Shown here one piece after another: positions 1 to 64,000 of a stretch of 64,000 nt of DNA. The DNA is from Marinifilum sp. N1E240 (GTDB lineage Bacteria > Bacteroidota > Bacteroidia > Bacteroidales > Marinifilaceae), in the NCBI RefSeq assembly GCF_009295825.1, contig NZ_WHKF01000001.1, forward strand, positions 275,088 to 339,087, given 5' to 3'. Below the pieces are notes generated by a model, which saw nothing but the letters and a program-made list of their open reading frames with translations, was not told the DNA's origin and did not search any database. A program made the position numbers and the translations under genes. Positions within the stretch are counted from its first letter, which is position 1. Each line of letters begins with the position of its first letter.

Positions 1-1
1 T

Positions 2-916
2 CTTCACTACTGTAGTGGTGGACGTTGGCCGGTTGTAATGATGAATGCGAACCGCTCGGTTGCACTGCCATGGAGTATCTATGGTGATCAGCGTGACTCA
101 TTATCTCTATTGGATTCAGGTTGGATTCAGGTATACGTTGAAGATGCACAGGAAGCATTGGATATGATCATTCAGGCATATAAAATTGCGGAGCACAAAG
201 ATGTATTGACTCCAATGATGGTGAATTTGGATGGTTTTATCCTAACTCACACTTATGAGTTGGTAGACATTCCAGAGCAGGAAATGGTAGATGAGTTCTT
301 ACCTTCTTTCCAAACACCTAATAAAATGTCGTTCGAGGAGCCAAAAAATTTAGGTTTCAGTTCTCGTCCTGATGATAACACAGAATTCAAATATCAGCAG
401 AATGAAGCGATGTTCAATTCTATTGATGTGATCCACAAAACAGATGAGGATTTTGCTGATATGTTCGGTAGAAAATATCACGGTATGGTGGAAGAATACA
501 TGTGCGAGGATGCTGATGTTGTTTTGGTTGCTTTGGGTAGTGTTTGCGGTACCGTTCGTGTTGTGGTAGATAAAATGCGTGCAGAAGGTAAAAAAGTTGG
601 ATTGTTAAAAATCCGATACATGCGTCCATTCCCGGTTGAGGAAGTGAAAGACTTGGCAAAGCGAGTGAAGGCAATTGGTGTTATTGATAAAGATATCTCT
701 TTCGGATACGAAGGAACAGTTTATACCAATGTAAACTCAGCCATTTCGCAGATTGACAAATATGTGTACAAGAGCAATTTCGTTGGCGGATTAGGTGGTC
801 GCGATATCACCAAAGACGAAATTGAAGACATGTATAACAAGTTATTTGCAGGACTTGAAAACAAGAGTGAAGAGACAGTAGAATTTTTCAGCTTAAATGT
901 AGAAGGCAATGACTAA
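2..916 (+). CDS. porA: 2-oxoacid:ferredoxin oxidoreductase alpha subunit (PorA-like), 5'-truncated
   Basis: Alpha subunit of a pyruvate/ketoacid:ferredoxin oxidoreductase, the cytoplasmic enzyme that oxidatively decarboxylates a 2-oxoacid to acyl-CoA and reduces ferredoxin. The frame is open from the first complete codon, before the ATG at 38, and reads ...GGRWPVVMMNANR, so the gene begins outside the window. About 304 residues are present. The family usually has nearly 400, so the N-terminal part of the pyrimidine-binding domain is missing. Family features seen are the ANR...GDQRDS stretch, DSGWIQVYVED, the domain III segment GMVEEYMCEDADVVLVALGS, and the late LKIRYMRPFPVEE. The last codons overlap porB by 8 bp, which indicates translational coupling. 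Whether pyruvate or a branched ketoacid is the substrate cannot be told from this fragment. Confidence 0.9.
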   Translation, partial: LHYCSGGRWPVVMMNANRSVALPWSIYGDQRDSLSLLDSGWIQVYVEDAQEALDMIIQAYKIAEHKDVLTPMMVNLDGFILTHTYELVDIPEQEMVDEFLPSFQTPNKMSFEEPKNLGFSSRPDDNTEFKYQQNEAMFNSIDVIHKTDEDFADMFGRKYHGMVEEYMCEDADVVLVALGSVCGTVRVVVDKMRAEGKKVGLLKIRYMRPFPVEEVKDLAKRVKAIGVIDKDISFGYEGTVYTNVNSAISQIDKYVYKSNFVGGLGGRDITKDEIEDMYNKLFAGLENKSEETVEFFSLNVEGND

Positions 917-1817
917 AGTATTAGATATCCCAAAAGTGAATGCGAAAAACATGACAGAGAAGGAATTTTTCTATGGTCATAAAGCATGTGCCGGATGTGG
1001 TGGTAGTATCGCTGTTCGTTTGGCTTTAAAAGTATTGGGCGAGCGCACTTATACCGCTTTACCAGCAGGTTGTATGTCGGCAGTAGGATTCATTTATCCA
1101 CAAATGGCATTCAATTCAAATGCAATTATTACAACTTTTCCAGGTTCGGCAAGTATGGCAGCAGGTATTGCAGCTGGAGCCAAAGCTTTGGGACAAAAAG
1201 ATTTTAAAACTGTAGTGTTTGCTGGTGACGGTGGAACTGCTGATATCGGATTCCAGGCTTTATCAGGAATGATCGATCGTAACGATGATGTTTTGTATAT
1301 CTGTTACGATAATGAAGCTTATATGAATACCGGTATTCAGAAGAGTGGTTTGACTCCTTACGGAACCAAGACTACGACTACGCCAGCAGGTAAAAATATC
1401 CCGGGAACGGTTACTCACAAGAAGAACTTGTTTGAGATTATTGCAGCTCATGATATCGCTTATGCTGCAACAGCTAGTATTGGTTATCCTCAGGATTTCT
1501 TGAATAAAGTAAACAAAGCGAAGCACATTAAAGGGGCAACTTTTATTCATGTGTATGCATCTTGTCCAACAGGATGGGGAACTCCAACTGAAACATCGGT
1601 AGAGATTGCGAAGGATGCTGTTGATGCAGGTTTGATTTTCCTTGCTGAATATGAGGATGGAGAGTATAGATTGAATCGTAATCCAAAGGAATTCAAATCG
1701 GTTACAGAATACCTGAAGAAACAAGGTCGTTTCAAGCACATGAGCGAAGCAGATATTGATTGCGTGATTGAAAATCGCGACAAGAAATGGTCTCGCATGC
1801 GTAAACAATGGTTATAA
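909..1817 (+). CDS. porB: 2-oxoacid:ferredoxin oxidoreductase beta subunit (PorB-like), TPP-binding
   Basis: Thiamine-pyrophosphate-binding beta subunit that pairs with the overlapping porA; 302 residues, a normal length. The TPP/Mg motif is visible as GDGGTADIG at residues 106-114, followed by DNEAYMNTGIQKSG from residue 134. Cys27, Cys30 and Cys55, plus the Cys in the later ASCPTGWG, match the [4Fe-4S] ligands of PorB-type subunits. No ferredoxin domain is present, so the gamma/delta functions must lie upstream of the window or be free ferredoxin. An aminotransferase follows after 81 bp. Transamination followed by ketoacid oxidation would be a sensible amino-acid degradation route, but that link is inferred from position only. 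Confidence 0.93.
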   Translation: MTKVLDIPKVNAKNMTEKEFFYGHKACAGCGGSIAVRLALKVLGERTYTALPAGCMSAVGFIYPQMAFNSNAIITTFPGSASMAAGIAAGAKALGQKDFKTVVFAGDGGTADIGFQALSGMIDRNDDVLYICYDNEAYMNTGIQKSGLTPYGTKTTTTPAGKNIPGTVTHKKNLFEIIAAHDIAYAATASIGYPQDFLNKVNKAKHIKGATFIHVYASCPTGWGTPTETSVEIAKDAVDAGLIFLAEYEDGEYRLNRNPKEFKSVTEYLKKQGRFKHMSEADIDCVIENRDKKWSRMRKQWL

Positions 1818-1825
1818 AAAATACC

Positions 1826-1852
1826 GTAGGGACACGCCACGGCGTGTCCTAA
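1826..1852. repeat. Short palindromic repeat (GTAGGGACACGCC type), copy 1
   Basis: Near-perfect palindrome 9 bp after the porB stop: GGACACGCC at 1830-1838 pairs with GGCGTGTCC at 1841-1849 across a 2-nt centre, with the outer TAG/CTA extending it. It belongs to the same style as the elements at 6693-6720, 7906-7933 and 7951-7974. It may also serve as a 3'-end hairpin for porAB, although no T-run follows. It resembles REP/mini-palindrome families dispersed in Bacteroidota genomes; that assignment is from memory. Confidence 0.75.
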
Positions 1853-1898
1853 ATAATATACCCAAACAACAAACAACAAACAATAAACAAAAACAATC

Positions 1899-3116
1899 AT
1901 GATCAGCGATTTAAAAGGAACTTTTTCCCAAATCAGCAATAATAATAAACGATCAGCAATTCGTGAAATTTTGAAATTGACTCAAAACCCTGAGATCATT
2001 TCATTTGCCGGTGGACTGCCAGCTCCAGAATCATTTCCTGTAGATGCTTTGGATAGCATTGTTTCGGATATGTTGCGAGAAGAAGGTGCTGCAGTATTAC
2101 AGTACGATGCAACCGAAGGGGTTACAGAGTTGAGAGAATTGCTTGTAAAAAAGTATCAGAACGAAGGTGTTCAATGTTCTTTGGATAATATGATTGTAAC
2201 AACAGGATCTCAACAAGGTCTTGACCTGGTAGGTAAAGTTTTTGTGAATCAGGGTGATGTTGTGATTTGTGGTTTACCTTCGTACCTAGGCGGTATTAGT
2301 GCTTTTCAGGCTTATGGAGCTAAAATGGAAGGTGTGCCAATGGATGAGCAGGGAATGAGTGCTGAGCTATTGGAAGCGAAGTTGATTGAATTGGCTGAAG
2401 AAGGAATCAAACCAAAGTTCATTTATGTAATTCCAGATTTTCAAAATCCAACAGGTATTACCATGCCTGAATCTCGTCGATTAGAGATTATCGCATTGGC
2501 TCACAAATATGATGTGCTGATTGTTGAGGATTGTCCGTACAGAGAAGTACGTTTTGATGGTGAGCCTCAACGTATGATGTACGATTTGGATAATGATGAT
2601 CATGTAATCACCTTGGGAACTTTCTCGAAGATTTTTGCTCCAGGATTCCGTATTGGATGGATTTTAGGTCCTAAAGATGTGAATGAAAAGATTGTTGTTG
2701 CCAAACAATCGGCTGATTTGTGTACGCCAACTTTTGTTCAGAAAATCGCCATTCGTTATATGAATTCAGGTGTTTTTGAATCGAACTTGCAAAAGACTAT
2801 CGATTTATATCACCAGCGAAGAGATGTGATGTTGGCTGAGATGGAGAAGTGCATGCCTGATTGCGTGAAATGGACTCGTCCTGAAGGAGGAATGTTCCTA
2901 TTCATCACCTTACCGGAACATATGGATGCATTGGAATTGTTCCACAAAGCAATTGAGAAGAAGGTGGCTTTCGTTACCGGAAATGTATTCTACTGCGATG
3001 GTGGTGGAACCAACACAATTCGCTTGAATTTCTCATACGTAAACAACGAAAAAGCAATCGCTGGTATTCAACGATTAGCTGAGATCATTGAAGCTGAAGT
3101 AATGGCAGAGGCTTAA
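1899..3116 (+). CDS. PLP-dependent aminotransferase, class I/II (2-aminoadipate/LysN-like)
   Basis: Fold-type I aminotransferase of 405 residues, predicted cytoplasmic. The Schiff-base lysine is Lys244 in GTFSKIFAPGFRIGW. Upstream are VIPDFQNPTG (the conserved N-P substrate/PLP contact) and the Asp/Tyr region VEDCPYREVRF, and the carboxylate-binding Arg is in NTIRLNFSYV near the C-terminus. The pattern fits the group that includes 2-aminoadipate aminotransferase (LysN) and broad-range aromatic/branched-chain enzymes. There is no GntR helix-turn-helix domain, so it is not a MocR regulator. It lies directly after porAB, suggesting it supplies 2-oxoacids to that enzyme. The exact substrate cannot be read from sequence. 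Confidence 0.88.
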   Translation: MISDLKGTFSQISNNNKRSAIREILKLTQNPEIISFAGGLPAPESFPVDALDSIVSDMLREEGAAVLQYDATEGVTELRELLVKKYQNEGVQCSLDNMIVTTGSQQGLDLVGKVFVNQGDVVICGLPSYLGGISAFQAYGAKMEGVPMDEQGMSAELLEAKLIELAEEGIKPKFIYVIPDFQNPTGITMPESRRLEIIALAHKYDVLIVEDCPYREVRFDGEPQRMMYDLDNDDHVITLGTFSKIFAPGFRIGWILGPKDVNEKIVVAKQSADLCTPTFVQKIAIRYMNSGVFESNLQKTIDLYHQRRDVMLAEMEKCMPDCVKWTRPEGGMFLFITLPEHMDALELFHKAIEKKVAFVTGNVFYCDGGGTNTIRLNFSYVNNEKAIAGIQRLAEIIEAEVMAEA

Positions 3117-3191
3117 AAATACATAGCTAAAGCAGGGGATAAAAGATATGTAAATCATTTAATTATTAATATGAATGTTTTTCATCCTTTG

Positions 3192-3211
3192 CCTCGGGTT
3201 TTAAACCGAGG
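3192..3211. repeat. Small palindrome CCTCGG-loop-CCGAGG
   Basis: CCTCGG at 3192-3197 and CCGAGG at 3206-3211 enclose GTTTTAAA, itself partly self-complementary, giving a compact hairpin 75 bp after the aminotransferase stop. No T-run follows. A second, terminator-like hairpin comes 25 bp later, so this one may be a separate repeat element. It has a different sequence from the GTAGGGAC-type palindromes nearby. Confidence 0.5.
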
Positions 3212-3234
3212 ATATTAAAAGAATAAAATTTATT

Positions 3235-3284
3235 GAGGGAGCGCGTACATGATTTTGCTTATGTATTCACTCCCTTTTGTTTTT
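3235..3284 (+). terminator. Terminator-like hairpin after the aminotransferase
   Basis: GGGAG at 3237-3241 pairs with CTCCC at 3270-3274, and inside it GTACAT at 3245-3250 pairs with ATGTAT at 3261-3266. The stem is followed by a TTTTGTTTTTTTTT tract. This fits rho-independent termination of the porAB-aminotransferase transcript before the molybdoenzyme operon. Confidence 0.65.
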
Positions 3285-3321
3285 TTTTGAGTAATTTTTC
3301 CAAAAATTTACCCAACCAATC

Positions 3322-5346
3322 ATGAAGGAATTCTCAACAGCTTGTCCGCGTAACTGCTACAGTACTTGTAGTATTAAAGTACGATTAGAAGATGACAAAG
3401 TAATTGGAATTGATCCACATTCCGAAAATAGAGCAACACCTGAAGGTCCTTGTATTAAAGGTTTGGCTTATGTGGAGCGTGCCAATTCTAAGGATAGAAT
3501 TTTGCATCCATTAAAGAGAATATCAGAAGGGAATTATGAGCGGATTTCCTGGGAGGAAGCTTTGGTTACAATTGTTGAAAAACTGAATTTCTGCAAGGAA
3601 AACTACGGTGTACATTCTGTTTTGTTCTTTGCAGCAAGCGGTATGTCGGGTTTATTGAATGGTGTTAGTTCAAACTTCTGGAAACTATTTGGTGGAGCAA
3701 CCACGACTTACGGGAATCTTTGTTGGCCTGCGGGTTTGGAGGCAACACGTTTGACCTTAGGAGCAAACAAACACAATGCTCCCTGGGATTTGGAGAATGC
3801 AAAGCTGATATTGCTGTGGGGAAAGAATCCAGCTGAGACCAATATTCAGGAGATGATTCCTTTGGAAAAAGCACAGGAAAAAGGAGCAAAACTATTGGTG
3901 ATTGACCCACGAAGAACACCTTCTAGTGAGCGAGCCAATTCTCTGTTTCAGATTAAATCGGGAACCGATGGAGCTCTGGCATTAGGTATTGCTCGAGAAT
4001 TGATTCAAAATGATTGGATTGATAAGGAATATATAGAAAATTATGTAATCGGCTTTGAGCAATTCAAAGAGCGAGTTGAAGAGTACAGCTTAGATAAAGT
4101 ATCAGATATTTGTAGAATTTCGGTTGATGCCATTAAAGATTTGGCTAAACAAATTGGAACAACCGATGGGATGACTTTGATTCCGGGATATGGTTTGCAA
4201 CGATATGAAAATGGTGGACAGACCACACGTTGTATTCTTGCACTATCGGTGATTACAGGAAATATTGGGAAACCAGGTGCTTGTTTTCATTATGCAAATC
4301 TTCAAAGCTACGTGTTCGACGATTTGAAAGAGCCGGAATCTTATTTCCCGGGATGCGAACATCCAAGTTTCAGAAGAAAAATATCGGTTGCCAAACTGGG
4401 TGAAGATTTGTTGAATATTAAAGATCCGGAAGTAAAATTTATTTGGGTAGAGAGAGGAAATCCATTATCACAAAATCCAGATACCAATAAGATTAGAAAG
4501 GCGTTTCGAAAAGCAGATTTTAGAGTGGTTGTGGATCAGTTCATGACAGATACAACATTGGAAGCAGATATTATTCTACCAGCTAAGAATATGTTTGAGC
4601 AATCGGATATCATTGGTTCGTATTGGAATCCTTATGTACAGCTAAAGCAAAAAGTAATGGAACCTGCTGGTGAAGTTAAGCCTGAGACGGAGATCTATTA
4701 TCTATTGGCAAAGAGAATGGGATTCACCAATGAGGAGATCAAAGATAACATACCCGAACCTACAGATGAGGCAATAGAAGAATACTTGAATGGATTTTTG
4801 AAAGATTTTCCAGAATTGAGTTTGGAGAAATTGAAACAAGGACCGAAACTGGCAAACTCATTTGAAGAAATTCCATTTTCAGATCATAAATTTCCTACAT
4901 CATCAGGCAAAATAGAACTGTACAACGAACAAGCAAAAGAAATGTGGGGAGTTGATGCCTTACCGGATTATGTGCCATTGTCTGAGCAAAACGAGTTTTC
5001 TTTGCAGTTGATCTCACCCAATTCGAAGAACAGAATTCATTCACAGTTTGGGAATTTGAATGTGATTAAGCAATTTGAACCCGAAGCATATCTTTTTGTA
5101 CATCCATTGGATGCTGAAGATAAAACAATGAAGAATGGTGAAAAAGTGGTGATTTACAATCATCAGGGAAGAGCTGAGGTAAAACTACAATACGATTTGG
5201 GATTGCGAAGAGGGAATGTAGTATTGACTAATGGTCATCAATCACATCTGGGAGCTGCGCCAAACTTGTTTACCAAAGGATGCGAAACAGATATGGGACA
5301 CGGAACCGCCTTTCACAATACTTGGGTTGACATTAAAAAGCTGTAA
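3322..5346 (+). CDS. Molybdopterin oxidoreductase catalytic subunit (DMSO reductase superfamily), no Tat signal
   Basis: Catalytic subunit of a bis-molybdopterin guanine dinucleotide (Mo or W) enzyme, 674 residues. Cys8, Cys12, Cys16 and Cys44 form the N-terminal [4Fe-4S] motif. The central part has LILLWGKNPAETN and LLVIDPRRTPSSERA (cofactor-binding Rossmann segments), and the C-terminal barrel domain starts near residue 560 (SPNSKNRIHSQFGN). Cys134 in YGNLCWPAG sits where Cys or Sec metal ligands occur in formate dehydrogenase and acetylene hydratase; it is my candidate ligand. The protein begins directly at the FeS motif, with no twin-arginine signal, so it should stay in the cytoplasm. 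The next gene, 2 bp away, is its fused FeS/membrane partner. The substrate is unknown; DMSO, polysulfide, thiosulfate or another acceptor are all possible. Confidence 0.88.
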   Translation: MKEFSTACPRNCYSTCSIKVRLEDDKVIGIDPHSENRATPEGPCIKGLAYVERANSKDRILHPLKRISEGNYERISWEEALVTIVEKLNFCKENYGVHSVLFFAASGMSGLLNGVSSNFWKLFGGATTTYGNLCWPAGLEATRLTLGANKHNAPWDLENAKLILLWGKNPAETNIQEMIPLEKAQEKGAKLLVIDPRRTPSSERANSLFQIKSGTDGALALGIARELIQNDWIDKEYIENYVIGFEQFKERVEEYSLDKVSDICRISVDAIKDLAKQIGTTDGMTLIPGYGLQRYENGGQTTRCILALSVITGNIGKPGACFHYANLQSYVFDDLKEPESYFPGCEHPSFRRKISVAKLGEDLLNIKDPEVKFIWVERGNPLSQNPDTNKIRKAFRKADFRVVVDQFMTDTTLEADIILPAKNMFEQSDIIGSYWNPYVQLKQKVMEPAGEVKPETEIYYLLAKRMGFTNEEIKDNIPEPTDEAIEEYLNGFLKDFPELSLEKLKQGPKLANSFEEIPFSDHKFPTSSGKIELYNEQAKEMWGVDALPDYVPLSEQNEFSLQLISPNSKNRIHSQFGNLNVIKQFEPEAYLFVHPLDAEDKTMKNGEKVVIYNHQGRAEVKLQYDLGLRRGNVVLTNGHQSHLGAAPNLFTKGCETDMGHGTAFHNTWVDIKKL

Positions 5347-5348
5347 TC

Positions 5349-6674
5349 ATGGAAAAGAACTCATTCATATTCAACACCAACAGATGCGTTGGCTGTAATG
5401 CTTGCGCAGCAGGTTGCAGCATTGAAAATGGTACTGATTTAATGATCAATTGGCGCGAGGTAAACACCGGAAACAAAATTAAACATCCAGGATTGCCAGT
5501 CTTTCATTTCTCATTGGCTTGTAATCATTGTGAGGATGCTCCTTGCATGAAACATTGCCCTGCTTTGGCTTACACTCGTGATGAAAAAACGGGAGCTATC
5601 ATCCATCATGCCGAGGCTTGCATCGGATGCACCTATTGTACCTGGGCGTGTCCTTACGATGCACCAAAGTTTAATCCTGCAACGAATATTGTAGAGAAAT
5701 GTAATTTTTGTGTCGATAGAATATCTGATGGGAAAAAGCCAGCTTGTGTTGAAGCCTGTCCGGTAGGAGCATTGGATTTTGGACAATTGATCTTGAGTGA
5801 TCAGGATAGAGTTACACCCGGTTTTGTGGATATGGGAATCAAACCATCCATTCAATTGATTCCTTTACGGGAAGAAAATACTGCACCCAAAATTGAGAAT
5901 ACGGACCAGATAGATATTGATGAGAAAAAGATAGAGGAGTGGTCACCTAAGCCAAAAGATAAGGTAGCACTGGATAAAGAGTGGACATTAGTTTTGTTTA
6001 CATTGGCAGTTGCCGGATTGGTAAGCTGGCAGGCGGCATATTTAATGGGAGCCATAGAAATGAAATTGATTCCTTTTGCCATAGTATCTGTTATATCCAT
6101 TGCATTAACATCACTTCATATTGGAAAAAAGCTGCGAATGTGGCGATTCATTCTTAATCTAAAAGGCTCCTGGTTAAGTCGAGAAATATTTTCTTTTTCT
6201 GTTTTCCTAGGATGTACAGGGTTGCAGTTGATTACCGAAAATCAGCTATTTGGCTATGTAGCTTTGGCTTTTGGAATCTTTAGCTTGATCTCTGTTGATA
6301 TGGTTTACAAATTATTGCAGCGAAAAGATGGTATTCCAGTGCATTCAGGAATGGTAAGTCTTACAGGAATTTTGTTTTTTGTTTGGCTGATCGAAGTCCC
6401 AATTGTTATCGAACTAATAATTATATTAAAAGGAAGTTTATACATTGCGAGGAAAGTATCATTACGACAATTAAGAGTGAACTATTTTCCTGCTCTTTCG
6501 TTGGTAAGAATCCTCTGTTTATTACTTCCATATATTTTATTGGATATGCAATGGGAATTGAGCTTGCCAATTTCCTTAGCAATTATATATGCAGGAGAAT
6601 TAATCGATAGGGCAGAATTTTATTATGAATCGGATGTGATTACACCAGAGAAACAGTTACGAATTACGAATTAA
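5349..6674 (+). CDS. Fused DmsB-type ferredoxin and DmsC-type membrane anchor subunit
   Basis: Electron-transfer partner of the preceding molybdoenzyme, 441 residues. Residues 1 to about 145 carry four cysteine quartets (CVGCNACAAGC, CNHCEDAPCMKHC, CIGCTYCTWAC, and CNFC with CVEAC), enough for four [4Fe-4S] clusters as in DmsB. After an acidic linker, residues about 212-430 form roughly seven or eight hydrophobic segments resembling the quinol-binding anchor DmsC. In enterobacteria these are two proteins; here they are one chain. Electrons would pass from menaquinol through the anchor and clusters to the catalytic subunit on the cytoplasmic face. That direction, and quinol oxidation rather than reduction, are inferred from the family. 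Confidence 0.88.
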   Translation: MEKNSFIFNTNRCVGCNACAAGCSIENGTDLMINWREVNTGNKIKHPGLPVFHFSLACNHCEDAPCMKHCPALAYTRDEKTGAIIHHAEACIGCTYCTWACPYDAPKFNPATNIVEKCNFCVDRISDGKKPACVEACPVGALDFGQLILSDQDRVTPGFVDMGIKPSIQLIPLREENTAPKIENTDQIDIDEKKIEEWSPKPKDKVALDKEWTLVLFTLAVAGLVSWQAAYLMGAIEMKLIPFAIVSVISIALTSLHIGKKLRMWRFILNLKGSWLSREIFSFSVFLGCTGLQLITENQLFGYVALAFGIFSLISVDMVYKLLQRKDGIPVHSGMVSLTGILFFVWLIEVPIVIELIIILKGSLYIARKVSLRQLRVNYFPALSLVRILCLLLPYILLDMQWELSLPISLAIIYAGELIDRAEFYYESDVITPEKQLRITN

Positions 6675-6692
6675 AATTACGATTAATAAGGA

Positions 6693-6720
6693 GTACAGAC
6701 GCAAGGCATTGCGTCTCTAC
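6693..6720. repeat. Short palindromic repeat (GTAGAGACGCAA type), copy 2
   Basis: GTAcAGACGCAA at 6693-6704 pairs with TTGCGTCTcTAC at 6709-6720 (one mismatch pair) across a 4-nt centre. It lies 19 bp after the fused FeS/anchor gene and 14 bp before the next gene. The outer GTA/TAC and overall length match copies 1 and 3, while the inner arm differs, as expected if the stem evolves by compensatory change. Confidence 0.75.
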
Positions 6721-6734
6721 CAAAAAATATTATC

Positions 6735-7901
6735 ATGAAAAAAATAAACGCTAACCACACACCGCTTTACCGTGAAGCGGGATTCAACCTAAAAGATTCA
6801 ATAACTGCAAAAGAAGCTTTTGCGGCAGAATTGGATCATCCGCACGAGCCAGAAAACTATATCTATTCTCGATACAGAAATCCAACCACAGTTGCAGTTG
6901 AGCAACAGATTATGGAATTGGAAGATTGCAAATGGGCTTTATTGGTAGAAACAGGTATGGCTGCTATCGATGTGGCAGTATCTGTTTTTCAGAAAGGAAA
7001 AGATACGCGACCATGGCTGTTCTTTCATGAGATATATGGTGGTACCAATTCGTTTATTGATACGGTTTTAATTAAGCGACGTAATTTGGATGTACACCGT
7101 TTTTATGCCAATGATGGTTTGTATGATTTCGAGGAGTTGGAACGCATGCTAAAGGAAATTCAACCTGAATTCCTGTATCTCGAAGCAGTTTCGAACCCAA
7201 TGTTGATTGTAGCGGATGTAAAGCGCATAATGGAATTGGCAAAGAAATACGACTGTAAAATTATTGTTGACAATACATTCGGAACACCATATTTGTGGAA
7301 GCCATTGCTGGATGGTGCTGATTTGGTCATCCACTCTGCAACCAAATACATGAGCGGACATGGAAATATTACAGCAGGTGTAATTTGTGGTAACGATGAG
7401 GAATTGATGAAAGAAGCCATTGAGTATCGCAAATGGGCTGGTCATTTCTTGAGTCCTGATGATGCTTACCGTTTGGGATCACAATTAAAGAGTTTCGATT
7501 TGCGCTTTAAGCAGCATTGCGATAATGCATTGGCGCTTGCAGATTACCTTCAAGAGCATCCTAAAATTGATGAGGTATTGTATCCAGGTTTGGAATCTCA
7601 TCCTACACGAAAAGAAGCTGTTGCTTTATTTGGCAACAAAGGCTTTGGCGGTATGGTCACTTTCGATATCAAAGGAGAATCGGATGAAGACAAACGTGAA
7701 AAATGCAATCGCTTTATAGCTGCCCTGGAAGAAACAATTCCACTAGTGCCAACACTTGGCGAAGTAGATACTATTCTGTTACCTGTAGAACCTGTTTGGG
7801 GAGCAAAATATCCACTACCAGGAACCATTCGTCTTTCGGTGGGAATTGAGAATATTGAAAAATTAAAAGGGTGGATTGGAAATGCTTTGGAGGAAATGTA
7901 A
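6735..7901 (+). CDS. Cys/Met metabolism PLP enzyme (cystathionine gamma-synthase / methionine gamma-lyase family)
   Basis: Trans-sulfuration family enzyme of 388 residues. The PLP lysine is Lys204 in HSATKYMSGHGN. Other family marks are SRYRNPTTVAVEQQ near the N-terminus, VDNTFGTPYLWKPLLDGAD before the lysine, and PGTIRLSVGIENIEKL at the C-terminus with the carboxylate-binding Arg. Sequence alone does not separate gamma-synthase, gamma-lyase, beta-lyase and O-acetylhomoserine sulfhydrylase. Placed behind a molybdoenzyme of the family that includes DMSO reductase, a role in organosulfur turnover is conceivable but speculative. A palindrome separates it from the upstream operon, so it may have its own promoter. 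Confidence 0.87.
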   Translation: MKKINANHTPLYREAGFNLKDSITAKEAFAAELDHPHEPENYIYSRYRNPTTVAVEQQIMELEDCKWALLVETGMAAIDVAVSVFQKGKDTRPWLFFHEIYGGTNSFIDTVLIKRRNLDVHRFYANDGLYDFEELERMLKEIQPEFLYLEAVSNPMLIVADVKRIMELAKKYDCKIIVDNTFGTPYLWKPLLDGADLVIHSATKYMSGHGNITAGVICGNDEELMKEAIEYRKWAGHFLSPDDAYRLGSQLKSFDLRFKQHCDNALALADYLQEHPKIDEVLYPGLESHPTRKEAVALFGNKGFGGMVTFDIKGESDEDKREKCNRFIAALEETIPLVPTLGEVDTILLPVEPVWGAKYPLPGTIRLSVGIENIEKLKGWIGNALEEM

Positions 7902-7905
7902 AATA

Positions 7906-7933
7906 GTAGGGTCACGACATTTCGTGACCCTAC
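7906..7933. repeat. Short palindromic repeat (GTAGGGTCACGA type), copy 3, perfect
   Basis: Perfect 12-bp inverted repeat: GTAGGGTCACGA at 7906-7917 and TCGTGACCCTAC at 7922-7933 with a CATT loop. It starts 5 bp after the Cys/Met enzyme stop, between that gene and the convergent rmuC. It could act as a 3' end for either transcript, but lacks a clear T-run. Confidence 0.8.
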
Positions 7934-7950
7934 AGAATATTATTTATGAA

Positions 7951-7974
7951 CAGACACACCATGGCATGTCCCTA
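7951..7974. repeat. Degenerate palindromic repeat, copy 4
   Basis: CAGACACACCATGGCATGTCCCTA is an imperfect version of the GGACACGCC/GGCGTGTCC element of copy 1 (GACACACC against GGCATGTC, with mismatches). It lies 17 bp after copy 3 and just before the rmuC stop codon at 7978. Its closeness to copy 3 suggests tandem insertion or a decayed pair. Confidence 0.55.
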
Positions 7975-7977
7975 CAT

Positions 7978-9348
7978 TTATTGCAATGCATCGGTATCGT
8001 TCATTCTATCGATTAAGGTTTGTGGTAACTTCTTTTTTACTTTGGCACCCAGTTCTCTAATGTTTTCAGCTCTACGTACCAAGTTTCCACTGCCATCATA
8101 CAGTTTTTTCATGGCATCCTGATAGCTATTTTTCGAAGTATCCATTTGTTTGCCTAGTTTTATCATATCTTCAACAAAACCAACAAATTTGTCATATAGC
8201 AATCCTCCTTGTTTGGCAATTTCCAATACATTTCGGTTCTGATGTTCCTGCTTCCAAATAGATGCAATGGTTCGTAGAGTTGCCAACAAAGTAGAAGGAC
8301 TCACAATTACAATCTTGTTGTCCCAGGCATATCCAAATAATTCCTGATCGTATTGCACCGCCATAGCAAAAGATGATTCGATAGGCATGAACATTAAAAC
8401 AAAATCAGGAGAATTCAATGCATCCGAACTTTGATAATGTTTCTCTGCCAACTCTTTCACATGTGCTTTCATCGAGATGATATGTTCTTTCTGAAATTTC
8501 TCAGCATCGGCTTCTCCATTCGCATTTACAAATCGTTCGTAAGCAATCAAAGAAACCTTTGAATCAACAATTACATGCTTCTCTTCTGGTAGGCGGATGA
8601 TTACATCAGGACGAATGGTTTGCCCTTCGCTGTTTTGCATTACCACTTCACGATCGTACTCTTCTCCTTTGGTTAAACCCGAACGTTCTAAAATACGTTC
8701 CAGAACAACTTCACCCCAGTTTCCTTGTTTTTTCACATCACCTTTTAAAGCTTTGGTTAGGTTATTGGCTTCGTCGCTGATTTTAGAATTTAAATCGTAA
8801 AGCTTTTTCACCTCTTCTTTTAAGCTGATTTTATCACGTAGCTCACGATCGTAAGTTTCCTCCACTTTCTTCTCGAATGACTGCAGTTTTTCCTTAATCG
8901 GTCCCATGATATCACTCATGTTTTTCTGATTTGAGGTGGTAAACTCTTTGGTATTTTCCTTTAAGATTTTTGTGGCGATATTTTCAAATTCGGTAGTGAA
9001 TTTTTTCTGAAGTTCTTCTAGTTCCTGTTTTTGATTTTCTAAACGTTCTTCCAGATTTTTACGCTCGGTGGCTGATATGGAAACCGAACGAGTCAACTTT
9101 TCATTCTTTTCTCTCTCGAAAATAAGCACATCATTTAAATCAACCTTCTCTCGTTGAAGATTTATGGTTCTCTCTTCTAAAACAGATTGTTTGTGCGATA
9201 GCTCACTTTTTTCTTTGATAAAGGTGTTTTCTTGTTTCAACAACTCTTCACGTTTCAAAGTAGCTTGTTGGTTTACCTTTTTTCTCATAACCAACCATCC
9301 AATAATGAAGCCTTTAAGAATTCCTATTCCGATATATAAATATTCCAT
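7978..9348 (-). CDS. rmuC: DNA recombination protein RmuC
   Basis: RmuC family protein of about 456 residues, a PD-(D/E)XK-like putative nuclease that limits DNA rearrangement. One N-terminal membrane helix (YLYIGIGILKGFIIGWLVM) is followed by a long charged coiled coil to about residue 190. The RmuC domain follows, with GNWGEVVLERILERSG, RPDVIIRLPEEKHVIVDSK and FVLMFMPIESSFAMA. I take the ATG at 9348. The frame can also start at a GTG 18 bp upstream, but a promoter-like TATCCTTTG on this strand (9373-9365) would leave that GTG without a leader. The membrane anchor is typical of Bacteroidota members. The gene converges with the Cys/Met enzyme across the palindromes. Confidence 0.92.
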   Translation of the reverse strand: MEYLYIGIGILKGFIIGWLVMRKKVNQQATLKREELLKQENTFIKEKSELSHKQSVLEERTINLQREKVDLNDVLIFEREKNEKLTRSVSISATERKNLEERLENQKQELEELQKKFTTEFENIATKILKENTKEFTTSNQKNMSDIMGPIKEKLQSFEKKVEETYDRELRDKISLKEEVKKLYDLNSKISDEANNLTKALKGDVKKQGNWGEVVLERILERSGLTKGEEYDREVVMQNSEGQTIRPDVIIRLPEEKHVIVDSKVSLIAYERFVNANGEADAEKFQKEHIISMKAHVKELAEKHYQSSDALNSPDFVLMFMPIESSFAMAVQYDQELFGYAWDNKIVIVSPSTLLATLRTIASIWKQEHQNRNVLEIAKQGGLLYDKFVGFVEDMIKLGKQMDTSKNSYQDAMKKLYDGSGNLVRRAENIRELGAKVKKKLPQTLIDRMNDTDALQ

Positions 9349-9500
9349 TGATTTTTCTTTAACCACAAAGGATAACGAAGTAACATAAAGTATAATGTCT
9401 TTTAAGCTTACTTGTTGTGTTTTGTGTTTGTTAATATCTAAAAATAAGATTTTATAAAACTTATTTCTTCGTGATACTTTGTGAAAACCTTTTATTATAC

Positions 9501-10271
9501 TTAGTAGTTAATTTTAGGTTTTTCAAATTCTTTCAATTCCATTTTCTCACCATCAAATACCGCATAGGTAAAGTGAGTAACCCAATCACCAGTATTAATG
9601 TATCTGCTATTTCCATTCAAATCGATATTGCAGGGCCAATGTCGATGACCAAATACAAAATAATCGAAATGCTCTTTCGCCAATTCATCCTTTGCAAAAA
9701 GAACCAACCATTCTTTGTCTTCACCGCGGTAATCGTCAGCCTCTATTTTTCCATCTCTCAATCTGCTGTGACCAGACCATTTGTGAGCCAGCCAAATAGA
9801 AAAATTGGGATGGATACGAGCAAATGACCATTGTAGAAAAGGACTGGTGAAAATTTTCTTCAAAAGTTTGTAATTTTTGTCAAAAGGTCCCAAGCCATCG
9901 CCATGCCCAAGGAAAAATTTCTTTCCATTGATCTCTTTTTTTACGATATCTCTATGAACGATGACACCAATCTCCGTAGGAAGATAATCAAATACCCAAA
10001 TGTCGTGATTTCCAGTAAAAAAATGTACCGGAATTCCTGAGTCTGTAATTTCGGCAATTTTGCCTAAAACACGAGTAAAACCTCTTGGAACAGCTCGTTT
10101 GTATTCGAACCAGAAATCAAAAATATCACCCATCAGGTAAATTTCACTTGCATCTTTTTTAACCAAATCAAGCCATTTTACAAACAACTTTTCGCGTTCA
10201 CTATTGTTTTTTAATGCAGGCGCTCCTAAATGTACATCGGATGCAAAATATATTTTTTTATTGTCGTTCAT
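9501..10271 (-). CDS. lpxH: UDP-2,3-diacylglucosamine hydrolase-like metallophosphoesterase (LpxH)
   Basis: Calcineurin-like phosphoesterase of 256 residues. In lipid A synthesis LpxH cleaves UDP-2,3-diacylglucosamine to lipid X and UMP at the inner membrane. The metal-binding blocks are all visible: ASDVHLG near the N-terminus, GDIFDFWFEY, GNHDIWVFDY, GHGDGLGPFD and FGHRHWP near the C-terminus. The DFWFEY and HGDGLGP signatures favour LpxH over general phosphodiesterases. It lies on the same strand as rmuC but 152 bp away, with no obvious functional link. Lipid A genes are commonly dispersed in Bacteroidota. Confidence 0.87.
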   Translation of the reverse strand: MNDNKKIYFASDVHLGAPALKNNSEREKLFVKWLDLVKKDASEIYLMGDIFDFWFEYKRAVPRGFTRVLGKIAEITDSGIPVHFFTGNHDIWVFDYLPTEIGVIVHRDIVKKEINGKKFFLGHGDGLGPFDKNYKLLKKIFTSPFLQWSFARIHPNFSIWLAHKWSGHSRLRDGKIEADDYRGEDKEWLVLFAKDELAKEHFDYFVFGHRHWPCNIDLNGNSRYINTGDWVTHFTYAVFDGEKMELKEFEKPKINY

Positions 10272-10359
10272 TTTATTGGTACAAATGATTACTTACATAA
10301 AGATCTCATTCTTTTCTAAAAGAGAAAAATGAGATCCTTATTAAATGATGTCGTTGAAT

Positions 10360-11514
10360 TTATTTTACGTACTCAGCAACTTTCTCTTCCAATCTACTAC
10401 CTAAAAGATCTTTTCCTACTATTTCTCCTCTTTGATCGATTAAATAGTTTGCAGGAACTCTTTGTATGTTATAAAGACGGACTGCCGAAGAACTTGCTGT
10501 TTCCGGATCACAAACATTTATCCAGTTCAACTGATCTTCCTGAATTGCTTTCTTCCACAATTTCTCATCATCATCAACCGAAACCTGGTAAATTGTTAAT
10601 CCTTTGTTTTTATATTTTTTATAAATTTTCTTTAAAGTTTCATTTTGTTTTCTTGATACTGCATCTTGTGAAGCCCAGTAACTTAAAATAATGAATTTTC
10701 CTTTCAATGAGCTTAGCTTTCTATTTTTACCATTTGTATCTGGGAGATTAATTTCAGGGAAATCACTGCCTTTTTCCTGAATTAATTGCTGAACTTTAAT
10801 ATTGTCCATGCGTTTTTGTAATTCCTTAAGATTGGCTAAAATAGCTTTGGTATACTCATGTTCAGGATAAAGTGCTTTCATCGAAGAGGCAACAATTCTT
10901 ACAAACTGAATGTCTTTGTTTTCGTTTAGAGTAAAAGTGTTCTTGTCAATCTTCTGATATAAAGCCATATAACTCGATAGTGATGTGGCATTTTTCATGA
11001 TAAAATCAATAGAGAACTCTCTTTGTTCTTGTAGAGCTTTTACGTAATCAGCTACTAAATTTTGCGATACAGTAGAGAAATCTGCATCATTTTTCTTCTC
11101 TTCCATTTCTTTACGAATAGAAGCTAATTTTTCCTTGGTATCGTTTAATTTATCGTTGATCTCTTTTACTAATTTAGATCCCTTCGAACCTTCAACGATA
11201 TATTTTTTACCCATATCTTCACTACTACTGTGTAGTAATATGGTTTCATTTGCTTCAGCAAGAAGTGTGATCAATTTGCCATTTGAAAGGCGCAATAAAT
11301 AAAATTCAGGCTTTGTATTTTCAACTTTAAATTTAAAATTCCCTTCATCATCAAGAGTTACCGAGTCAAGTACTTGAGTGCTACCAATATTTAATTTATC
11401 CAGATATAAAATTTTACCATCGGCATTATCTATTTTACCTTCAAATTTAACGGTGTCTTTCTGATTGCAGGCCCAAAACAAAAGTAGGGGAAGGGCAAAT
11501 AATAGTTTTCTCAT
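10360..11514 (-). CDS. DUF4369/thioredoxin-fold lipoprotein lacking the CXXC motif
   Basis: Predicted lipoprotein of 384 residues with signal LLFALPLLLFWAC and lipidation at Cys16. Residues about 22-115 are a beta-rich DUF4369-like domain (VKFEGKIDNADGKILYLDKLN). A helical charged linker follows, and residues about 245-384 are a TlpA/AhpC-type thioredoxin fold with SDFPEINLPDTNGKNRKLSSLKG-like entry and the cis-proline loop RVPANYLID. Family members have W-C-x-x-C. Here the site reads W280-A281-S282-Q283-D284, so neither redox cysteine exists. The only other Cys is in NWINVCDPET. A disulfide reductase role is therefore unlikely; a binding or chaperone-like role is possible. Confidence 0.85.
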   Translation of the reverse strand: MRKLLFALPLLLFWACNQKDTVKFEGKIDNADGKILYLDKLNIGSTQVLDSVTLDDEGNFKFKVENTKPEFYLLRLSNGKLITLLAEANETILLHSSSEDMGKKYIVEGSKGSKLVKEINDKLNDTKEKLASIRKEMEEKKNDADFSTVSQNLVADYVKALQEQREFSIDFIMKNATSLSSYMALYQKIDKNTFTLNENKDIQFVRIVASSMKALYPEHEYTKAILANLKELQKRMDNIKVQQLIQEKGSDFPEINLPDTNGKNRKLSSLKGKFIILSYWASQDAVSRKQNETLKKIYKKYKNKGLTIYQVSVDDDEKLWKKAIQEDQLNWINVCDPETASSSAVRLYNIQRVPANYLIDQRGEIVGKDLLGSRLEEKVAEYVK

Positions 11515-11902
11515 TCTATGATTAGTTTGCGTTATTAAGCTTTATTGTTCTCAGTTTTATTCTAAAATAGTCGTAATGTCTTTGTTATCAGATGTGATTT
11601 TAACGAATATTTAAAATTTGAATTATTGCAATTGAATACACATTAAGTATTCTAGAATAGCGAGGCGGAAATTTACTAATAATTTCCTGTTTTATCATTA
11701 TGAACTTATTGGCATGGATAATTTTGTTTGGAAACTCAGGCATCATTTCGTAGAACTGAAAATGGCAATTATCAGAATGTTCCCGAAATTTTCATATTTT
11801 TGCCACGAAAGATAGCTGGTAGAATAACATTACCGAACTGGAAATTAATATTCTTTGTCTTGATTTGGTACAGTTGCTTTCTATTCAAATTAAATATCAG
11901 GA
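11515..11902. other. Intergenic region between a lipoprotein gene and ribF
   Basis: 388 bp between two divergent genes. I see no gene I would defend. A 65-codon frame (11728-11925) runs into the ribF start in another frame, has no homology I recognise and is AT-rich by chance composition. A TATTTTTG box at 11795-11802 could be a Bacteroidota -7 element for ribF, but no TTTG lies at the matching -33 position. Confidence 0.5.
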
Positions 11903-12832
11903 ATGAAAATATATACGGATCTTAAAGATTTCTCTGCCCTTAACCCTGTAGTTACTATTGGTACTTTTGATGGTGTTCATTTGGGACATCGTAAGGTAAT
12001 TCGTCGCCTGCAAGAATTGGCTCATAAAGTAAAAGGAGAAACCGTAATCTTCACTTTTTATCCTCACCCAAGATTGGTTTTAAGTGAGGAGAATAATGGG
12101 CTTCGTTTGATTAATACATTAGAGGAGAAGAAAGTTTTATTGGAAGCAGCAGGAATTGATCATTTGGTAATCTATCCGTTTACTAAAGAATTTTCAAAAT
12201 TATCTTACGTTGAGTTTGTTGAGCAGATATTGGTAAAACAATTAGGTATGAAATATCTGGTTGTGGGCTATGATCATAGATTTGGTCACAACAGAGAGGG
12301 AAAATACGAAGATTTAAAGGTATTTGCCGATCAGTTGAATTTTAAGATTGAACGCCAGGATGTGTTGAATATGGATGCGATAAATGTAAGTTCAACCAAG
12401 GTTCGCAAAGCAATTTCTGAAGGTGATATCAAAACTGCCAATAAATATTTGGGCTATCGATTTTTTATCAAAGGTGATGTAATTGATGGTAAGAAATTAG
12501 GTCATAAAATTGGATTTCCTACAGCAAATATCGACCCCCAGGAAAGCTACAAACTAGTTCCTAAAGATGGTGTTTACGCTGTTAAGGTTGATGTGGATGA
12601 TAAAAGGTATTTAGGAATGTTAAATATTGGAGTTCGTCCTACAGTTAACAATCAATTGGATAATCGTTCAATTGAAGTGCATATTTTGGATTTCGATCAG
12701 GACATTTACTACAGGAACATTACCATTCATTTTTACCAACGCATTAGAAACGAGCAATTCTTTAATTCCATTGATGAATTAAAAGCGCAATTGTCAAAAG
12801 ATAAGGATGCGGTGCTTGAATTATTGGGATAA
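11903..12832 (+). CDS. ribF: Bifunctional riboflavin kinase / FAD synthetase
   Basis: Makes FMN and FAD from riboflavin with two ATP in the cytoplasm; 309 residues, typical length. The N-terminal FMN adenylyltransferase half (to about residue 180) has TIGTFDGVHLGHRKVI with the nucleotidyltransferase HxGH motif, VVGYDHRFGHNREG, and NVSSTKVRKAI. The C-terminal riboflavin kinase half has KLGHKIGFPTANI (ATP/flavin-binding PTAN motif), YAVKV, LNIGVRPTVN, the family NxRPT motif, and EVHILDFDQDIYY. It appears monocistronic, with a strong hairpin directly after the stop. Confidence 0.96.
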   Translation: MKIYTDLKDFSALNPVVTIGTFDGVHLGHRKVIRRLQELAHKVKGETVIFTFYPHPRLVLSEENNGLRLINTLEEKKVLLEAAGIDHLVIYPFTKEFSKLSYVEFVEQILVKQLGMKYLVVGYDHRFGHNREGKYEDLKVFADQLNFKIERQDVLNMDAINVSSTKVRKAISEGDIKTANKYLGYRFFIKGDVIDGKKLGHKIGFPTANIDPQESYKLVPKDGVYAVKVDVDDKRYLGMLNIGVRPTVNNQLDNRSIEVHILDFDQDIYYRNITIHFYQRIRNEQFFNSIDELKAQLSKDKDAVLELLG

Positions 12833-12839
12833 AAAATAA

Positions 12840-12870
12840 CCCCGAAGAAGATTCTCCGGGGCTCTTTTTT
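12840..12870. terminator. Rho-independent terminator between convergent ribF and hppA
   Basis: CCCCG at 12840-12844 pairs with CGGGG at 12857-12861, with an inner AGAA/TTCT extension. CTCTTTTTT follows on the plus strand and TTATTTTTT on the minus strand, so it can serve both genes. Confidence 0.8.
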
Positions 12871-12881
12871 ATGATTCAAAT

Positions 12882-15401
12882 TTAATTTTTATTAGCTGCA
12901 ATTGGAGCGTTTTGTTGATGATTTGAACTTATTTCATCATTTTTTGCTTCTGGTTTTGAATTAGATTCGTTAATAAGTTTATGTGGAATTCTCATTCCAT
13001 AGAAAGATCGATATACAAAGAATAAGCCTATAATCAAGAATAATGTTCCAATGTAAGGTGCAATATTTGTTGCCCCTGTTTTATCAGCTTTAACAATTAA
13101 TTCTATGGCAATTTCTGCAGCTAACAATCCAAATAAGGTCGAGAATTTAATAATTGGATTTAACGCAACGGAAGTAGTATCCTTGTATGGGTCACCAACT
13201 GTATCTCCAATAATTGTAGCATCGTGAAGAGGCGTGTTTTTCTCTTTTAAATCTACCTCAACTACTTTTTTGGCATTATCCCAAGCACCACCGGCATTTG
13301 CCATATACATTGCCTGGAACAGACCAAAAATTGCAATTGAAATTAGGTAGGCAACAAAGAAGTTAGGGCTGAAGAATGCGAATGCCAAAGTTAAACTTAG
13401 AATTACGGCAAAAATATTCCACATTCCTGTTTGGGCATACTGTGTACAAATTTTCACTACATTTTTAGAATCCTCAATATCGGCTTCAGTTTTATCTAAA
13501 TTGATATTTTTCTTGATGTATTCAACCGCACGATAAGCTCCTGTAGTAACTGCTTGCATAGATGCACCGGAGAACCAGAAAATTACTGCACCACCTGTAA
13601 TTAAACCTAGAATAACAGAAGGATCGGTTAATTGAATTTGTAATAATGATTCTCCTGTAGAAAGAACAGTTCCTTTCAAAAGTAAGATAATGGCGAAAAT
13701 CATGGTTGTAGCACCAATTACGGCAGTACCAATTAATACAGGCTTAGCCGTAGCTTTAAATGTGTTACCGGCAGAATCATTTTCTTCCAAATTGTGCTTA
13801 CCAGTTTCAAAATTAGGCTCGAAACCAAAGTCTTTGTTAATTTCTTCTTTAATATTTGGAATTTTTTCGATTTGCGATAATTCAAAAACAGATTGTGCGT
13901 TATCGGTTACCGGACCATAACTATCAACAGCAATGGTTACAGGTCCCATACCTAAGAAACCAAAGGCAACCAAACCAAAGGCAAAAATTCCCGGATACTC
14001 ACCAAAAATTGCAATATCTTGAACGGTGTAGAATGCAATAGCCATTAAAGCCATCATAACCATTCCTTTCCAGAAAGCAGAAAAGTTACCAGCTACCATA
14101 CCTGAGAGTATAGTAAGAGATGCTCCACCTTCACGAGAAGCAGTTACAACTTCCTGTACATGGCGTGAACCCGAACTGGTAAAAGCTTTGGTTAATTCAG
14201 GAATAACAGCTGCTGCGAGTGTACCACAAGAAATAATAGTAGATAATTTCCACCACAATCCTTCCGGAAGATCAGAAATCAGTACATAACTTAAAGCATA
14301 TGTAACTACAATTGAAATAATTGATGTAATCCATACCAAAGCAGTTAAAGGAGCTTCAAAATTGAATTTATCTAGTTTGCTGTATTTAGCTTTTGCGATA
14401 GCTTGATTAACCAGATATGCAAATACCGATGTGAATATCATTAAGACACGCATGGCAAAAATCCATACAATTAAAGTAGATGCAAAACCAACATTTGGCA
14501 TTAAACCAGTTTCACCAAACATCAAAATAATGAAAGTAATTAAGGCAACACCGGTTACACCATAGGTTTCAAAACCATCAGCCGTAGGTCCAACACTATC
14601 ACCAGCATTATCACCAGTACAGTCGGCAATTACACCCGGATTACGAGGATCATCTTCACCAATTTTAAAGACAATTTTCATTAAATCGGCTCCAATATCA
14701 GCAATCTTTGTAAAGATACCACCAGCAATTCTTAATGCTGATGCACCCAATGATTCTCCAATTGCAAATCCAACAAAACATGCTCCGGCACTTTCACCAG
14801 GAATGAAAAGAAGGATGGCAATCATCATGATTAATTCTACACAAATTAAAAGAAGACCAACACTCATACCTGCCTGTAAAGGAATAGACATTACATCGAA
14901 AGGTTTCTTCTTAAGTGCAGCAAATGAAGTACGACTGTTTGCGTAAGTATTAATTCTGATTCCAAACCAGGCCACACCATAGGATCCTAGTATACCAAGT
15001 ACTGTCCAAAGAAGAATCAGCATGGTTTTAGGTACTGATACATGTGCCAATGCTATAAAGTAATAGGCTATGGCAACACCTATAATAACGAAAAGAATAA
15101 TCAAAAATTTTCCTTGCTGTAGCAAGTAGGTTTTACAGGTTTCGTAAATAATATTTGAAACCTTGGCCATTGAGTGATGTACTGGAAGTTTTTTGATACG
15201 ATTGAATTGTATCATACCAAATAACAGTCCTAATGCAATTACAATGATGCCGTAAAATAGCAAGTCCCAGCCATTTATTCCGAACAAACCTTCAAAAATA
15301 CTTTGTTTAAGATCCGGAACAACTAAATCGGCTTCACTTGCAAAACTTGTGAAGGGAGCCAATAATACCCCGAACACTAGTAGTAATAATGTTTTTTTCA
15401 T
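12882..15401 (-). CDS. hppA: Membrane-bound ion-translocating pyrophosphatase
   Basis: Hydrolyses pyrophosphate to pump H+ and/or Na+ across the inner membrane; about 839 residues and some 16 hydrophobic helices. I start at the ATG at 15401, which gives MKKTLLLLVFG with an N-terminal hydrophobic segment; an ATG 48 bp upstream only adds a polar tail. Active-site blocks visible are GEDDPRNPGVIADC, GDNAGDSVGPTADGFETYG, and the late GDTVGDPYKDTTSVALNPI. The GDSVGPTADGFE version differs from the common GDNVGDCAGMAADLFE. The K+-determining stretch reads AGNTFKATAK, with Lys where K+-dependent enzymes have Ala, so K+ independence is suggested, not proven. The last 25 residues form an unusual hydrophilic tail. 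Confidence 0.94.
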   Translation of the reverse strand: MKKTLLLLVFGVLLAPFTSFASEADLVVPDLKQSIFEGLFGINGWDLLFYGIIVIALGLLFGMIQFNRIKKLPVHHSMAKVSNIIYETCKTYLLQQGKFLIILFVIIGVAIAYYFIALAHVSVPKTMLILLWTVLGILGSYGVAWFGIRINTYANSRTSFAALKKKPFDVMSIPLQAGMSVGLLLICVELIMMIAILLFIPGESAGACFVGFAIGESLGASALRIAGGIFTKIADIGADLMKIVFKIGEDDPRNPGVIADCTGDNAGDSVGPTADGFETYGVTGVALITFIILMFGETGLMPNVGFASTLIVWIFAMRVLMIFTSVFAYLVNQAIAKAKYSKLDKFNFEAPLTALVWITSIISIVVTYALSYVLISDLPEGLWWKLSTIISCGTLAAAVIPELTKAFTSSGSRHVQEVVTASREGGASLTILSGMVAGNFSAFWKGMVMMALMAIAFYTVQDIAIFGEYPGIFAFGLVAFGFLGMGPVTIAVDSYGPVTDNAQSVFELSQIEKIPNIKEEINKDFGFEPNFETGKHNLEENDSAGNTFKATAKPVLIGTAVIGATTMIFAIILLLKGTVLSTGESLLQIQLTDPSVILGLITGGAVIFWFSGASMQAVTTGAYRAVEYIKKNINLDKTEADIEDSKNVVKICTQYAQTGMWNIFAVILSLTLAFAFFSPNFFVAYLISIAIFGLFQAMYMANAGGAWDNAKKVVEVDLKEKNTPLHDATIIGDTVGDPYKDTTSVALNPIIKFSTLFGLLAAEIAIELIVKADKTGATNIAPYIGTLFLIIGLFFVYRSFYGMRIPHKLINESNSKPEAKNDEISSNHQQNAPIAANKN

Positions 15402-15593
15402 AGGATAAAAATTAATTTGAATAGGTGAATTTCCTTTCAAATTATACATTATTGTTTACCGTGTCAAGGTTTTTTAACTATAAAATCTTAAAAAGTAAAA
15501 TTTTGTGGATTTTGATTGTATCCTGATTTTGTTATATTTAAGGTGTGAAAATTAGTTCTTTACGAAAAGGACTGATTTTTTTATGTCTTAAAA

Positions 15594-16055
15594 TTAGTTA
15601 TAAATACGAAGAGTATTGCTGGAAGACGAATAGCTAGTAGAAAATTCTTTTAGAGGATATCTTGCTACAGAACCTTCGAATGGATATCCACCATCGAGAA
15701 GATTGAATTTACTATTACATATTGGGCATTCAGCAAAAGTTCCATCCAACTCAACATGAGCTTCATCTTCTATATCGTGTGAACATGTAGCATCGAAGGC
15801 AGAAAATCCATTATTTACTTTTACTACAATTACTCCATGTCCAAGATATCCAACGCTACTTCCATTTATGGTTTCAAAGTAAATGGCATTACCCACAGAA
15901 CCCAATTCGCTATAATAATCTAAATAAATAGTAGCATTTATATAGGTATTGGGAATAATTTCATCTTCTTCAGAATTGGAACTACATGAACAAAAAAGAG
16001 AGCTTAAAGTAAGTAAAAGAAAAAAATATAGTAAATTTGATTTGTTGACATTCAT
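15594..16055 (-). CDS. Rieske-like [2Fe-2S] lipoprotein with a 3Cys-1His ligand set
   Basis: Small exported protein of 153 residues. It has a hydrophobic signal (LLYFFLLLTLSSLFCSC), probably lipidated at Cys24. The C-terminal half matches a Rieske-like fold: FDATCSH with Cys91 and His93, then AECPICNSKFNLLDG with Cys110 and Cys113, then GSVARYPLKEF. Canonical Rieske sites have C-x-H...C-x-x-H; here the second His is Cys113, giving 3Cys-1His. Metal binding is inferred from the spacing. Flanking genes (hppA, greA) give no functional hint. A periplasmic electron carrier or a structural metal site are both possible. Confidence 0.72.
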   Translation of the reverse strand: MNVNKSNLLYFFLLLTLSSLFCSCSSNSEEDEIIPNTYINATIYLDYYSELGSVGNAIYFETINGSSVGYLGHGVIVVKVNNGFSAFDATCSHDIEDEAHVELDGTFAECPICNSKFNLLDGGYPFEGSVARYPLKEFSTSYSSSSNTLRIYN

Positions 16056-16148
16056 AGTTTAAAGTTTTGCGATTATAACGAGTATACATGAGATTTAGTA
16101 TTTCGTTGCGGTAAAACTAGAAATAAAAATCACATTATTAGTATACTC

Positions 16149-16592
16149 ATGGACGAAGGTTGGGGAAATATAATTTATCTGTTATTACTAGCACTTTTTG
16201 GTGTGTTTGGAGCACTTAAGAAGAAGAAACCTGTGGCTGTAAGTCCACCTGATGAAGAGGAATATGAACAGCCAATTCAGCCAGTAAGACCAAAACAATC
16301 TGAAGATAATAGTTTCGATTCTGTTTTTGAAGCCTTGTTGGGACAGGAAATTCCAAAACCTTATGAACAGACTTATGATGAAATAGAAGAGTTACCTATT
16401 AAAGAAGAAATTGTTGAAACAACTCCTGAAGTAAAGGAAGTGAGTATTGAGTATTCGGATCAACCTAAGAAAAGTGTTTTTGATGATTTGAGAAAGAATT
16501 ATGAAGAAGAAGATGAGGCTGAGGAAGCTGAAGAAGTAGATTGGCGCCAAGCAATTATTTACAAGGAAATTTTAGATAGAAAGTATCAATAG
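16149..16592 (+). CDS. Small membrane-anchored acidic protein of unknown function
   Basis: I do not recognise a family. The 147-residue product starts with one membrane helix (NIIYLLLLALFGVFGAL) followed by KKKK, which predicts the rest faces the cytoplasm. Residues about 30-147 are rich in Glu/Asp and Pro, low in complexity and probably disordered, ending in WRQAIIYKEILDRKYQ, the only part that looks ordered. Similar short anchored proteins upstream of greA occur in Bacteroidota, as far as I recall. It is divergent from the Rieske-like gene with a 93-bp gap. Confidence 0.65.
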   Translation: MDEGWGNIIYLLLLALFGVFGALKKKKPVAVSPPDEEEYEQPIQPVRPKQSEDNSFDSVFEALLGQEIPKPYEQTYDEIEELPIKEEIVETTPEVKEVSIEYSDQPKKSVFDDLRKNYEEEDEAEEAEEVDWRQAIIYKEILDRKYQ

Positions 16593-16633
16593 TATAATTT
16601 TTTTGTACTTTTATAAGTCCCAGTTAAACACTA

Positions 16634-16670
16634 TTTGAGAAAGGGCTTATTGATATAATTAATATATTTG
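16634..16670 (+). promoter_or_regulatory. Candidate greA promoter (TTTG ... TATATTTG)
   Basis: TATATTTG at 16663-16670 is a perfect Bacteroidota -7 box (TAnnTTTG). A TTTG at 16634-16637 could be the -33 element, but the 25-nt spacer is longer than the usual 19-21. A start near 16677 would place the hairpin at 16680-16701 at the very 5' end of the RNA. Confidence 0.4.
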
Positions 16671-16679
16671 CGCCTTGAA

Positions 16680-16712
16680 GAGTTCCGTATTATCGGGATT
16701 CTTTTTGTTTTT
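16680..16712 (+). terminator. Hairpin plus T-run in the greA leader (possible attenuator)
   Basis: GAGTTCCG at 16680-16687 pairs with CGGGATTC at 16694-16701 (8 bp with two G-T pairs) around TATTAT, followed by TTTTTGTTTTT. It lies 10 bp after the promoter-like box and 59 bp before greA. It could terminate the upstream 147-residue gene, or prematurely end transcripts entering greA. Confidence 0.55.
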
Positions 16713-16759
16713 ATAGATTCTTAAAGATCTGGGTATTAAAAAATCAAGAAAAAATAAAT

Positions 16760-16765
16760 AGGAGG
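16760..16765 (+). promoter_or_regulatory. Strong Shine-Dalgarno AGGAGG before greA
   Basis: AGGAGG lies 5 nt before the greA ATG. It is notable because most genes in this window have only A/T-rich sequence before the start, as is usual in Bacteroidota. Confidence 0.6.
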
Positions 16766-16770
16766 ATATT

Positions 16771-17244
16771 ATGTCTGGTTATTCTTATATAACAGCAGAA
16801 GGTTTAAAAAAATTAAGAGAAGAGCTTGAACAATTAGAGACGATTGAACGTCCTAAAATTTCAAAGCAAATCGGAGAAGCAATTGATAAGGGAGATTTAT
16901 CAGAAAATGCTGAGTACGATGCAGCAAAAGAAGCTCAAGGATTATTGGAAGCTAAAATTGCACAGTTGAGAGGCGTGGTTGCCAATAGTCGTGTAATTGA
17001 TGAAACTAAAATTGATACATCAAAAGTTCAGATGATGAACAAGGTTACCATTAAAAATCAAAAGAATGGTGCTGTGATGACATATACATTGGTTTCTGAA
17101 TCAGAGGCAGATTTCAAAAAAGGAAAATTGTCTATCAACACACCAATTGCTAAAGGTTTAATTGGCAAAAAAGTTGGTGATGTTGTAGAAATTCAGGTTC
17201 CAAATGGAATTATTCCTTTCGAGATTGTTGAGATTTCTATTTAA
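16771..17244 (+). CDS. greA: Transcription elongation factor GreA
   Basis: Binds the RNA polymerase secondary channel and stimulates transcript cleavage to rescue backtracked complexes; 157 residues, standard length. The N-terminal coiled coil has the tip acidic region GDLSENAEYDAAKEAQG (about residues 47-63), whose Asp/Glu residues coordinate the catalytic Mg. The C-terminal FKBP-like domain ends in PIAKGLIGKKVGDVVEIQVP. The start is fixed by the Shine-Dalgarno 5 nt upstream. A HIT-family gene follows after 33 bp, probably in the same transcript. The leader contains a terminator-like hairpin that may control expression. Confidence 0.96.
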   Translation: MSGYSYITAEGLKKLREELEQLETIERPKISKQIGEAIDKGDLSENAEYDAAKEAQGLLEAKIAQLRGVVANSRVIDETKIDTSKVQMMNKVTIKNQKNGAVMTYTLVSESEADFKKGKLSINTPIAKGLIGKKVGDVVEIQVPNGIIPFEIVEISI

Positions 17245-17277
17245 TCAACTATTGTAAAAAGATTCAAAACAAAAGAT

Positions 17278-17673
17278 ATGGCTTCAATTTTCACAAAAAT
17301 AATTCAAGGAGATATTCCTTGCCATAAAATTGCAGAAACCGACAAATATTTTGCTTTTTTGGATATAAGCCCATTGGCAAAAGGACATACCTTAGTTGTT
17401 CCAAAGCAGGAGGTTGATTATATTTTCGATTTGGAAGATGATGTATTAAGCGGATTAAATTTGTTTGCCAAGAAAATTGCCAAAGCAGTCGAAAAAAGTG
17501 TAGAATGCAAGAGAATTGGTATAGCAGTTATCGGATTAGAAGTTCCTCATACACACATTCACTTGGTTCCAATTAATAATATTAGTGATTTGAATTTTGC
17601 CAATCCAAAATTGAGTTTTTCTCAGGAAGAAATGGCTGAAGTTGCTGAAGCAATACGTAAAAATTTAGAGTAA
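17278..17673 (+). CDS. HIT family protein (Hint-like nucleotide hydrolase)
   Basis: Histidine-triad protein of 131 residues, a full-length Hint-type domain. The catalytic triad H-x-H-x-H is in VPHTHIHLVPIN near residue 100. The N-terminal part has IFTKIIQGDIPCHKIAET and FLDISPLAKGHTLVVPK, which form the nucleotide pocket. Family members hydrolyse purine nucleoside phosphoramidates or AMP-lysine-type adducts; the physiological substrate is not known from sequence. It is probably co-transcribed with greA and ends at a clear terminator. Confidence 0.92.
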   Translation: MASIFTKIIQGDIPCHKIAETDKYFAFLDISPLAKGHTLVVPKQEVDYIFDLEDDVLSGLNLFAKKIAKAVEKSVECKRIGIAVIGLEVPHTHIHLVPINNISDLNFANPKLSFSQEEMAEVAEAIRKNLE

Positions 17674-17693
17674 GATTATTCTTTATATAAATC

Positions 17694-17720
17694 AAGCCGC
17701 TAATTTTTAGCGGCTTTTTT
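17694..17720 (+). terminator. Terminator after the HIT gene
   Basis: AAGCCGCTA at 17694-17702 pairs with TAGCGGCTT at 17708-17716, followed by a T-run. It lies between the HIT gene and the convergent ruvC. The minus-strand side has no long T-run, so it mainly serves greA-HIT. Confidence 0.8.
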
Positions 17721-17731
17721 ATTTTTTAAAT

Positions 17732-18286
17732 TTAACTCTTTACTCTTCCTGGGTTTTTCTTTACAAAATCAGACCAGGAAGATGATTTCCCTTTGGCAAT
17801 AGGATTATTACTTTGGAAAAAGTGACACATGGCAATTGCGATAGCATCCGATTCATCAGGGTTTTGAGGAAATTCTTTCATTTTAAAATAGCGCTGCAGA
17901 ATAACTGCCAGCTGTTCTTTCGATGCGGTTCCTGTACCAGTAATTGCCAACTTAATTTTTTTAGGAGCATATTCAAAAATGGGAATATTACGTTGCAGTG
18001 CAGCGGCAATTGCCACTCCTTGTGCGCGTCCTAGTTTTAACATCGATTGAACGTTTTTACCAAAAAATTGAGATTCAATTGCCAATTCATCCGGTTTATA
18101 CTCATCGATAACCTGTAAGGTTCGTTGAAAAATTTTTTGCAGTTTAATGTATGGATCTGTGATTTTTTTTAAATCCAGAACACCTGAAACCAGAATTTCA
18201 GGCTTTTTATTTACAACTCGAATTAAACCGTATCCCATTAAATTGGTTCCCGGATCAATTCCCATAATAATTCTGTCGTTACTCAA
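17732..18286 (-). CDS. ruvC: Holliday junction endonuclease RuvC
   Basis: Resolves Holliday junctions together with RuvAB. Four acidic catalytic residues are recognisable: Asp in MGIDPGTNLMGYG, Glu in AIESQFFGKN, and two Asp in NPDESDAIAIAMCH. The start is ambiguous. A TTG at 18286 gives SNDRIIMGIDPG, the usual seven or so residues before the first motif and a 184-residue product. That TTG overlaps the upstream EamA stop in the sequence TTGAGTAA, consistent with translational coupling. An ATG at 18265 would begin at MGIDPG, and another TTG at 18328 would add 14 residues without family support. Confidence 0.92.
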   Translation of the reverse strand: MSNDRIIMGIDPGTNLMGYGLIRVVNKKPEILVSGVLDLKKITDPYIKLQKIFQRTLQVIDEYKPDELAIESQFFGKNVQSMLKLGRAQGVAIAAALQRNIPIFEYAPKKIKLAITGTGTASKEQLAVILQRYFKMKEFPQNPDESDAIAIAMCHFFQSNNPIAKGKSSSWSDFVKKNPGRVKS

Positions 18287-19172
18287 TTGAATTGTTTTTT
18301 TGTGCGAATTTTTGCAAGATAATTCCAACTATTATTAGAACCAATCCTGCAAGAGTACTAAGATAGATAGATTCTCGGAGAATTAGATTAATAAATAGAA
18401 GAGAGGCAAATGGACTTAAAAATACCAAATTGCCAATTTTATCAGTTGAACTTGTCAGTTTCATGGCGTTAAGCCAAAGAACATAAGCAATTCCACACTC
18501 AACAATGCCAATATATATTGCAGCTAACATGTGATTTCCCGATGGCAATTTAAATTCCGAAAAGAAAAGAATGGTGAAAGCAATGTATGTAAATCCAAAA
18601 ATGAAATTCAGAAAAAGTTTTTCATTGGCTTCTCTTTTATCTCTGACATTGTAAATCCAGTATAAGGCCCAAAAAATGGAACTTCCAAGAGCCATAAGAA
18701 CACCAATGGTATCTGGAGTTTCTATTGATGAAATAGAACCTTTATTGGCAATTACAAGCACTCCCGAAAAACTTATGAAAATGCAGAAAATACTCTTTAA
18801 GCTTATTTTTTGTTTTAGAAGTGGAATAGATAAGAGAACCAAGGTAATTGGCCAGATGTAATTTAAGCTCATGGCAAATTGAGCAGGCAAAATGTCATAA
18901 GCTTTTAATAATATCAGATAATAAAGGAAAGGATTTAGGAATCCAAGAATCGATGATCGTAAATATTCCATCTTTGTTACTGCTAAACTATTTTTCAGTT
19001 TGCCAGTAAATCCTAGTAATAATGCTAAAAATAAAATCGCCGTCCCTGATGATATCAGTAACAAATGAAGAAAATCCATGCCTGCAAGGGCAATTTTAAA
19101 TGCCGAGGCAACTGTCGACCAGCAAAAAATTGCCAATAGAGCGTAGATGTATGCTTTCTTCTGTTTTTTCAA
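18279..19172 (-). CDS. EamA/DMT superfamily transporter
   Basis: Inner-membrane exporter-type protein of 297 residues with about ten hydrophobic helices arranged as two EamA repeats (about 8-140 and 155-290). Recognisable family pieces are AIFCWSTVASAFKIAL at the start, FAMSLNYIWPITLVLLS at the end of repeat one, and VECGIAYVLWLNAMK in repeat two. Substrates in this family include amino acids and metabolites; none can be assigned. It sits between a DUF4286 gene (3-bp gap) and ruvC (overlap), so the three form a tight operon with no clear functional theme. Confidence 0.88.
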   Translation of the reverse strand: MKKQKKAYIYALLAIFCWSTVASAFKIALAGMDFLHLLLISSGTAILFLALLLGFTGKLKNSLAVTKMEYLRSSILGFLNPFLYYLILLKAYDILPAQFAMSLNYIWPITLVLLSIPLLKQKISLKSIFCIFISFSGVLVIANKGSISSIETPDTIGVLMALGSSIFWALYWIYNVRDKREANEKLFLNFIFGFTYIAFTILFFSEFKLPSGNHMLAAIYIGIVECGIAYVLWLNAMKLTSSTDKIGNLVFLSPFASLLFINLILRESIYLSTLAGLVLIIVGIILQKFAQKNNSIE

Positions 19173-19175
19173 TAT

Positions 19176-19478
19176 TTAAATTTCTTTTAATACAGATGAA
19201 AAACTTACTACTTGATTTTGAAATCGAGCATTAAATACTGCCTTAGTTCTTGGTTCAAAACTGCTACGATATTTTTCCATTTGTTCCTGTGTTTTAAAGA
19301 ACAATTGCAGAGAATAGGTTTGCCCACCATCTTCTTGAGCGACCATTACTTTGCAGAAATAATGATTACTGAAAGTACCGGTTTCTTCCAATAATGGAAT
19401 AAATTTGGATTTCATCCAATTGATGAATGTTACTTCGAGTTCTGGTTCGAATAGATAGCTTGTGTTGTATATTATCAT
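19176..19478 (-). CDS. DUF4286 family protein
   Basis: A 100-residue cytoplasmic protein of the DUF4286 family, widespread in Bacteroidota and of unknown function. The pattern seen is MIIYNTSYLFEPELEVTFINWMK at the start, then YSLQLFFKTQEQMEKY, then FVSSV-like hydrophobic ending (VVSFSSVLKEI). It resembles a small ferredoxin-like alpha/beta barrel similar to antibiotic-biosynthesis monooxygenase folds, but that is a structural guess. It is first in an operon with the EamA transporter and ruvC. Confidence 0.82.
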   Translation of the reverse strand: MIIYNTSYLFEPELEVTFINWMKSKFIPLLEETGTFSNHYFCKVMVAQEDGGQTYSLQLFFKTQEQMEKYRSSFEPRTKAVFNARFQNQVVSFSSVLKEI

Positions 19479-19500
19479 GGCTGTAATTTTAAAATTTGGG

Positions 19501-19508
19501 CAAAGGTA
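19501..19508 (-). promoter_or_regulatory. Candidate -7 box for the DUF4286-EamA-ruvC operon
   Basis: On the minus strand this reads TACCTTTG, a perfect TAnnTTTG box 23 bp upstream of the DUF4286 start. A TTTC (19533-19536) is the best -33 candidate, at a longer than usual distance. Confidence 0.4.
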
Positions 19509-19537
19509 TTAAAAAATGATGGTGTTATGGCTCGAAA

Positions 19538-21355
19538 CTATTTCCGAAGAGAATTCAATCTTTGTCTGGCTTCTACCGAAAAAATACTATCAGGATAATC
19601 GGTAATAATACTTTTAAAACACTCAATTGCTAAGTCGGAATTGTTTTGCTCCTCGTAAAGTATTCCTTTTTTAAGCAAGGCTTTATCGGCTAAGGAATCC
19701 CAAGGATGATCAATAATTACCTTTTCCAGGTTTTCCAGAGCTTTATCACGCTCATTTCTACTATTATAAATTTCATATTTTTTATAGTAAACTTCATCTA
19801 TTAGTGAGTGTGAAGGATGATTCATGATTAAATCATCAAGTTTTTGAATGGCTTCTTCTTCCTTTTTTTGATACAATAAAAACTCTGCCTCAGCATATTT
19901 TTTCATGGCAGTATAACTGGTATCCAGAGTTGTATTATCACTAATAAGTTGAGAGAGAGCAATGGCATCGTTGGCAATTAATTTCGAAGTACTTCCTTTT
20001 AAAGCATCAAGCTGAGCCTTAGCCCAATCCAATTCTCCCATGTAATAGGAAACTTGAGCTTTTCTAAATTTTGCCTCAAAACCAATAGAATTGTTTTTAT
20101 TAGCTTTTTCAATTTGCGAATAGAGTAGAATAGCATCCCATTTTTCATTGGCAAATAATTTGATATTAGCCAATTCTAATTTTAGCTTTGAAATGTTCTG
20201 AGGATGCATGCTTTTCACTTTCAATGCTTTTTCTAGAATTTCAATAGCTTCAATAGGTTTATTCAAATGCATTGATAAAATAGTAGCATGACGAATAATA
20301 GCCTGAGATAACAAAGCTTGTTTTTGTCCTTGTTGAAAGAATTCTGAGTATGAATTTGAAATCTTTTTCCAATCTTCAAGATTAGCATTTTCTTTTTCCA
20401 GTAACAATAAATATTGGGTTTCCAGGATCTCAATTTGAGCCTTTAAATAATTTCCTTGCTCAGCACCTTTATCTAATACTAATTGATAGCACTTAATTGC
20501 AGTTTCGTAATCTTTATTGCTTCGGGCAGATAATGCCAAACCCATCAAGCGATAACCATCTTCTTTTTTTATCAAATCGATGGATCTGGCTTGTGCAAAA
20601 GCAGGACGAAATTGTTTTTTCTGCATAAAGTACCACTGTAGCAATTCTTTAAAAGCAATGTTCTCAGGTTCGTTTTGGATTTTTGCTAATAGCTGATTTT
20701 TTAAAATAGGATCTAAACTTGAATCAATATCCTGAAAAAGGGCAGATTGTAAGCGGTTTTGAACTGTATTTATTTTACTTGGATCAATTGAAATTGCAAT
20801 GAGATATTCTTCTACCATTTTTTCGAAATTTCTTTGATACAAATAAACATTTGCCATTTCGATATGATAAAGGTGAGGTTCCTTCAGTAATTCCCTTCCT
20901 CGCATATAGGTTTTTGCTGCCAGATCGTATTCTCGTTTTGTGATAAAAGCGCCTGCAACGCTTGTAATATCCGCTTTAACTGGCTTTAATTTGTCTATTG
21001 CCTTATTGTATTGCGCGATTGATTTTTCTTCTTGTTGCCACTGTTTATACACATATCCTAAAGTAATTAGAAATACTTTATCATTCGGGTTTCTCTTGAT
21101 TTGCTTTTTTGCATAGCTTTCGGCATCCTTAAATTCATCTAGCTGTATTAAGCATTCAATGTAGTAATTGAAATAAGTTTTCGATTTAGTGGCATCATAC
21201 AAGTTGTAGAATAGAGAAGAGGCTGGTTTGTATTCTCTATCTCTAAAATATTTAAAAGCCAACTGACTACCCGATTGTATATTTTGTTGACTATAAGAAG
21301 GAGTCGTTCCTATTGTAAGGAATAGTAAGAATATGCCAATCAGATAATTTTTCAA
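19538..21355 (-). CDS. Exported tetratricopeptide-repeat protein
   Basis: A 605-residue protein with a signal peptide (LIGIFLLFLTIGTTPSYS) and TPR-type helical repeats through its length, for example FLITLGYVYKQWQQEEKSIAQYNKAI, and C-terminal units such as DKALENLEKVIIDHPWDSLADKAL. The last three repeats resemble YbgF/BamD-style TPRs. The start codon is TTG; no in-frame ATG precedes the signal peptide. TPR proteins are scaffolds, so the role (envelope assembly or gliding-type complexes) is not assignable. It lies between serS and the DUF4286 operon on the same strand. Confidence 0.85.
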   Translation of the reverse strand: MKNYLIGIFLLFLTIGTTPSYSQQNIQSGSQLAFKYFRDREYKPASSLFYNLYDATKSKTYFNYYIECLIQLDEFKDAESYAKKQIKRNPNDKVFLITLGYVYKQWQQEEKSIAQYNKAIDKLKPVKADITSVAGAFITKREYDLAAKTYMRGRELLKEPHLYHIEMANVYLYQRNFEKMVEEYLIAISIDPSKINTVQNRLQSALFQDIDSSLDPILKNQLLAKIQNEPENIAFKELLQWYFMQKKQFRPAFAQARSIDLIKKEDGYRLMGLALSARSNKDYETAIKCYQLVLDKGAEQGNYLKAQIEILETQYLLLLEKENANLEDWKKISNSYSEFFQQGQKQALLSQAIIRHATILSMHLNKPIEAIEILEKALKVKSMHPQNISKLKLELANIKLFANEKWDAILLYSQIEKANKNNSIGFEAKFRKAQVSYYMGELDWAKAQLDALKGSTSKLIANDAIALSQLISDNTTLDTSYTAMKKYAEAEFLLYQKKEEEAIQKLDDLIMNHPSHSLIDEVYYKKYEIYNSRNERDKALENLEKVIIDHPWDSLADKALLKKGILYEEQNNSDLAIECFKSIITDYPDSIFSVEARQRLNSLRK

Positions 21356-21415
21356 AATTGCATTTGTTAAATGAGTACTACTAAGTTGTCTGCAGACAAA
21401 GAATAAAGTATAAAA

Positions 21416-21450
21416 ATAAAAAAAAAAGCCCGGCTTGTTTATGCTCGGGC
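21416..21450 (-). terminator. Terminator after serS
   Basis: AGCCCG at 21426-21431 pairs with CGGGCT at 21445-21450. On the minus strand the stem is followed by ten T residues (21425-21416). It ends the serS transcript 50 bp downstream of its stop. Confidence 0.8.
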
Positions 21451-21499
21451 TTCCATAAATATTTTAAGAACAGATAATTTTCTATTCTAAATCTGTTTT

Positions 21500-22777
21500 T
21501 TATTCGCTAATGATATCAAATCCAGTGTAAGGAACTAATGCTTTTGGAATTTTAATTCCTTCAGGAGTTTGATGATTTTCAAGTAAAGCAGCAACAATTC
21601 TTGGCAATGCCAATGCACTACCATTTAGTGTATGTGCTAACTGTGGCTTTTTCATGTCTTTATCCTTGAATCTTAATTTCAAGCGATTTGCCTGGTAGGC
21701 TTCAAAGTTTGAAACAGAACTAACCTCAAGCCATTTGTCTTGAGCAGCAGAAAATACTTCAAAATCGAAAGTAAGTGCTGCAGTAAAACTAGTATCACCA
21801 CCACATAGGCGAAGCAAACGATATGGCAATTCTAATTTTTGGATAATGCTCTCAACATGATTCACCATGCCTTCAAGTGCTTCGTATGATTTATCAGGAT
21901 GCTGTAATTGAACAATTTCTACTTTGTCGAATTGGTGCAAGCGATTCAAACCACGAACATCTTTACCATATGATCCTGCTTCTCTTCTAAAGCATGCAGA
22001 ATAAGCAGTGTTTTTCACAGGGAAATCTTCACCTTTTAAAATAACATCACGGTAAATGTTGGTTACTGGTACCTCAGCAGTTGGAATCAAATACAAATTA
22101 TCTTCAGTAATGTGATACATTTGTCCTTCTTTGTCAGGAAGCTGACCTGTACCGTAACCCGAATTTTCGTTAACCACCAATGGAGGAATAACTTCTTCGT
22201 AGCCTGCTTTTCGGTTTTCATCCAAAAAGAAATTGATAAGGGCTCTTTGAAGAATAGCACCTTTTCCGCGGTACAAAGGAAAACCTGCTCCGGTAATTTT
22301 GTTACCCAATTCAAAATCGATTAGGTTGTATTTTTTCGCCAATTCCCAGTGAGGAATTGCATCAGGAGTCAATTGAGGAGCTTCTCCGATGGTTTTTTCA
22401 ATTACATTTTCTTCTTCGCCTTTTCCTGCAGGAACCGATGGATGAGGAATATTTGGGATTTGAAGCAACAAATCATTCAATTCAGCCAGAATCGAATTTT
22501 GAGAAGTACTCAGCTCGGAAATTGAATTTTTCAATTCACCAGTTTTTTCTTTTGCAGCATTCGCCTCTTCAGCTTTTCCACTTTTAAAAAGCATACCTAT
22601 TTCTTTCGACAAGCTGTTCATTTCTGCTTGAGCAGCATCTTGTTGCGCTTGAGTTGCTTTTCTTTTCTCATCAAGACTTACAATTTGACTGATAATTTCA
22701 GTAGCATCGAAGTTCTTAATTTTTAAAGCCTTAATGGCTTCTTCCTGATTTTCCTGTAAGTATTTAAGGCCTAGCAT
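21500..22777 (-). CDS. serS: Serine--tRNA ligase
   Basis: Class II aminoacyl-tRNA synthetase of 425 residues charging tRNA-Ser. The N-terminal two-helix coiled coil that binds the tRNA long arm spans about residues 25-100. The class II motifs are seen as the motif 1 region (ILQRALINFFLDENRKAGYEEVIPP), motif 2 YSACFRREAGSYGKDVRGLNR, and motif 3 LNGSALALPRIVAALLENHQ. The TAEVPVTN serine-binding stretch is also present. Length and motifs are fully normal. Confidence 0.97.
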   Translation of the reverse strand: MLGLKYLQENQEEAIKALKIKNFDATEIISQIVSLDEKRKATQAQQDAAQAEMNSLSKEIGMLFKSGKAEEANAAKEKTGELKNSISELSTSQNSILAELNDLLLQIPNIPHPSVPAGKGEEENVIEKTIGEAPQLTPDAIPHWELAKKYNLIDFELGNKITGAGFPLYRGKGAILQRALINFFLDENRKAGYEEVIPPLVVNENSGYGTGQLPDKEGQMYHITEDNLYLIPTAEVPVTNIYRDVILKGEDFPVKNTAYSACFRREAGSYGKDVRGLNRLHQFDKVEIVQLQHPDKSYEALEGMVNHVESIIQKLELPYRLLRLCGGDTSFTAALTFDFEVFSAAQDKWLEVSSVSNFEAYQANRLKLRFKDKDMKKPQLAHTLNGSALALPRIVAALLENHQTPEGIKIPKALVPYTGFDIISE

Positions 22778-22828
22778 CTATTATCTTTTGTTGATGATTA
22801 TTCCTAATTTTTTTATGAACTGTAAAAA

Positions 22829-22871
22829 TAAAAAAATCTCCTGTCTTTACACGATGATAAAGCAGGAGATT
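22829..22871 (-). terminator. Terminator after the rplU-rpmA operon
   Basis: AATCTCCTG at 22835-22843 pairs with CAGGAGATT at 22863-22871, with an inner CTTTA/TAAAG helix. On the minus strand it is followed by TTTTTTTAT. It lies 24 bp after rpmA. Confidence 0.8.
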
Positions 22872-22894
22872 CAAATATTTTAATACTGATTTAA

Positions 22895-23155
22895 CTATTC
22901 AGCAATAGGTTCAATAGAAACGTATGATCTGTTGTCTTTTTTCTTTCTGAAAACAACAGTCCCGTCAACAAGAGCGAACAATGTGTGATCTTTACCACAA
23001 CCTACGTTCTCACCTGGGTTATGCTTAGTTCCTCTTTGACGTACAAGAATATTTCCGGCTTGTGCAAATTGTCCACCGTAAATTTTAACTCCTAATCGTT
23101 TACTTTCCGATTCTCTACCGTTCTTCGAACTACCGACTCCTTTTTTATGTGCCAT
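22895..23155 (-). CDS. rpmA: 50S ribosomal protein L27
   Basis: Ribosomal protein L27, 86 residues, located near the peptidyl transferase centre. It begins [24 protein letters not shown] with the mature basic N-terminus directly exposed, so no Firmicutes-type cleaved N-terminal extension is present. The core [22 protein letters not shown] and [12 protein letters not shown] are typical. It lies 19 bp downstream of rplU, in the conserved L21-L27 pair. Confidence 0.97.
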
Positions 23156-23174
23156 TTTGTAATATTTTTAAGGA

Positions 23175-23486
23175 TTAAGCAACAATTTCTTCAATTTGAA
23201 TTTGTGATAGGTACTGACGGTGTCCGTTCAGTTTTTTGTATCCTTTTCTTCTTTTCTTCTTGAATACTTTTACCTTATCACCTTTCATGTGTGATAACAC
23301 TTTAGCAGTAACTTTAGCTCCTTCGATTGCTGGAGCACCAACTACAACTTCACCAGCATTGTCAACTAAAAGAACTTTAGCGAACTCAACTTGTCCACCT
23401 TCTTCGGCTTCCAATCTGTGAACGAAAATCTTCTGGTCTTTCTCAACTTTGAACTGCTGACCCGCGATTTCTACAATTGCGTACAT
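23175..23486 (-). CDS. rplU: 50S ribosomal protein L21
   Basis: Ribosomal protein L21, 103 residues from the ATG at 23486 ([14 protein letters not shown], the usual family N-terminus). A TTG 9 bp upstream could extend it by three residues but has no family support. The conserved C-terminal [25 protein letters not shown], which contacts 23S rRNA, is present. It is first in the L21-L27 operon, with a consensus promoter about 100 bp upstream and a leader that can fold. Confidence 0.96.
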
Positions 23487-23577
23487 TTTTTCCAATTTTA
23501 CGGTTTGTTCCAGGGGGTGGGCGCCTTGTTTATCAAGATATTCCTCTTGGTGAACCCCCGAAGAAATTTAATTTTCG
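23487..23577 (-). ncRNA. Putative structured leader of the rplU-rpmA mRNA
   Basis: From the predicted start near 23577 to the rplU ATG the RNA can form a closing stem GGGGGT/ACCCCC (minus strand, about 23559-23554 and 23517-23512) that encloses a second hairpin CAAGA/TCTTG with a 6-nt loop. These G/C runs stand out in an otherwise A/T-rich region. Ribosomal protein operons often carry autoregulatory leaders, so an L21-responsive element is possible. I cannot match it to a named RNA family, and the fold is by eye. Confidence 0.45.
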
Positions 23578-23582
23578 GACTG

Positions 23583-23613
23583 CAAAAATAAAAAAGAATA
23601 ATTGATAAACAAA
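23583..23613 (-). promoter_or_regulatory. Consensus Bacteroidota promoter for rplU-rpmA
   Basis: On the minus strand TTTG (23613-23610) is followed, after exactly 19 nt, by TATTTTTG (23590-23583). This is the full TTTG-N19-TAnnTTTG consensus of the Bacteroidota housekeeping sigma factor and the best promoter match I found in the window. The rest of the 460-bp gap up to the next gene holds no gene I can support. Confidence 0.7.
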
Positions 23614-23893
23614 GTTTTAAGGATAGAAAAGACTATTTCACAGTACTTTTTCTTCTTTAGTATGAAGGATTATCAATTTTCATTCATTTTAAGACAAATA
23701 TATAAAGTTTAGGGAAATTGGTTTGGATTGTTTTGCCTTTAATATGTATCTTCATATAAGTATCTAAAAAGAGGTGATTAAGTGTGAAATTTATTGGTTA
23801 AGCAGCTAGTGTTTTTTAACAAATAGAATTTTTACTGGAAGGATTTACTTCATCGAATAGGTAAATTTAATTTAGATTTGCTTGTTTAGGTTT

Positions 23894-23927
23894 ATTGTTA
23901 AAAGCTTGCAAACAATTCTTATATTTG
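23894..23927 (+). promoter_or_regulatory. Candidate promoter for the bifunctional-nuclease-family gene
   Basis: TATATTTG at 23920-23927 is a perfect -7 box. ATTG at 23894-23897 (22-nt spacer) is the best -33 candidate. A start near 23934 would leave a leader of about 25 nt. Confidence 0.45.
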
Positions 23928-23958
23928 CTTCTGTAATTCGAAAAATGAAATAATATTT

Positions 23959-24561
23959 ATGGGTAAGATAAAGCTAAACGTTCTAGGACTGTCTTATAGT
24001 CAGACACAAACAGGTGCTTATGCATTGGTTTTATCGGAGGAAGAAGGTGATCGACGAATTCCTATAATAATAGGAGGTGTCGAAGCTCAATCAATTGCCA
24101 TTCAATTAGAAGAATTAGATCCTCCACGACCATTAACACATGATTTATTTAAAAGTTTTGCTGAAGCTTTTACTGTGAACGTGGTTGAGGTGAATATATA
24201 CAGATTAGAAGAAGGTATTTTTTATTCTGAGTTGATTTGCGAAAATGAATCAGGAGCAAATCGTATAAGAATCGATTCCAGAACTTCAGATGCAGTTGCC
24301 ATTGCTCTTCGATTTAAATGTCCGATATTTACAACCGACGAAATTATTGAAAAGGCTGGTATTGTTTTAAGTATTGAAGGAGATGCTCAGGAACCAACAA
24401 TTTCGGCTCCAATAGTTGATCCTGTTGAAACACCAACAAGTAATGAGTTTACCGATTATTCGTTGGCGCAATTACAAGGAATGCTTGAGGATGCAATTAA
24501 GGATGAAGATTACGAAAAGGCATCTTTAATAAGAGATGAATTGGATAAAAGAGAAAAGTAG
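23959..24561 (+). CDS. Bifunctional nuclease (BFN/DUF151) family protein with C-terminal UVR motif
   Basis: A 200-residue cytoplasmic protein. Residues 1 to about 135 match the DUF151/BFN family: RRIPIIIGGVEAQSIAIQLEELDPPRPLTHDL, then RIDSRTSDAVAIALRFKCPIF. Residues about 163-200 form a UVR motif (AQLQGMLEDAIKDEDYEKA then SLIRDELDKREK), the helical hairpin also found in UvrB/UvrC and Clp-associated proteins. A BFN-UVR fusion is usual in Bacteroidota. The family is named for a plant nuclease activity, but its bacterial role is not settled, so I do not assign catalysis. Confidence 0.87.
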   Translation: MGKIKLNVLGLSYSQTQTGAYALVLSEEEGDRRIPIIIGGVEAQSIAIQLEELDPPRPLTHDLFKSFAEAFTVNVVEVNIYRLEEGIFYSELICENESGANRIRIDSRTSDAVAIALRFKCPIFTTDEIIEKAGIVLSIEGDAQEPTISAPIVDPVETPTSNEFTDYSLAQLQGMLEDAIKDEDYEKASLIRDELDKREK

Positions 24562-24581
24562 AGTTTTCTAAAAATAGATAT

Positions 24582-24612
24582 AAAAAAAGCAGGCTTAAGC
24601 CTGCTTTTTTTA
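24582..24612. terminator. Bidirectional terminator between BFN gene and nucleoside permease
   Basis: AGCAGGCTTAAGCCTGCT at 24588-24605 is a perfect palindrome flanked by A-run and T-run on both sides, so it can terminate both convergent genes. Confidence 0.85.
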
Positions 24613-24618
24613 TATGTG

Positions 24619-25875
24619 CTAGTGAGCTATATTTTCAACTTGCTTTGGATCGTGCTTGTGTTTAAACAGGATTGCAAAGAAAATGGCAATAATTAATGAA
24701 TAAATAGCGAAGGTATTCCAGATGTCCTTCCAAATAAAATTCTCATTGTTATCAGTAAAGAATAATTCGATAATAAGTCCACTAACCCAAGAGCCCATAA
24801 TTGCACCAAAACCATTGGTCATCATCATGAATAATCCCTGAGCACTTGCACGAATACTTGAATCGCACTGAGTTTCTACAAAAAGTGAACCTGAAATGTT
24901 AAAGAAATCGAATGCCATACCATATATTATACACGATAGGATAATCATCCACAATCCTCCTGCAGGATCTCCATAAGCGAATAAGGCAAAACGAAGCACC
25001 CAAGCAACCATACTAATCAACATCACTTTCTTAATACCAAATCTCTTTAGGAAGAAAGGAATCGCAAGAATGAAAAGTGTTTCAGAAATCTGAGAAATAG
25101 ACATGATAATTGTCGAATATTTTACGACAAAAGAATCGGCATATTGGTCAACATGTTTAAAGCTGTCTAAGAAAACATCACCATACATGTTGGTTAATTG
25201 TAAGGCTGCTCCCAAAAACATAGAGAAGATGAAAAACAAAGCCATCTTGTAGTTCTTAAATAACTTAAAGGCATTCAATCCTAGAGTTTCAATTAGAGGA
25301 GCATCTTTTTGTCCTTTGTTTTGTGGTTTACATTGAGGCATTGTAAATGAATATGCTGCCAGTATAAATGATGCTGCTGCTGCAATGTAGAACTGATTAA
25401 CAGTTGCTTTTGAACCTGTTAGATTGGTTACCCACATAGCAGCAATGAAACCAATAGTTCCCCAAACACGAATTGGTGGGAACACTTTAATTACATCGTA
25501 ATTGTTATTTTTTAATACAGTATAAGATATCGTATTCATTAAGGCGATCGTTGGCATGTAACAGATCATGGCAAGCAGTATCACAGAAATGAACATTGTT
25601 GAAGTCTCAATTTGTGGTAAGTACAATAATGCAAAACCTCCCAATAAATGAAGAACACCATATAATCTTTCAGCATTCATCCATCTGTCGGCAATAATAC
25701 CGGTTAGCGTTGGCATAAATAAGGATGCAATCCCCATTGTTGAGAAAACGGCACCAAATTCTGTTGGCGACCAGGTTTTTGTGTCAAACCAATAATTTGC
25801 AATGGTAATTAACCAGGCTCCCCAGATGAAAAACTGAAGGAAATTTAATAGTGTCAATCGACCTTTAAGTCCCAT
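24619..25875 (-). CDS. Nucleoside:H+ symporter-type MFS permease (NupG/XapB-like)
   Basis: Inner-membrane transporter of 418 residues with about 12 hydrophobic helices. It resembles the nucleoside:proton symporter family by its N-terminus (LTLLNFLQFFIWGAWLITI, then GIASLFMPTLTGIIADRWM) and by the IYGMAFDFFNISGSLFVE segment in helix 10, a hallmark of NupG-type proteins. It would import nucleosides for salvage. Nearby genes with nucleotide connections are thyA, folA and a nucleoside-recognition protein across the divergent 279-bp gap, though that may be chance. Substrate range is not readable. Confidence 0.85.
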   Translation of the reverse strand: MGLKGRLTLLNFLQFFIWGAWLITIANYWFDTKTWSPTEFGAVFSTMGIASLFMPTLTGIIADRWMNAERLYGVLHLLGGFALLYLPQIETSTMFISVILLAMICYMPTIALMNTISYTVLKNNNYDVIKVFPPIRVWGTIGFIAAMWVTNLTGSKATVNQFYIAAAASFILAAYSFTMPQCKPQNKGQKDAPLIETLGLNAFKLFKNYKMALFFIFSMFLGAALQLTNMYGDVFLDSFKHVDQYADSFVVKYSTIIMSISQISETLFILAIPFFLKRFGIKKVMLISMVAWVLRFALFAYGDPAGGLWMIILSCIIYGMAFDFFNISGSLFVETQCDSSIRASAQGLFMMMTNGFGAIMGSWVSGLIIELFFTDNNENFIWKDIWNTFAIYSLIIAIFFAILFKHKHDPKQVENIAH

Positions 25876-26125
25876 AATTTCTTGTTTAAAAAATTAGATT
25901 AGTAATTGCTTTGCTTAATAAATGGTTTGGTTGTTCTAGTAGTGGTGTTTAAAATTCCATTTTACATTTAACTGTAATGATATGAATTTCAAAAGTCTCA
26001 AATCTAACAAAAAAAGACCAAAGGATAAAGGGGAATTTTAAAAGCTCTGCAATCTAACATATCAATGCAAATATTTAAAATGTGTTAAGATTATAGTTTA
26101 ATGAAATTTTCCTTTCAAAAATTGG

Positions 26126-26133
26126 TAGTTTTG
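26126..26133 (+). promoter_or_regulatory. Candidate -7 box for the gate-domain membrane gene
   Basis: TAGTTTTG matches TAnnTTTG and ends 22 bp before the ATG at 26155. The -33 position has no clear TTTG. Confidence 0.35.
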
Positions 26134-26154
26134 CTGCCTCAATAACAAGGTAGT

Positions 26155-27120
26155 ATGAGTGTACGACAAACAATAAAAGTAGAATCATCGATAAAGAATA
26201 AAATACGTGAATCCATTAAATTGGCTTTACCAAAGGCTTTCGAAACTATAAAATGGTTGTTAAGTATCATGATTCCGGTTTCATTTGTTGTGATGATATT
26301 AAATTACACTGGTATTTTGGCTTTGGTTTCTTCCTATGTATCACCTGCTTTTAAATTGATTGGTTTACCAGGAGAATCTGCTTTTATACTGCTAACAAGT
26401 ATATTTACGAATATCTATACAGCTATTGCGGTGATTACGAGTTTAGAATTGGAAGGCAGAGTTGTTACTATTCTTGCCGTAATGTGTTTGGTTGCTCATG
26501 GTTTTATTATTGAGACGGCGGTGCTAAAAAAAACTGGATCATCGGTAATTCGAATGATTTTACTTCGCTTGCTTGGAAGTTTCGCGATTGGAGCCATTTT
26601 GAATCAAGTCTTACCAGCAGATACAACTCAGATTGTAAACTCTATAGTTTTGCAGCAAGAATCATTTTTTGTAATGTTAACAGTTTGGCTTCAATCCACT
26701 TTACTATTAGTTATTAAAGTGGTTATTCTTATCAGTTTGTTAATGATATTTCAGAAATTACTGGAATTATTTGGTGTGATTAAATGGATATCTAGATTTT
26801 TAAAACCATTACAAGCGCTAATGGGATTACCAGAATCTACTTCTTTTTCCTGGATTGTTGCCAATACCTTAGGTTTGGCTTATGGTGCCGCAATAATTAT
26901 GGAGCAGGTAGAAGAGGGAAAAATGAAAAAGGAGGATGCAGATTTATTGAACCATCATATTGCTGTTTCTCATTCTCAGTTGGAGGATCCCTTGCTATTT
27001 GCAGCAATTGGAGTTCCATTGGGATGGATGATTATACCACGAATAATTTTAGGAATTGTTGTGGTTTGGTTAAGAAGATTAGAATTACTTGTGAGAAGTA
27101 AGTTTAAGAGCAAAATTTAG
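26155..27120 (+). CDS. Nucleoside recognition (gate) domain membrane protein
   Basis: Polytopic inner-membrane protein of 321 residues with two gate-domain-like halves (about 35-150 and 185-310). Each starts with a proline-containing helix near the pattern SIMIPVSFVVMILNYTG and FQKLLELFGVIKWIS, and LGLPGESAF-like/LMGLPESTS loops recur in both halves. Such domains occur in spore maturation proteins SpmA/B and nucleoside transporters of the CNT family. The actual substrate is unknown; the pfam name does not prove nucleoside binding. It lies 56 bp upstream of thyA on the same strand and may be co-transcribed. Confidence 0.82.
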   Translation: MSVRQTIKVESSIKNKIRESIKLALPKAFETIKWLLSIMIPVSFVVMILNYTGILALVSSYVSPAFKLIGLPGESAFILLTSIFTNIYTAIAVITSLELEGRVVTILAVMCLVAHGFIIETAVLKKTGSSVIRMILLRLLGSFAIGAILNQVLPADTTQIVNSIVLQQESFFVMLTVWLQSTLLLVIKVVILISLLMIFQKLLELFGVIKWISRFLKPLQALMGLPESTSFSWIVANTLGLAYGAAIIMEQVEEGKMKKEDADLLNHHIAVSHSQLEDPLLFAAIGVPLGWMIIPRIILGIVVVWLRRLELLVRSKFKSKI

Positions 27121-27176
27121 ATACTATTTGGTAAATGATGTATCTTTAAAAATTAAAATTTTCGAAGTACAAGATT

Positions 27177-27971
27177 ATGCAACAATATCTTCAATTATTG
27201 GAAAGAGTTCTCGAAGAAGGGAATAAGAAAGAAGACAGAACCGGGACCGGAACGATAAGTGTATTTGGACACCAAATGCGGTTTGATTTATCAAAGGGAT
27301 TTCCGGCTATCACCACAAAAAAGCTTCATTTAAAATCAATTATTCACGAATTGTTATGGTTTTTAAATGGAGATACCAATGTAAAATATTTGCAAGATAA
27401 TGGTGTTCGTATTTGGAATGAATGGGCTGATGAAAATGGTGAATTGGGACATGTTTATGGATATCAATGGCGATCCTGGCCAAAATCAAATGGAGAATCA
27501 TTAGACCAAATTACACAAGTGGTAAATGATATCAAAAACAACCCGGATTCCCGTCGCTTGATAGTGAGTGCATGGAATGCTGGTGATATTGAAAATATGG
27601 CTTTGCCTCCGTGTCATGCTTTATTTCAGTTTTATGTAGCGAAAGGGAAATTGTCATGTCAGTTGTATCAGCGTAGTGCAGATATCTTTTTGGGTGTTCC
27701 TTTTAATATTGCATCTTATGCCTTACTTACAATGATGATGGCTCAGGTTTGTGGTTTAGAAGCTGGAGAATTTGTTCATACTTTGGGCGATTCTCACATA
27801 TATAGCAATCATTTAGATCAGGTTAAACTGCAATTAACCAGGGAGCCAAGAGACTTGCCGGTTTTAAAAATTAATCCTGATGTGAAAAGTATTTTTGATT
27901 TTAAATTCGAGGATTTTTCCTTGGAAAACTATGATCCGCATCCACATATAAAAGGTGCGATATCTGTTTAA
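27177..27971 (+). CDS. thyA: Thymidylate synthase
   Basis: Converts dUMP and methylene-tetrahydrofolate to dTMP and dihydrofolate. At 264 residues it is the short (E. coli-like) form. The catalytic cysteine is Cys146 in [11 protein letters not shown]. Other blocks are the N-terminal phosphate-binding [18 protein letters not shown], the [24 protein letters not shown] segment and the C-terminal IKGAISV. folA follows 11 bp downstream, the classical pairing in which DHFR recycles the dihydrofolate made here. Confidence 0.98.
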
Positions 27972-27982
27972 ATTCGTAAATC

Positions 27983-28468
27983 ATGAAATTATCAATAATA
28001 GTAGCAGCTTCTCGTAACAATGTTATTGGGAGAGATAACCAACTAATTTGGAGATTATCTGCAGATTTAAAAAGATTTAAAGCCTTAACAACAGGTCATA
28101 CCATTATTATGGGACGAAAAACTTTCGACTCCATAGGTAAGCCATTGCCAAATCGTACGTCTATTATCATTACTAAACAAGAAGATTACAAAATGGAAGG
28201 CTGTATTGTTGTACATTCCTTAGAAGAAGCTTTGCAAGCTGTAACCAATGATGAAAAAGTATTTATTATTGGAGGTGGAACAATATATAAAGAGGCAATT
28301 GATAAAGCTGATGAATTGTTTTTAACACTTGTTCATGCTGAGTTTGAAGGAGACACTTACTTTCCTGAAATAAAAAATGAGACATGGGAATCTGTAGACA
28401 GAAAAGACTGTTTGCCAGATGAAAAAAATGAATATCCATATTCCTTTATAGATTACAAAAGAAGATAG
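27983..28468 (+). CDS. folA: Dihydrofolate reductase
   Basis: NADPH-dependent reductase, 161 residues, regenerating tetrahydrofolate for ThyA. Visible are SIIVAASRNNVIGRDNQLIWRLSADLKRFK (substrate and Met20-loop region), GHTIIMGRKTFDSIGKPLPNR (NADPH binding), and VFIIGGGTIYKEAIDKADELFLT near the C-terminus. Position 27-type acidic residue is Asp in SADLKRFK. It lies between thyA and a lipoprotein gene that starts 1 bp after its stop, so all three share a transcript. Confidence 0.97.
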   Translation: MKLSIIVAASRNNVIGRDNQLIWRLSADLKRFKALTTGHTIIMGRKTFDSIGKPLPNRTSIIITKQEDYKMEGCIVVHSLEEALQAVTNDEKVFIIGGGTIYKEAIDKADELFLTLVHAEFEGDTYFPEIKNETWESVDRKDCLPDEKNEYPYSFIDYKRR

Positions 28469-28469
28469 A

Positions 28470-29321
28470 ATGAATTTAAAATTTTTAACAGCAATATTAT
28501 TTGTTTTGCTTGGATTGGGATTGTTTAATTCTTGTTCAACAGGTTCCGATCCGGAAGATGTTATAGATAGTGTTTTTTCGGATCCATTGGAATTTACTTT
28601 GCAGATTCAAAACATCACTAGTGATATTACTATGGATGTAAATGCCGTAGTTTTTAATAATCTTGATACTAATAAAGATACTATTACAGATGAAATTCCG
28701 GATTGTGTTGAAGCTTTGATTTACAGAAATGCAGATGAAACAGAGATTGACTCTATTGTAATAGATTATGGAAAAACTAGCTGTACTTCTAATGGTGGAA
28801 GTTTTAGAGGAAAAATGATTGTAGATCCTTCGGATGCAAGTCTTACTAATTTTGAAGTTCGATTTTCAGAATTTTATTCTAAAGGTTTTGATATAAGTGG
28901 AGTAATGAATCTACAAATTGTTGATGTGGCAGGTGAAGATTTTACAATGTCATTCGATGATGCCTCATTTGTTTATACAGATTCAAATGATGAGAAATCC
29001 ACGTTTGAAATTTCGGAAATGAGCAGTGCTTATACCTATATTAAAAGTGAAGAGCTGGATGTTGATTATGTAGATGATATTTTTGAATTTACAACAAGCT
29101 TATCTGGAATACACCCAAATGGAACTACATTTTCCTTAGTTAGCGATAGCAAATTAACCTATGCATATTCATGTAAGAATATTATTGGTGGAGATGCTAC
29201 TTTTGTGCTTACCGATGTAGGAGAAGGTGATGTTGATTTTGGAGGAGGAGATACCTTTGATGATTGCAATGGAAATGTATCTGTAAATTCCCAGGATGTA
29301 ACTTTACATTTTACCTTATAA
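28470..29321 (+). CDS. Hypothetical lipoprotein downstream of thyA-folA
   Basis: I do not recognise a family. The 283-residue product has a lipoprotein signal (LFVLLGLGLFNSCS; lipidation at the Cys of NSC). The remainder is beta-rich and acidic, with recurring motifs such as ITMDVNAVVFNN, DEKSTFEISEMSS and GDATFVLTDVGEGDVDFGGGDTFDDCNGNVSV. Two Cys pairs (DCVEAL/SCTSNG and SCKN/DCNG) might form disulfides in the periplasm. It starts 1 bp after folA, so it is expressed with the dTMP/folate genes, but no functional link is evident. Confidence 0.8.
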   Translation: MNLKFLTAILFVLLGLGLFNSCSTGSDPEDVIDSVFSDPLEFTLQIQNITSDITMDVNAVVFNNLDTNKDTITDEIPDCVEALIYRNADETEIDSIVIDYGKTSCTSNGGSFRGKMIVDPSDASLTNFEVRFSEFYSKGFDISGVMNLQIVDVAGEDFTMSFDDASFVYTDSNDEKSTFEISEMSSAYTYIKSEELDVDYVDDIFEFTTSLSGIHPNGTTFSLVSDSKLTYAYSCKNIIGGDATFVLTDVGEGDVDFGGGDTFDDCNGNVSVNSQDVTLHFTL

Positions 29322-29352
29322 AAAAAAGACCGGATTTAAATCCGGTCTTTTT
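29322..29352. terminator. Bidirectional terminator between the lipoprotein gene and clpX
   Basis: AGACCGGATTTAAATCCGGTCT at 29327-29348 is a perfect 22-bp palindrome with an A-run before and T-run after, serving both convergent genes. Confidence 0.88.
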
Positions 29353-30567
29353 TTATGCGACTTTTAAGCGTTTCAGATTTACTTTTTCAAGTTTCTCGCT
29401 TGCATATTTTTTATTGATAGAGATTTGTTTTTGTTCTCCCGAAGGAAGTTCAAACATAGCATCCATCATTATAGCTTCACAAATGGAGCGCAAACCTCGA
29501 GCTCCTAATTTAAATTCTACTGCTTTATCTACAATATACTCTAAAGCACTTTCTTCAAAAGTAAGATCAATATCATCAATCTTGAATAACTTGGTGTATT
29601 GCTTTACAATTGAATTCTTAGGTTCGGTTAAGATATTTCTTAACGCATTTCTATTCAATGGCTCTAAGTAAGTTAATACCGGCAAACGACCAATAATTTC
29701 TGGTATTAGTCCAAAAGATTTTAAATCCTGAGGAGCAATGTATTGTAAGAAATTTTCCTGGTCAACCTGTTCTTTTTCTTTGCTTGCATTAAATCCTACT
29801 ACCTGAGTATTCATTCGTTGAGCAATCTTTCTTTGAATACCATCAAAAGCACCACCACATACGAATAGAATGTTCTTCGTGTTTACTGGAATCATTTTCT
29901 GATCAGGATGCTTTCTTCCTCCCTGAGGTGGAACATTTACAATTGATCCTTCCAAAAGTTTTAATAATCCTTGTTGAACACCTTCTCCTGATACATCTCG
30001 TGTAATTGAGGGATTGTCGCTCTTACGAGCGATTTTGTCAATCTCATCAATAAATACGATTCCTTTTTCAGCTGCTTCAACATCGTAATCCGAAGCTTGA
30101 AGAAGTCTTGTTAAAATCGATTCAATATCTTCACCTACATAACCAGCTTCAGTCAATACTGTTGCATCAACAATGGTAAAAGGAACATGCAACATCTTAG
30201 CAATGGTTCTTGCCAAAAGAGTTTTACCTGTACCTGTTTCCCCAACAAGAATAATATTTGATTTTTCAATCTCAATATCCTCGTCATCTTTTTCCTGGAG
30301 TAATCTTTTATAGTGATTGTAAACTGCAACGGAAAGATATTTTTTTGCCTCGTCCTGACCAATTACATATTGATCAAGAAAAGTTTTAATTTCTATCGGT
30401 TTTAAAAGTTGAATCTCTTTTAGGTCAAGATCGGTTCGATTTTTTAATTCTTCCTGAACGATTGAGTAAGCCTGGTCAATACAGCTATCGCAGATATGAC
30501 CACTGATTCCTGCAATCAGAAGATTAGTATCTTTCTTTTCTCTTCCGCAAAACGAGCATTTATCCAT
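29353..30567 (-). CDS. clpX: ATP-dependent Clp protease ATP-binding subunit ClpX
   Basis: AAA+ unfoldase of 404 residues that feeds substrates to ClpP. The N-terminal zinc-binding domain has Cys4, Cys7, Cys26 and Cys29. Walker A is GETGTGKT, Walker B VFIDEIDK, sensor and pore parts follow (GYVGED pore-1 loop), and the IGF-type ClpP-docking loop is near residue 255 in a region reading [12 protein letters not shown], where an I/L-G-F tripeptide is seen as VGF. The C-terminal domain carries [13 protein letters not shown] (sensor 2). It follows clpP on the same strand, 87 bp away. Confidence 0.97.
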
Positions 30568-30654
30568 GAGTATAATTTATTGTACTAAAAATGCAAAGTT
30601 AATGATTTTACGATTAACTCTGCATTAGGTTCGGTTTGATTTTTAATAGATTAA

Positions 30655-31329
30655 CTATTTTACTCTTGTAAGAACTTCGTCAATCATACCATATTCTTTA
30701 GCTTCCATAGCTGTCATCCAGTAATCACGGTCAGAATTTTTCTCTACTTTTTCGTAAGAATTTCCTGAGTGATCTGCAATAATGGTATACAATTCTTTCT
30801 TTAATTTTAAGATTTCACGAGCCGTAATTTCAATGTCAGAAGCTTGTCCTTGTGCTCCACCCATTGGTTGGTGAATCATAACTCTAGAGTGCTTTAACGC
30901 AGAGCGTTTTCCTTTGGTTCCTGCTGTAAGTAATACTGCTCCCATCGAAGCTGCCATACCAGTACAAATTGTTGCAACATCACATTTAATGTATTGCATG
31001 GTATCGTAAATACCTAAACCTGCATGAACTGAACCTCCTGGAGAGTTGAAGTAAATTTGAATATCTTTCGATGGATCAGTTGATTCAAGGAATAGTAATT
31101 GTGCCATAATAATATTGGCAACGTAATCATCAATTGGAACACCAAGAAAGATAATTCTATCCATCATCAGACGAGAGAAAACATCCATTGATGCAACATT
31201 TAATTGTCTTTCCTCTATAATAGTAGGAGAGATATAGCTGTTACTGATTGATGTATATTTATCTAAAGTAAGGCTATTGATGCCCATGTGCTGTGTGGCA
31301 AATTTTTGGAATTCGTCTTTTGGTACCAT
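30655..31329 (-). CDS. clpP: ATP-dependent Clp protease proteolytic subunit ClpP
   Basis: Serine protease of 224 residues that forms the tetradecameric Clp chamber. The catalytic triad is Ser128 in [10 protein letters not shown], His153 in MIHQPMGG, and most likely Asp202 in SDRDYWM. The N-terminus before residue 40 is longer than in E. coli and probably includes a propeptide or the axial-loop region. It lies between tig and clpX in the common tig-clpP-clpX order, with a terminator after tig, so clpP probably has its own promoter. Confidence 0.97.
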
Positions 31330-31419
31330 AGGTGAATGATTTTATATTTCGTAGACCTAAATTAGTTAAAATTTCTCCATTTGAAAAGAATGGCTTAACA
31401 AAATCCTACGAAAGGAGGA

Positions 31420-31453
31420 AAAAGAAAACCACGCCTTTGTGAAGCGTGGTTTT
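31420..31453 (-). terminator. Terminator after tig
   Basis: AAAACCACGC at 31425-31434 pairs with GCGTGGTTTT at 31444-31453 around a 9-nt loop. On the minus strand it continues TTTTCTTTTTCC. It separates tig from clpP. Confidence 0.8.
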
Positions 31454-31479
31454 TAGATTATTTTTAGAGCTTCTACCTC

Positions 31480-32829
31480 TTATTCAAACATTTTGTTGAA
31501 TTCTTCAGTAGATACTTCTTTTTCTTCTATCTTGATAGTTGCTTTCAAGTACTCAGCTACTTTATCGTCAAGCTTACGCTCGTAGATTTTTCTTTGCTCG
31601 TCCTGATTTTGCATCATTTGTTGAGCGTAGTTGTTCAAGTATTCTTCAGGTACGTCATTCATTCCGTATTGCTGGAACTGCATTAAAGCTTGTTGCTTTG
31701 CATATTCTGTAACTTCTTCTTCAGAAACTTTCAACTCATTCTCTTCAGTTAATCTGTTTTTAATTAACTGCCATTTGAAATCGCTTACATAGTTTGAGAA
31801 ATCTGTTTCAACTTGCTCTTCAGTCATTTCTTTGTTCGTTGCAACAATCCAACGCTTCAAGAATGCTTCAGGTAAAGTCATTTTCGATTTTTTAACTAAT
31901 TTTTCTTTTGCATCGATTAAGAATTTATAGTCGCTATCGTTAACCAATTGCTTCTCGATATCTTCTTTAATCTTATTCTGGAATTCTTCCATTGAAGAAA
32001 CAGTTCCTTCACCAAATACTTTATCAAATAACTCCTGGTTCAATTCTGCATTAACAAATTTGTTAATTTCAGTAATTGTGAATTGGAAGTCAGCATCTAA
32101 AGTTTCAGCTTCTTCTTTAGAGATATTTAGCATTGAAGCTAAATCAGTTTTGTTTGCAAATGCTTTAGCAGGGTTGAAAACAATTACTTGCTCTTTTTTA
32201 GCTCCGATGAATTTCTTTTTAGAATCTTCATCAGCCATATATTCTAGAGAAATAGCAACATCGTCGCTAGTAATTCCACCTTCTACAAGGTTTCCTTCAG
32301 CGTCAACTTGTGCATAATTACCTTTCAAAAGCTCTTTTTCTTCAACAGCTTCAACTGGTTCGTTTGATCCGAAACGACGAGCGTGCATTTCAACACCGTT
32401 CTCAATCATTTTCTCGTCAACCTTAATTTTGAAGAAGTTGATTTTGTCTCTTTTGCTTAGGTTTAGAGTGTATTCTGGAGTCAAAGCAATATCAAAAGCG
32501 AATTCGAATTCAGTATCTTTTTCCCAGTTGATTTCTTTTTGCTCAGTTTCGTTTGGAAGAGGCTCGCCCATGATTTTCAAATCATTTTCGCGAATGTACT
32601 TCATCAACTCCTGACTAAGAATTTTGTTAATTTCGTCAGCTAAAACAGGAGTACCATACATTTTCTTGATCACACCCATAGGTACTTTACCTTGGCGGAA
32701 ACCATTGATATTTGCTTTTTTACGATAGTCTTTTAAAACATCGTTTACACGACTTTCATAGTCTTCTTTAACAATCTGTAATTTAATTACAGCGTTTAAA
32801 TCATCAATGTTGGTTTTTGTGATGTTCAT
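31480..32829 (-). CDS. tig: Trigger factor
   Basis: Ribosome-associated chaperone of 449 residues. The ribosome-binding N-terminal domain has the signature GFRQGKVPMGVIKKMYG at about residues 39-55. A central PPIase-like domain is present as a divergent segment (about 150-250) without the classic FKBP catalytic consensus, as is usual in Bacteroidota. The C-terminal helical arms run to the end (about 265-449). It is followed by a terminator, clpP and clpX, the conserved protein-quality cluster. Confidence 0.94.
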   Translation of the reverse strand: MNITKTNIDDLNAVIKLQIVKEDYESRVNDVLKDYRKKANINGFRQGKVPMGVIKKMYGTPVLADEINKILSQELMKYIRENDLKIMGEPLPNETEQKEINWEKDTEFEFAFDIALTPEYTLNLSKRDKINFFKIKVDEKMIENGVEMHARRFGSNEPVEAVEEKELLKGNYAQVDAEGNLVEGGITSDDVAISLEYMADEDSKKKFIGAKKEQVIVFNPAKAFANKTDLASMLNISKEEAETLDADFQFTITEINKFVNAELNQELFDKVFGEGTVSSMEEFQNKIKEDIEKQLVNDSDYKFLIDAKEKLVKKSKMTLPEAFLKRWIVATNKEMTEEQVETDFSNYVSDFKWQLIKNRLTEENELKVSEEEVTEYAKQQALMQFQQYGMNDVPEEYLNNYAQQMMQNQDEQRKIYERKLDDKVAEYLKATIKIEEKEVSTEEFNKMFE

Positions 32830-32991
32830 TTTTTAGCTATTAAAAGATAAAACCTTATTATATCATTTAAATATTACTGTGAGCTAATAGCAATACAGTA
32901 AGATGTTAAATTGAAATGCCGATACAGAATTCGTTAGTTATTGTAAGCAAATTGCACTAATGACTATACTAATTAATAATCGGTACTAATT

Positions 32992-33046
32992 AAAAAAAAA
33001 CCGCTCAACCATCGACACATTTTGTATCGCTAAGTATGGGCGGTTT
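32992..33046 (-). terminator. Terminator after tRNA-Leu
   Basis: AAACCGC at 32998-33004 pairs with GCGGTTT at 33040-33046, and inside the loop CGACAC pairs with GTATCG (with one G-T). On the minus strand the stem runs into a T-tract. It lies about 20 bp after the tRNA, so it most likely ends that transcript. Confidence 0.65.
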
Positions 33047-33065
33047 AAGGTTATTTTTTTTGTAG

Positions 33066-33147
33066 TGCGGATGAAGGGACTCGAACCCCCACGCCTTACG
33101 GCACTAGATCCTAAGTCTAGCGCGGCTACCAATTACGCCACATCCGC
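33066..33147 (-). tRNA. tRNA-Leu (anticodon UAG)
   Basis: Class II tRNA of 82 nt on the minus strand. The acceptor stem GCGGATG pairs with CATCCGC, the anticodon arm CTAGA-CTTAGGA-TCTAG has TAG at positions 34-36, the T-arm has GTTCGAGTCC, and the variable arm (TGCCGTAAGGCG) is the long type of leucine tRNAs. CCA is not encoded. It is the only tRNA I found in the window. Confidence 0.93.
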
Positions 33148-33162
33148 GGGTTAATTGCGGTG

Positions 33163-33194
33163 CAAATATAGAGCTGTTTTTTAATATTTGCAAT
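33163..33194 (-). promoter_or_regulatory. Promoter of tRNA-Leu
   Basis: On the minus strand ATTG (33194-33191) is followed after 20 nt by TATATTTG (33170-33163), close to the Bacteroidota consensus. The box ends 15 bp before the mature tRNA 5' end. Confidence 0.6.
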
Positions 33195-33287
33195 AGCAAT
33201 CAGAAAAAAAATAATATTTTTTCAAACTAATATTATTAGAGAGAATTGTCAACTCATTTTGATATTTTATAAGTTGGTGAAAACAAC

Positions 33288-34022
33288 TTATTTGACAGGT
33301 TTTCTTAACTCAAAGTTCTTACCTAAATATACTCTTCTAACATCTTCATCGGCAGCTAATTCTTCGGCAGTACCCGATTTTAAGATATTTCCTTCGAATA
33401 AAAGATATGCTCTTTCGGTAATTGAAAGTGTTTCCTGAACGTTATGGTCTGTAATTAGAATTCCAATGTTTTTATCTTTCAGATGGCGAACAATATCCTG
33501 GATATCTTCTACAGCAATAGGATCTACTCCGGCAAAAGGCTCATCTAAAAGTATAAATTTTGGCTTAATGGAAAGCGCTCTGGCAATTTCGGTACGTCGA
33601 CGTTCTCCTCCTGATAACTGAATACCTAAACTTTTGCGGATTTTCTGTAGGCTGAATTCATTCAACATCTCTTCTAATCGCTGTTCTTGATATTCTTTTG
33701 AAAAATCAGACATTTGTAATACCGCTCGAATGTTGTCTTCAACACTAAGTTTTCGAAAAACAGATGCTTCTTGAGCCAAATATCCTACCCCTAACTGAGC
33801 ACGTTTGTAAACAGGTTCGTTTGTAATTTCTCTTTCGTCAAGATAAATTCTTCCTCCATTTGGTTGAATTAGACCAACAATCATGTAAAATGAAGTTGTT
33901 TTACCAGCTCCATTAGGACCAAGTAAACCAACAATTTCTCCTTGTTTTACATTTACCGAAACACCTTTTACAACCGTACGGCTTTTGTATCGTTTAATTA
34001 AATTTTCAGCTCTTAATATCAT
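33288..34022 (-). CDS. lptB: LPS export ABC transporter ATPase LptB
   Basis: Cytoplasmic ATPase of the LptBFG complex that extracts LPS from the inner membrane; 244 residues. Walker [11 protein letters not shown]-loop [11 protein letters not shown], signature [15 protein letters not shown], Walker [14 protein letters not shown] and the H-loop [10 protein letters not shown] are all intact. The [14 protein letters not shown] segment is typical of LptB rather than other ABC ATPases. Neighbours tatC, kdsD and the DUF5686 gene make this an envelope-biogenesis cluster. Confidence 0.95.
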
Positions 34023-34076
34023 CGTAATCCAATTGGTTTTAACTGATGGAATTGTGCAAATATAAAAAAGATATCC

Positions 34077-36578
34077 TTAGAATGTGATTTGTAGCATGGC
34101 TCGGATACCAAAATCTTCAAAATCCTGATAAGGGTTGTCATCAAGATGGGTTAATCTCCACATGGCATCAATTCGAATAAATTTGAAAATATTTTCGATA
34201 CCAACACTTGCTTCAAAATAAGGTTCACTCACATCGGAAAGTCCCTGAGGAAATAACATTTTAGCGTCTGAATTGGCTAGTGAACCATTGTTTTTATCAC
34301 TCAAGCTCCCAATTAATCCTTTACCTGAAACTACGGTTCTCCATTTTAATTTCCTGAATAATGGAATTTTATTTAGAATTAGACCATTGAAATGATGCTC
34401 CACAAATAAACTTGCGTACTGATCACTTGCAAATTCGTAGTAATTCATCATATTGAATGCATAGGGATCGAAAGCATAAGTCTCATTTCCTTCGTGTAGA
34501 GAAAGTAGAGGATATGGAACTTTACCGAAAAGTTTTCCTGCAGATGCCAAAAAATATAAATTCCCAAGTGGAGGAAGTTCAAAAGTATGTTCTATGCTTA
34601 AATCAATTTTTTGATAATCGTAATCTGAACCCAATACATTTTTCATTCCCATTGTTAGATATAAGTTGATAATCGGAACAGGTCCGCCTAAATGAACTCT
34701 TTCGAATTCGCCCATTACTACTTTCTCATTCTTAGTCCATCGAGTTCTTAACTCTAATTCTGATGTTTTAATTCTTGAAACCGGATTACCAATCGGATCT
34801 AAAAATGGAACAAATTCTGTTGGTTTTATATCACGATATCTAAATTTTAATGTGTTTGAAAAACCTTGAAACCATTCCTTTTCGTAATGAGTTTCCAATT
34901 GGTTCAACATTGTGAGTTTATTGTTTGGATTTCTCTTAAGTAAAGAAGCCAAAATGTTACCTTCTGTAAAAGCATTAGGACTTTTACCAAGTTGGTGAAT
35001 ATCGTGCTTGTATTGTGCCCCAAAAGTTTCTCGAGGTAATTTGTTAATCATGTAAAGGAAACCAAGTCCATATTTCAGTTTCTCATCTTTTGTTCCGTAG
35101 GCTAGATGACCATTCAACATTATTTTAGTACTGAAATCGTTCGATGTTCTACCACCAAACATGAATCTGTTTCCTTCTATTTCGTTGAAACTGTAAAGTT
35201 TGTAATACGGACCATATTCGAATTTACCTTTTACGTAGTATCCAGTAATGAACGTTGTAACGATATCAACAATGTTTTTATAAAGAGGAACATTTTGTAT
35301 GGAATCTACCATGGAATATATGCCCGATTCTCTTTCCGATAATTTAAAAGGTCTTGCATCATCCCAATATTCTTTGGGTTGTACGAGAGCATCGTCATTA
35401 ACAATTACATTGTTATCAAGTTTAATGATTTCATCCTGAATAGGAACATTTACTTTTACATCCTTGTAGGATATGGTTTTTCTTCCAAAGAATCCCATTT
35501 GTTTAGTGGAATCTTTCTCGGATAACATGAAGTCTACAAATAGGTTTTGTTTTTTTAGAAACCAAGTTGTATCATTAAGTTTTTGGTATTCGTTATTGCT
35601 TACTAAATCTTTTACCCAGTTTAAATTAACACCTTTGGCAATACGCATTTGCATATTCTGAATTGCAAAAGTTGTGTCGGCAACCCAAAAATCGCCAACA
35701 AAGGTTGGTTCTTGTTTTCTTTTAGGCTTAAATGACATGTGATAACACCAATTACCATCTCTGTAGGCACTATCTGTTAAATAGTATTTGTAATATCTTA
35801 AACCTCCATCGGCAATTGGACTAACGAATCCCATATTAAATAGATCGATGAAGTTGTCGTAAATGTTGATATTTTGATGTAATTGACCGGTGAATTGAGC
35901 AAGACTCGCATTGTCTTGAATTCCAGACATTTGAGATGCCTTTATGATTTCTCGCTCAACTCTTGGTTTATCTTGATAGTAATAGTCTGATAAGGATTCA
36001 GTTATGAATACTGGTAAATAAGCTTTCCCTGTAATAACGGAGGTATCCATGTAATCAAACACAAATTGGAATTGACGCATAATTTTCTTGTCCTTGAAAT
36101 CATCTTTGATGTTGTTCAAGTCCATTTCCATTTTTGTGTAGGTCTCAGCCTGATAAGAGTTAAATCTAGAAGGATCATTTTTATCCTTTTTTGCAATTAT
36201 CTTTCGTAGTAAAACGTGAGCTGGATTTTCTCCTGGAACAACAATAACCTCTTGTAAATCGAAAGTTTCAGATTCTAATTTTACATTCAAGGTTTGAAAT
36301 TTACCTTTTTGTATTTTAAAAGCTTGTTCTTTGTAGCCAACAAAGGAAACATGCAATGTATCTGATGGAGTTCTGGTTTCCAGAAAATAATTTCCATCAA
36401 AATCTGAGGTTGTACCTATGGTTGTTCCTTTAAAGGCAATATTTACAAAAGGTAATGGCTGATTTGTTTTTGAATCGACAATAACACCTCTAATTTTCGT
36501 AGATTGTCCAATAGCAGCAAATTGTATTGACAATAAGAGAATTGTTAAAAAGAAAAAAACTTTTTTTACCTGCATCAT
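34077..36578 (-). CDS. DUF5686 / carboxypeptidase-regulatory-like domain outer-membrane protein
   Basis: Large outer-membrane protein of 833 residues from the ATG at 36578. A TTG further upstream would add seven residues before the signal peptide MQVKKVFFFLTILLLSIQF. Residues about 25-110 form a CarboxypepD_reg-like domain (RGVIVDSKTNQPLPFVNIAF). The rest matches DUF5686: VVPGENPAHVLLRKIIAKKD, then long amphipathic strands to a C-terminal beta-type ending, FGIRAMLQITF with a terminal Phe. Such proteins are common in Bacteroidota and probably form a barrel; the function is not established. Confidence 0.87.
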   Translation of the reverse strand: MMQVKKVFFFLTILLLSIQFAAIGQSTKIRGVIVDSKTNQPLPFVNIAFKGTTIGTTSDFDGNYFLETRTPSDTLHVSFVGYKEQAFKIQKGKFQTLNVKLESETFDLQEVIVVPGENPAHVLLRKIIAKKDKNDPSRFNSYQAETYTKMEMDLNNIKDDFKDKKIMRQFQFVFDYMDTSVITGKAYLPVFITESLSDYYYQDKPRVEREIIKASQMSGIQDNASLAQFTGQLHQNINIYDNFIDLFNMGFVSPIADGGLRYYKYYLTDSAYRDGNWCYHMSFKPKRKQEPTFVGDFWVADTTFAIQNMQMRIAKGVNLNWVKDLVSNNEYQKLNDTTWFLKKQNLFVDFMLSEKDSTKQMGFFGRKTISYKDVKVNVPIQDEIIKLDNNVIVNDDALVQPKEYWDDARPFKLSERESGIYSMVDSIQNVPLYKNIVDIVTTFITGYYVKGKFEYGPYYKLYSFNEIEGNRFMFGGRTSNDFSTKIMLNGHLAYGTKDEKLKYGLGFLYMINKLPRETFGAQYKHDIHQLGKSPNAFTEGNILASLLKRNPNNKLTMLNQLETHYEKEWFQGFSNTLKFRYRDIKPTEFVPFLDPIGNPVSRIKTSELELRTRWTKNEKVVMGEFERVHLGGPVPIINLYLTMGMKNVLGSDYDYQKIDLSIEHTFELPPLGNLYFLASAGKLFGKVPYPLLSLHEGNETYAFDPYAFNMMNYYEFASDQYASLFVEHHFNGLILNKIPLFRKLKWRTVVSGKGLIGSLSDKNNGSLANSDAKMLFPQGLSDVSEPYFEASVGIENIFKFIRIDAMWRLTHLDDNPYQDFEDFGIRAMLQITF

Positions 36579-36655
36579 GATTATAGTATAATAGTCCAAT
36601 AGGCAAGCTACCGGACAATTTTATCAAATGTTATACAATTTTTCTGTGTAAAAGT

Positions 36656-37480
36656 TTATTCCAGAGCGGCTTCTTGATTTTTTTGAACACGCTTTGAAAT
36701 TCTAATTCCAATCTCGTATAGCAACATTAGTGGCATGCAAACCAGCACCTGGCTGAATATATCAGGAGGTGTAATAATAGCTGACAAAATTAAAATCATT
36801 ACAACAGAATGTTTTCTGTATTTTCTTAAAAATTCAGGAGATACCAAGCCTATTTTACTTAAAAAGAAAATTAGTACAGGTAGCTCGAAAATAACTCCAC
36901 TTGCCAAGACAATTGAAGTTACGGATGAGATGTAGGATTTTAGGTTTATCTGATTCATAACCTGGTCACTTACGCTGTAAGATCCTAGGAAGTGAACGGA
37001 TAGTGGGGTAATTACATAATAGCCAAAGAGAACACCCAGTGCGAATAAAAAACTGGTGTAAAATATAGATCCGCGAGCGTGTTTCTTTTCGTTTGAGTAA
37101 AGTGCGGGTTTAATGAAGCACCAAAACTCGTAGAATATATATGGAAAACTTGCAATTATACCCGCAACAAGAGAAACACTAATGTGCGTGGCAAATTGTC
37201 CTGCCATATTAATATTGATAACCTGAAAAGGTTTTGTGTTAATTTTTAAGGCTTCTACACCAGTGATATCTGCTAGTTTTGCAAACATGGTATTGGTGAA
37301 GAAGTCTGGATTTTTTGGTGCTAAAATCAAATAATTGAAAATGAAATCGTAAAACACAAAAGCCGCAATTGCAAATACCATTACTGCAATAACAGAACGC
37401 ATTAAATGCCAACGCAATTCTTCAAGATGTTCAAGAAAACTCATTTGGTTTTCTTCTTTTGACTTTTCATTTTCTGACAT
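36656..37480 (-). CDS. tatC: Sec-independent protein translocase TatC
   Basis: Receptor subunit of the twin-arginine translocon; 274 residues with six transmembrane helices. The N-terminal SFLEHLEELRWHLMRS (twin-arginine recognition Glu residues) and PFIYEFWCFIKPALYSNEKKHAR-like loop are recognisable, followed by GYYVITPLSVHFLG and ITPPDIFSQ. No tatA/tatE is in the window. The molybdoenzyme at 3322 has no Tat signal, so it does not depend on this system. Confidence 0.95.
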   Translation of the reverse strand: MSENEKSKEENQMSFLEHLEELRWHLMRSVIAVMVFAIAAFVFYDFIFNYLILAPKNPDFFTNTMFAKLADITGVEALKINTKPFQVININMAGQFATHISVSLVAGIIASFPYIFYEFWCFIKPALYSNEKKHARGSIFYTSFLFALGVLFGYYVITPLSVHFLGSYSVSDQVMNQINLKSYISSVTSIVLASGVIFELPVLIFFLSKIGLVSPEFLRKYRKHSVVMILILSAIITPPDIFSQVLVCMPLMLLYEIGIRISKRVQKNQEAALE

Positions 37481-37507
37481 AGTTGATTTTTTTGTAAAGC
37501 AAATATA

Positions 37508-38476
37508 TTAAACAATTCCTTCTTTTAAAATATCATGTAGATGAACCATACCAATATATTTACCTTCATCAACAACTGCCAATTGTGTGATGTTGTATTT
37601 TTCCATTAGTTGGAATGCATTTATTGCTAAAACATCAGAACTGGTAGTCTTTGGATTTGATGTCATAATATCTTTAGCCGTAAGGTGACTCACATCTTCG
37701 TTTTTCTCCAGCATTCTTCTTAAATCACCATCAGTAATAATACCTAATAAATCATTATCAGAATTAACTACAGCAGTTGAACCCATTCTTTTCGATGAAA
37801 TTTCAAGAATAATTGGTCTGATATTTTCATCAATAGAAACCTTTGGAGGATTATCCTTCGATACTAAATCACTTACACGTAGATATAATTTTTTGCCGAG
37901 AGCGCCACCAGGATGGTATTTTGCAAAATCTTGTCCTGTAAATTGTCTGCACTCTAGAAGAGATACAGCAAGAGCGTCTCCAATTACCAGTTGTGCTGTT
38001 GTGGAGTTGGTAGGAGCAAGGTTATTTGGGCATGCTTCTTTTTCCACTACTGCTTTTAATACAAAATCGGCTTGTTTCGCCAAAAATGAATCCAATCCTG
38101 AGACCATTGCAATAAGTTTATTTCCCATGTTTTTGATGAGTGGTACCAAAACTTTGATTTCTGGAGTATTTCCACTTTTTGAGATGCAAATCACCATATC
38201 ATCAGGTCGAATCATACCTAAATCCCCGTGAATTGCGTCGGCAGCATGCATAAATAGAGCAGGTGTTCCTGTTGAATTTAATGTTGCTACAATTTTATTC
38301 GCAATGTTTGCACTTTTGCCAATTCCTGTTAAAACAACTCTTCCATTGCTGTTTAAGATTAACTCAACAGTTTTAACAAAATCTCCGTCAATGTATTCTT
38401 TTAATTGATGAATGGATTTTGCTTCCTCTTCGATTGTTTGTATTGCAATCTGTTTTATATCGTTCGTAGACTTCAA
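37508..38476 (-). CDS. kdsD: Arabinose-5-phosphate isomerase (KdsD/KpsF family)
   Basis: Converts ribulose-5-phosphate to arabinose-5-phosphate, the first step of Kdo synthesis for LPS; 322 residues. The SIS sugar isomerase domain (about 35-190) has GRVVLTGIGKSANIANKI and ICISKSGNTPEI; two CBS domains follow (about 205-320). CBS domains may regulate activity. It sits 27 bp from tatC on the same strand and near lptB, fitting an envelope/LPS theme. Confidence 0.94.
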   Translation of the reverse strand: MKSTNDIKQIAIQTIEEEAKSIHQLKEYIDGDFVKTVELILNSNGRVVLTGIGKSANIANKIVATLNSTGTPALFMHAADAIHGDLGMIRPDDMVICISKSGNTPEIKVLVPLIKNMGNKLIAMVSGLDSFLAKQADFVLKAVVEKEACPNNLAPTNSTTAQLVIGDALAVSLLECRQFTGQDFAKYHPGGALGKKLYLRVSDLVSKDNPPKVSIDENIRPIILEISSKRMGSTAVVNSDNDLLGIITDGDLRRMLEKNEDVSHLTAKDIMTSNPKTTSSDVLAINAFQLMEKYNITQLAVVDEGKYIGMVHLHDILKEGIV

Positions 38477-38737
38477 AATGTGTTAATTTTATTGTTGTTA
38501 CAAAATTAATCAAACTCAGAAACTTCGGATAGCAAGACTTGGTTAAAATCTGTTAAAAGCTTCGAATGTTTTGATTTGTACAAGTGTTTATCTAAATTTA
38601 AAATACAAAAGTATCTAATTTTTGTAATTCGGGGATTGATGGTGAGGTAAAATTCATCATTTAAAGTTTTAGGTCACTAATATTGTATTAATTTAGCGGA
38701 CCGCATATCAATTTTAGGAAAGTATATCAATAAAAGT

Positions 38738-40915
38738 ATGGGAAAGGACTTTGAATTATCAGCTAATTTAAAGAAGTATTTTGGATTCGAGAATTTTAAG
38801 GGGAGTCAGGAATCTGTAATTCAAAATATATTAGATGGGAATGATACATTTGTTTTGATGCCAACAGGTGGAGGGAAATCTCTTTGCTATCAGTTGCCAT
38901 CGTTAATTTTGGAAGGTACCGCAATCGTTATCTCACCTCTTATCGCATTGATGAAGAATCAGGTTGATGCTATGAGAAATTTTGGTGAAGATGATGGGAT
39001 TGCACACTTTCTGAATTCATCTTTATCAAAATCAGCTACTTTAAAAGTAAAAGAAGATGTTATTGAAGGGCGTACAAAACTTTTGTATGTGGCACCCGAG
39101 TCTTTAACCAAAGAGAGCAATATTGAATTCTTAAAGCAGGTCAAGATTTCATTTTATGCTGTTGATGAAGCTCACTGTATTTCGGAATGGGGGCATGATT
39201 TTAGACCTGAGTATAGAAAAATTCGACCAATTGTTAATGAGATTGGTGCAGCTCCTATTATTGCGTTAACGGCAACAGCTACACCTAAAGTTCAGCATGA
39301 TATTCAAAAGAATTTGGGTATGTTGGAAGCAACGGTTTATAAATCATCTTTTAATCGTCCAAACCTTTATTATGAAGTACTTCCTAAAGTAAATGCAACT
39401 AAGGAGATTATTAAATTCATTAAGGGAAATCAAGGGAAATCTGGAATAATCTATTGTTTGAGCAGAAAGAAAGTAGAAGAACTTGCCGAAACCTTACAGG
39501 TTAATGGTATAAAGGCAGTCCCTTACCATGCGGGAATGGATTCGTCTACCAGATCTGGAAATCAGGATAAATTTTTGATGGAAGATGTGGATGTAGTAGT
39601 TGCTACTATTGCTTTTGGGATGGGTATTGATAAACCCGATGTGCGCTTTGTAATTCACTACGATATTCCGAAGAGTCTTGAAGGATATTATCAGGAAACC
39701 GGACGTGCCGGAAGAGATGGTGGAGAGGGAAGATGTTTGACATTCTATAGTTATAAAGATATTCAGAAGCTGGAAAAGTTTATGCAGGGAAAGCCCGTTG
39801 CAGAACAAGAAATTGGTAAGCAATTGTTGATGGAAACGGTTTCTTTTGCCGAGACGGCAGTTTGCCGAAGAACTGTTTTATTGCATTATTTTGGTGAAAA
39901 ACATACGCAGGAAAATTGTGGAAATTGCGACAATTGTTTGCATCCTAAGAAAGAATTTCAGGGAGAAGAGTTTGTTGTAAAAGCTCTGCAATTGGTTAAG
40001 GCGGTTAAAGAGCGCTTTAAGGTTGATCATCTTGTGAATATATTAATCGGCTCACAAAATTCGGCCATTAAATCATACAAACACGATTTATTAGAGTTGT
40101 ATGGAGCTGGCGAAGAGAGGGATCAACATTTTTGGAATATGGTATTTCGAAGAGCTTTAATTAATTCTTTTATAGAGAAGGATATTGAGCAATATGGGGT
40201 AATAAAAATTCGTCCTGAAGGACATGCATTTTTAGAAAAACCATATCCTTTTATGCTTACCGATGATCATGATTTTGAAGGTGTAGATGCTGAAGCTCCA
40301 AAAGGAGGTGGAACAGCTGCAGTGGATAATGCTTTGCTTTCGATGTTGAAAGATTTAAGAAAAAGAGTAGCTAAACTTAAAAATGTTCCTCCATATGTTG
40401 TTTTTCAGGACCCATCATTAGAAGAGATGGCAATTCACTATCCTACTTCTATAGAGGAATTAGGACATATACAAGGTGTGGGAGCAGGTAAGGCCAAGCG
40501 ATTTGGTAAAGATTTCGTTGGGCTAATCACTAAGCATGTTGAAGAGAATGAAATTGAAAGACCACAGGATATGGTTGTCCGTTCTGTAGCTGATAAATCA
40601 AAATTTAAAGTTTATATCATCCAGAGTATTGATAGAAAGATGGATTTGGAAGATATTGCAGAGGCTAAAGGAATGGAATACGAAGATTTGCTGAAAGAAA
40701 TGGAAGCAATTGTTTATTCCGGAACTAAACTTAGTTTGGATTACTATGTTGAGGAGGTGATTGATGAAGATAAGCAGGATGAAATATTGGATTATTTTCA
40801 TGAAGCTGAAACTGATTGTATCGAAGAGGCACTTGATGAGCTTGGAGAGGAAGATTACTCAGAAGAAGATATTCGATTAATGAGAATTCTTTTTCATTCG
40901 GAGAATGGATTGTAA
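38738..40915 (+). CDS. recQ: ATP-dependent DNA helicase RecQ
   Basis: Superfamily 2 3'-5' helicase of 725 residues. Walker A lysine is Lys47 in PTGGGKS; motif II DEAH is in VDEAHCISEWGHDFRPEY; motif III TATATPKV, and motif VI QETGRAGRDG are present. The zinc-binding cysteines are CRRTVLLHYFGE and CGNCDNC, followed by a winged helix and an HRDC domain (about 530-610). The C-terminal 110 residues extend past HRDC and are rich in Glu/Asp, as in several Bacteroidota RecQ. It is divergent from kdsD with a 261-bp gap. Confidence 0.96.
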   Translation: MGKDFELSANLKKYFGFENFKGSQESVIQNILDGNDTFVLMPTGGGKSLCYQLPSLILEGTAIVISPLIALMKNQVDAMRNFGEDDGIAHFLNSSLSKSATLKVKEDVIEGRTKLLYVAPESLTKESNIEFLKQVKISFYAVDEAHCISEWGHDFRPEYRKIRPIVNEIGAAPIIALTATATPKVQHDIQKNLGMLEATVYKSSFNRPNLYYEVLPKVNATKEIIKFIKGNQGKSGIIYCLSRKKVEELAETLQVNGIKAVPYHAGMDSSTRSGNQDKFLMEDVDVVVATIAFGMGIDKPDVRFVIHYDIPKSLEGYYQETGRAGRDGGEGRCLTFYSYKDIQKLEKFMQGKPVAEQEIGKQLLMETVSFAETAVCRRTVLLHYFGEKHTQENCGNCDNCLHPKKEFQGEEFVVKALQLVKAVKERFKVDHLVNILIGSQNSAIKSYKHDLLELYGAGEERDQHFWNMVFRRALINSFIEKDIEQYGVIKIRPEGHAFLEKPYPFMLTDDHDFEGVDAEAPKGGGTAAVDNALLSMLKDLRKRVAKLKNVPPYVVFQDPSLEEMAIHYPTSIEELGHIQGVGAGKAKRFGKDFVGLITKHVEENEIERPQDMVVRSVADKSKFKVYIIQSIDRKMDLEDIAEAKGMEYEDLLKEMEAIVYSGTKLSLDYYVEEVIDEDKQDEILDYFHEAETDCIEEALDELGEEDYSEEDIRLMRILFHSENGL

Positions 40916-40939
40916 ATTTGAATAGATATATCAATTTTA

Positions 40940-40968
40940 AAAAAGGTTGCCTGCAAGCAACCTTTTTT
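40940..40968. terminator. Bidirectional terminator between recQ and the GNAT-like gene
   Basis: AAAGGTTGC at 40942-40950 pairs with GCAACCTTT at 40957-40965 with A- and T-runs on both sides, so it ends both convergent genes. Confidence 0.83.
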
Positions 40969-42150
40969 TTATTTTATGATCTCAGATCTTTTAAATTTTT
41001 TGTTTTTATCGAAAAGTATTCGATAGGTGTGGTGTGTTTTGTAAATTTCTGCACCAATGTGTTTCATCAGGTGGCTCATTCTAGGATTAAAATCTCCAAT
41101 CCAATTCATTTCTAGAGTTTTAAAAGGGAAATTTGAATTGTAGCCAGATTGTGAAAACTCATAAATCATTGCGGCCTCAATACCTCTTTTTTGGTATTCT
41201 GGTACTACTCCAAAAATAAGTCCGATAGCATTTTTATTCTTTTGAAAATATTTATAGTATAAAAACCTTAGTTTGCCGTATAGATTTATTCTGCCATTTA
41301 GGTGTTTTAAATATTCGTTTAAATCTTGAATCATGATAAAAAAACCAATAGGCTCACCTTTGTGATAGGCAAACCACAAGAGTCTGTCATGCATGATAGG
41401 TTTTAATGATTCAAACAATGTTTGGGTTTGAGATTCGGTGATGCCGTCAATTCCAGGTATTTCTTTAACCCAGGCCTCATTGTAAATATGAACAAAATCC
41501 TTAATGAATTTATTAGAATTTTTTGAATTAAAATGAGAAACAGAATAGTCAGGATTGGCTTTTAATCGCTCCGCTTTCCATTTGATGATGTCACTTAAGC
41601 TATCGGGCGAAAAATAAGTTTTATAAGTGAATTGCTTGAAATAGATTTCAAAACCATAATCTTCAAAAAAATCCCTATAATATGCTTTATGATAGGGCAT
41701 ATTGTAAACTGGCTTATGATCTCCTTCAACATGAAGTCCCCACCATTGGTGTCTTTCGCCAAAATTAATGGGACCATCCATAGCTTCAATGTTTCTCTCT
41801 TCTAACCATTTTTTACAATGATCAAATATTGCAAAAGCAGCTTTTTTGTCGTTGATGCATTCGAAAAAACCCATTCCACCAGTAGGTTGGTCGTTCGCAT
41901 CTTTCGATTTGTGATTGATAAAAGCAGCTACACGACCAATTGTTTTGTTACTGCCATTGGTAATGATCCATCGAGAACACTCTCCGTGTTGAAACATTTT
42001 ATTTTCTTTCGGATCAAAAATATTCTCTATTTCAAAATCTAGAGGACGAACCCAATTCGTATCACTTTTATAGAGTTTTACCGGAAGTTCAAGAAACTCT
42101 TTTCGAGTTTTATCATCAGCAACCTCGATTATTTGAAATTGTGTTTCCAT
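40969..42150 (-). CDS. GNAT-fold protein, Bacteroidota-type (probable acyltransferase)
   Basis: A 393-residue cytoplasmic protein. The N-terminal half reads like a partial GNAT fold (WIITNGSNKTIGRVAAFINH), and the C-terminal half has a motif A-like FGVVPEYQKRGIEAAMIYEF for CoA binding. FGERHQWWGLHVEGDHKPVYNMPYH in the middle is a strongly conserved-looking block that may form the active site. The substrate is unknown. Two GNAT-like halves in one chain are suggested but not certain. It is followed 1 bp later on the same strand by a flippase-like gene. Confidence 0.72.
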   Translation of the reverse strand: METQFQIIEVADDKTRKEFLELPVKLYKSDTNWVRPLDFEIENIFDPKENKMFQHGECSRWIITNGSNKTIGRVAAFINHKSKDANDQPTGGMGFFECINDKKAAFAIFDHCKKWLEERNIEAMDGPINFGERHQWWGLHVEGDHKPVYNMPYHKAYYRDFFEDYGFEIYFKQFTYKTYFSPDSLSDIIKWKAERLKANPDYSVSHFNSKNSNKFIKDFVHIYNEAWVKEIPGIDGITESQTQTLFESLKPIMHDRLLWFAYHKGEPIGFFIMIQDLNEYLKHLNGRINLYGKLRFLYYKYFQKNKNAIGLIFGVVPEYQKRGIEAAMIYEFSQSGYNSNFPFKTLEMNWIGDFNPRMSHLMKHIGAEIYKTHHTYRILFDKNKKFKRSEIIK

Positions 42151-42151
42151 T

Positions 42152-43168
42152 TCAGGCTTGAGCTTTGTTTTTTACGATATGGTTTCTATTGGCAATAGGA
42201 AGTGCAATTACAGATAAAGCACCAACAATAATTATCATTGCAGTTTGTGCTCCATGAACAACAAGAGCAAAACTCTTTGATAGATTCTCAATGTTGGTAA
42301 CTCCTGGTAAATAGACCAAAAGTGTTCCAATAACCATAAAATGCCATGCACCAAATCCTCCCTGTACCGGAGCAACCATTCCAAAGGCACTCATCACAAA
42401 TACAGTTAATCCTGCCAATGCTGGTAAGTTTGATGTAAATCCAAAACTAAAGAAACAAATGTATGTCATTAAGTAGTACATAATCCATATGAATACGGTA
42501 TGTAGAACAAATGGCCACTTATTTTCAATTTTTTTGATAGTACGAAAACCATCCATGAAGCTCTTTAGAGTTTTATCTATCTTTTGGAAAAAGCTAGTGT
42601 GCTTAAATTTCTTTCTCAATAACCAAATTAAAAAGCTAATTCCAATAATGATATATAAAGTGTATGCTGAAGCAAATACATTAGAAAGTTTTTCGCTTAC
42701 TTTCGGATTTTGGCTAAAAAAATCAGAGATAACTGAAAATTGAGTAGATAAGGCAATTAATAAGAATACAAATAGCATAATGATATCAAGAACACGCTCT
42801 AGTACCACAGTTCCAACCAATTTTGAAAAAGAAATATCTTCATATTTGCTAATGATGCCACATCGTGAAATTTCTCCCATACGAGGCAAAGCTAAATTGG
42901 CAAAATAGCCAACCATAACAGCCAAAAATGTATTTACAGTTCTTGGTTTTTTTCCTAATGGTTCAATTAATAAATTCCAGCGAATTGTTCTGCTAATATG
43001 ACTGAGTAAACCAAAAAATAAAGACAGTAGTATCCAATAGAAATTTGCACTTTTGATTGAAACTAAAATATCGTCAATATTTTGATCGCGATAAACCAAC
43101 CAAAATAGAACGGAGCTAATTGAAAAGAAGATTAAAAATTTTATAGTATTAGCGAGCTTTTTCTTCAA
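42152..43168 (-). CDS. YbhN/LPG-synthase TM-region family membrane protein
   Basis: Inner-membrane protein of 338 residues with seven or eight helices, of the lysylphosphatidylglycerol synthase TM region (UPF0104) family, also called flippase-like. Recognisable parts are GLLSHISRTIRWNLLIEPLG, NLALPRMGEISRCGII, VVLERVLDIIMLF and PVQGGFGAWHFMV. It lacks the soluble LPG synthase catalytic domain. It may move lipids or lipid-linked intermediates; this is a family inference. It is transcribed upstream of the GNAT-like gene with a 1-bp gap between them. Confidence 0.83.
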   Translation of the reverse strand: MKKKLANTIKFLIFFSISSVLFWLVYRDQNIDDILVSIKSANFYWILLSLFFGLLSHISRTIRWNLLIEPLGKKPRTVNTFLAVMVGYFANLALPRMGEISRCGIISKYEDISFSKLVGTVVLERVLDIIMLFVFLLIALSTQFSVISDFFSQNPKVSEKLSNVFASAYTLYIIIGISFLIWLLRKKFKHTSFFQKIDKTLKSFMDGFRTIKKIENKWPFVLHTVFIWIMYYLMTYICFFSFGFTSNLPALAGLTVFVMSAFGMVAPVQGGFGAWHFMVIGTLLVYLPGVTNIENLSKSFALVVHGAQTAMIIIVGALSVIALPIANRNHIVKNKAQA

Positions 43169-43259
43169 TTTTAATATTTTTAATGTTAGAATTTTAATAG
43201 AAAAAACTAACGGTGGTTAATTTTTCGGCATGAATACCTGCTTATTCGGTATTAAGTCC

Positions 43260-43267
43260 TAATTTTG
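43260..43267 (+). promoter_or_regulatory. Candidate -7 box for rsmA-mgtE
   Basis: TAATTTTG matches TAnnTTTG. It lies 118 bp before the rsmA ATG and has no clear TTTG at -33, so confidence is low. Confidence 0.3.
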
Positions 43268-43384
43268 CCGAGCAATAAATATAAGCTACAAAAATAAGTA
43301 AATGTTTGTAATCTCCTTTGAAAAGCTTCTGTTTTTAACTTTTGTTAATCGAAGAGAGAGGTGAAAAAATTAATAAATTAAGAT

Positions 43385-44176
43385 ATGGGATACGTTAGAG
43401 CTAAAAAGAATCTGGGACAACACTTTTTGAGAGACCTAAATATTGCAAAAAAAATTGTTGCAGGGATGGAAGCTACTAATGTTTCAAAAGTTCTTGAAAT
43501 TGGTCCAGGTATGGGCGTATTAACACAATACCTTCTGCAGAATGATAATTTTGAGACCCATGTTGTTGAAATTGATACTGAATCAGTAGCTTACTTGAAA
43601 GAAAATTTTCCTCAGTTGTCGGATCGAATTATTGGAGAAGATTTTTTAAAGTATGATTTAAAATCATTATTTAAAGAGCCATTTGCCGTAATTGGTAATT
43701 TTCCATATAATATTTCATCGCAAATCTTTTTTAAGGTTTTAGAGCATCGCGATCAAATTCCTGAAGTAGTCGGGATGATCCAAAAAGAAGTTGCTGAGAG
43801 AATGAGTGCAGTACCAGGCAATAAAACATTTGGTATATTAAGTGTATTGATGCAGGCATTTTACGATATTGAATATTTGTTTACCGTCAGTGAAAATGTT
43901 TTTGATCCACCACCCAAGGTTAAATCTGCAGTAATTCGTATGAAACGAAATACAACCTCAAATCTAGAATGTGATGAAAAATTGTTTTTTCGAGTCGTGA
44001 AAGCCGGTTTTAATCAGCGCCGGAAAACTTTAAGAAATTCCTTGAAAGCCGTTTTAGGAGATCAAAAACTTGATGATGAGTTGATGTCTAAAAGACCAGA
44101 ACAATTAAGTGTTCAAGAGTTTGTATATCTAACTTTGAAAGTGCAGGAATTACTGAATACACAACTAAGAGAATAA
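43385..44176 (+). CDS. rsmA: 16S rRNA (adenine(1518)-N6/adenine(1519)-N6)-dimethyltransferase RsmA
   Basis: KsgA/RsmA dimethylates two adjacent adenines near the 3' end of 16S rRNA; 263 residues. The N-terminal [19 protein letters not shown]-binding [15 protein letters not shown], motif [14 protein letters not shown] (N-L/F-P-Y) and [12 protein letters not shown] are all typical. The C-terminal helical domain carries [13 protein letters not shown]. mgtE follows after 24 bp in the same direction. Confidence 0.97.
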
Positions 44177-44200
44177 AAATTATACTTAAAATTTATTGTT

Positions 44201-45559
44201 ATGCAATTTGAATTGACTCGCGAATATATCGATAATTTAAAAGAAGTTATCGAAGAAAAGAATGAAGCAGAGGCAATTGGTTTAATGGAAGAATTGCATC
44301 CTGCAGATATAGCTGAAATTTATGATGAGTTAAGCATAAATGAGGCAAAATTCCTATACCTTTTACTAGATGGTGATACTGCTGCTGATGTTTTAGCAGA
44401 ATTGGAAGATGATGATCGAGAACGATTCTTAAAATCTTTACCTGTTGAAGTTATTGCCAAGAAGTTTATCGATAAAATGGATTCTGATGATGCTGCCGAT
44501 GTAATTGGAGGATTGTCAGAAGAACAACAAGAGGAGATATTATCTCATATTGAAAATATTGAACAAGCTGGTGATATTGTTGATTTGTTGCATTATGACG
44601 AAGATACTGCTGGTGGTTTAATGGCGAAAGAACTTGTGATTGTAAACGAGAACTGGACAGTTTTAACATGTTTACGAGAATTAAGTCGTCAGGCTGAAGA
44701 TATTGACGAAATATATTACGTATATGTAGTTGATGATGATAATGTTTTGAAGGGAACCTTATCATTGAAAAAAATGATATTGAGTTCTACATCTGCTAAA
44801 ATCAGTAATATTTATCAACCCGATGCAATGGCTGTTCATACCGATGAAAAGGATGAAGAGGTTGCTTTAATTATGGAGAAGTATGACTTGGTAGCTATAC
44901 CAGTTGTAGATAGTATTGGACGTTTAATGGGACGAATTACCATTGATGATGTTGTTGATGTAATTCGTGAAGAGGCAGAGAAAGATTATCAAATGGCTTC
45001 GGGTCTTGCCGAGGATATCGAAGCAAGCGACTCCATTTGGTTACAGACCAGAGCCCGTCTTCCTTGGTTATTAATTGGATTAGTAGGTGGTATTTTTGCA
45101 GCTATGGTTATTTCCATTCGAGAAAAAGAGCTAGATGCTACACCAGCATTGGCATTTTTCATTCCTCTAATTACTGCAATGGCTGGTAATGTAGGAGTAC
45201 AATCATCTGCAATTATAGTACAGGGTATTGCGAATAATTCATTGGGTTTCGAGAGTACTTTTAGTAGATTGTTAAGGGAATTAGGAGGAGCACTTATTAA
45301 TGGGTTAACCTGTTCATCATTGTTGTTTTTATGGAATTATTTTGTTGGGGATTCTATGGCTTTAACAATGACAGTTTCTATTGCTCTTTTTGCCGTAATC
45401 ATATTCGCTGCAATTGCAGGAACTATTATTCCACTAATGCTAAATAGGGCAAAAGTTGATCCGGCTTTGGCAACAGGTCCATTTATTACAACATTAAATG
45501 ATATCGTTGGTTTGTTAATCTATCTGACAATTGGCGCCTATTTTTATGGTGTTTTATAG
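44201..45559 (+). CDS. mgtE: Magnesium transporter MgtE
   Basis: Mg2+ channel/transporter of 452 residues. The N-terminal superhelical domain (about 10-125), a pair of CBS domains (about 135-255) and the five-helix membrane domain (about 285-452) are in the standard order. The acidic segments, including DADDVIGGL-like DSDDAADVIGGLSEEQQ, gate the channel in response to Mg2+. The pore region reads GNVGVQSSAIIVQG. It is probably co-transcribed with rsmA, a pairing without known functional meaning. Confidence 0.94.
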   Translation: MQFELTREYIDNLKEVIEEKNEAEAIGLMEELHPADIAEIYDELSINEAKFLYLLLDGDTAADVLAELEDDDRERFLKSLPVEVIAKKFIDKMDSDDAADVIGGLSEEQQEEILSHIENIEQAGDIVDLLHYDEDTAGGLMAKELVIVNENWTVLTCLRELSRQAEDIDEIYYVYVVDDDNVLKGTLSLKKMILSSTSAKISNIYQPDAMAVHTDEKDEEVALIMEKYDLVAIPVVDSIGRLMGRITIDDVVDVIREEAEKDYQMASGLAEDIEASDSIWLQTRARLPWLLIGLVGGIFAAMVISIREKELDATPALAFFIPLITAMAGNVGVQSSAIIVQGIANNSLGFESTFSRLLRELGGALINGLTCSSLLFLWNYFVGDSMALTMTVSIALFAVIIFAAIAGTIIPLMLNRAKVDPALATGPFITTLNDIVGLLIYLTIGAYFYGVL

Positions 45560-45696
45560 AATTAATTAGTTTGTTGAAGTGCATTGGTTCGTAGATCTAA
45601 ATTGATGTTTTGATTAAGGAGTTTCATTATTTTTTGTGCCTAATAAAAAGTTGAACAAAAAGTAATATCACAGGTCGGATTTTTTTAGGTTTTTCT

Positions 45697-45704
45697 TAAC
45701 TTTG
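45697..45704 (+). promoter_or_regulatory. Candidate -7 box for purH
   Basis: TAACTTTG matches TAnnTTTG. No clear TTTG lies 19-21 nt upstream. Transcription would begin near 45710, leaving a leader of about 120 nt before the purH ATG. Confidence 0.4.
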
Positions 45705-45709
45705 CAGGA

Positions 45710-45832
45710 GGTTTTCAGATGTCTCGTAAATTATTATAAATGAATGATTTGCAAAACCGATGAGCCGAGATAGTTTTTCGCAAGAAAAATTAAATTATAC
45801 CATTTTATAAAATACCTCCAAAAAAAAGAATC
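45710..45832 (+). ncRNA. Putative structured leader of purH
   Basis: The leader offers an A-B-A'-B' arrangement: GGTTTT (45710-45715) with AAAACC (45753-45758), and TCTCG (45722-45726) with CGAGA (45766-45770). That order would be a pseudoknot. ACCTCC at 45814-45819 could alternatively pair with GGAGGT at 45707-45712, although the first bases may precede the transcript start. I cannot match it to a known purine, ZTP or other riboswitch consensus. The helices are short and the fold is by eye. Confidence 0.3.
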
Positions 45833-47365
45833 ATGAAGAGAGCGCTTATCAGTGTGTTTGATAAAACAAACGTAGTTGAATTTGCTAGAGAATTAACAAG
45901 TTTAGGGTGGGAAATTATTTCTACTGGTGGAACTTCTGCTAAATTTAAAGCTGAAGGAATACCGGTTATGGATATTTCTGACTTAACTCAATTTCCAGAA
46001 TGTTTTGATGGTCGTTTAAAAACAATACATCCTCATGTTGAAGGTGGGATTCTGGCTATTCGCGATAATGAAATGCATCAAAAGCAAATGGCTGAGTTGG
46101 GAATCGATCCTATCGATATTGTGGTTTGTAACCTTTATCCGTTTAAGGAAACTGTTTTAAACCCTAAATCAAGTCACGAAGATATTGTTGAGAATATTGA
46201 TATAGGTGGTCCAACTATGTTGAGAGCTGCTGCTAAGAATTACAATTTTGTATCTGTAATTACAGATCCTGAAGATTACACGAAAGTAATTGAAGAGTTA
46301 AAAGAATCAGGTGATACAAGTTTTGAAACGAAAGAGTATTTAGCAGCAAAGGTATTCGAACATACAGCACATTACGATGCGTTAATTTCAGGATACTTCA
46401 ACAAAAAGTTGAATGTAAAATCACCAAAGACTTTAACGCTCACATACGAAAAGAAACAAGATCTTCGTTATGGAGAGAACCCGCATCAGAATGCAACCTT
46501 CTATACTCAAATTCAAGAGACAGAAGGAACATTAACTGCTGCAAATAAAATTCACGGTAAGGAATTATCGTATAACAATATTGGCGACACCGATGGAGCA
46601 TTAGAAGCTTTAAAAGAGTTTGATGAGCCTACAATTGTAGCAACAAAGCATGCCAATCCTTGTGGTATTGGTAGTGGAGATACTATTTCTGTAGCTTTTC
46701 AAAGAGCTTACGATGCTGATCCGGTATCAATTTTTGGCGGAATCGTTGCTGCCAATCGCGAAATAGATAAGGCTACAGCCGAAATAATGAGTGGTATTTT
46801 CTTAGAAGTTATTGTTGCTCCTTCGTTTAGTAAGGAAGCGCTGGAAATATTAACTAAGAAAAAGAATTTAAGATTATTGGAGTTGCCAGAAATCTTGAAA
46901 TCAGATTATTCATTTTTTAAAGGAAAAACCGTTTTAGGTGGATTCTTGATTCAGGAGATGGATAAGGAATTAATTGGAGGAGATCTTGAGGTTGTTACGG
47001 ATAGAAAACCTACTGAAAGAGAAATGGAAGATTTAATGTTTGCGTGGAAAACAGTTAAGCATGCAAAATCAAATGGAATTGCCTTAGCAAAAGACAAAAC
47101 ATCAACGGGTGTTGGTCCAGGACAAGTAAGTCGTATTTGGGCGTTGGAAAATGCAATCCGACAAGGTGGAGATAGAATTAAAGGAAGTGTTTTAGCTTCT
47201 GATGCATTCTTCCCATTTTCAGATTGTGTTGAAGCAGCACATGCAGCAGGAGTTACTGCTATTATTCAGCCAGGAGGTTCGATAAGAGATAAAGATTCTA
47301 TTGAAGCGGCTAATAAGTTTGGAATTGCTATGGTATTTACAGGAATGAGACATTTTAAACACTAA
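45833..47365 (+). CDS. purH: Bifunctional AICAR transformylase / IMP cyclohydrolase PurH
   Basis: Catalyses the last two steps of IMP synthesis in the cytoplasm; 510 residues, full length. The N-terminal MGS-like cyclohydrolase domain (to about residue 185) has SVFDKTNVVEFAREL, STGGTSAKFKAEGIPV and DGRLKTIHPHVEGGIL. The transformylase domain follows with LRYGENPHQNATFY, the catalytic KHANPCGIG, and PGQVSRIWALENA. The upstream gap has a promoter-like box and a leader with base-pairing potential. Confidence 0.97.
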   Translation: MKRALISVFDKTNVVEFARELTSLGWEIISTGGTSAKFKAEGIPVMDISDLTQFPECFDGRLKTIHPHVEGGILAIRDNEMHQKQMAELGIDPIDIVVCNLYPFKETVLNPKSSHEDIVENIDIGGPTMLRAAAKNYNFVSVITDPEDYTKVIEELKESGDTSFETKEYLAAKVFEHTAHYDALISGYFNKKLNVKSPKTLTLTYEKKQDLRYGENPHQNATFYTQIQETEGTLTAANKIHGKELSYNNIGDTDGALEALKEFDEPTIVATKHANPCGIGSGDTISVAFQRAYDADPVSIFGGIVAANREIDKATAEIMSGIFLEVIVAPSFSKEALEILTKKKNLRLLELPEILKSDYSFFKGKTVLGGFLIQEMDKELIGGDLEVVTDRKPTEREMEDLMFAWKTVKHAKSNGIALAKDKTSTGVGPGQVSRIWALENAIRQGGDRIKGSVLASDAFFPFSDCVEAAHAAGVTAIIQPGGSIRDKDSIEAANKFGIAMVFTGMRHFKH

Positions 47366-47378
47366 AATATTTGCCTTG

Positions 47379-47419
47379 TTCGGATATGAGAAGTACTTTT
47401 CATATCCGAATTGGCATTT
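47379..47419 (+). terminator. Terminator-like hairpin after purH
   Basis: TTCGGATATGA at 47379-47389 pairs with TCATATCCGAA at 47400-47410, an 11-bp stem. It is followed by TTGGCATTTTT, a weak T-tract. It separates purH from the rod-shape operon. Confidence 0.65.
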
Positions 47420-47450
47420 TTAAATAAGATAACAGAGATACAGCTACCAT

Positions 47451-48473
47451 ATGGGATTTTTTTCATTTTTAACACAGGAGATTGCCATCGATTTAGGTAC
47501 AGCTAACACAATTATTATCAGCAATGATAAAATTGTAGTAGATGAACCATCGATAGTAGCTCTAGACCGCCGCACCGAGAAAATGGTTGCGATAGGCGAG
47601 AAAGCTCGTCAAATGCAAGGTAAAACTCACGAAGATTTGAAAACCATTCGTCCTTTAAGGGATGGGGTGATTGCCGACTTTAATGCGGCTGAGCAAATGA
47701 TTCGCGGGATGATCAAAATGATCAATAAGAAACCTCGCTTATTTCCTCCTTCGTTAAGAATTGTTGTGTGTATTCCATCGGGTAGTACCGAGGTTGAAAT
47801 GCGTGCAGTTCGTGATTCATCGGAACATGCTGGTGGTCGTGATGTGTATATGATTTATGAGCCAATGGCTGCAGCTATCGGTATTGGTATTGATGTTGAA
47901 GCACCAGAAGGTAACATGGTGGTTGATATAGGTGGTGGTACTACTGAAATTGCAGTGATTTCGCTTGGAGGTATTGTTACCAACAAATCGATTCGTATTG
48001 CGGGTGATGATTTAACTATTGATATTCAAGAGTACATGCGTCATCAACACAATATTAAAATTGGAGAAAGAACAGCTGAGGAAATTAAGATTCATGTTGG
48101 TTCTGCTTTGTCAGAGCTTGAAGAACCTCCAACAGATTTTCGTGTTCAGGGACCGAATCAAATGACAGCTCTTCCAATTGAAGTGCCTGTTTCATACCAG
48201 GAAATTGCACACTGCCTTGAAAAATCGATTTCTAAAATTGAGATTGCAATTTTAAGTGCATTGGAGCAAACGCCTCCTGAATTGTATGCTGATATTGTGA
48301 ACAGAGGTATTTATCTTGCTGGTGGTGGAGCTTTACTTCGTGGTTTAGATAAACGATTGACCGATAAAATTAATATACCATTCCATATTGCTGAAGATCC
48401 GTTAAGAGCGGTTGCACGTGGTACTGGTATTGCTCTAAAAAATGTAGATAAGTTTTCATTCCTGAGAAGATAA
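47451..48473 (+). CDS. mreB: Rod shape-determining protein MreB
   Basis: Bacterial actin that guides lateral cell-wall synthesis; 340 residues. Nucleotide-binding blocks are AIDLGTANTIIISNDK (phosphate 1), VVDIGGGTTEIAVISLGG (phosphate 2) and GIYLAGGGALLRGLDKRL (adenosine). The near-terminal FHIAEDPLRAVARGTG is a family hallmark. It is the first gene of mreB-mreC-mreD-mrdA-rodA, all on one strand with short gaps or overlaps. Confidence 0.98.
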   Translation: MGFFSFLTQEIAIDLGTANTIIISNDKIVVDEPSIVALDRRTEKMVAIGEKARQMQGKTHEDLKTIRPLRDGVIADFNAAEQMIRGMIKMINKKPRLFPPSLRIVVCIPSGSTEVEMRAVRDSSEHAGGRDVYMIYEPMAAAIGIGIDVEAPEGNMVVDIGGGTTEIAVISLGGIVTNKSIRIAGDDLTIDIQEYMRHQHNIKIGERTAEEIKIHVGSALSELEEPPTDFRVQGPNQMTALPIEVPVSYQEIAHCLEKSISKIEIAILSALEQTPPELYADIVNRGIYLAGGGALLRGLDKRLTDKINIPFHIAEDPLRAVARGTGIALKNVDKFSFLRR

Positions 48474-48516
48474 TCAGGAGTGAAACTTTTATAAGTTTAA
48501 AGGAATTGATTTTCGA

Positions 48517-49344
48517 ATGAAGAATCTGTTACATTTTATCGTACGATTTCATTTTACGATTTTATTTATTGTGTTCGAATTATTTTGTTTGTTATTGTTG
48601 GTTAACTACAATAACTATCAAAAATCTCAATTCCTGAATTCAAGTAATTCTATTAGTGGTGGTATTTACGAAAAAGTATCATCTGTTATTGATTATTTGT
48701 CACTGGCAAAAACAAACGAGGAATTAAGCAGAGAGAATGCGAAATTGAATAATTTGTTAGGATCTTCATTTAAATCATCTGTTGATTCTTCTTTTATGTA
48801 TTCGGATACATTGTATCGTCAGCAATATATTTATCGTACTGCTAAAATCATTAATAACTCTGTAAATAAACAATTGAATTATATTACACTTAATAAAGGT
48901 CGGATTCATGGAATTGAATCTGATATGGGAGTTGTTACTGCTAATGGAGTTGTTGGAGTTGTAAAAAGTGTATCTGAAAATTATTCTTCGGTTATTTCTT
49001 TATTAAATAGCAGGATAAAAATATCGGCTAAAATTAAGAAGAACGACTATTTTGGCTCATTGAGCTGGGATGGAAAAGACTACCGAAAAGCACTTTTATT
49101 GGATATTCCTTTTCATGTACAGGTGCGAAAAGGAGATACCATAGTAACCAGTGGATTTTCTTCGACGTTTCCTGAAGGTTTGACATTGGGAATAATTGAT
49201 GAAGTACTGACTTCTTCGGGAAGTAATTTCCAGGAAGTTAAAGTTCTTCTGTCGAATGATTTTAAGAGTCTTTCCTATGTAAAGGTAATTGGTGATTTAT
49301 TGAAAGAGGAAAGAATAGAACTTGAGGAAGGAGTTGTAGAATGA
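48517..49344 (+). CDS. mreC: Rod shape-determining protein MreC
   Basis: Inner-membrane protein with a periplasmic beta domain that links MreB to the wall-synthesis enzymes; 275 residues. One N-terminal helix (FHFTILFIVFELFCLLLLV) is followed by a coiled coil (about 60-85, LSLAKTNEELSRENAKLNNLL) and the MreC core (TLNKGRIHGIESDMGVVTANGVVG, GDTIVTSGFSSTFPEGLTLG). It overlaps mreD by 4 bp (ATGA). Length is typical for Bacteroidota. Confidence 0.93.
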   Translation: MKNLLHFIVRFHFTILFIVFELFCLLLLVNYNNYQKSQFLNSSNSISGGIYEKVSSVIDYLSLAKTNEELSRENAKLNNLLGSSFKSSVDSSFMYSDTLYRQQYIYRTAKIINNSVNKQLNYITLNKGRIHGIESDMGVVTANGVVGVVKSVSENYSSVISLLNSRIKISAKIKKNDYFGSLSWDGKDYRKALLLDIPFHVQVRKGDTIVTSGFSSTFPEGLTLGIIDEVLTSSGSNFQEVKVLLSNDFKSLSYVKVIGDLLKEERIELEEGVVE

Positions 49345-49844
49345 ACATTATTCTGAAAAATACGATCAGGTTTATTGTACTTGTTCTAATTCAGGTGGCA
49401 ATACTTAATAACATACAAGTAAGTGGATTTTTAAATCCATATATGTATGTATTATTTATTTTATTGCTTCCTTTTGAAACCCCAAATTGGCTTTTGCTAT
49501 CCTTATCATTTTTATTAGGATTCAGTGTTGATATTTTTTCGGGAACATTGGGAATGCATGCTTCAGCCTGTGTATTTATGGGATATGTTCGACCTTATGT
49601 GTTGAATTATTTATCCTTACGCGATGGATATGAAATTGGGACCTATCCTGGAATTTCATATTATGGATTTGCATGGTTTTTTAAATATGCATTGGTTTTA
49701 GTTGTTGCACATCACTCATTTTTATTTATTATTGAAGCGTTTTCGTTCGCTAATTTTAGTGAAACGATGGTGAGAATTATTTTTAGTAGTTTTTTCTCTT
49801 TAACCTTACTTGTTACCTCTCAGTTTTTAATGTTTAAAAAATAG
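49341..49844 (+). CDS. mreD: Rod shape-determining protein MreD
   Basis: Small inner-membrane component of the elongasome; 167 residues with about five hydrophobic helices. FLNPYMYVLFILLLPFETPNWLLL and LLGFSVDIFSGTLGMHASACVFMG are the recognisable MreD segments, including the D-x-F-S-G pattern. It overlaps mreC and lies 15 bp before mrdA. Sequence conservation in this family is low, so identification relies partly on operon position. Confidence 0.88.
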   Translation: MNIILKNTIRFIVLVLIQVAILNNIQVSGFLNPYMYVLFILLLPFETPNWLLLSLSFLLGFSVDIFSGTLGMHASACVFMGYVRPYVLNYLSLRDGYEIGTYPGISYYGFAWFFKYALVLVVAHHSFLFIIEAFSFANFSETMVRIIFSSFFSLTLLVTSQFLMFKK

Positions 49845-49859
49845 ATCAACCTATAGCAA

Positions 49860-51722
49860 ATGAATAATTTCTCGAACCGAATATATGTAATTGGTGGCAT
49901 CTTTATTCTCGTTGTTCTAATATTTGTTATTAAACTTTTTAACCTACAGATTGTTGATGATTCCTATAAATTATCAGCGGAAAATAACTCTCAACGTCAA
50001 ATCACTCAGTTTCCAGCACGAGGACTAATCTATGATAGAAATGGTAAATTACTTGTATACAATCAAGCAGTATACGATGTAATGATAATTCCTCGTCAGG
50101 TAAAAACTTTTGACACCTTGGATTTTTGCAATCTGCTGGAAATTGAAAAAACTGATGTTGATAAAAAAATAAAAAAAGCAAAAATATATTCTTACCGTAA
50201 GGCTTCTATTTTCTTGAAGCAGTTATCATCGGAAAAATATGCCGTTTTACAGGAGAGGTTATATAAATTCCCAGGTTTCTTTGTTCAGCCCAGAACATTA
50301 AGAAAATATCCTCGACAGAGTGCAGCTCATGCTTTAGGATACCTTAACGAGGTAAACAACAAAGAAATGAGTTCCGATGATTACTATAGGCAAGGAGATT
50401 ATATTGGAAAAAGTGGTATTGAGCTGACCTATGAGAAAGATTTGCGAGGTGAAAAAGGGAAAAAGATTTTTTGGGTTGATGTATACAATCGAATAAAAGG
50501 TTCGTATCGTGATGGAAAATTTGATAAAAAACCTGTTTCTGGTAAAGATGTATACTCTTCAATTGATATCGATTTGCAGGAGTATGGTGAATTGTTGATG
50601 CAAAATAAAAAAGGTGGTATTGTAGCAATTGAACCAGGATCTGGCGAAATATTAGCAAAATTATCCAGTCCGGGTTATGATCCGGAAATGTTGGTTGGAC
50701 GAGTAATGAGTAAAAACTATAGGGCGCTTGTTCAGAACGATTCATTAAAGCCTTTGTTCGATAGATCTATGATGGCTCAGTATCCTCCGGGATCAATCTT
50801 TAAAATGATTAATGCTTTAATAGGATTACAAGAAAAAGTAATTAGTCCTTTTACTCGTTTTGAATGCAATATGGGATACTATTATGGAAGCCGAAAAATG
50901 GGTTGTCACCATCATGTTTCTCCGCTTGATATGAGACATTCAATCATGCATTCATGTAATGCTTATTACGCGAATACATTTCGATATATTTTAGAATCAC
51001 CGAAGTTCGGATCAGTAAATAAAGGATTTGAAACCTGGAGAAATCATGTAACTTCATTTGGTTTGGGAAATAGACTCCATAGTGATTTACCACATGAGTT
51101 ATCTGGTTCTATTCCAACTTTAAAATATTATCAGAGAGTATATAAAAGAACAAATCTAAAAGCCTTAAATATGATTTCTCTTTCTATTGGTCAGGGAGAA
51201 CTATTAATCACACCATTGCAAATGGCGAATATGACGGCTGCAATTGCCAATAAAGGCTTTTATTATACGCCACACATAGTAAAAGCAATAGGTGAGGATA
51301 AATCGGTTGACAAAAGGTTTCGCGTAAAAAATAAAACTAGCATCGATTCTAACTATTTCGAGCCTATAATTGATGGAATGGAAATGGTTATAACAGGTGG
51401 TGAAGGTAGAACAGGAGATTTGGCAGCTATTCCAGGGATAAGAGTTTGTGGAAAAACAGGTACAGTGCAAAATCCACATGGCGATGATCATTCGGTATTT
51501 GTAGCCTTTGCTCCACGAGAAAATCCTAAAATTGCTATGGTGGTTTATGTTGAAAGTGGAGTGTGGGGATCACGATATGGAGCACCTATTGCAGGTTTGA
51601 TGATTGAGAAATACCTGAAAGGAGAAATCTCAATGAGTAAAAAATGGATTGAAAAAAGAATGCTGGAAGCTGATTTGATTGGTGAACAGAAGAAAAAAGA
51701 AGTTTTAGCCAAAAAGAACTAA
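49860..51722 (+). CDS. mrdA: Penicillin-binding protein 2 (peptidoglycan transpeptidase)
   Basis: Monofunctional class B transpeptidase of the elongasome; 620 residues with one N-terminal membrane helix. The active-site Ser312 is in PPGSIFKMIN (S-x-x-K), the second motif is SCNAYY (S-x-N), and the third is CGKTGTVQNP (K-T-G). The N-terminal pedestal contains PARGLIYDRNG and RKYPRQSAAHALGYLNEV. It lies between mreD and rodA, its SEDS glycosyltransferase partner, with only 4 bp to rodA. Confidence 0.96.
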   Translation: MNNFSNRIYVIGGIFILVVLIFVIKLFNLQIVDDSYKLSAENNSQRQITQFPARGLIYDRNGKLLVYNQAVYDVMIIPRQVKTFDTLDFCNLLEIEKTDVDKKIKKAKIYSYRKASIFLKQLSSEKYAVLQERLYKFPGFFVQPRTLRKYPRQSAAHALGYLNEVNNKEMSSDDYYRQGDYIGKSGIELTYEKDLRGEKGKKIFWVDVYNRIKGSYRDGKFDKKPVSGKDVYSSIDIDLQEYGELLMQNKKGGIVAIEPGSGEILAKLSSPGYDPEMLVGRVMSKNYRALVQNDSLKPLFDRSMMAQYPPGSIFKMINALIGLQEKVISPFTRFECNMGYYYGSRKMGCHHHVSPLDMRHSIMHSCNAYYANTFRYILESPKFGSVNKGFETWRNHVTSFGLGNRLHSDLPHELSGSIPTLKYYQRVYKRTNLKALNMISLSIGQGELLITPLQMANMTAAIANKGFYYTPHIVKAIGEDKSVDKRFRVKNKTSIDSNYFEPIIDGMEMVITGGEGRTGDLAAIPGIRVCGKTGTVQNPHGDDHSVFVAFAPRENPKIAMVVYVESGVWGSRYGAPIAGLMIEKYLKGEISMSKKWIEKRMLEADLIGEQKKKEVLAKKN

Positions 51723-51726
51723 AATA

Positions 51727-53151
51727 ATGACCAGAAGAGTAAGCTTGATAAAGAATTTAGATTGGTGGACAATTGCCTTGTATGCATTGCTGGTTTTTCT
51801 GGGATGGATTAATATTTATGCTGCGGTTTACAACGAAGAACATCAAAGTATTTTTGATATTTCTCAAAGATATGGTAAGCAGTTAATGTGGATTGGAGCA
51901 GCCTCAATTCTTGCAATAATAATATTAATTATAGAGAGTAAGTTTTATTCGGCTTTTGCTTACCCCACTTATTTGTTCATGATATTTCTCTTGATTGCAG
52001 TCCTCGTATTAGGACGAGATGTAAAAGGAGCAAGATCTTGGTTTGAGTTGGGACCGATTCGCTTTCAACCTGCCGAATTTGCAAAGTTTGCTACTTGTTT
52101 GGCAATCTCAAGATATGTAACACAGTACAATTTTAAGATCCATAAAATAAAATCTCTTTTCATTTCGGGTGTGATATTATTTACCCCTACTGTACTAATT
52201 ATACTTCAAGGTGATGCAGGATCTGCATTGGTTTATACAGTATTTGTGTTGGTGTTGTATCGTGAAGGATTATCTGGAATTGTTTTGTTTCTTGGATTAT
52301 TGGCGGCTTTGTTGTTTATTTTTACTTTACTATGGTCTAAGTTTACTGTTTTACTGATAATTGTAATCGGAAGTATCATTATTGCTAAGTTTTCAGGAGT
52401 AAATTGGAAATCCATTGGAAAAGCCATTCTAATGTTAGGATCTGGTTTTGGTATTGTATGGTTAGCTTTTAAAGGATTGAAAATTGAAATATCACTTTAT
52501 GTGATATTGATAATATCGCTTTGCTTAAACGTAATACCATTCTTAGTTCATACTTATAAAAACAAGTTGAAGAGTGCCGGGTGGATTATTTTAATTGTTT
52601 TTGGAAGTATTTTCTACACCTTTTCGGTAGGATATATTTTCGATAATATTTTGGAAGCGCATCAGCAAACCAGGATCAATGAATTGTTAGGAATTGAGTC
52701 CGATCCGTATGGAGCAGGTTATAATGTTGCTCAATCGAAAATTGCAATAGGTTCCGGAGGTTTTAGCGGAAAAGGTTTCTTAAACGGAACCCAAACTAAA
52801 TTTAAGTTTGTTCCAGAGCAAAGTACCGACTTTATTTTTTGTACAGTTGGTGAAGAGTGGGGATTTATTGGATCTACAGTTGTATTATTACTATTGCTTA
52901 CTTTAATTCTTAGGCTACTTTTTATTGCAGAAAGGCAGAGATCTTCCTTTAGCCGGGTTTATGGATACGGTGTAGCATGTATATTATTCTTTCACTTAGC
53001 AGTGAATGTGGGAATGACAATAGGTTTGGCTCCGGTTATTGGGATTCCATTGCCATTTTTCAGTTATGGAGGATCTTCTCTTTGGTCATTTACTATTTTG
53101 TTGTTTATTTTTCTTCGTTTAGATGCCAACCGTTTGGAGTTGCTACGTTAA
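51727..53151 (+). CDS. rodA: Rod shape-determining SEDS glycosyltransferase RodA
   Basis: Peptidoglycan polymerase of the elongasome, with about 10-12 helices; 474 residues. Family blocks are KGARSWFELGPIRFQPAEFAK, with the FQPAE/PSE-type motif, QSKIAIGSGGFSGKGFLNGTQ, FVPEQSTDFIFCTVGEEWGF (catalytic Asp region), and GIPLPFFSYGGSSLW. A central insertion of about 100 hydrophobic residues (roughly 160-260) makes it longer than E. coli RodA. The 3' end overlaps the convergent acpH-like gene by 47 bp. Confidence 0.95.
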   Translation: MTRRVSLIKNLDWWTIALYALLVFLGWINIYAAVYNEEHQSIFDISQRYGKQLMWIGAASILAIIILIIESKFYSAFAYPTYLFMIFLLIAVLVLGRDVKGARSWFELGPIRFQPAEFAKFATCLAISRYVTQYNFKIHKIKSLFISGVILFTPTVLIILQGDAGSALVYTVFVLVLYREGLSGIVLFLGLLAALLFIFTLLWSKFTVLLIIVIGSIIIAKFSGVNWKSIGKAILMLGSGFGIVWLAFKGLKIEISLYVILIISLCLNVIPFLVHTYKNKLKSAGWIILIVFGSIFYTFSVGYIFDNILEAHQQTRINELLGIESDPYGAGYNVAQSKIAIGSGGFSGKGFLNGTQTKFKFVPEQSTDFIFCTVGEEWGFIGSTVVLLLLLTLILRLLFIAERQRSSFSRVYGYGVACILFFHLAVNVGMTIGLAPVIGIPLPFFSYGGSSLWSFTILLFIFLRLDANRLELLR

Positions 53152-53728
53152 TTTGATGATCTATGGTAACGAATGAGAGAATGTCTTTCATAAAGGCAGT
53201 GAATTCTTCATTAAACTCATTATAGTTGTTTATTAGGCATTTTATAGCATATTCTGATTGATCAGGAAGGCTTGTTCTTCTAGCCATAATGTCTAAAGCT
53301 GTTTTTAAACCATCTATGTCTGCATAAGTTTCTAATCGGCGACTTTGAATTAGAAAAGGAAGGAACATTTTAACTTTAGCTGGAAGAACCAGGAAATTTT
53401 TAATAAGTGTTTCGTGGGTTTTTGTAACGAACTCTTCAATCGGTTTTGTGTGATAGGTATTCCAGCCTTTAGCTAAAAAATGATCGTAAATTAAATCAAT
53501 CACAACACCTGAATATCTTCCATATCCTTCTTTCAATTTTTTTGAACTTTCTAGAACTATAGAGTGCTTATCGGTAAAATAATCAATATTTCGATGTAGA
53601 ATAATTCCTTTTTGTATTTCAGGTTGGTAGTCCTGATACTTTTTCCCTTTCACATAATCACCAATAAAGTTGCCAACTTTAATTTTTTCTGAATTACCTG
53701 ATAAATATAAATGTGCTAAAAAATTCAT
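53105..53728 (-). CDS. Acyl carrier protein phosphodiesterase-like (AcpH/DUF479)
   Basis: DUF479 family protein of 207 residues. AcpH removes the phosphopantetheine arm from acyl carrier protein. Family marks are MNFLAHLYLS, GNFIGDYVKG, GIILHRNIDYFTDKH, and VVIDLIYDHFLAKGW, which include the HD-like metal-binding residues. The reading frame runs 47 bp into the convergent rodA end. No pathway link to rodA is apparent. The enzyme assignment comes from the E. coli member. Confidence 0.87.
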   Translation of the reverse strand: MNFLAHLYLSGNSEKIKVGNFIGDYVKGKKYQDYQPEIQKGIILHRNIDYFTDKHSIVLESSKKLKEGYGRYSGVVIDLIYDHFLAKGWNTYHTKPIEEFVTKTHETLIKNFLVLPAKVKMFLPFLIQSRRLETYADIDGLKTALDIMARRTSLPDQSEYAIKCLINNYNEFNEEFTAFMKDILSFVTIDHQINVATPNGWHLNEEK

Positions 53729-53994
53729 GCGGTTTATCTTTATTTCCGAAAGGTAGAAATTATTGGGAAAGTTAGTCTGTACAATTAAAAATGTATGCTT
53801 ATTTAAGGTGTTTTTTAAAGCAAACTTAATAAGTTACTGTGTATTTTAACCAATGTCAAGTTTTTTAACGCTGTTAAGCAACATTTTAAAAATCTTAAAC
53901 TTAGCTCTGTTTAAATTAGCATAATAGCTATAAAACTATAATTTTATAGAATCATTAACCGAATGTTGAATATTAAATTAAAGAAAGAGAGACT

Positions 53995-55347
53995 ATGGCT
54001 AAAAAAAATGTCATTATTGTTGGTGCAGCGGGTCGTGACTTTCACAACTTCAACACCTATTTCAGAGACAATTCAGAGTACAATGTTGTAGCATTTACTG
54101 CTGCACAAATTCCAGACATCGATGGAAGAAAATATCCTGCGCAATTGGCAGGTTCTTTATATCCTGATGGAATTCCTATTTATGCAGAGGATGACCTTAC
54201 AAAATTGATTAAGGAGCACTGTATTGATGATTGTGTCTTTTCTTACTCGGATGTGTCCTATAAGAAAGTAATGAATGTAAGCGCAATTGTAAATGCTGCT
54301 GGTTCCAACTTTAAGTTGTTAGGACCTGGAGATACGATGATTAAAAGTCATAAGCCTACCATTGCTGTTGTTGCAACAAGAACAGGATGTGGTAAATCTC
54401 AGACTTCGCGTAAGGTTATTGAGGAATTAATGGATAAGGGATTAAAGGTGATCGCTATTCGTCATCCTATGCCTTATGGGGATTTGGTAGCTCAAAGAGT
54501 TCAGCGCTTTGCAACTGTTGAAGATTTGAAGAAACACAACTGTACAGTTGAGGAAATGGAAGAATACGAGCCTCATGTATCACGTGGAAATGTTATTTAT
54601 GCAGGTGTAGACTATGAAGCAATTGTACGTGCTGCTGAAGAAGATCCTGATGGTTGTGATGTTATTTTATGGGATGGTGGAAACAATGATTTCTCGTTCT
54701 ATAAACCAGATTTGACAATTACAGTTGCTGACCCTCATCGTCCTGGAGCTGAATTAAATTATTACCCAGGTGAAGTTAACTTGCGTATGGCTGATGTTGT
54801 TGTAATTAATAAAATGGATTCGGCAGATCCTGAAGGGATTCAGATAGTACGTGAAAGTATTGCAATGGCAAATCCAAATGCTAAGGTTATAGATGGTGCT
54901 TCTCCAATTAGTGTTGACGATCCTGAAATGATTCGTGGCAAGCGAGTTCTTATTGTGGAAGATGGTCCAACTCTTACTCATGGTGAGATGAAGATTGGTG
55001 CTGGAACAATTGCAGCTCGAAAGTTTGGTGCTGCTGAAGAGATTGATGCACGTCCATATTTGGTAGGTAAGCTAAAAGAGACTTATGAAATTTATCCAAA
55101 TATTGGTAACATACTTCCCGCAATGGGATATTCAGATCAGCAATTAAAAGATTTGGAAACTACTATCAATTCAAGCGATTGTGATACGGTTATTATTGGT
55201 ACCCCTATTGATTTGAATAGAATTATTAATATTAAAAAGCCAAATACCCGAGTTTATTATGATTTGGAGGAAATTGGATATCCGAAAATGTCGCACATTA
55301 TTAATCAATTTGTGAAAGATCATCAATTAGAAGAGCAAACTGTTTAG
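53995..55347 (+). CDS. Cyclic 2,3-diphosphoglycerate synthetase-like P-loop protein
   Basis: A 450-residue cytoplasmic protein resembling the cyclic 2,3-diphosphoglycerate synthetase family. Methanogens use that enzyme to make the osmolyte/phosphate store cDPG. An N-terminal Rossmann-like part (KKNVIIVGAAGRDFHNFN) precedes a P-loop TRTGCGKSQTSRK with Lys134, then VILWDGGNNDFSFYKPDL (switch/Walker B-like), VVVINKMDSADPEGI (N-K-x-D, a GTPase-like base motif) and a C-terminal segment IIGTPIDLNRIINI. The NKxD motif suggests GTP rather than ATP. In a Bacteroidota member the product need not be cDPG. It is monocistronic, with a strong terminator. Confidence 0.82.
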   Translation: MAKKNVIIVGAAGRDFHNFNTYFRDNSEYNVVAFTAAQIPDIDGRKYPAQLAGSLYPDGIPIYAEDDLTKLIKEHCIDDCVFSYSDVSYKKVMNVSAIVNAAGSNFKLLGPGDTMIKSHKPTIAVVATRTGCGKSQTSRKVIEELMDKGLKVIAIRHPMPYGDLVAQRVQRFATVEDLKKHNCTVEEMEEYEPHVSRGNVIYAGVDYEAIVRAAEEDPDGCDVILWDGGNNDFSFYKPDLTITVADPHRPGAELNYYPGEVNLRMADVVVINKMDSADPEGIQIVRESIAMANPNAKVIDGASPISVDDPEMIRGKRVLIVEDGPTLTHGEMKIGAGTIAARKFGAAEEIDARPYLVGKLKETYEIYPNIGNILPAMGYSDQQLKDLETTINSSDCDTVIIGTPIDLNRIINIKKPNTRVYYDLEEIGYPKMSHIINQFVKDHQLEEQTV

Positions 55348-55373
55348 TAATTAAATATTTGTATAGGTGAAAT

Positions 55374-55411
55374 AAAGGAGTAGATAGTTAATCTACTCCT
55401 TTTCTTGTTTT
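55374..55411 (+). terminator. Terminator after the cDPG-synthetase-like gene
   Basis: AAAGGAGTAGAT at 55374-55385 pairs perfectly with ATCTACTCCTTT at 55391-55402 around AGTTA, followed by TCTTGTTTTTAG. Confidence 0.85.
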
Positions 55412-55576
55412 TAGAACCTTTTAATTTTAAATTAAATTCAGAAATACATGTTGTAAAAAAGATTTTTAGACGCATAACCTTTTTCAATATTTAGAGTATA
55501 AAATATTTTGCACGGCTGCTGTAATTGCAATATACAAAAGGACTAATTACTAAAAACCCCTGACTACGTTTTACTT

Positions 55577-58078
55577 ATGGATGACTCTATTTTGCTTGGT
55601 TTAATCCGGAATACCGCGATTCTCTTATGTTTTAGCATTTTATATGAATATTTTTGGCTTGGGAAACTCAATATTAAAAGTTATCGAAGACAATTTTTTT
55701 GCGGAGTAATAATAGGAGTTATTGGAATAGTGCTAATGATGTCAGGATGGAAGGCTTCCTCAGGAATGACATTTGATACTCGCTCTGTAATCCTTTCAAT
55801 TTCAGGTTTATTTTTTGGGGCTATACCCACTGTTATAGCAATGATAATTACAGGATTTTATCGCTTTTCCTTAGGAGGAGATGGTGTATATATGGGGATT
55901 GCGGTTATAATCAGTTCTGGAGCCATAGGTATATTTTGGAAATCAATTCTCCCAAAAATTGATACTCAATTAAAGTGGTTAGAATTGTTATTGATGGGAT
56001 TCACTGTTCATGCAGCCATGTTGTTATGTACTTTATTCTTACCTGAAGAGAAAATCTTTGATACAATTTCCTACTTAATTCTTCCAATTTTAACTATTTA
56101 TCCAATTTCGAATATGTTGCTTGGTCTTTTTATGAATAGGCAAATGGAAAACTCGAATTTTCGAATAGCACTTACGAATAGTGAGGAGAAATACAGTAGG
56201 TTATATGAAACTATGACTGATGCTTTTTTGGTAATGGATTTAGATCATAATTTACTTGAGTGCAATACTGCCCTGCAGCAATTGTTAGGGTATGAGGAAG
56301 AAGAATTATTAAGTGTAAATTGTAAAAAACTAACTCCCGAAAAATGGCTTGATGAAGATGATAGGATCATAAGGGAAGAGGTATTGCTTAATGGAAGTTC
56401 TGGAGTTTATGAAAAGGAATGTTTGGCAAAAGATGGAAGAATTATTCCGGTAGAATTGCGAATTGATTTGTTAAAGGATGAATTTGGTGAGCCGAAAGCA
56501 TTGTGGGCAATAGTAAGAGATATAAGTGTTAGAAAAGAGAACATAAGATTAATCGAAAGAGAGAAAAGTAGATTGAAAACTTTACTGGAAACAGTTCCAG
56601 AAATGATATGGCTAAAAGATAGGCAAGGGGTTTATTTGGAATGCAATAATAATTTTGCTGATTTTAATGGGGTTAAGAAATCAAACTTGATTGGTAAGAC
56701 TGACTTTTTCATGTATGATGATGATATCGCGAGGTTTTATATTAAAAAAGATGAAGAAGTACTTGCCTTAAATGATACGGTTCGTTTTGTTAGTTTGGCA
56801 AAATCCGCGAAAACAGAGAAGGAAATTTTAACAGAAACCATTAAAACCCCAATGTACGATTCCGAAGGAAATACAATTGGGGTTCTAGGTGTTTCCCGGG
56901 ATATTTCAGAGATAAAGAAAGCTGAGTCAGACTTGATGAAGGCGAAGGAAAAAGCTGAGGAGAGTGATAAATTAAAATCAATCTTTTTAGCGAATATGAG
57001 TCATGAGATTCGAACACCCATGAATGCCATTATGGGCTTTTCGGAATTATTAGTAGATTCGGATATCGATGATGTAGAAAGATCACAATACGTAAATATT
57101 ATTCAACATTCAGGCAGTAGATTACTTCAGATTATTGATGACATTGTTGATTTGTCTAAACTTGAAATGAATCAGGTTGCAATTAAGAAACAGGATTTAA
57201 ACCTGTTTGAATTGATGAGTAGTAGTGTGGAAGTATTACAGCGAAATGAGTTGTTACAAGCCAAACCTGGCTTAGATTTGGTTCTGAATTATCCTAAGGA
57301 ATATGTAAATCTTGTTTTAAATACCGATGAAAATCGTTTCAGTCAAATTCTCGATAACTTGATTAATAATTCGATTAAATTTTCTGAATCGGGAAAAATT
57401 GAAGTTGGATTTAAATTGGTTGAAGTAGAGCAAAAATCTTTTGTTGAAATTTATGTGAAAGATGAAGGAATGGGAATAGCCAAAGATAAACATGGTGTTA
57501 TTTTTGAACGATTCAGACAAGGAGATGAGGAGCAGTTTAATGACGGAACAGGTTTAGGTTTAAGTATTTGCAGGGGATTGATTGAGTTGCTTGAAGGTGA
57601 TATACGTTTCGAATCTGAACTTGGTGAGGGCAGTACTTTCTATTTCACAATTCCTGCAAAATGTAATTGGAAAACTAAAACATTTAGTAGTGAAAAAAGC
57701 GCTTGTTGTGAAGATTTAGGGCGAAAGAAAATATTAATTGCTGAGAGTGATTACAATTCATACTTGTATGTGAAGAAATTATTCGAAGAGGAGAATGTTG
57801 AAATATCATATGCCGATAATGGTACGCAAATGTTACAGGTTGCCAAGGAAATCGCACCAGATATCATTCTCGTTGATATCAATATGCCAGGGGAAGATTG
57901 CATACAATGTCTTGATAAATTAAAGCAAACTGATGTAACTTCAAAAATTATTGCTCAAACTGCGAATGTAGTGAAAGGGGAAGAGGAAAAATGTATTGAG
58001 GCTGGTTGCCACGGATACATTACCAAGCCATTTAGCAAGGAAGAGCTTTTTTATGAAGTTAGAAAAGTTTTGGTTTAA
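55577..58078 (+). CDS. Membrane hybrid sensor histidine kinase (5TMR-LYT, PAS, HisKA, HATPase, REC)
   Basis: A 833-residue sensor. Residues 1 to about 195 carry six hydrophobic helices resembling the 5TM receptor of LytS type (LNIKSYRRQFFCGVIIG, GLFFGAIPTVIAMIITGFYRF). Two PAS domains follow (about 205-325 and 335-460). The HisKA box has His476 in MSHEIRTPMNAIMGFSE, the ATPase has N box DENRFSQILDNLINN and G boxes DEGMGIAK/GTGLGLSIC, and a C-terminal receiver has the phosphoacceptor Asp767 in VDINMPG with FSKEEL after a T/K site. No response regulator lies next to it. The signal is unknown; the 3' end overlaps the convergent EamA gene by 4 bp. Confidence 0.93.
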   Translation: MDDSILLGLIRNTAILLCFSILYEYFWLGKLNIKSYRRQFFCGVIIGVIGIVLMMSGWKASSGMTFDTRSVILSISGLFFGAIPTVIAMIITGFYRFSLGGDGVYMGIAVIISSGAIGIFWKSILPKIDTQLKWLELLLMGFTVHAAMLLCTLFLPEEKIFDTISYLILPILTIYPISNMLLGLFMNRQMENSNFRIALTNSEEKYSRLYETMTDAFLVMDLDHNLLECNTALQQLLGYEEEELLSVNCKKLTPEKWLDEDDRIIREEVLLNGSSGVYEKECLAKDGRIIPVELRIDLLKDEFGEPKALWAIVRDISVRKENIRLIEREKSRLKTLLETVPEMIWLKDRQGVYLECNNNFADFNGVKKSNLIGKTDFFMYDDDIARFYIKKDEEVLALNDTVRFVSLAKSAKTEKEILTETIKTPMYDSEGNTIGVLGVSRDISEIKKAESDLMKAKEKAEESDKLKSIFLANMSHEIRTPMNAIMGFSELLVDSDIDDVERSQYVNIIQHSGSRLLQIIDDIVDLSKLEMNQVAIKKQDLNLFELMSSSVEVLQRNELLQAKPGLDLVLNYPKEYVNLVLNTDENRFSQILDNLINNSIKFSESGKIEVGFKLVEVEQKSFVEIYVKDEGMGIAKDKHGVIFERFRQGDEEQFNDGTGLGLSICRGLIELLEGDIRFESELGEGSTFYFTIPAKCNWKTKTFSSEKSACCEDLGRKKILIAESDYNSYLYVKKLFEEENVEISYADNGTQMLQVAKEIAPDIILVDINMPGEDCIQCLDKLKQTDVTSKIIAQTANVVKGEEEKCIEAGCHGYITKPFSKEELFYEVRKVLV

Positions 58079-58983
58079 TGAGTATTTCTCATTGTTTTTA
58101 TATCATTAAATGTAATGATAAGAATGCCTAGAATTGTTAAGGTTCCACCTATCAGCTGATTCGAATTTGGTAAAATATTCATGAATAGGTAAGCTCCACC
58201 AATTATAAATACACTGCGCAAGGTACCAATTAATGTAGTTATCGACGCATCGACATATTTTAGCGAAGCAAAGGTGAGGACAATCCCCATAAAAGGACCA
58301 AAAAATGATCCAAGTCCTACATACATTATTGATTTAGTAGTATAGTACGGCATTTCCATTAAAAATATCGCATAAAGAATAAAGCCAATAAACAGAAAAA
58401 GATTACGGCTTACCGTGATCATTGCTGCAGGAATATTACGAATTTCCGATCTTGCCAAAACTAGGCTAACACCATAAAATATTGCAAAAATTATTGCTGA
58501 TATGCTAGCCTTACTGGTAAGCGATTGCCAATCGAATCCTCCATTGTTAAAATTGATAAGCCCAACACCAAGAAAAGTAATTAGCATTCCTATCAGAGCT
58601 AAAGGGCGATATCTGCTTCCTAAAAAGAAGAAACTAATAAGGATAACAAAAATAGGTGATGTATTTGCCAGAAACGAGACTATAGCAGGATTTTCGGTCA
58701 ATTGAATGGAAAGGAAAAATGCAAAAATCGAAATGACTTCGGAGCATCCAATAAGTAATAAAACACTTTTTGATTTTTTAGGTAGCGAAGAGAGTTTTTT
58801 ACGTTCGGTAAAAAAGACGTAGTACAAGTAATTGTACAATAGAGCTAAGCCAAACCATAATATTCCGAAAGATACCAGGCTGATATCCTCCATTGCAAGC
58901 TTGCTAAAAATATACACATTCGAGAAACTGATAGTGGCTAAAAGTGCCAAAATGCTTCCTTTTAATTTACCGGTTTTTCTCAT
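58075..58983 (-). CDS. EamA/DMT superfamily transporter (second copy)
   Basis: Inner-membrane protein of 302 residues with about ten helices in two EamA repeats (about 8-140 and 155-295). Recognisable parts are ATISFSNVYIFSKLAMEDIS, NPAIVSFLANTSPIFVILISF and LKYVDASITTLIGTLRSVF. It differs in sequence from the transporter at 18279, so it is a family relative and not a recent duplicate. The substrate is unknown. It converges with the hybrid kinase, sharing 4 bp. Confidence 0.88.
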   Translation of the reverse strand: MRKTGKLKGSILALLATISFSNVYIFSKLAMEDISLVSFGILWFGLALLYNYLYYVFFTERKKLSSLPKKSKSVLLLIGCSEVISIFAFFLSIQLTENPAIVSFLANTSPIFVILISFFFLGSRYRPLALIGMLITFLGVGLINFNNGGFDWQSLTSKASISAIIFAIFYGVSLVLARSEIRNIPAAMITVSRNLFLFIGFILYAIFLMEMPYYTTKSIMYVGLGSFFGPFMGIVLTFASLKYVDASITTLIGTLRSVFIIGGAYLFMNILPNSNQLIGGTLTILGILIITFNDIKTMRNTH

Positions 58984-59509
58984 TTCTACTACTTGTGATT
59001 CGTTGGAACAAAAGTGGATTTAATATTCGAGACTAACAATACCAGTTGTGAATGTGTAAGATCAAAGAAATTTTAAGGGAATTGATTTAGGGAATGCGAA
59101 TCTTGCTCCAGATTTTCAATTACTTGGTAAAGGGAACAGATTTCATAAAAAAGGGAATAGAATATTAGATGTTTACACTAATAAAGTTGTAAATTGTAGA
59201 GAAGAAGTAATTCATTGTTGTAGAATAATATTAAAAAATTATAAAGTAATAATGAATTATTTAGAAGAATTGTTAGATCTGTAGTAAGAAGTCTTACTTT
59301 GTTGATATAAAGTAAGTGATCGGTGGACTGAAATTCTCAAAAGGAATGCTGTAATCCGAAAAAGGAACAAAAATACAAGCAGAAAGAATTAAGCAATATA
59401 AAAAGGGAGAAAAGATAGCGAAGGAAGGTGTTGTGTAAAAAATAAAGTGAAATCGCAATTGCTTTAAAGGTAAAGATAAATTGACTTATTAACTTGAAAA
59501 ACAACTCTT
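58984..59509. other. 526-bp gap with a start-less 74-codon open frame, possible gene remnant
   Basis: Between the EamA gene and the unknown gene at 59510 there is purine-rich, low-complexity sequence. On the plus strand one frame stays open from 59060 to the stop at 59282-59284. It translates to a peptide such as NFKGIDLGNANLAPDFQLLG... ending NYLEELLDL, but has no good start codon except an ATG 11 codons before the stop. I recognise no family. It could be a decayed gene, the leader of the following gene or chance. Confidence 0.35.
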
Positions 59510-60190
59510 ATGAAGAAGAAATCATATAGTAGATTTCGTTTAGAGGAGCTACCGGTAGTGGCAGACCTGCTTTTGTGTTATTTAGATGATGATAGGAGTG
59601 AATTTCTTGCGTTTTCTGATAAATTTAATGCAGCATATTCTCGTCAAGTTAGTGAGCAAATTCTAAAAGTTCGCAATTTGATACCTGCAAAAATAATTAC
59701 TTCTGAAAGAGTAAAAGTAACCGAGGAGTTATACTATAAAATGGATATTATATACATGAAATTAAATTTTGTACAGGCTTATGCCGAAATGGCAAATGGT
59801 ACAATGAATGTCCATTCAACAGATTTTGGTATTAGGAAAAGCAAACAACAATTGAAAGCTCGAAATGTAGAAGGAGCTTTAAGTAATTTAAAAGTGGTAG
59901 AACAGAATATCAATGGCAATTTGGAGGCATTGCAAACAAAAGGATTTAAAAATGACCTCTTCAAAGAGATTTTTGAATTACGAGATAATATAGCACGCTT
60001 GAATTTATTCCAAATTGGAAAATCAATGGAAAGAAGTGAATTGGTTGCAAAAAATCATCGGGAATATGAAAGGCTTTGGAATTACATAACAGAGATTTCG
60101 AGAATAGGAAAACTGGTTTTAGTTCACAATAAATCAAAAATGAACGATTATAAATTTTGCAAATTGCTTACCCATGTTCGTAAAACCTAA
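59510..60190 (+). CDS. Hypothetical protein, all-helical, unknown family
   Basis: I do not recognise a family. The 226-residue product is predicted cytoplasmic (no signal, no membrane helix) and mostly alpha-helical with many Lys/Arg. A recurring look of LEELPVVADLLLCYLDDDRSEFLAFSDKF followed by helix pairs suggests a four-helix-bundle-like fold. No metal or catalytic motif is visible. Its 5' flank is a 525-bp anomalous stretch, so it may belong to recently acquired or fast-evolving DNA. Codon use looks similar to its neighbours. Confidence 0.72.
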   Translation: MKKKSYSRFRLEELPVVADLLLCYLDDDRSEFLAFSDKFNAAYSRQVSEQILKVRNLIPAKIITSERVKVTEELYYKMDIIYMKLNFVQAYAEMANGTMNVHSTDFGIRKSKQQLKARNVEGALSNLKVVEQNINGNLEALQTKGFKNDLFKEIFELRDNIARLNLFQIGKSMERSELVAKNHREYERLWNYITEISRIGKLVLVHNKSKMNDYKFCKLLTHVRKT

Positions 60191-60296
60191 GAAGTGAGTT
60201 GATCGAATTACAAAGCAGCATTATTTCTTGTTGCGATAAACCTTTTTATCAAACCACAATTCACACTTCGGAATATTATTAATACATTCGTTCATT

Positions 60297-60602
60297 ATGG
60301 AACTAAATTTACTGTTCGCAGCATTGGCAACTTTAGTGCTTAATTTACCCTTTGGATACATTAGGCAAGGGTACAAGAAATTTTCGGTAATGTGGTTCGT
60401 GTCTATTCACGCTCCCATTCCGTTTGTGGTATTGTTCAGGCATTTGTTCGAGGTGGGATTTGCACTCTACACTTATCCTGTAATGGTGAGTGCGTTTTTT
60501 CTTGGGCAGTTGATTGGAAAAAAATACCGGATGCGAAAAATGGCGCAGAAAGAATTAAAAGAAGAAGTGATTCTAGAAGAAATAAAAAAAGACCAACAGT
60601 AA
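60297..60602 (+). CDS. Small hypothetical membrane protein
   Basis: A 101-residue protein with three hydrophobic segments (LNLLFAALATLVLNLPFGYI, FSVMWFVSIHAPIPFVVLF, LYTYPVMVSAFFLGQLIG) and a charged C-terminal tail rich in Lys/Glu. No family is recognised by eye, though similar short proteins occur in environmental Bacteroidota as far as I recall. The stop codon lies in the loop of the hairpin that terminates the convergent pgi. Confidence 0.72.
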   Translation: MELNLLFAALATLVLNLPFGYIRQGYKKFSVMWFVSIHAPIPFVVLFRHLFEVGFALYTYPVMVSAFFLGQLIGKKYRMRKMAQKELKEEVILEEIKKDQQ

Positions 60603-60613
60603 TGTTGGTCTTT
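60582..60613 (-). terminator. Terminator of pgi, overlapping the stop of the small membrane gene
   Basis: AAAGACCAACA at 60588-60598 pairs with TGTTGGTCTTT at 60603-60613. On the minus strand it is followed by a seven-T tract. The loop GTAA contains the TAA stop of the convergent gene. Confidence 0.82.
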
Positions 60614-60636
60614 CATGTATCTAATAAAGATTGAGA

Positions 60637-61977
60637 TTACAATCTCTCTTTAATTTTCTTAGTTTCTGCTTCGAAACCTGGCTTTTCAAGCAAAGCAAAC
60701 ATATTACTCTTGTATGCTTCAACTCCTGGCTGATCAAAAGGATTCACATCTAAGATGTAACCACTAACTCCACAAGCAATTTCGAAGAAATATAGTAATT
60801 CACCCAAGTAGAATTCGTTTAATTTAGGCATTTCGATGTGCAAGTTTGGAACACCACCATCAACGTGAGCCAATTGAGTTCCCAATTCAGCCATTTTATT
60901 TACTTCGTCAACACGTTTTCCTGCTAAGTAGTTCAATCCGTCAAGATTATTCTTGTCTTCCGGAATATAAACTGTGTGATTAGGTTTGGCAATAGAAATT
61001 ACGGTTTCGAAAATGTTACGCTGTCCTTCCTGAATGTACTGTCCCATTGAGTGAAGATCAGAAGTGAAATCGACACTAGCAGGGAAAATACCTTTGTTTT
61101 CTTTTCCTTCACTCTCGCCATACAATTGTTTCCACCATTCTGCAACATTGTGCAATTTAGGATTGTAGTTGGCTAAGATTTCAATGCCTTTTCCTTTTTC
61201 GTATAAAGCATTTCTTGTTGCAGCATATAATAGTGCTGGGTTTTCTTCAAAAGCGGTTTCAACAGTATAGTCCTGCATTGCTTTTGCACCCTTTACCAAC
61301 TCCTTAATATCGTGACCTGCAACTGCAATTGGAAGTAATCCAACCGGAGTTAATACAGAGTAACGACCACCCACATTATCGGCAATAACAAAAGTCTTGT
61401 AACCTTCTTGAGTAGCTAAAGTTCTAAGCGCACCTTTCGATTCGTCGGTAATAGCAACAATTCTTTCGCGAGCTTCTTCTTTACCAACTTGCTCTTCTAA
61501 CATTTCCTTTAATAAACGGAATGCAATAGCAGGCTCGGTAGTAGTTCCCGATTTTGAGATTACGCAAATACCAAACTCGATACTCTTAAGAATATCGGTT
61601 AATTCGTAAAGATAATCTTCACTGATATTTTGCCCTGCGTAAAGAACAAGTGGATTTTCATCGCCAGAGTTTAGCTGATCGAAACTGTGTGCTAAAGCGT
61701 CGTTAACTGCTTTTGCTCCCAGGTAAGAGCCACCAATTCCAACAACAACCAGAACTTCAACTTTTTCTTTTAACTTCTTAGCTGTAGCTTCGATGTCATT
61801 CAATTCTGCGTCTGTAATCTGAGAAGGCAATTGAACCCAACCTACATAGTCATTTCCTTTCCCGGTTCCTTCGTGAAGGGAGGTTAAATGTTTTTTACTG
61901 TTTTCTTCATGCTTGAAAACCTCTTCTTTGCTTACAAAATCAAGAGATTTTTCGATGTTCAACTTAATGTGTTCCAT
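60637..61977 (-). CDS. pgi: Glucose-6-phosphate isomerase
   Basis: Interconverts glucose-6-phosphate and fructose-6-phosphate in glycolysis; 446 residues, the shorter bacterial type. The SIS-type phosphosugar motifs are [18 protein letters not shown] and [35 protein letters not shown] and the catalytic Glu in [10 protein letters not shown], and the late His/Lys region [13 protein letters not shown] are typical. The gene stands alone on the minus strand, ending at a terminator and followed upstream by gpsA 198 bp away. Confidence 0.97.
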
Positions 61978-62175
61978 TTTGTACTAGTTAAGATTTACAA
62001 ATCATTACTGTCAGAACCGATACCCCTCCAATTATCAGACAATACTAAAATGTAATAGTTGTATTTAAAAAGTTATATTTTATTGGCAGTATACCAATAT
62101 GTAATTGGTATTTAAAGTGTTGTTTTTGGTGAAATGTCAATGCAACACTCATAAAAGTACAGCGAAAAAATTACT

Positions 62176-63171
62176 CTAACGTAAATCTTCCGTTAATAAT
62201 TTGATTTCGATAGCTGGCGAAATCTTTTCATATAAAATATTGTAAACAGCCATTGTAATTGGCATGTGAACATTGTATTCATCGTTAATTTCTTTGATAC
62301 ATTTTACAGCATAGTATCCCTCGGCAATCATGTGCATCTCCAACTGAGCAGATTTTACGGTATATCCTTTTCCAATCATGGTTCCGAATGTACGGTTTCT
62401 ACTAAACTGAGAATAGCAGGTAACAAGCAAGTCTCCTAAATAAGCCGAACTTTTAATGTCGCGAGTTATAGGATGAACGGTATCAACAAATCGTTTGATT
62501 TCCTGAATAGCATTCGAGATCAGCACCGACTGAAAATTATCGCCGTAGCGTAAACCATGACAAATCCCAGCTGCAATAGCAACAACATTCTTAAGAACGG
62601 CTGCATATTCGGTTCCATAAATGTCTTCGGTAACCGTAGTTTTAATGTATGGGCATTCTAAGTTAAGCGCTAAAGAACGAGCTTTCTTAGTATCCTGACA
62701 TGAAATAGTAAGATAGGACAAGCGCTCCATTGCAACCTCTTCGGCATGGCAAGGTCCAGAAATAACACCTACATTATCAATAGGTACATTGTATTTTTCG
62801 TTGAAGAATTCACCGATAATCTTGTTTTCATCAGGAACAATACCTTTAATAGCGGATACTATAAATTTATCCTCTAAGCTAACGGTAAGTTTCTGAAGTG
62901 CATTTTTTAAGAATGCAGAAGGAATTGCAAAAATCAGAATATCTGAATTTTCAACCAACTCATCAAGATTGTTGTAGAAATTTATGTTGTCGATTTCGAA
63001 TTCAACACCAGTTAAATATCTAGGGTTGTGACTTAATTGCTTGAATTGTTTAATGGTATCTGGGTTACGCATGTACCAGTTAATTTCCTGTACATTCTCC
63101 ATTAGGATTTTTGCGATTGCTGTTGCCCAACTACCTCCTCCAATAATTGCAATTCTCGACGATTCGTTCAT
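62176..63171 (-). CDS. gpsA: Glycerol-3-phosphate dehydrogenase [NAD(P)+]
   Basis: Reduces dihydroxyacetone phosphate to sn-glycerol-3-phosphate for phospholipid synthesis; 331 residues. The N-terminal Rossmann motif is IAIIGGGSWATAIAKIL, followed by the NPRYL region, SAIKGIVPDENK, GPCHAEEVA (substrate binding), and the catalytic Lys in YAAVLKNVVAIAAGICHGL. The terminal GKGYTVKSAQLEMHMIAEGYYAV matches family. It is upstream of pgi and downstream of lysS on the same strand. Confidence 0.96.
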   Translation of the reverse strand: MNESSRIAIIGGGSWATAIAKILMENVQEINWYMRNPDTIKQFKQLSHNPRYLTGVEFEIDNINFYNNLDELVENSDILIFAIPSAFLKNALQKLTVSLEDKFIVSAIKGIVPDENKIIGEFFNEKYNVPIDNVGVISGPCHAEEVAMERLSYLTISCQDTKKARSLALNLECPYIKTTVTEDIYGTEYAAVLKNVVAIAAGICHGLRYGDNFQSVLISNAIQEIKRFVDTVHPITRDIKSSAYLGDLLVTCYSQFSRNRTFGTMIGKGYTVKSAQLEMHMIAEGYYAVKCIKEINDEYNVHMPITMAVYNILYEKISPAIEIKLLTEDLR

Positions 63172-63240
63172 AAATGTATTAATAAGTTCGGTGTGTAAAG
63201 ATTCTGTTTTAGTAAGGTACAGATCTCTAATTTACTAAAT

Positions 63241-63273
63241 ATCGGAGGAAGGGAAAAATTCCCAACCTCCGAT
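63241..63273 (-). terminator. Two-tier symmetric hairpin after lysS
   Basis: ATCGGAGG at 63241-63248 pairs with CCTCCGAT at 63266-63273, and inside it GGGAA pairs with TTCCC, separated by a symmetric AA/AA internal loop. It lies 26 bp after the lysS stop (minus strand). The T-run afterwards is short, so termination by this hairpin is likely but not certain. Confidence 0.6.
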
Positions 63274-63299
63274 AGTGATATTATAATATTAGAATGGGC

Positions 63300-64000
63300 T
63301 TACGCTAACCATTCTTTTACTTCGTCTTGGCTAGGATTCTTTAATCCCATCTTCAATTTTTTATTCCAACCGCAAATGTCTTGGTGCAGTTTTGTATGTT
63401 TCTCTTCCTTAAGAGCCTCAACAGTTTGGAAACCTGCTTTACGAATAATTGGCATCCATTCCTGAGCAATACCCAATTCAATAAATTTTTCGTCGCTATC
63501 AACAGCAGCTTTCTTCTCTGGTCTCATTTGAGGGAAGAACAAAACATCTTGAATAGAGTGAGAGTTGGTCATCAACATTGTTAAACGGTCGATACCAATA
63601 CCCATACCTGATGTAGGAGGCATACCATATTCTAATGCACGAACAAAGTCCATATCAATAAACATTGCTTCGTCGTCACCTTTTTCGCTCAATTTCATTT
63701 GTTCCTGGAATCTTTCCAACTGATCAATAGGGTCATTCAGCTCAGAGTAAGCATTACAAACTTCCTTACCGTTAACCATCAACTCAAAACGCTCAGTTAA
63801 CTCAGGATTTTCTCTGTGCTTTTTACAAAGAGGCGACATTTCAACAGGATAATCGGTAATGAAAGTAGGTTGGATATAGTTTCCTTCGCACTTCTCACCA
63901 AAAATCTCATCAATCAATTTACCTTTTCCGAAAGTTTCATCAACTTCAATGTTTAACTGCTTACAAACATCACGAAGTTGAGCTTCATCCATTCCGTTAA
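63300..64000 (-). CDS. lysS: Lysine--tRNA ligase, C-terminal part (truncated by window edge)
   Basis: Class II lysyl-tRNA synthetase fragment of about 233 codons; the gene continues past the window's right end, so the anticodon-binding domain and motifs 1-2 are outside. Motif 3 is seen as [20 protein letters not shown], and the earlier [20 protein letters not shown] belongs to the catalytic core. After the usual end ([13 protein letters not shown]) there is an extra 70-residue C-terminal tail ([22 protein letters not shown]...), a feature I associate with Bacteroidota LysRS. The ATG at 63992 is internal, not the start. Confidence 0.95.

Follow-up and report, generated by a model that had tools for sequence, protein, structure and literature searches.

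The window, meaning the whole 64,000-nucleotide stretch of Marinifilum sp. N1E240 DNA that was analysed, carries on its forward strand two adjacent genes, the first of which (window 3322..5346) encodes a 674-aa Mo/W-bisPGD (MopB) catalytic subunit without an export signal, and the second of which (window 5349..6674) encodes a 441-aa chain combining an electron-transfer subunit with a membrane-anchor subunit. The two ORFs are separated by 2 bp, and genes for PLP enzymes lie on both sides of the pair (window 1899-3116 and 6735-7901), an arrangement described in the earlier note and confirmed by the ORF calls and Pfam. The 2-bp gap varies among relatives, the two genes being about 120-550 bp apart in many Marinifilaceae. 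Gene coordinates ascend at the loci compared, in keeping with a shared strand. The pair was retained at 30 of the 31 named loci, with a contig end cutting the 31st; the named loci come from a search that used the fused chain and yielded 79 loci, of which they make up 31, and L036 and L037, the sole named loci retrieved via the catalytic subunit, both exhibited the fused neighbour. No TorD/NarJ-type chaperone (PF02613) was found in the genome.

The downstream PLP gene (window 6735..7901, forward strand) encodes a Cys/Met-metabolism enzyme (PF01053) that lies below the cut-offs of the 25 NCBIfam models listed. Three PF01053 proteins of this genome, this enzyme among them, exceed the Pfam cut-off, and one of the other two also exceeds the O-acetylhomoserine sulfhydrylase cut-off. 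The gene is followed by a palindromic terminator-like hairpin (window 7906..7933, reported on the reverse strand and observed by consensus scan only), which may represent the end of the transcription unit, and the PLP gene is likely the third gene of that unit in this lineage. Of 18 near loci, 17 have the divergent PLP gene downstream, L078 and L079 among them. At none of the 13 loci from more distant relatives was it found beside the pair, the downstream sequence of 3 of these being shorter than 2 kb; a neighbouring PLP gene was found in one subclade only. The upstream aminotransferase is missing in L076 and L078, both members of this subclade. Genomes G027 and G034 (given as 99% complete) contain the fused chain with no PLP match at E 1e-60, and in G006 the PLP gene is present and the fused chain was not found. 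The neighbours of the scanned distant pairs were mixed (SiaC, DUF5916, a histidine kinase and others), and no shared function emerged among them.

Catalytic subunit: metal ligand and phylogenetic placement

The catalytic subunit matched the Pfam families Molybdop_Fe4S4, Molybdopterin and Molydop_binding, and its predicted model has a pLDDT of 92.1. The FS0 [4Fe-4S] motif comprises Cys8, Cys12, Cys16 and Cys44 (window 3343..3453, forward strand), each at least 90% conserved among 51 aligned catalytic subunits (45 of the 82 listed, plus six from E. coli and plasmid records). The codon of Cys134, the predicted metal ligand, lies at window 3721..3723 on the forward strand, and this residue is invariant in the 45 rows of that alignment from outside the E. 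coli and plasmid records (45/45). In a 50-row alignment it shares its column with FdhF residue 140 and with Ser in the DmsA and BisC rows, so that the Cys ligand position proposed in the earlier note, in contrast to Ser-ligated enzymes, is borne out. The NarG row of the same alignment also has Cys, the known ligand of NarG being the neighbouring Asp. In pairwise alignments, Cys134 pairs with the Cys of acetylene hydratase, and lies opposite a Cys four residues before Sec in the F420-dependent formate dehydrogenase. An in-frame stop at window 3292 leaves only 10 codons before the first ATG, so no Tat signal can be added upstream; the start near the [4Fe-4S] cysteines without a Tat signal, likewise claimed previously, thus stands, and a missed upstream signal is excluded by the same stop.

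The family scores and structural matches of the catalytic subunit point in several directions. No NCBIfam family passed its cut-off for either protein among the models listed, the best score of the catalytic subunit being Fdh-alpha (297 bits against a cut-off of 666), while the cut-off of the DmsABC-type model TIGR02166 was likewise not reached (294.2 against 777.7 bits). Its closest PDB sequence match is the F420-dependent formate dehydrogenase and the second is acetylene hydratase. The 50 matches listed in the fold search range from Z 33.9 to 38.8, with formate dehydrogenases at the top and formate dehydrogenase, Nap, TorA, Arr, Psr, Aio and acetylene hydratase all within that range; assignment to a subfamily by fold was therefore rejected as non-discriminating, many subfamilies falling within a few Z units, with Foldseek likewise mixed. 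The top NCBIfam score, the top structure rows and the PDB sequence match would all suit a cytosolic formate dehydrogenase coupled to quinone, but this is extremely unlikely, as 297 bits is far under the Fdh-alpha cut-off, the fold matches spread across subfamilies, and FdhF is separate from the catalytic subunit in all the trees (50, 42, 38 and 27 rows). Moreover, the active-site His and Arg that accompany Cys/Sec in formate dehydrogenases, His141 and Arg333 in FdhF, are replaced by Trp135 and Asn326 in the 50-row alignment. The open-licence PMC literature returned no paper for the name MopB_3/cd02766.

In the trees, from which long-branch or near-duplicate rows were omitted, the catalytic subunit falls in a separate, supported clade made up of Bacteroidota and Ignavibacteriota proteins; this clade lies on the DmsA/BisC side, with further Cys-ligated proteins close by, and apart from SoeA, PhsA, formate dehydrogenase and acetylene hydratase; the tree placement suggested in the earlier note as a check thus yielded a separate supported clade. 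Grouping with PhsA-type rows was rejected (p-AU 2.2e-05, 42-row tree), as was forcing the catalytic subunit together with the single SoeA row (p-AU 0.00135, 27-row tree), the groups for these AU tests having been picked after the first tree had been inspected. An acetylene hydratase-like enzyme, non-redox or dehydroxylating and with an anchor that would serve for activation only, agrees with the second-ranked PDB sequence match and with the Cys present in both proteins. It is nevertheless very unlikely, because acetylene hydratase groups with a Gordonibacter protein (95/96) beyond a 100/99 branch from the fused clade in the 38-row tree, where its row is incomplete and lacks 94 residues, and because the four conserved clusters and quinone residues of the partner chain would imply sustained electron transfer. 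Catechol dehydroxylases are reported as closest to acetylene hydratase in passages of PMC7028382.

Fused chain and membrane orientation

The N-terminal part of the fused chain (aa 1-147, window 5349..5789, forward strand) is a four-cluster ferredoxin domain, with 16 Cys invariant in 41 aligned fused chains and the cluster content predicted from the motifs; this alignment comprises 41 of the 42 chains listed, and since a chain was admitted if it matched 380 or more residues of the fused query, the fusion in all 41 follows from the selection. Pfam detected Fer4_11 and, marginally, DmsC (22.8 bits against a cut-off of 22.3, with no single stretch significant), whereas the DmsABC-type model TIGR02951 gave 142 bits against a cut-off of 214.1. 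The ferredoxin domain is poorly modelled, with low pLDDT. The C-terminal part (aa 208-426, window 5970..6626, forward strand) is modelled as eight long helices, mostly with pLDDT above 80, and represents a DmsC/PsrC-like anchor according to the model helices and the PsrC match, with its N-terminus predicted inside from the loop charges. Its best match among solved structures is PsrC (2vpw_C, Z 15.3, rmsd 3.6, 230 aligned), nearly equalled by bd oxidase, an unrelated-looking helical protein (Z 14.1), and aa 208-323 gave profile matches to two DmsC-type anchors. The DmsC model found no match at E 0.001 in the six-frame translated genome, so the kinship of the anchor rests on the helix model, the PsrC fold match and the profile matches. 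The union of FeS domain and anchor in one chain, as first noticed, is corroborated by Pfam, the 16 invariant Cys and the eight-helix model; an FeS-anchor fusion was also observed in Actinomycetota, apparently of separate origin.

The putative quinone site extends from His257 to Glu279 (HIGKK...SWLSRE, window 6117..6185, forward strand), and these two residues, equivalent to DmsC His65 and Glu87, are invariant in the 41 chains. Of the other DmsC quinone-site positions, Ser62 corresponds to Thr254 and Ser82 to Ser274, the DmsC residues being those given in passages of PMC8076601. Judged by its motifs, the pair is a complex iron-sulfur molybdoenzyme (CISM), exhibiting a MopB subunit with the FS0 motif, four-cluster FeS motifs and an NrfD/DmsC-type quinone-binding anchor.

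The loop charges of the anchor (Lys+Arg 11 versus 1) display a cytoplasm-facing pattern whose sign is shared by all 41 fused chains, whereas exported-type anchors show the opposite charges in six of six cases (2 versus 8-11), and one SoeABC-type control with a SoeC-type anchor resembles the fused chain. The counts shift slightly with the alignment, DmsC giving 3 or 2 versus 8 and SoeC 12 or 9 versus 0. The anchors of L110, L113, L115 and L118, Tat-bearing formate-dehydrogenase-like loci, gave 10-11 versus 7-9 without the exported pattern. These anchors align poorly and belong to a different family, and the loci were not kept as Soe controls, since an RR-type Tat motif is present at the N-termini of L110 and L118 and the loci group near NapA/FdhF. 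The anchor of the fused chain and the catalytic subunit are thus both predicted to face the cytoplasm. A marginal DmsC score and sub-cut-off DmsA-family scores might suggest an exported DMSO/selenate-type reductase with an overlooked signal, which is highly improbable given the in-frame stop, the Cys in place of Ser and the charges opposite to those of exported-type anchors. The inward-facing enzyme of the earlier note is supported by the lack of a Tat signal and by the loop charges, but inward orientation as such is not new: SoeABC is hypothesised to face the N-side with SoeC inverted in passages of PMC8076601, and a table in PMC10100899 gives SoeA and bSreA as cytoplasmic and Cys-ligated.

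Proposed reaction and significance

The favoured reading is that the pair is probably a quinone-linked CISM facing the cytoplasm and reducing a small cytosolic sulfur or other organic compound tied to the adjacent PLP enzyme. The predicted anchor would be upside down relative to exported DmsC, placing the quinone site on the inner side together with the active site, and electrons would pass between the quinone pool, the four clusters, FS0 and the metal, the quinone of this bacterial group being menaquinone. With both half-reactions on the inner side, the redox step should build no proton gradient, so the enzyme would serve redox balance or act in the metabolism of a compound inside the cell, as opposed to classical respiration with an external acceptor. 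The compound reduced would most likely be made or used by the neighbouring PLP enzyme, its class, the direction of the reaction and the electroneutrality all being inferred. A plain sulfoxide reductase is made less likely by the Cys ligand, because the Ser-coordinating enzymes on the DmsA/BisC side include the known S/N-oxide reductases (PMC10100899).

The reverse direction, in which a cytosolic compound (sulfite, a thiol or a product of the PLP enzyme) would be oxidised and electrons delivered into the quinone pool as in SoeABC, is possible but rather unlikely. The predicted orientation and the SWLSRE loop are shared with L179, a locus near xsc that has a SoeC-like anchor; however, the catalytic subunit falls outside the SoeA clade in the AU test above, and passages of PMC9765461 present the Marinifilaceae as fermenters with thiosulfate, DMSO, arsenate and metals as potential acceptors. 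The same passages report these marine bacteria as key players in organic-matter mineralisation. Beyond the favoured cytosolic reductase, a bolder and unlikely proposal derives the fused complex from an exported three-gene respiratory enzyme through natural inversion of its topology. The metal-subunit lineage, the clusters and the quinone site would be the same, while the anchor charges would be flipped and the anchor joined to the ferredoxin, giving a cytosolic quinone-linked reaction new to the superfamily, to which a C-S lyase-type PLP enzyme would be dedicated and coupled.

Searches of the PDB, protein families and the open-licence PMC literature found no close homologue with a demonstrated substrate, and that literature gave no description of this complex, the topics covered being fused DmsB-DmsC, enzymes of this kind in Bacteroidetes and Marinifilaceae, SoeABC and uncharacterised cytoplasmic MopB/CISM enzymes. 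Cytoplasm-facing SoeABC and unnamed Cys-ligated lineages (PMC10100899) have been published before, so the fused two-gene complex is a further variant within a known kind of enzyme. Anchors that are homologous and share the quinone His and Glu are predicted in opposite orientations, each matching the side of its catalytic subunit, and the evolution of inverted respiratory complexes thereby becomes testable with ordinary topology reporters. The complex also marks a Cys-ligated branch of the DMSO reductase superfamily, on its DmsA/BisC side; no substrate assigned to this branch was found in NCBIfam, the PDB or open-licence PMC.

Comparison with known systems

The Psr/Phs- and Ttr-type complexes of Melioribacter roseus, as given in passages of PMC5492636 and PMC3534657, represent another enzyme than the fused pair, and the Salmonella Psr sulfate reductases were rejected as close kin, since they retain the Ser according to passages of PMC12636705. 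PsrABC/PhsABC share the Cys ligand, and PsrC is the top structural match of the anchor, but their catalytic subunit belongs to a different clade and is periplasmic (PMC10100899). L149, a three-gene complex on the E. coli plasmid CP027641, resembles the pair in its CPRNCYDTC motif and in CW at the ligand and lies among the Cys-ligated proteins adjoining the fused clade, their exact branching being unsettled; unlike the pair, it has a Tat signal, separate B and C subunits and exported-type anchor charges.

DmsABC and YnfEFGH have a DmsB-like four-cluster protein, a catalytic subunit that shares its side of the tree with that of the pair, and a DmsC-type anchor homologous to that of the fused chain over the first four helices, whereas they differ in the Ser ligand (DmsA row), the separate genes and the opposite anchor charges; their catalytic subunit is exported by Tat. 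SoeABC shares the Cys ligand and the cytoplasmic location (PMC10100899) as well as the hypothesised inner-side orientation (passages of PMC8076601). The SoeABC-type complex of L179 likewise has no evident Tat signal, the same charge pattern and a DmsC-type anchor with an SSWLSRE loop, but its SoeA has 1000 aa and belongs to another clade, and its B and C subunits are encoded by separate genes.

Architecture and distribution of the two-gene complex

The catalytic subunit gene (3322-5346, 674 aa) matched the Pfam families Molybdop_Fe4S4, Molybdopterin and Molydop_binding, and the gene following it after 2 bp (5349-6674, 441 aa) matched Fer4_11, with a marginal match to DmsC; among the models listed, neither protein passed any NCBIfam cut-off. 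Three other Molybdopterin-domain proteins were found in the genome, a NapA, which passes its cut-off, and two PhsA-like proteins, which do not, and the closest named relatives are from Marinifilum (87% identity for the fused chain in locus L065). With a stop codon in frame at 3292, no more than 10 codons precede the first ATG of the catalytic subunit, so a missed Tat signal is impossible and the absence of such a signal, as claimed in the earlier note, holds. The scan of the genome collection with the fused chain as query returned 79 loci, of which 31 (L065-L095) contain full-length or nearly full-length matches, each within one open frame of 428-495 aa, which bears out the proposed fusion of FeS-cluster domain and anchor, with the reservation that split relatives could escape such a search. 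The catalytic gene adjoins the fused gene on the same strand in 30 of these loci, the contig of the remaining one (L089) starting just ahead of the fused gene, and L036 and L037, retrieved through the catalytic subunit instead, likewise adjoin a fused chain. Counting the window's own genome, full-length fused chains were present in 25 of 115 relative genomes, and the catalytic subunit at >=50% identity in 3 of 395 phylum-wide genomes. All 41 aligned fused chains share, without exception, the 16 cysteines of the clusters as well as His257 and Glu279. The two-gene complex is real and conserved among relatives, and no description of it was found in searches of open-licence PMC papers.

Fusions of FeS domain and anchor were also observed in Acidimicrobiia, beside MopB catalytic subunits of ~940 aa (L099:5965-10365, also L101 and L104); in L099 and L100 the FeS domain is followed by eight hydrophobic segments. 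In L099, L101 and L104 the FeS domain groups with those of PhsB-type proteins (98/95), apart from that of the window, suggesting more than one origin of the fusion. Bacteroidota MopB relatives at ~30% identity (L038-L041) are followed by a gene for a 490-516 aa protein and by no FeS protein; the neighbour in L038, the one scanned, gave only a sub-cut-off GDSL-lipase match. Another Bacteroidota alpha relative (L042:635-3663) has a Tat-like N-terminus, and the gene next to it falls into one cluster with the EamA-type transporter gene adjoining the pair in L078, a Lutibacter MAG.

Superfamily placement and the predicted metal ligand

In the superfamily tree check proposed earlier, the fused-complex catalytic subunits formed a single clade (100/100 in four trees) on the DmsA/BisC side, apart from PhsA and SoeA. 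Its neighbours are Cys-ligated solo proteins of Clostridia, Actinomycetota and Proteobacteria, together with a three-gene complex from an IncF plasmid of E. coli (L149:5836-9457), likewise Cys-ligated but with a Tat signal; these neighbours formed one sister group in two trees (92/80 and 84/85) and were split in a third. The larger group of fused clade and Cys-ligated neighbours joined DmsA and BisC with 100/99 in two trees and 100/100 in another; in the tree with NarG, the set including NarG received 100/99, and DmsA, BisC and the larger group without it only 80/51. Acetylene hydratase was placed elsewhere, apart from the fused clade. In AU tests, for which groups were defined after the first tree had been seen, the larger group with PhsA-type rows (p-AU 2.2e-05) and the fused clade with the single SoeA row (p-AU 0.00135) were rejected.

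The suggestion that Cys134 is a candidate metal ligand, unlike the Ser of DmsA and BisC at this column, gained support, as it aligned with FdhF residue 140 and was invariant in 45/45 catalytic subunits, although aligned singly with F420-dependent formate dehydrogenase it falls four residues ahead of Sec. The His after the ligand and Arg333 of FdhF are replaced by Trp and Asn. PMC10100899 describes a Ser/Asp-ligated clade and also mentions branches without a name that seem to be Cys-ligated and whose best hits are AH-, Psr- and DmsA-like, so the Cys trait by itself is not new, and the fused-complex clade may be one of these branches. Other Cys-ligated MopB proteins were observed on plasmids. 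Those of Streptomyces and Agrobacterium vitis (L153:1352-7050, L156:694-6630) have no FeS partner and share a gene row of iron-containing redox enzyme, 2OG-Fe dioxygenase, dapF, MopB and aldo/keto reductase, which looks like a small biosynthetic cluster; downstream of those of Methylophaga and Thioclava (L157:3480-8329, L158:3477-8530) lie genes for a 4Fe-4S protein of ~100 aa and an FAD-type reductase, along with moaA or glp as a Moco gene.

Anchor fold and predicted orientation

The structure model of the anchor contained eight long helices, mostly at pLDDT >80, the ferredoxin half being poorly modelled. Its best solved match was PsrC (Z 15.3, rmsd 3.6, 230 aligned), and because bd oxidase came close behind (Z 14.1), fold alone does not decide kinship. 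In profile comparison, residues 208-323 of the fused chain matched E. coli DmsC (E 4.1e-09) and residues 208-321 the plasmid anchor L150 (E 1.2e-10); DmsC His65 and Glu87 pair with His257 and Glu279, whereas DmsC Ser62 corresponds to Thr.

Lys and Arg were counted in the anchor loops on the ferredoxin side and the opposite side, using model helices and omitting both ends, and counts vary slightly with the alignment used. The window's anchor gave 11 vs 1, and the sign was the same in 41/41 fused chains (means 11.7 vs 1.5). In contrast, six exported-type anchors (E. coli DmsC, YnfH, Vibrio DmsC, Proteus, L149 and L150) gave 2 vs 8-11; we take the DmsA and YnfEF partners to be exported, an RR motif was seen for Proteus and L149, Vibrio was assigned by family name, and L150 (L150:4303-6319, IncHI1 plasmid) by kinship with L149, its catalytic gene being truncated to a C-terminal part downstream of IS26. 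With the lack of a Tat signal, these opposite charges support, as a prediction, the inward-facing orientation put forward in the earlier note. The quinone His and Glu are retained, and the loop charges predict an inner-side position for both. A flipped charge pattern was also observed on an Azospirillum plasmid (L179:1460-8437, 9 vs 0), where SoeABC-type genes lie close to xsc (sulfoacetaldehyde acetyltransferase) and the catalytic subunit has no evident Tat signal; PMC8076601 puts forward as a hypothesis that SoeAB faces inwards on an inverted SoeC. Four anchors from Tat-bearing formate-dehydrogenase-like loci (10-11 vs 7-9) belong to another family, aligned poorly and were left out as Soe controls.

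Neighbourhood and proposed role

A Cys/Met-type PLP enzyme gene (6735-7901 in the window, with a terminator-like hairpin at 7906-7933 in a consensus scan) lies 31-413 bp downstream of the pair in 17 of 18 near loci, including L079 from a Marinilabiliaceae genome and the Lutibacter L078, and the contig of the eighteenth stops 247 bp past the pair. L078 lacks the upstream aminotransferase and 2-oxoacid oxidoreductase genes and may represent transfer or MAG contamination. The PLP gene was not found by the pair in the stretch at hand of 13 more distant loci, 3 of which have <2 kb downstream. At an E of 1e-60 for the PLP protein, the 115 genomes included 19 with both fused chain and PLP gene, 6 with the fused chain alone and 2 with the PLP gene alone, an association that is weaker than it appears because these genomes are related; of the 19, at least G079 and G111 have the two on separate contigs. 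Two further PF01053 enzymes in the genome exceed the cut-off, one also exceeding that for O-acetylhomoserine sulfhydrylase.

Beyond architecture and predicted orientation, all that is claimed is inference. Electrons would pass between menaquinone, the four clusters, FS0 (the N-terminal [4Fe-4S] cluster) and the metal wholly on the inner side, so the redox step would be expected to be electroneutral, which would make classical external respiration less likely than a part in redox balance or in the metabolism of a compound inside the cell. The favoured reaction is reduction of a small compound, sulfur or other organic, that the PLP enzyme makes or uses; oxidation in the manner of SoeABC, whose Azospirillum anchor shares the charge sign and whose single SoeA row lies outside the fused clade, is a less likely alternative. 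The main interest of the complex lies in its clean predicted topology inversion, within what is overall a variation on already known enzymes.
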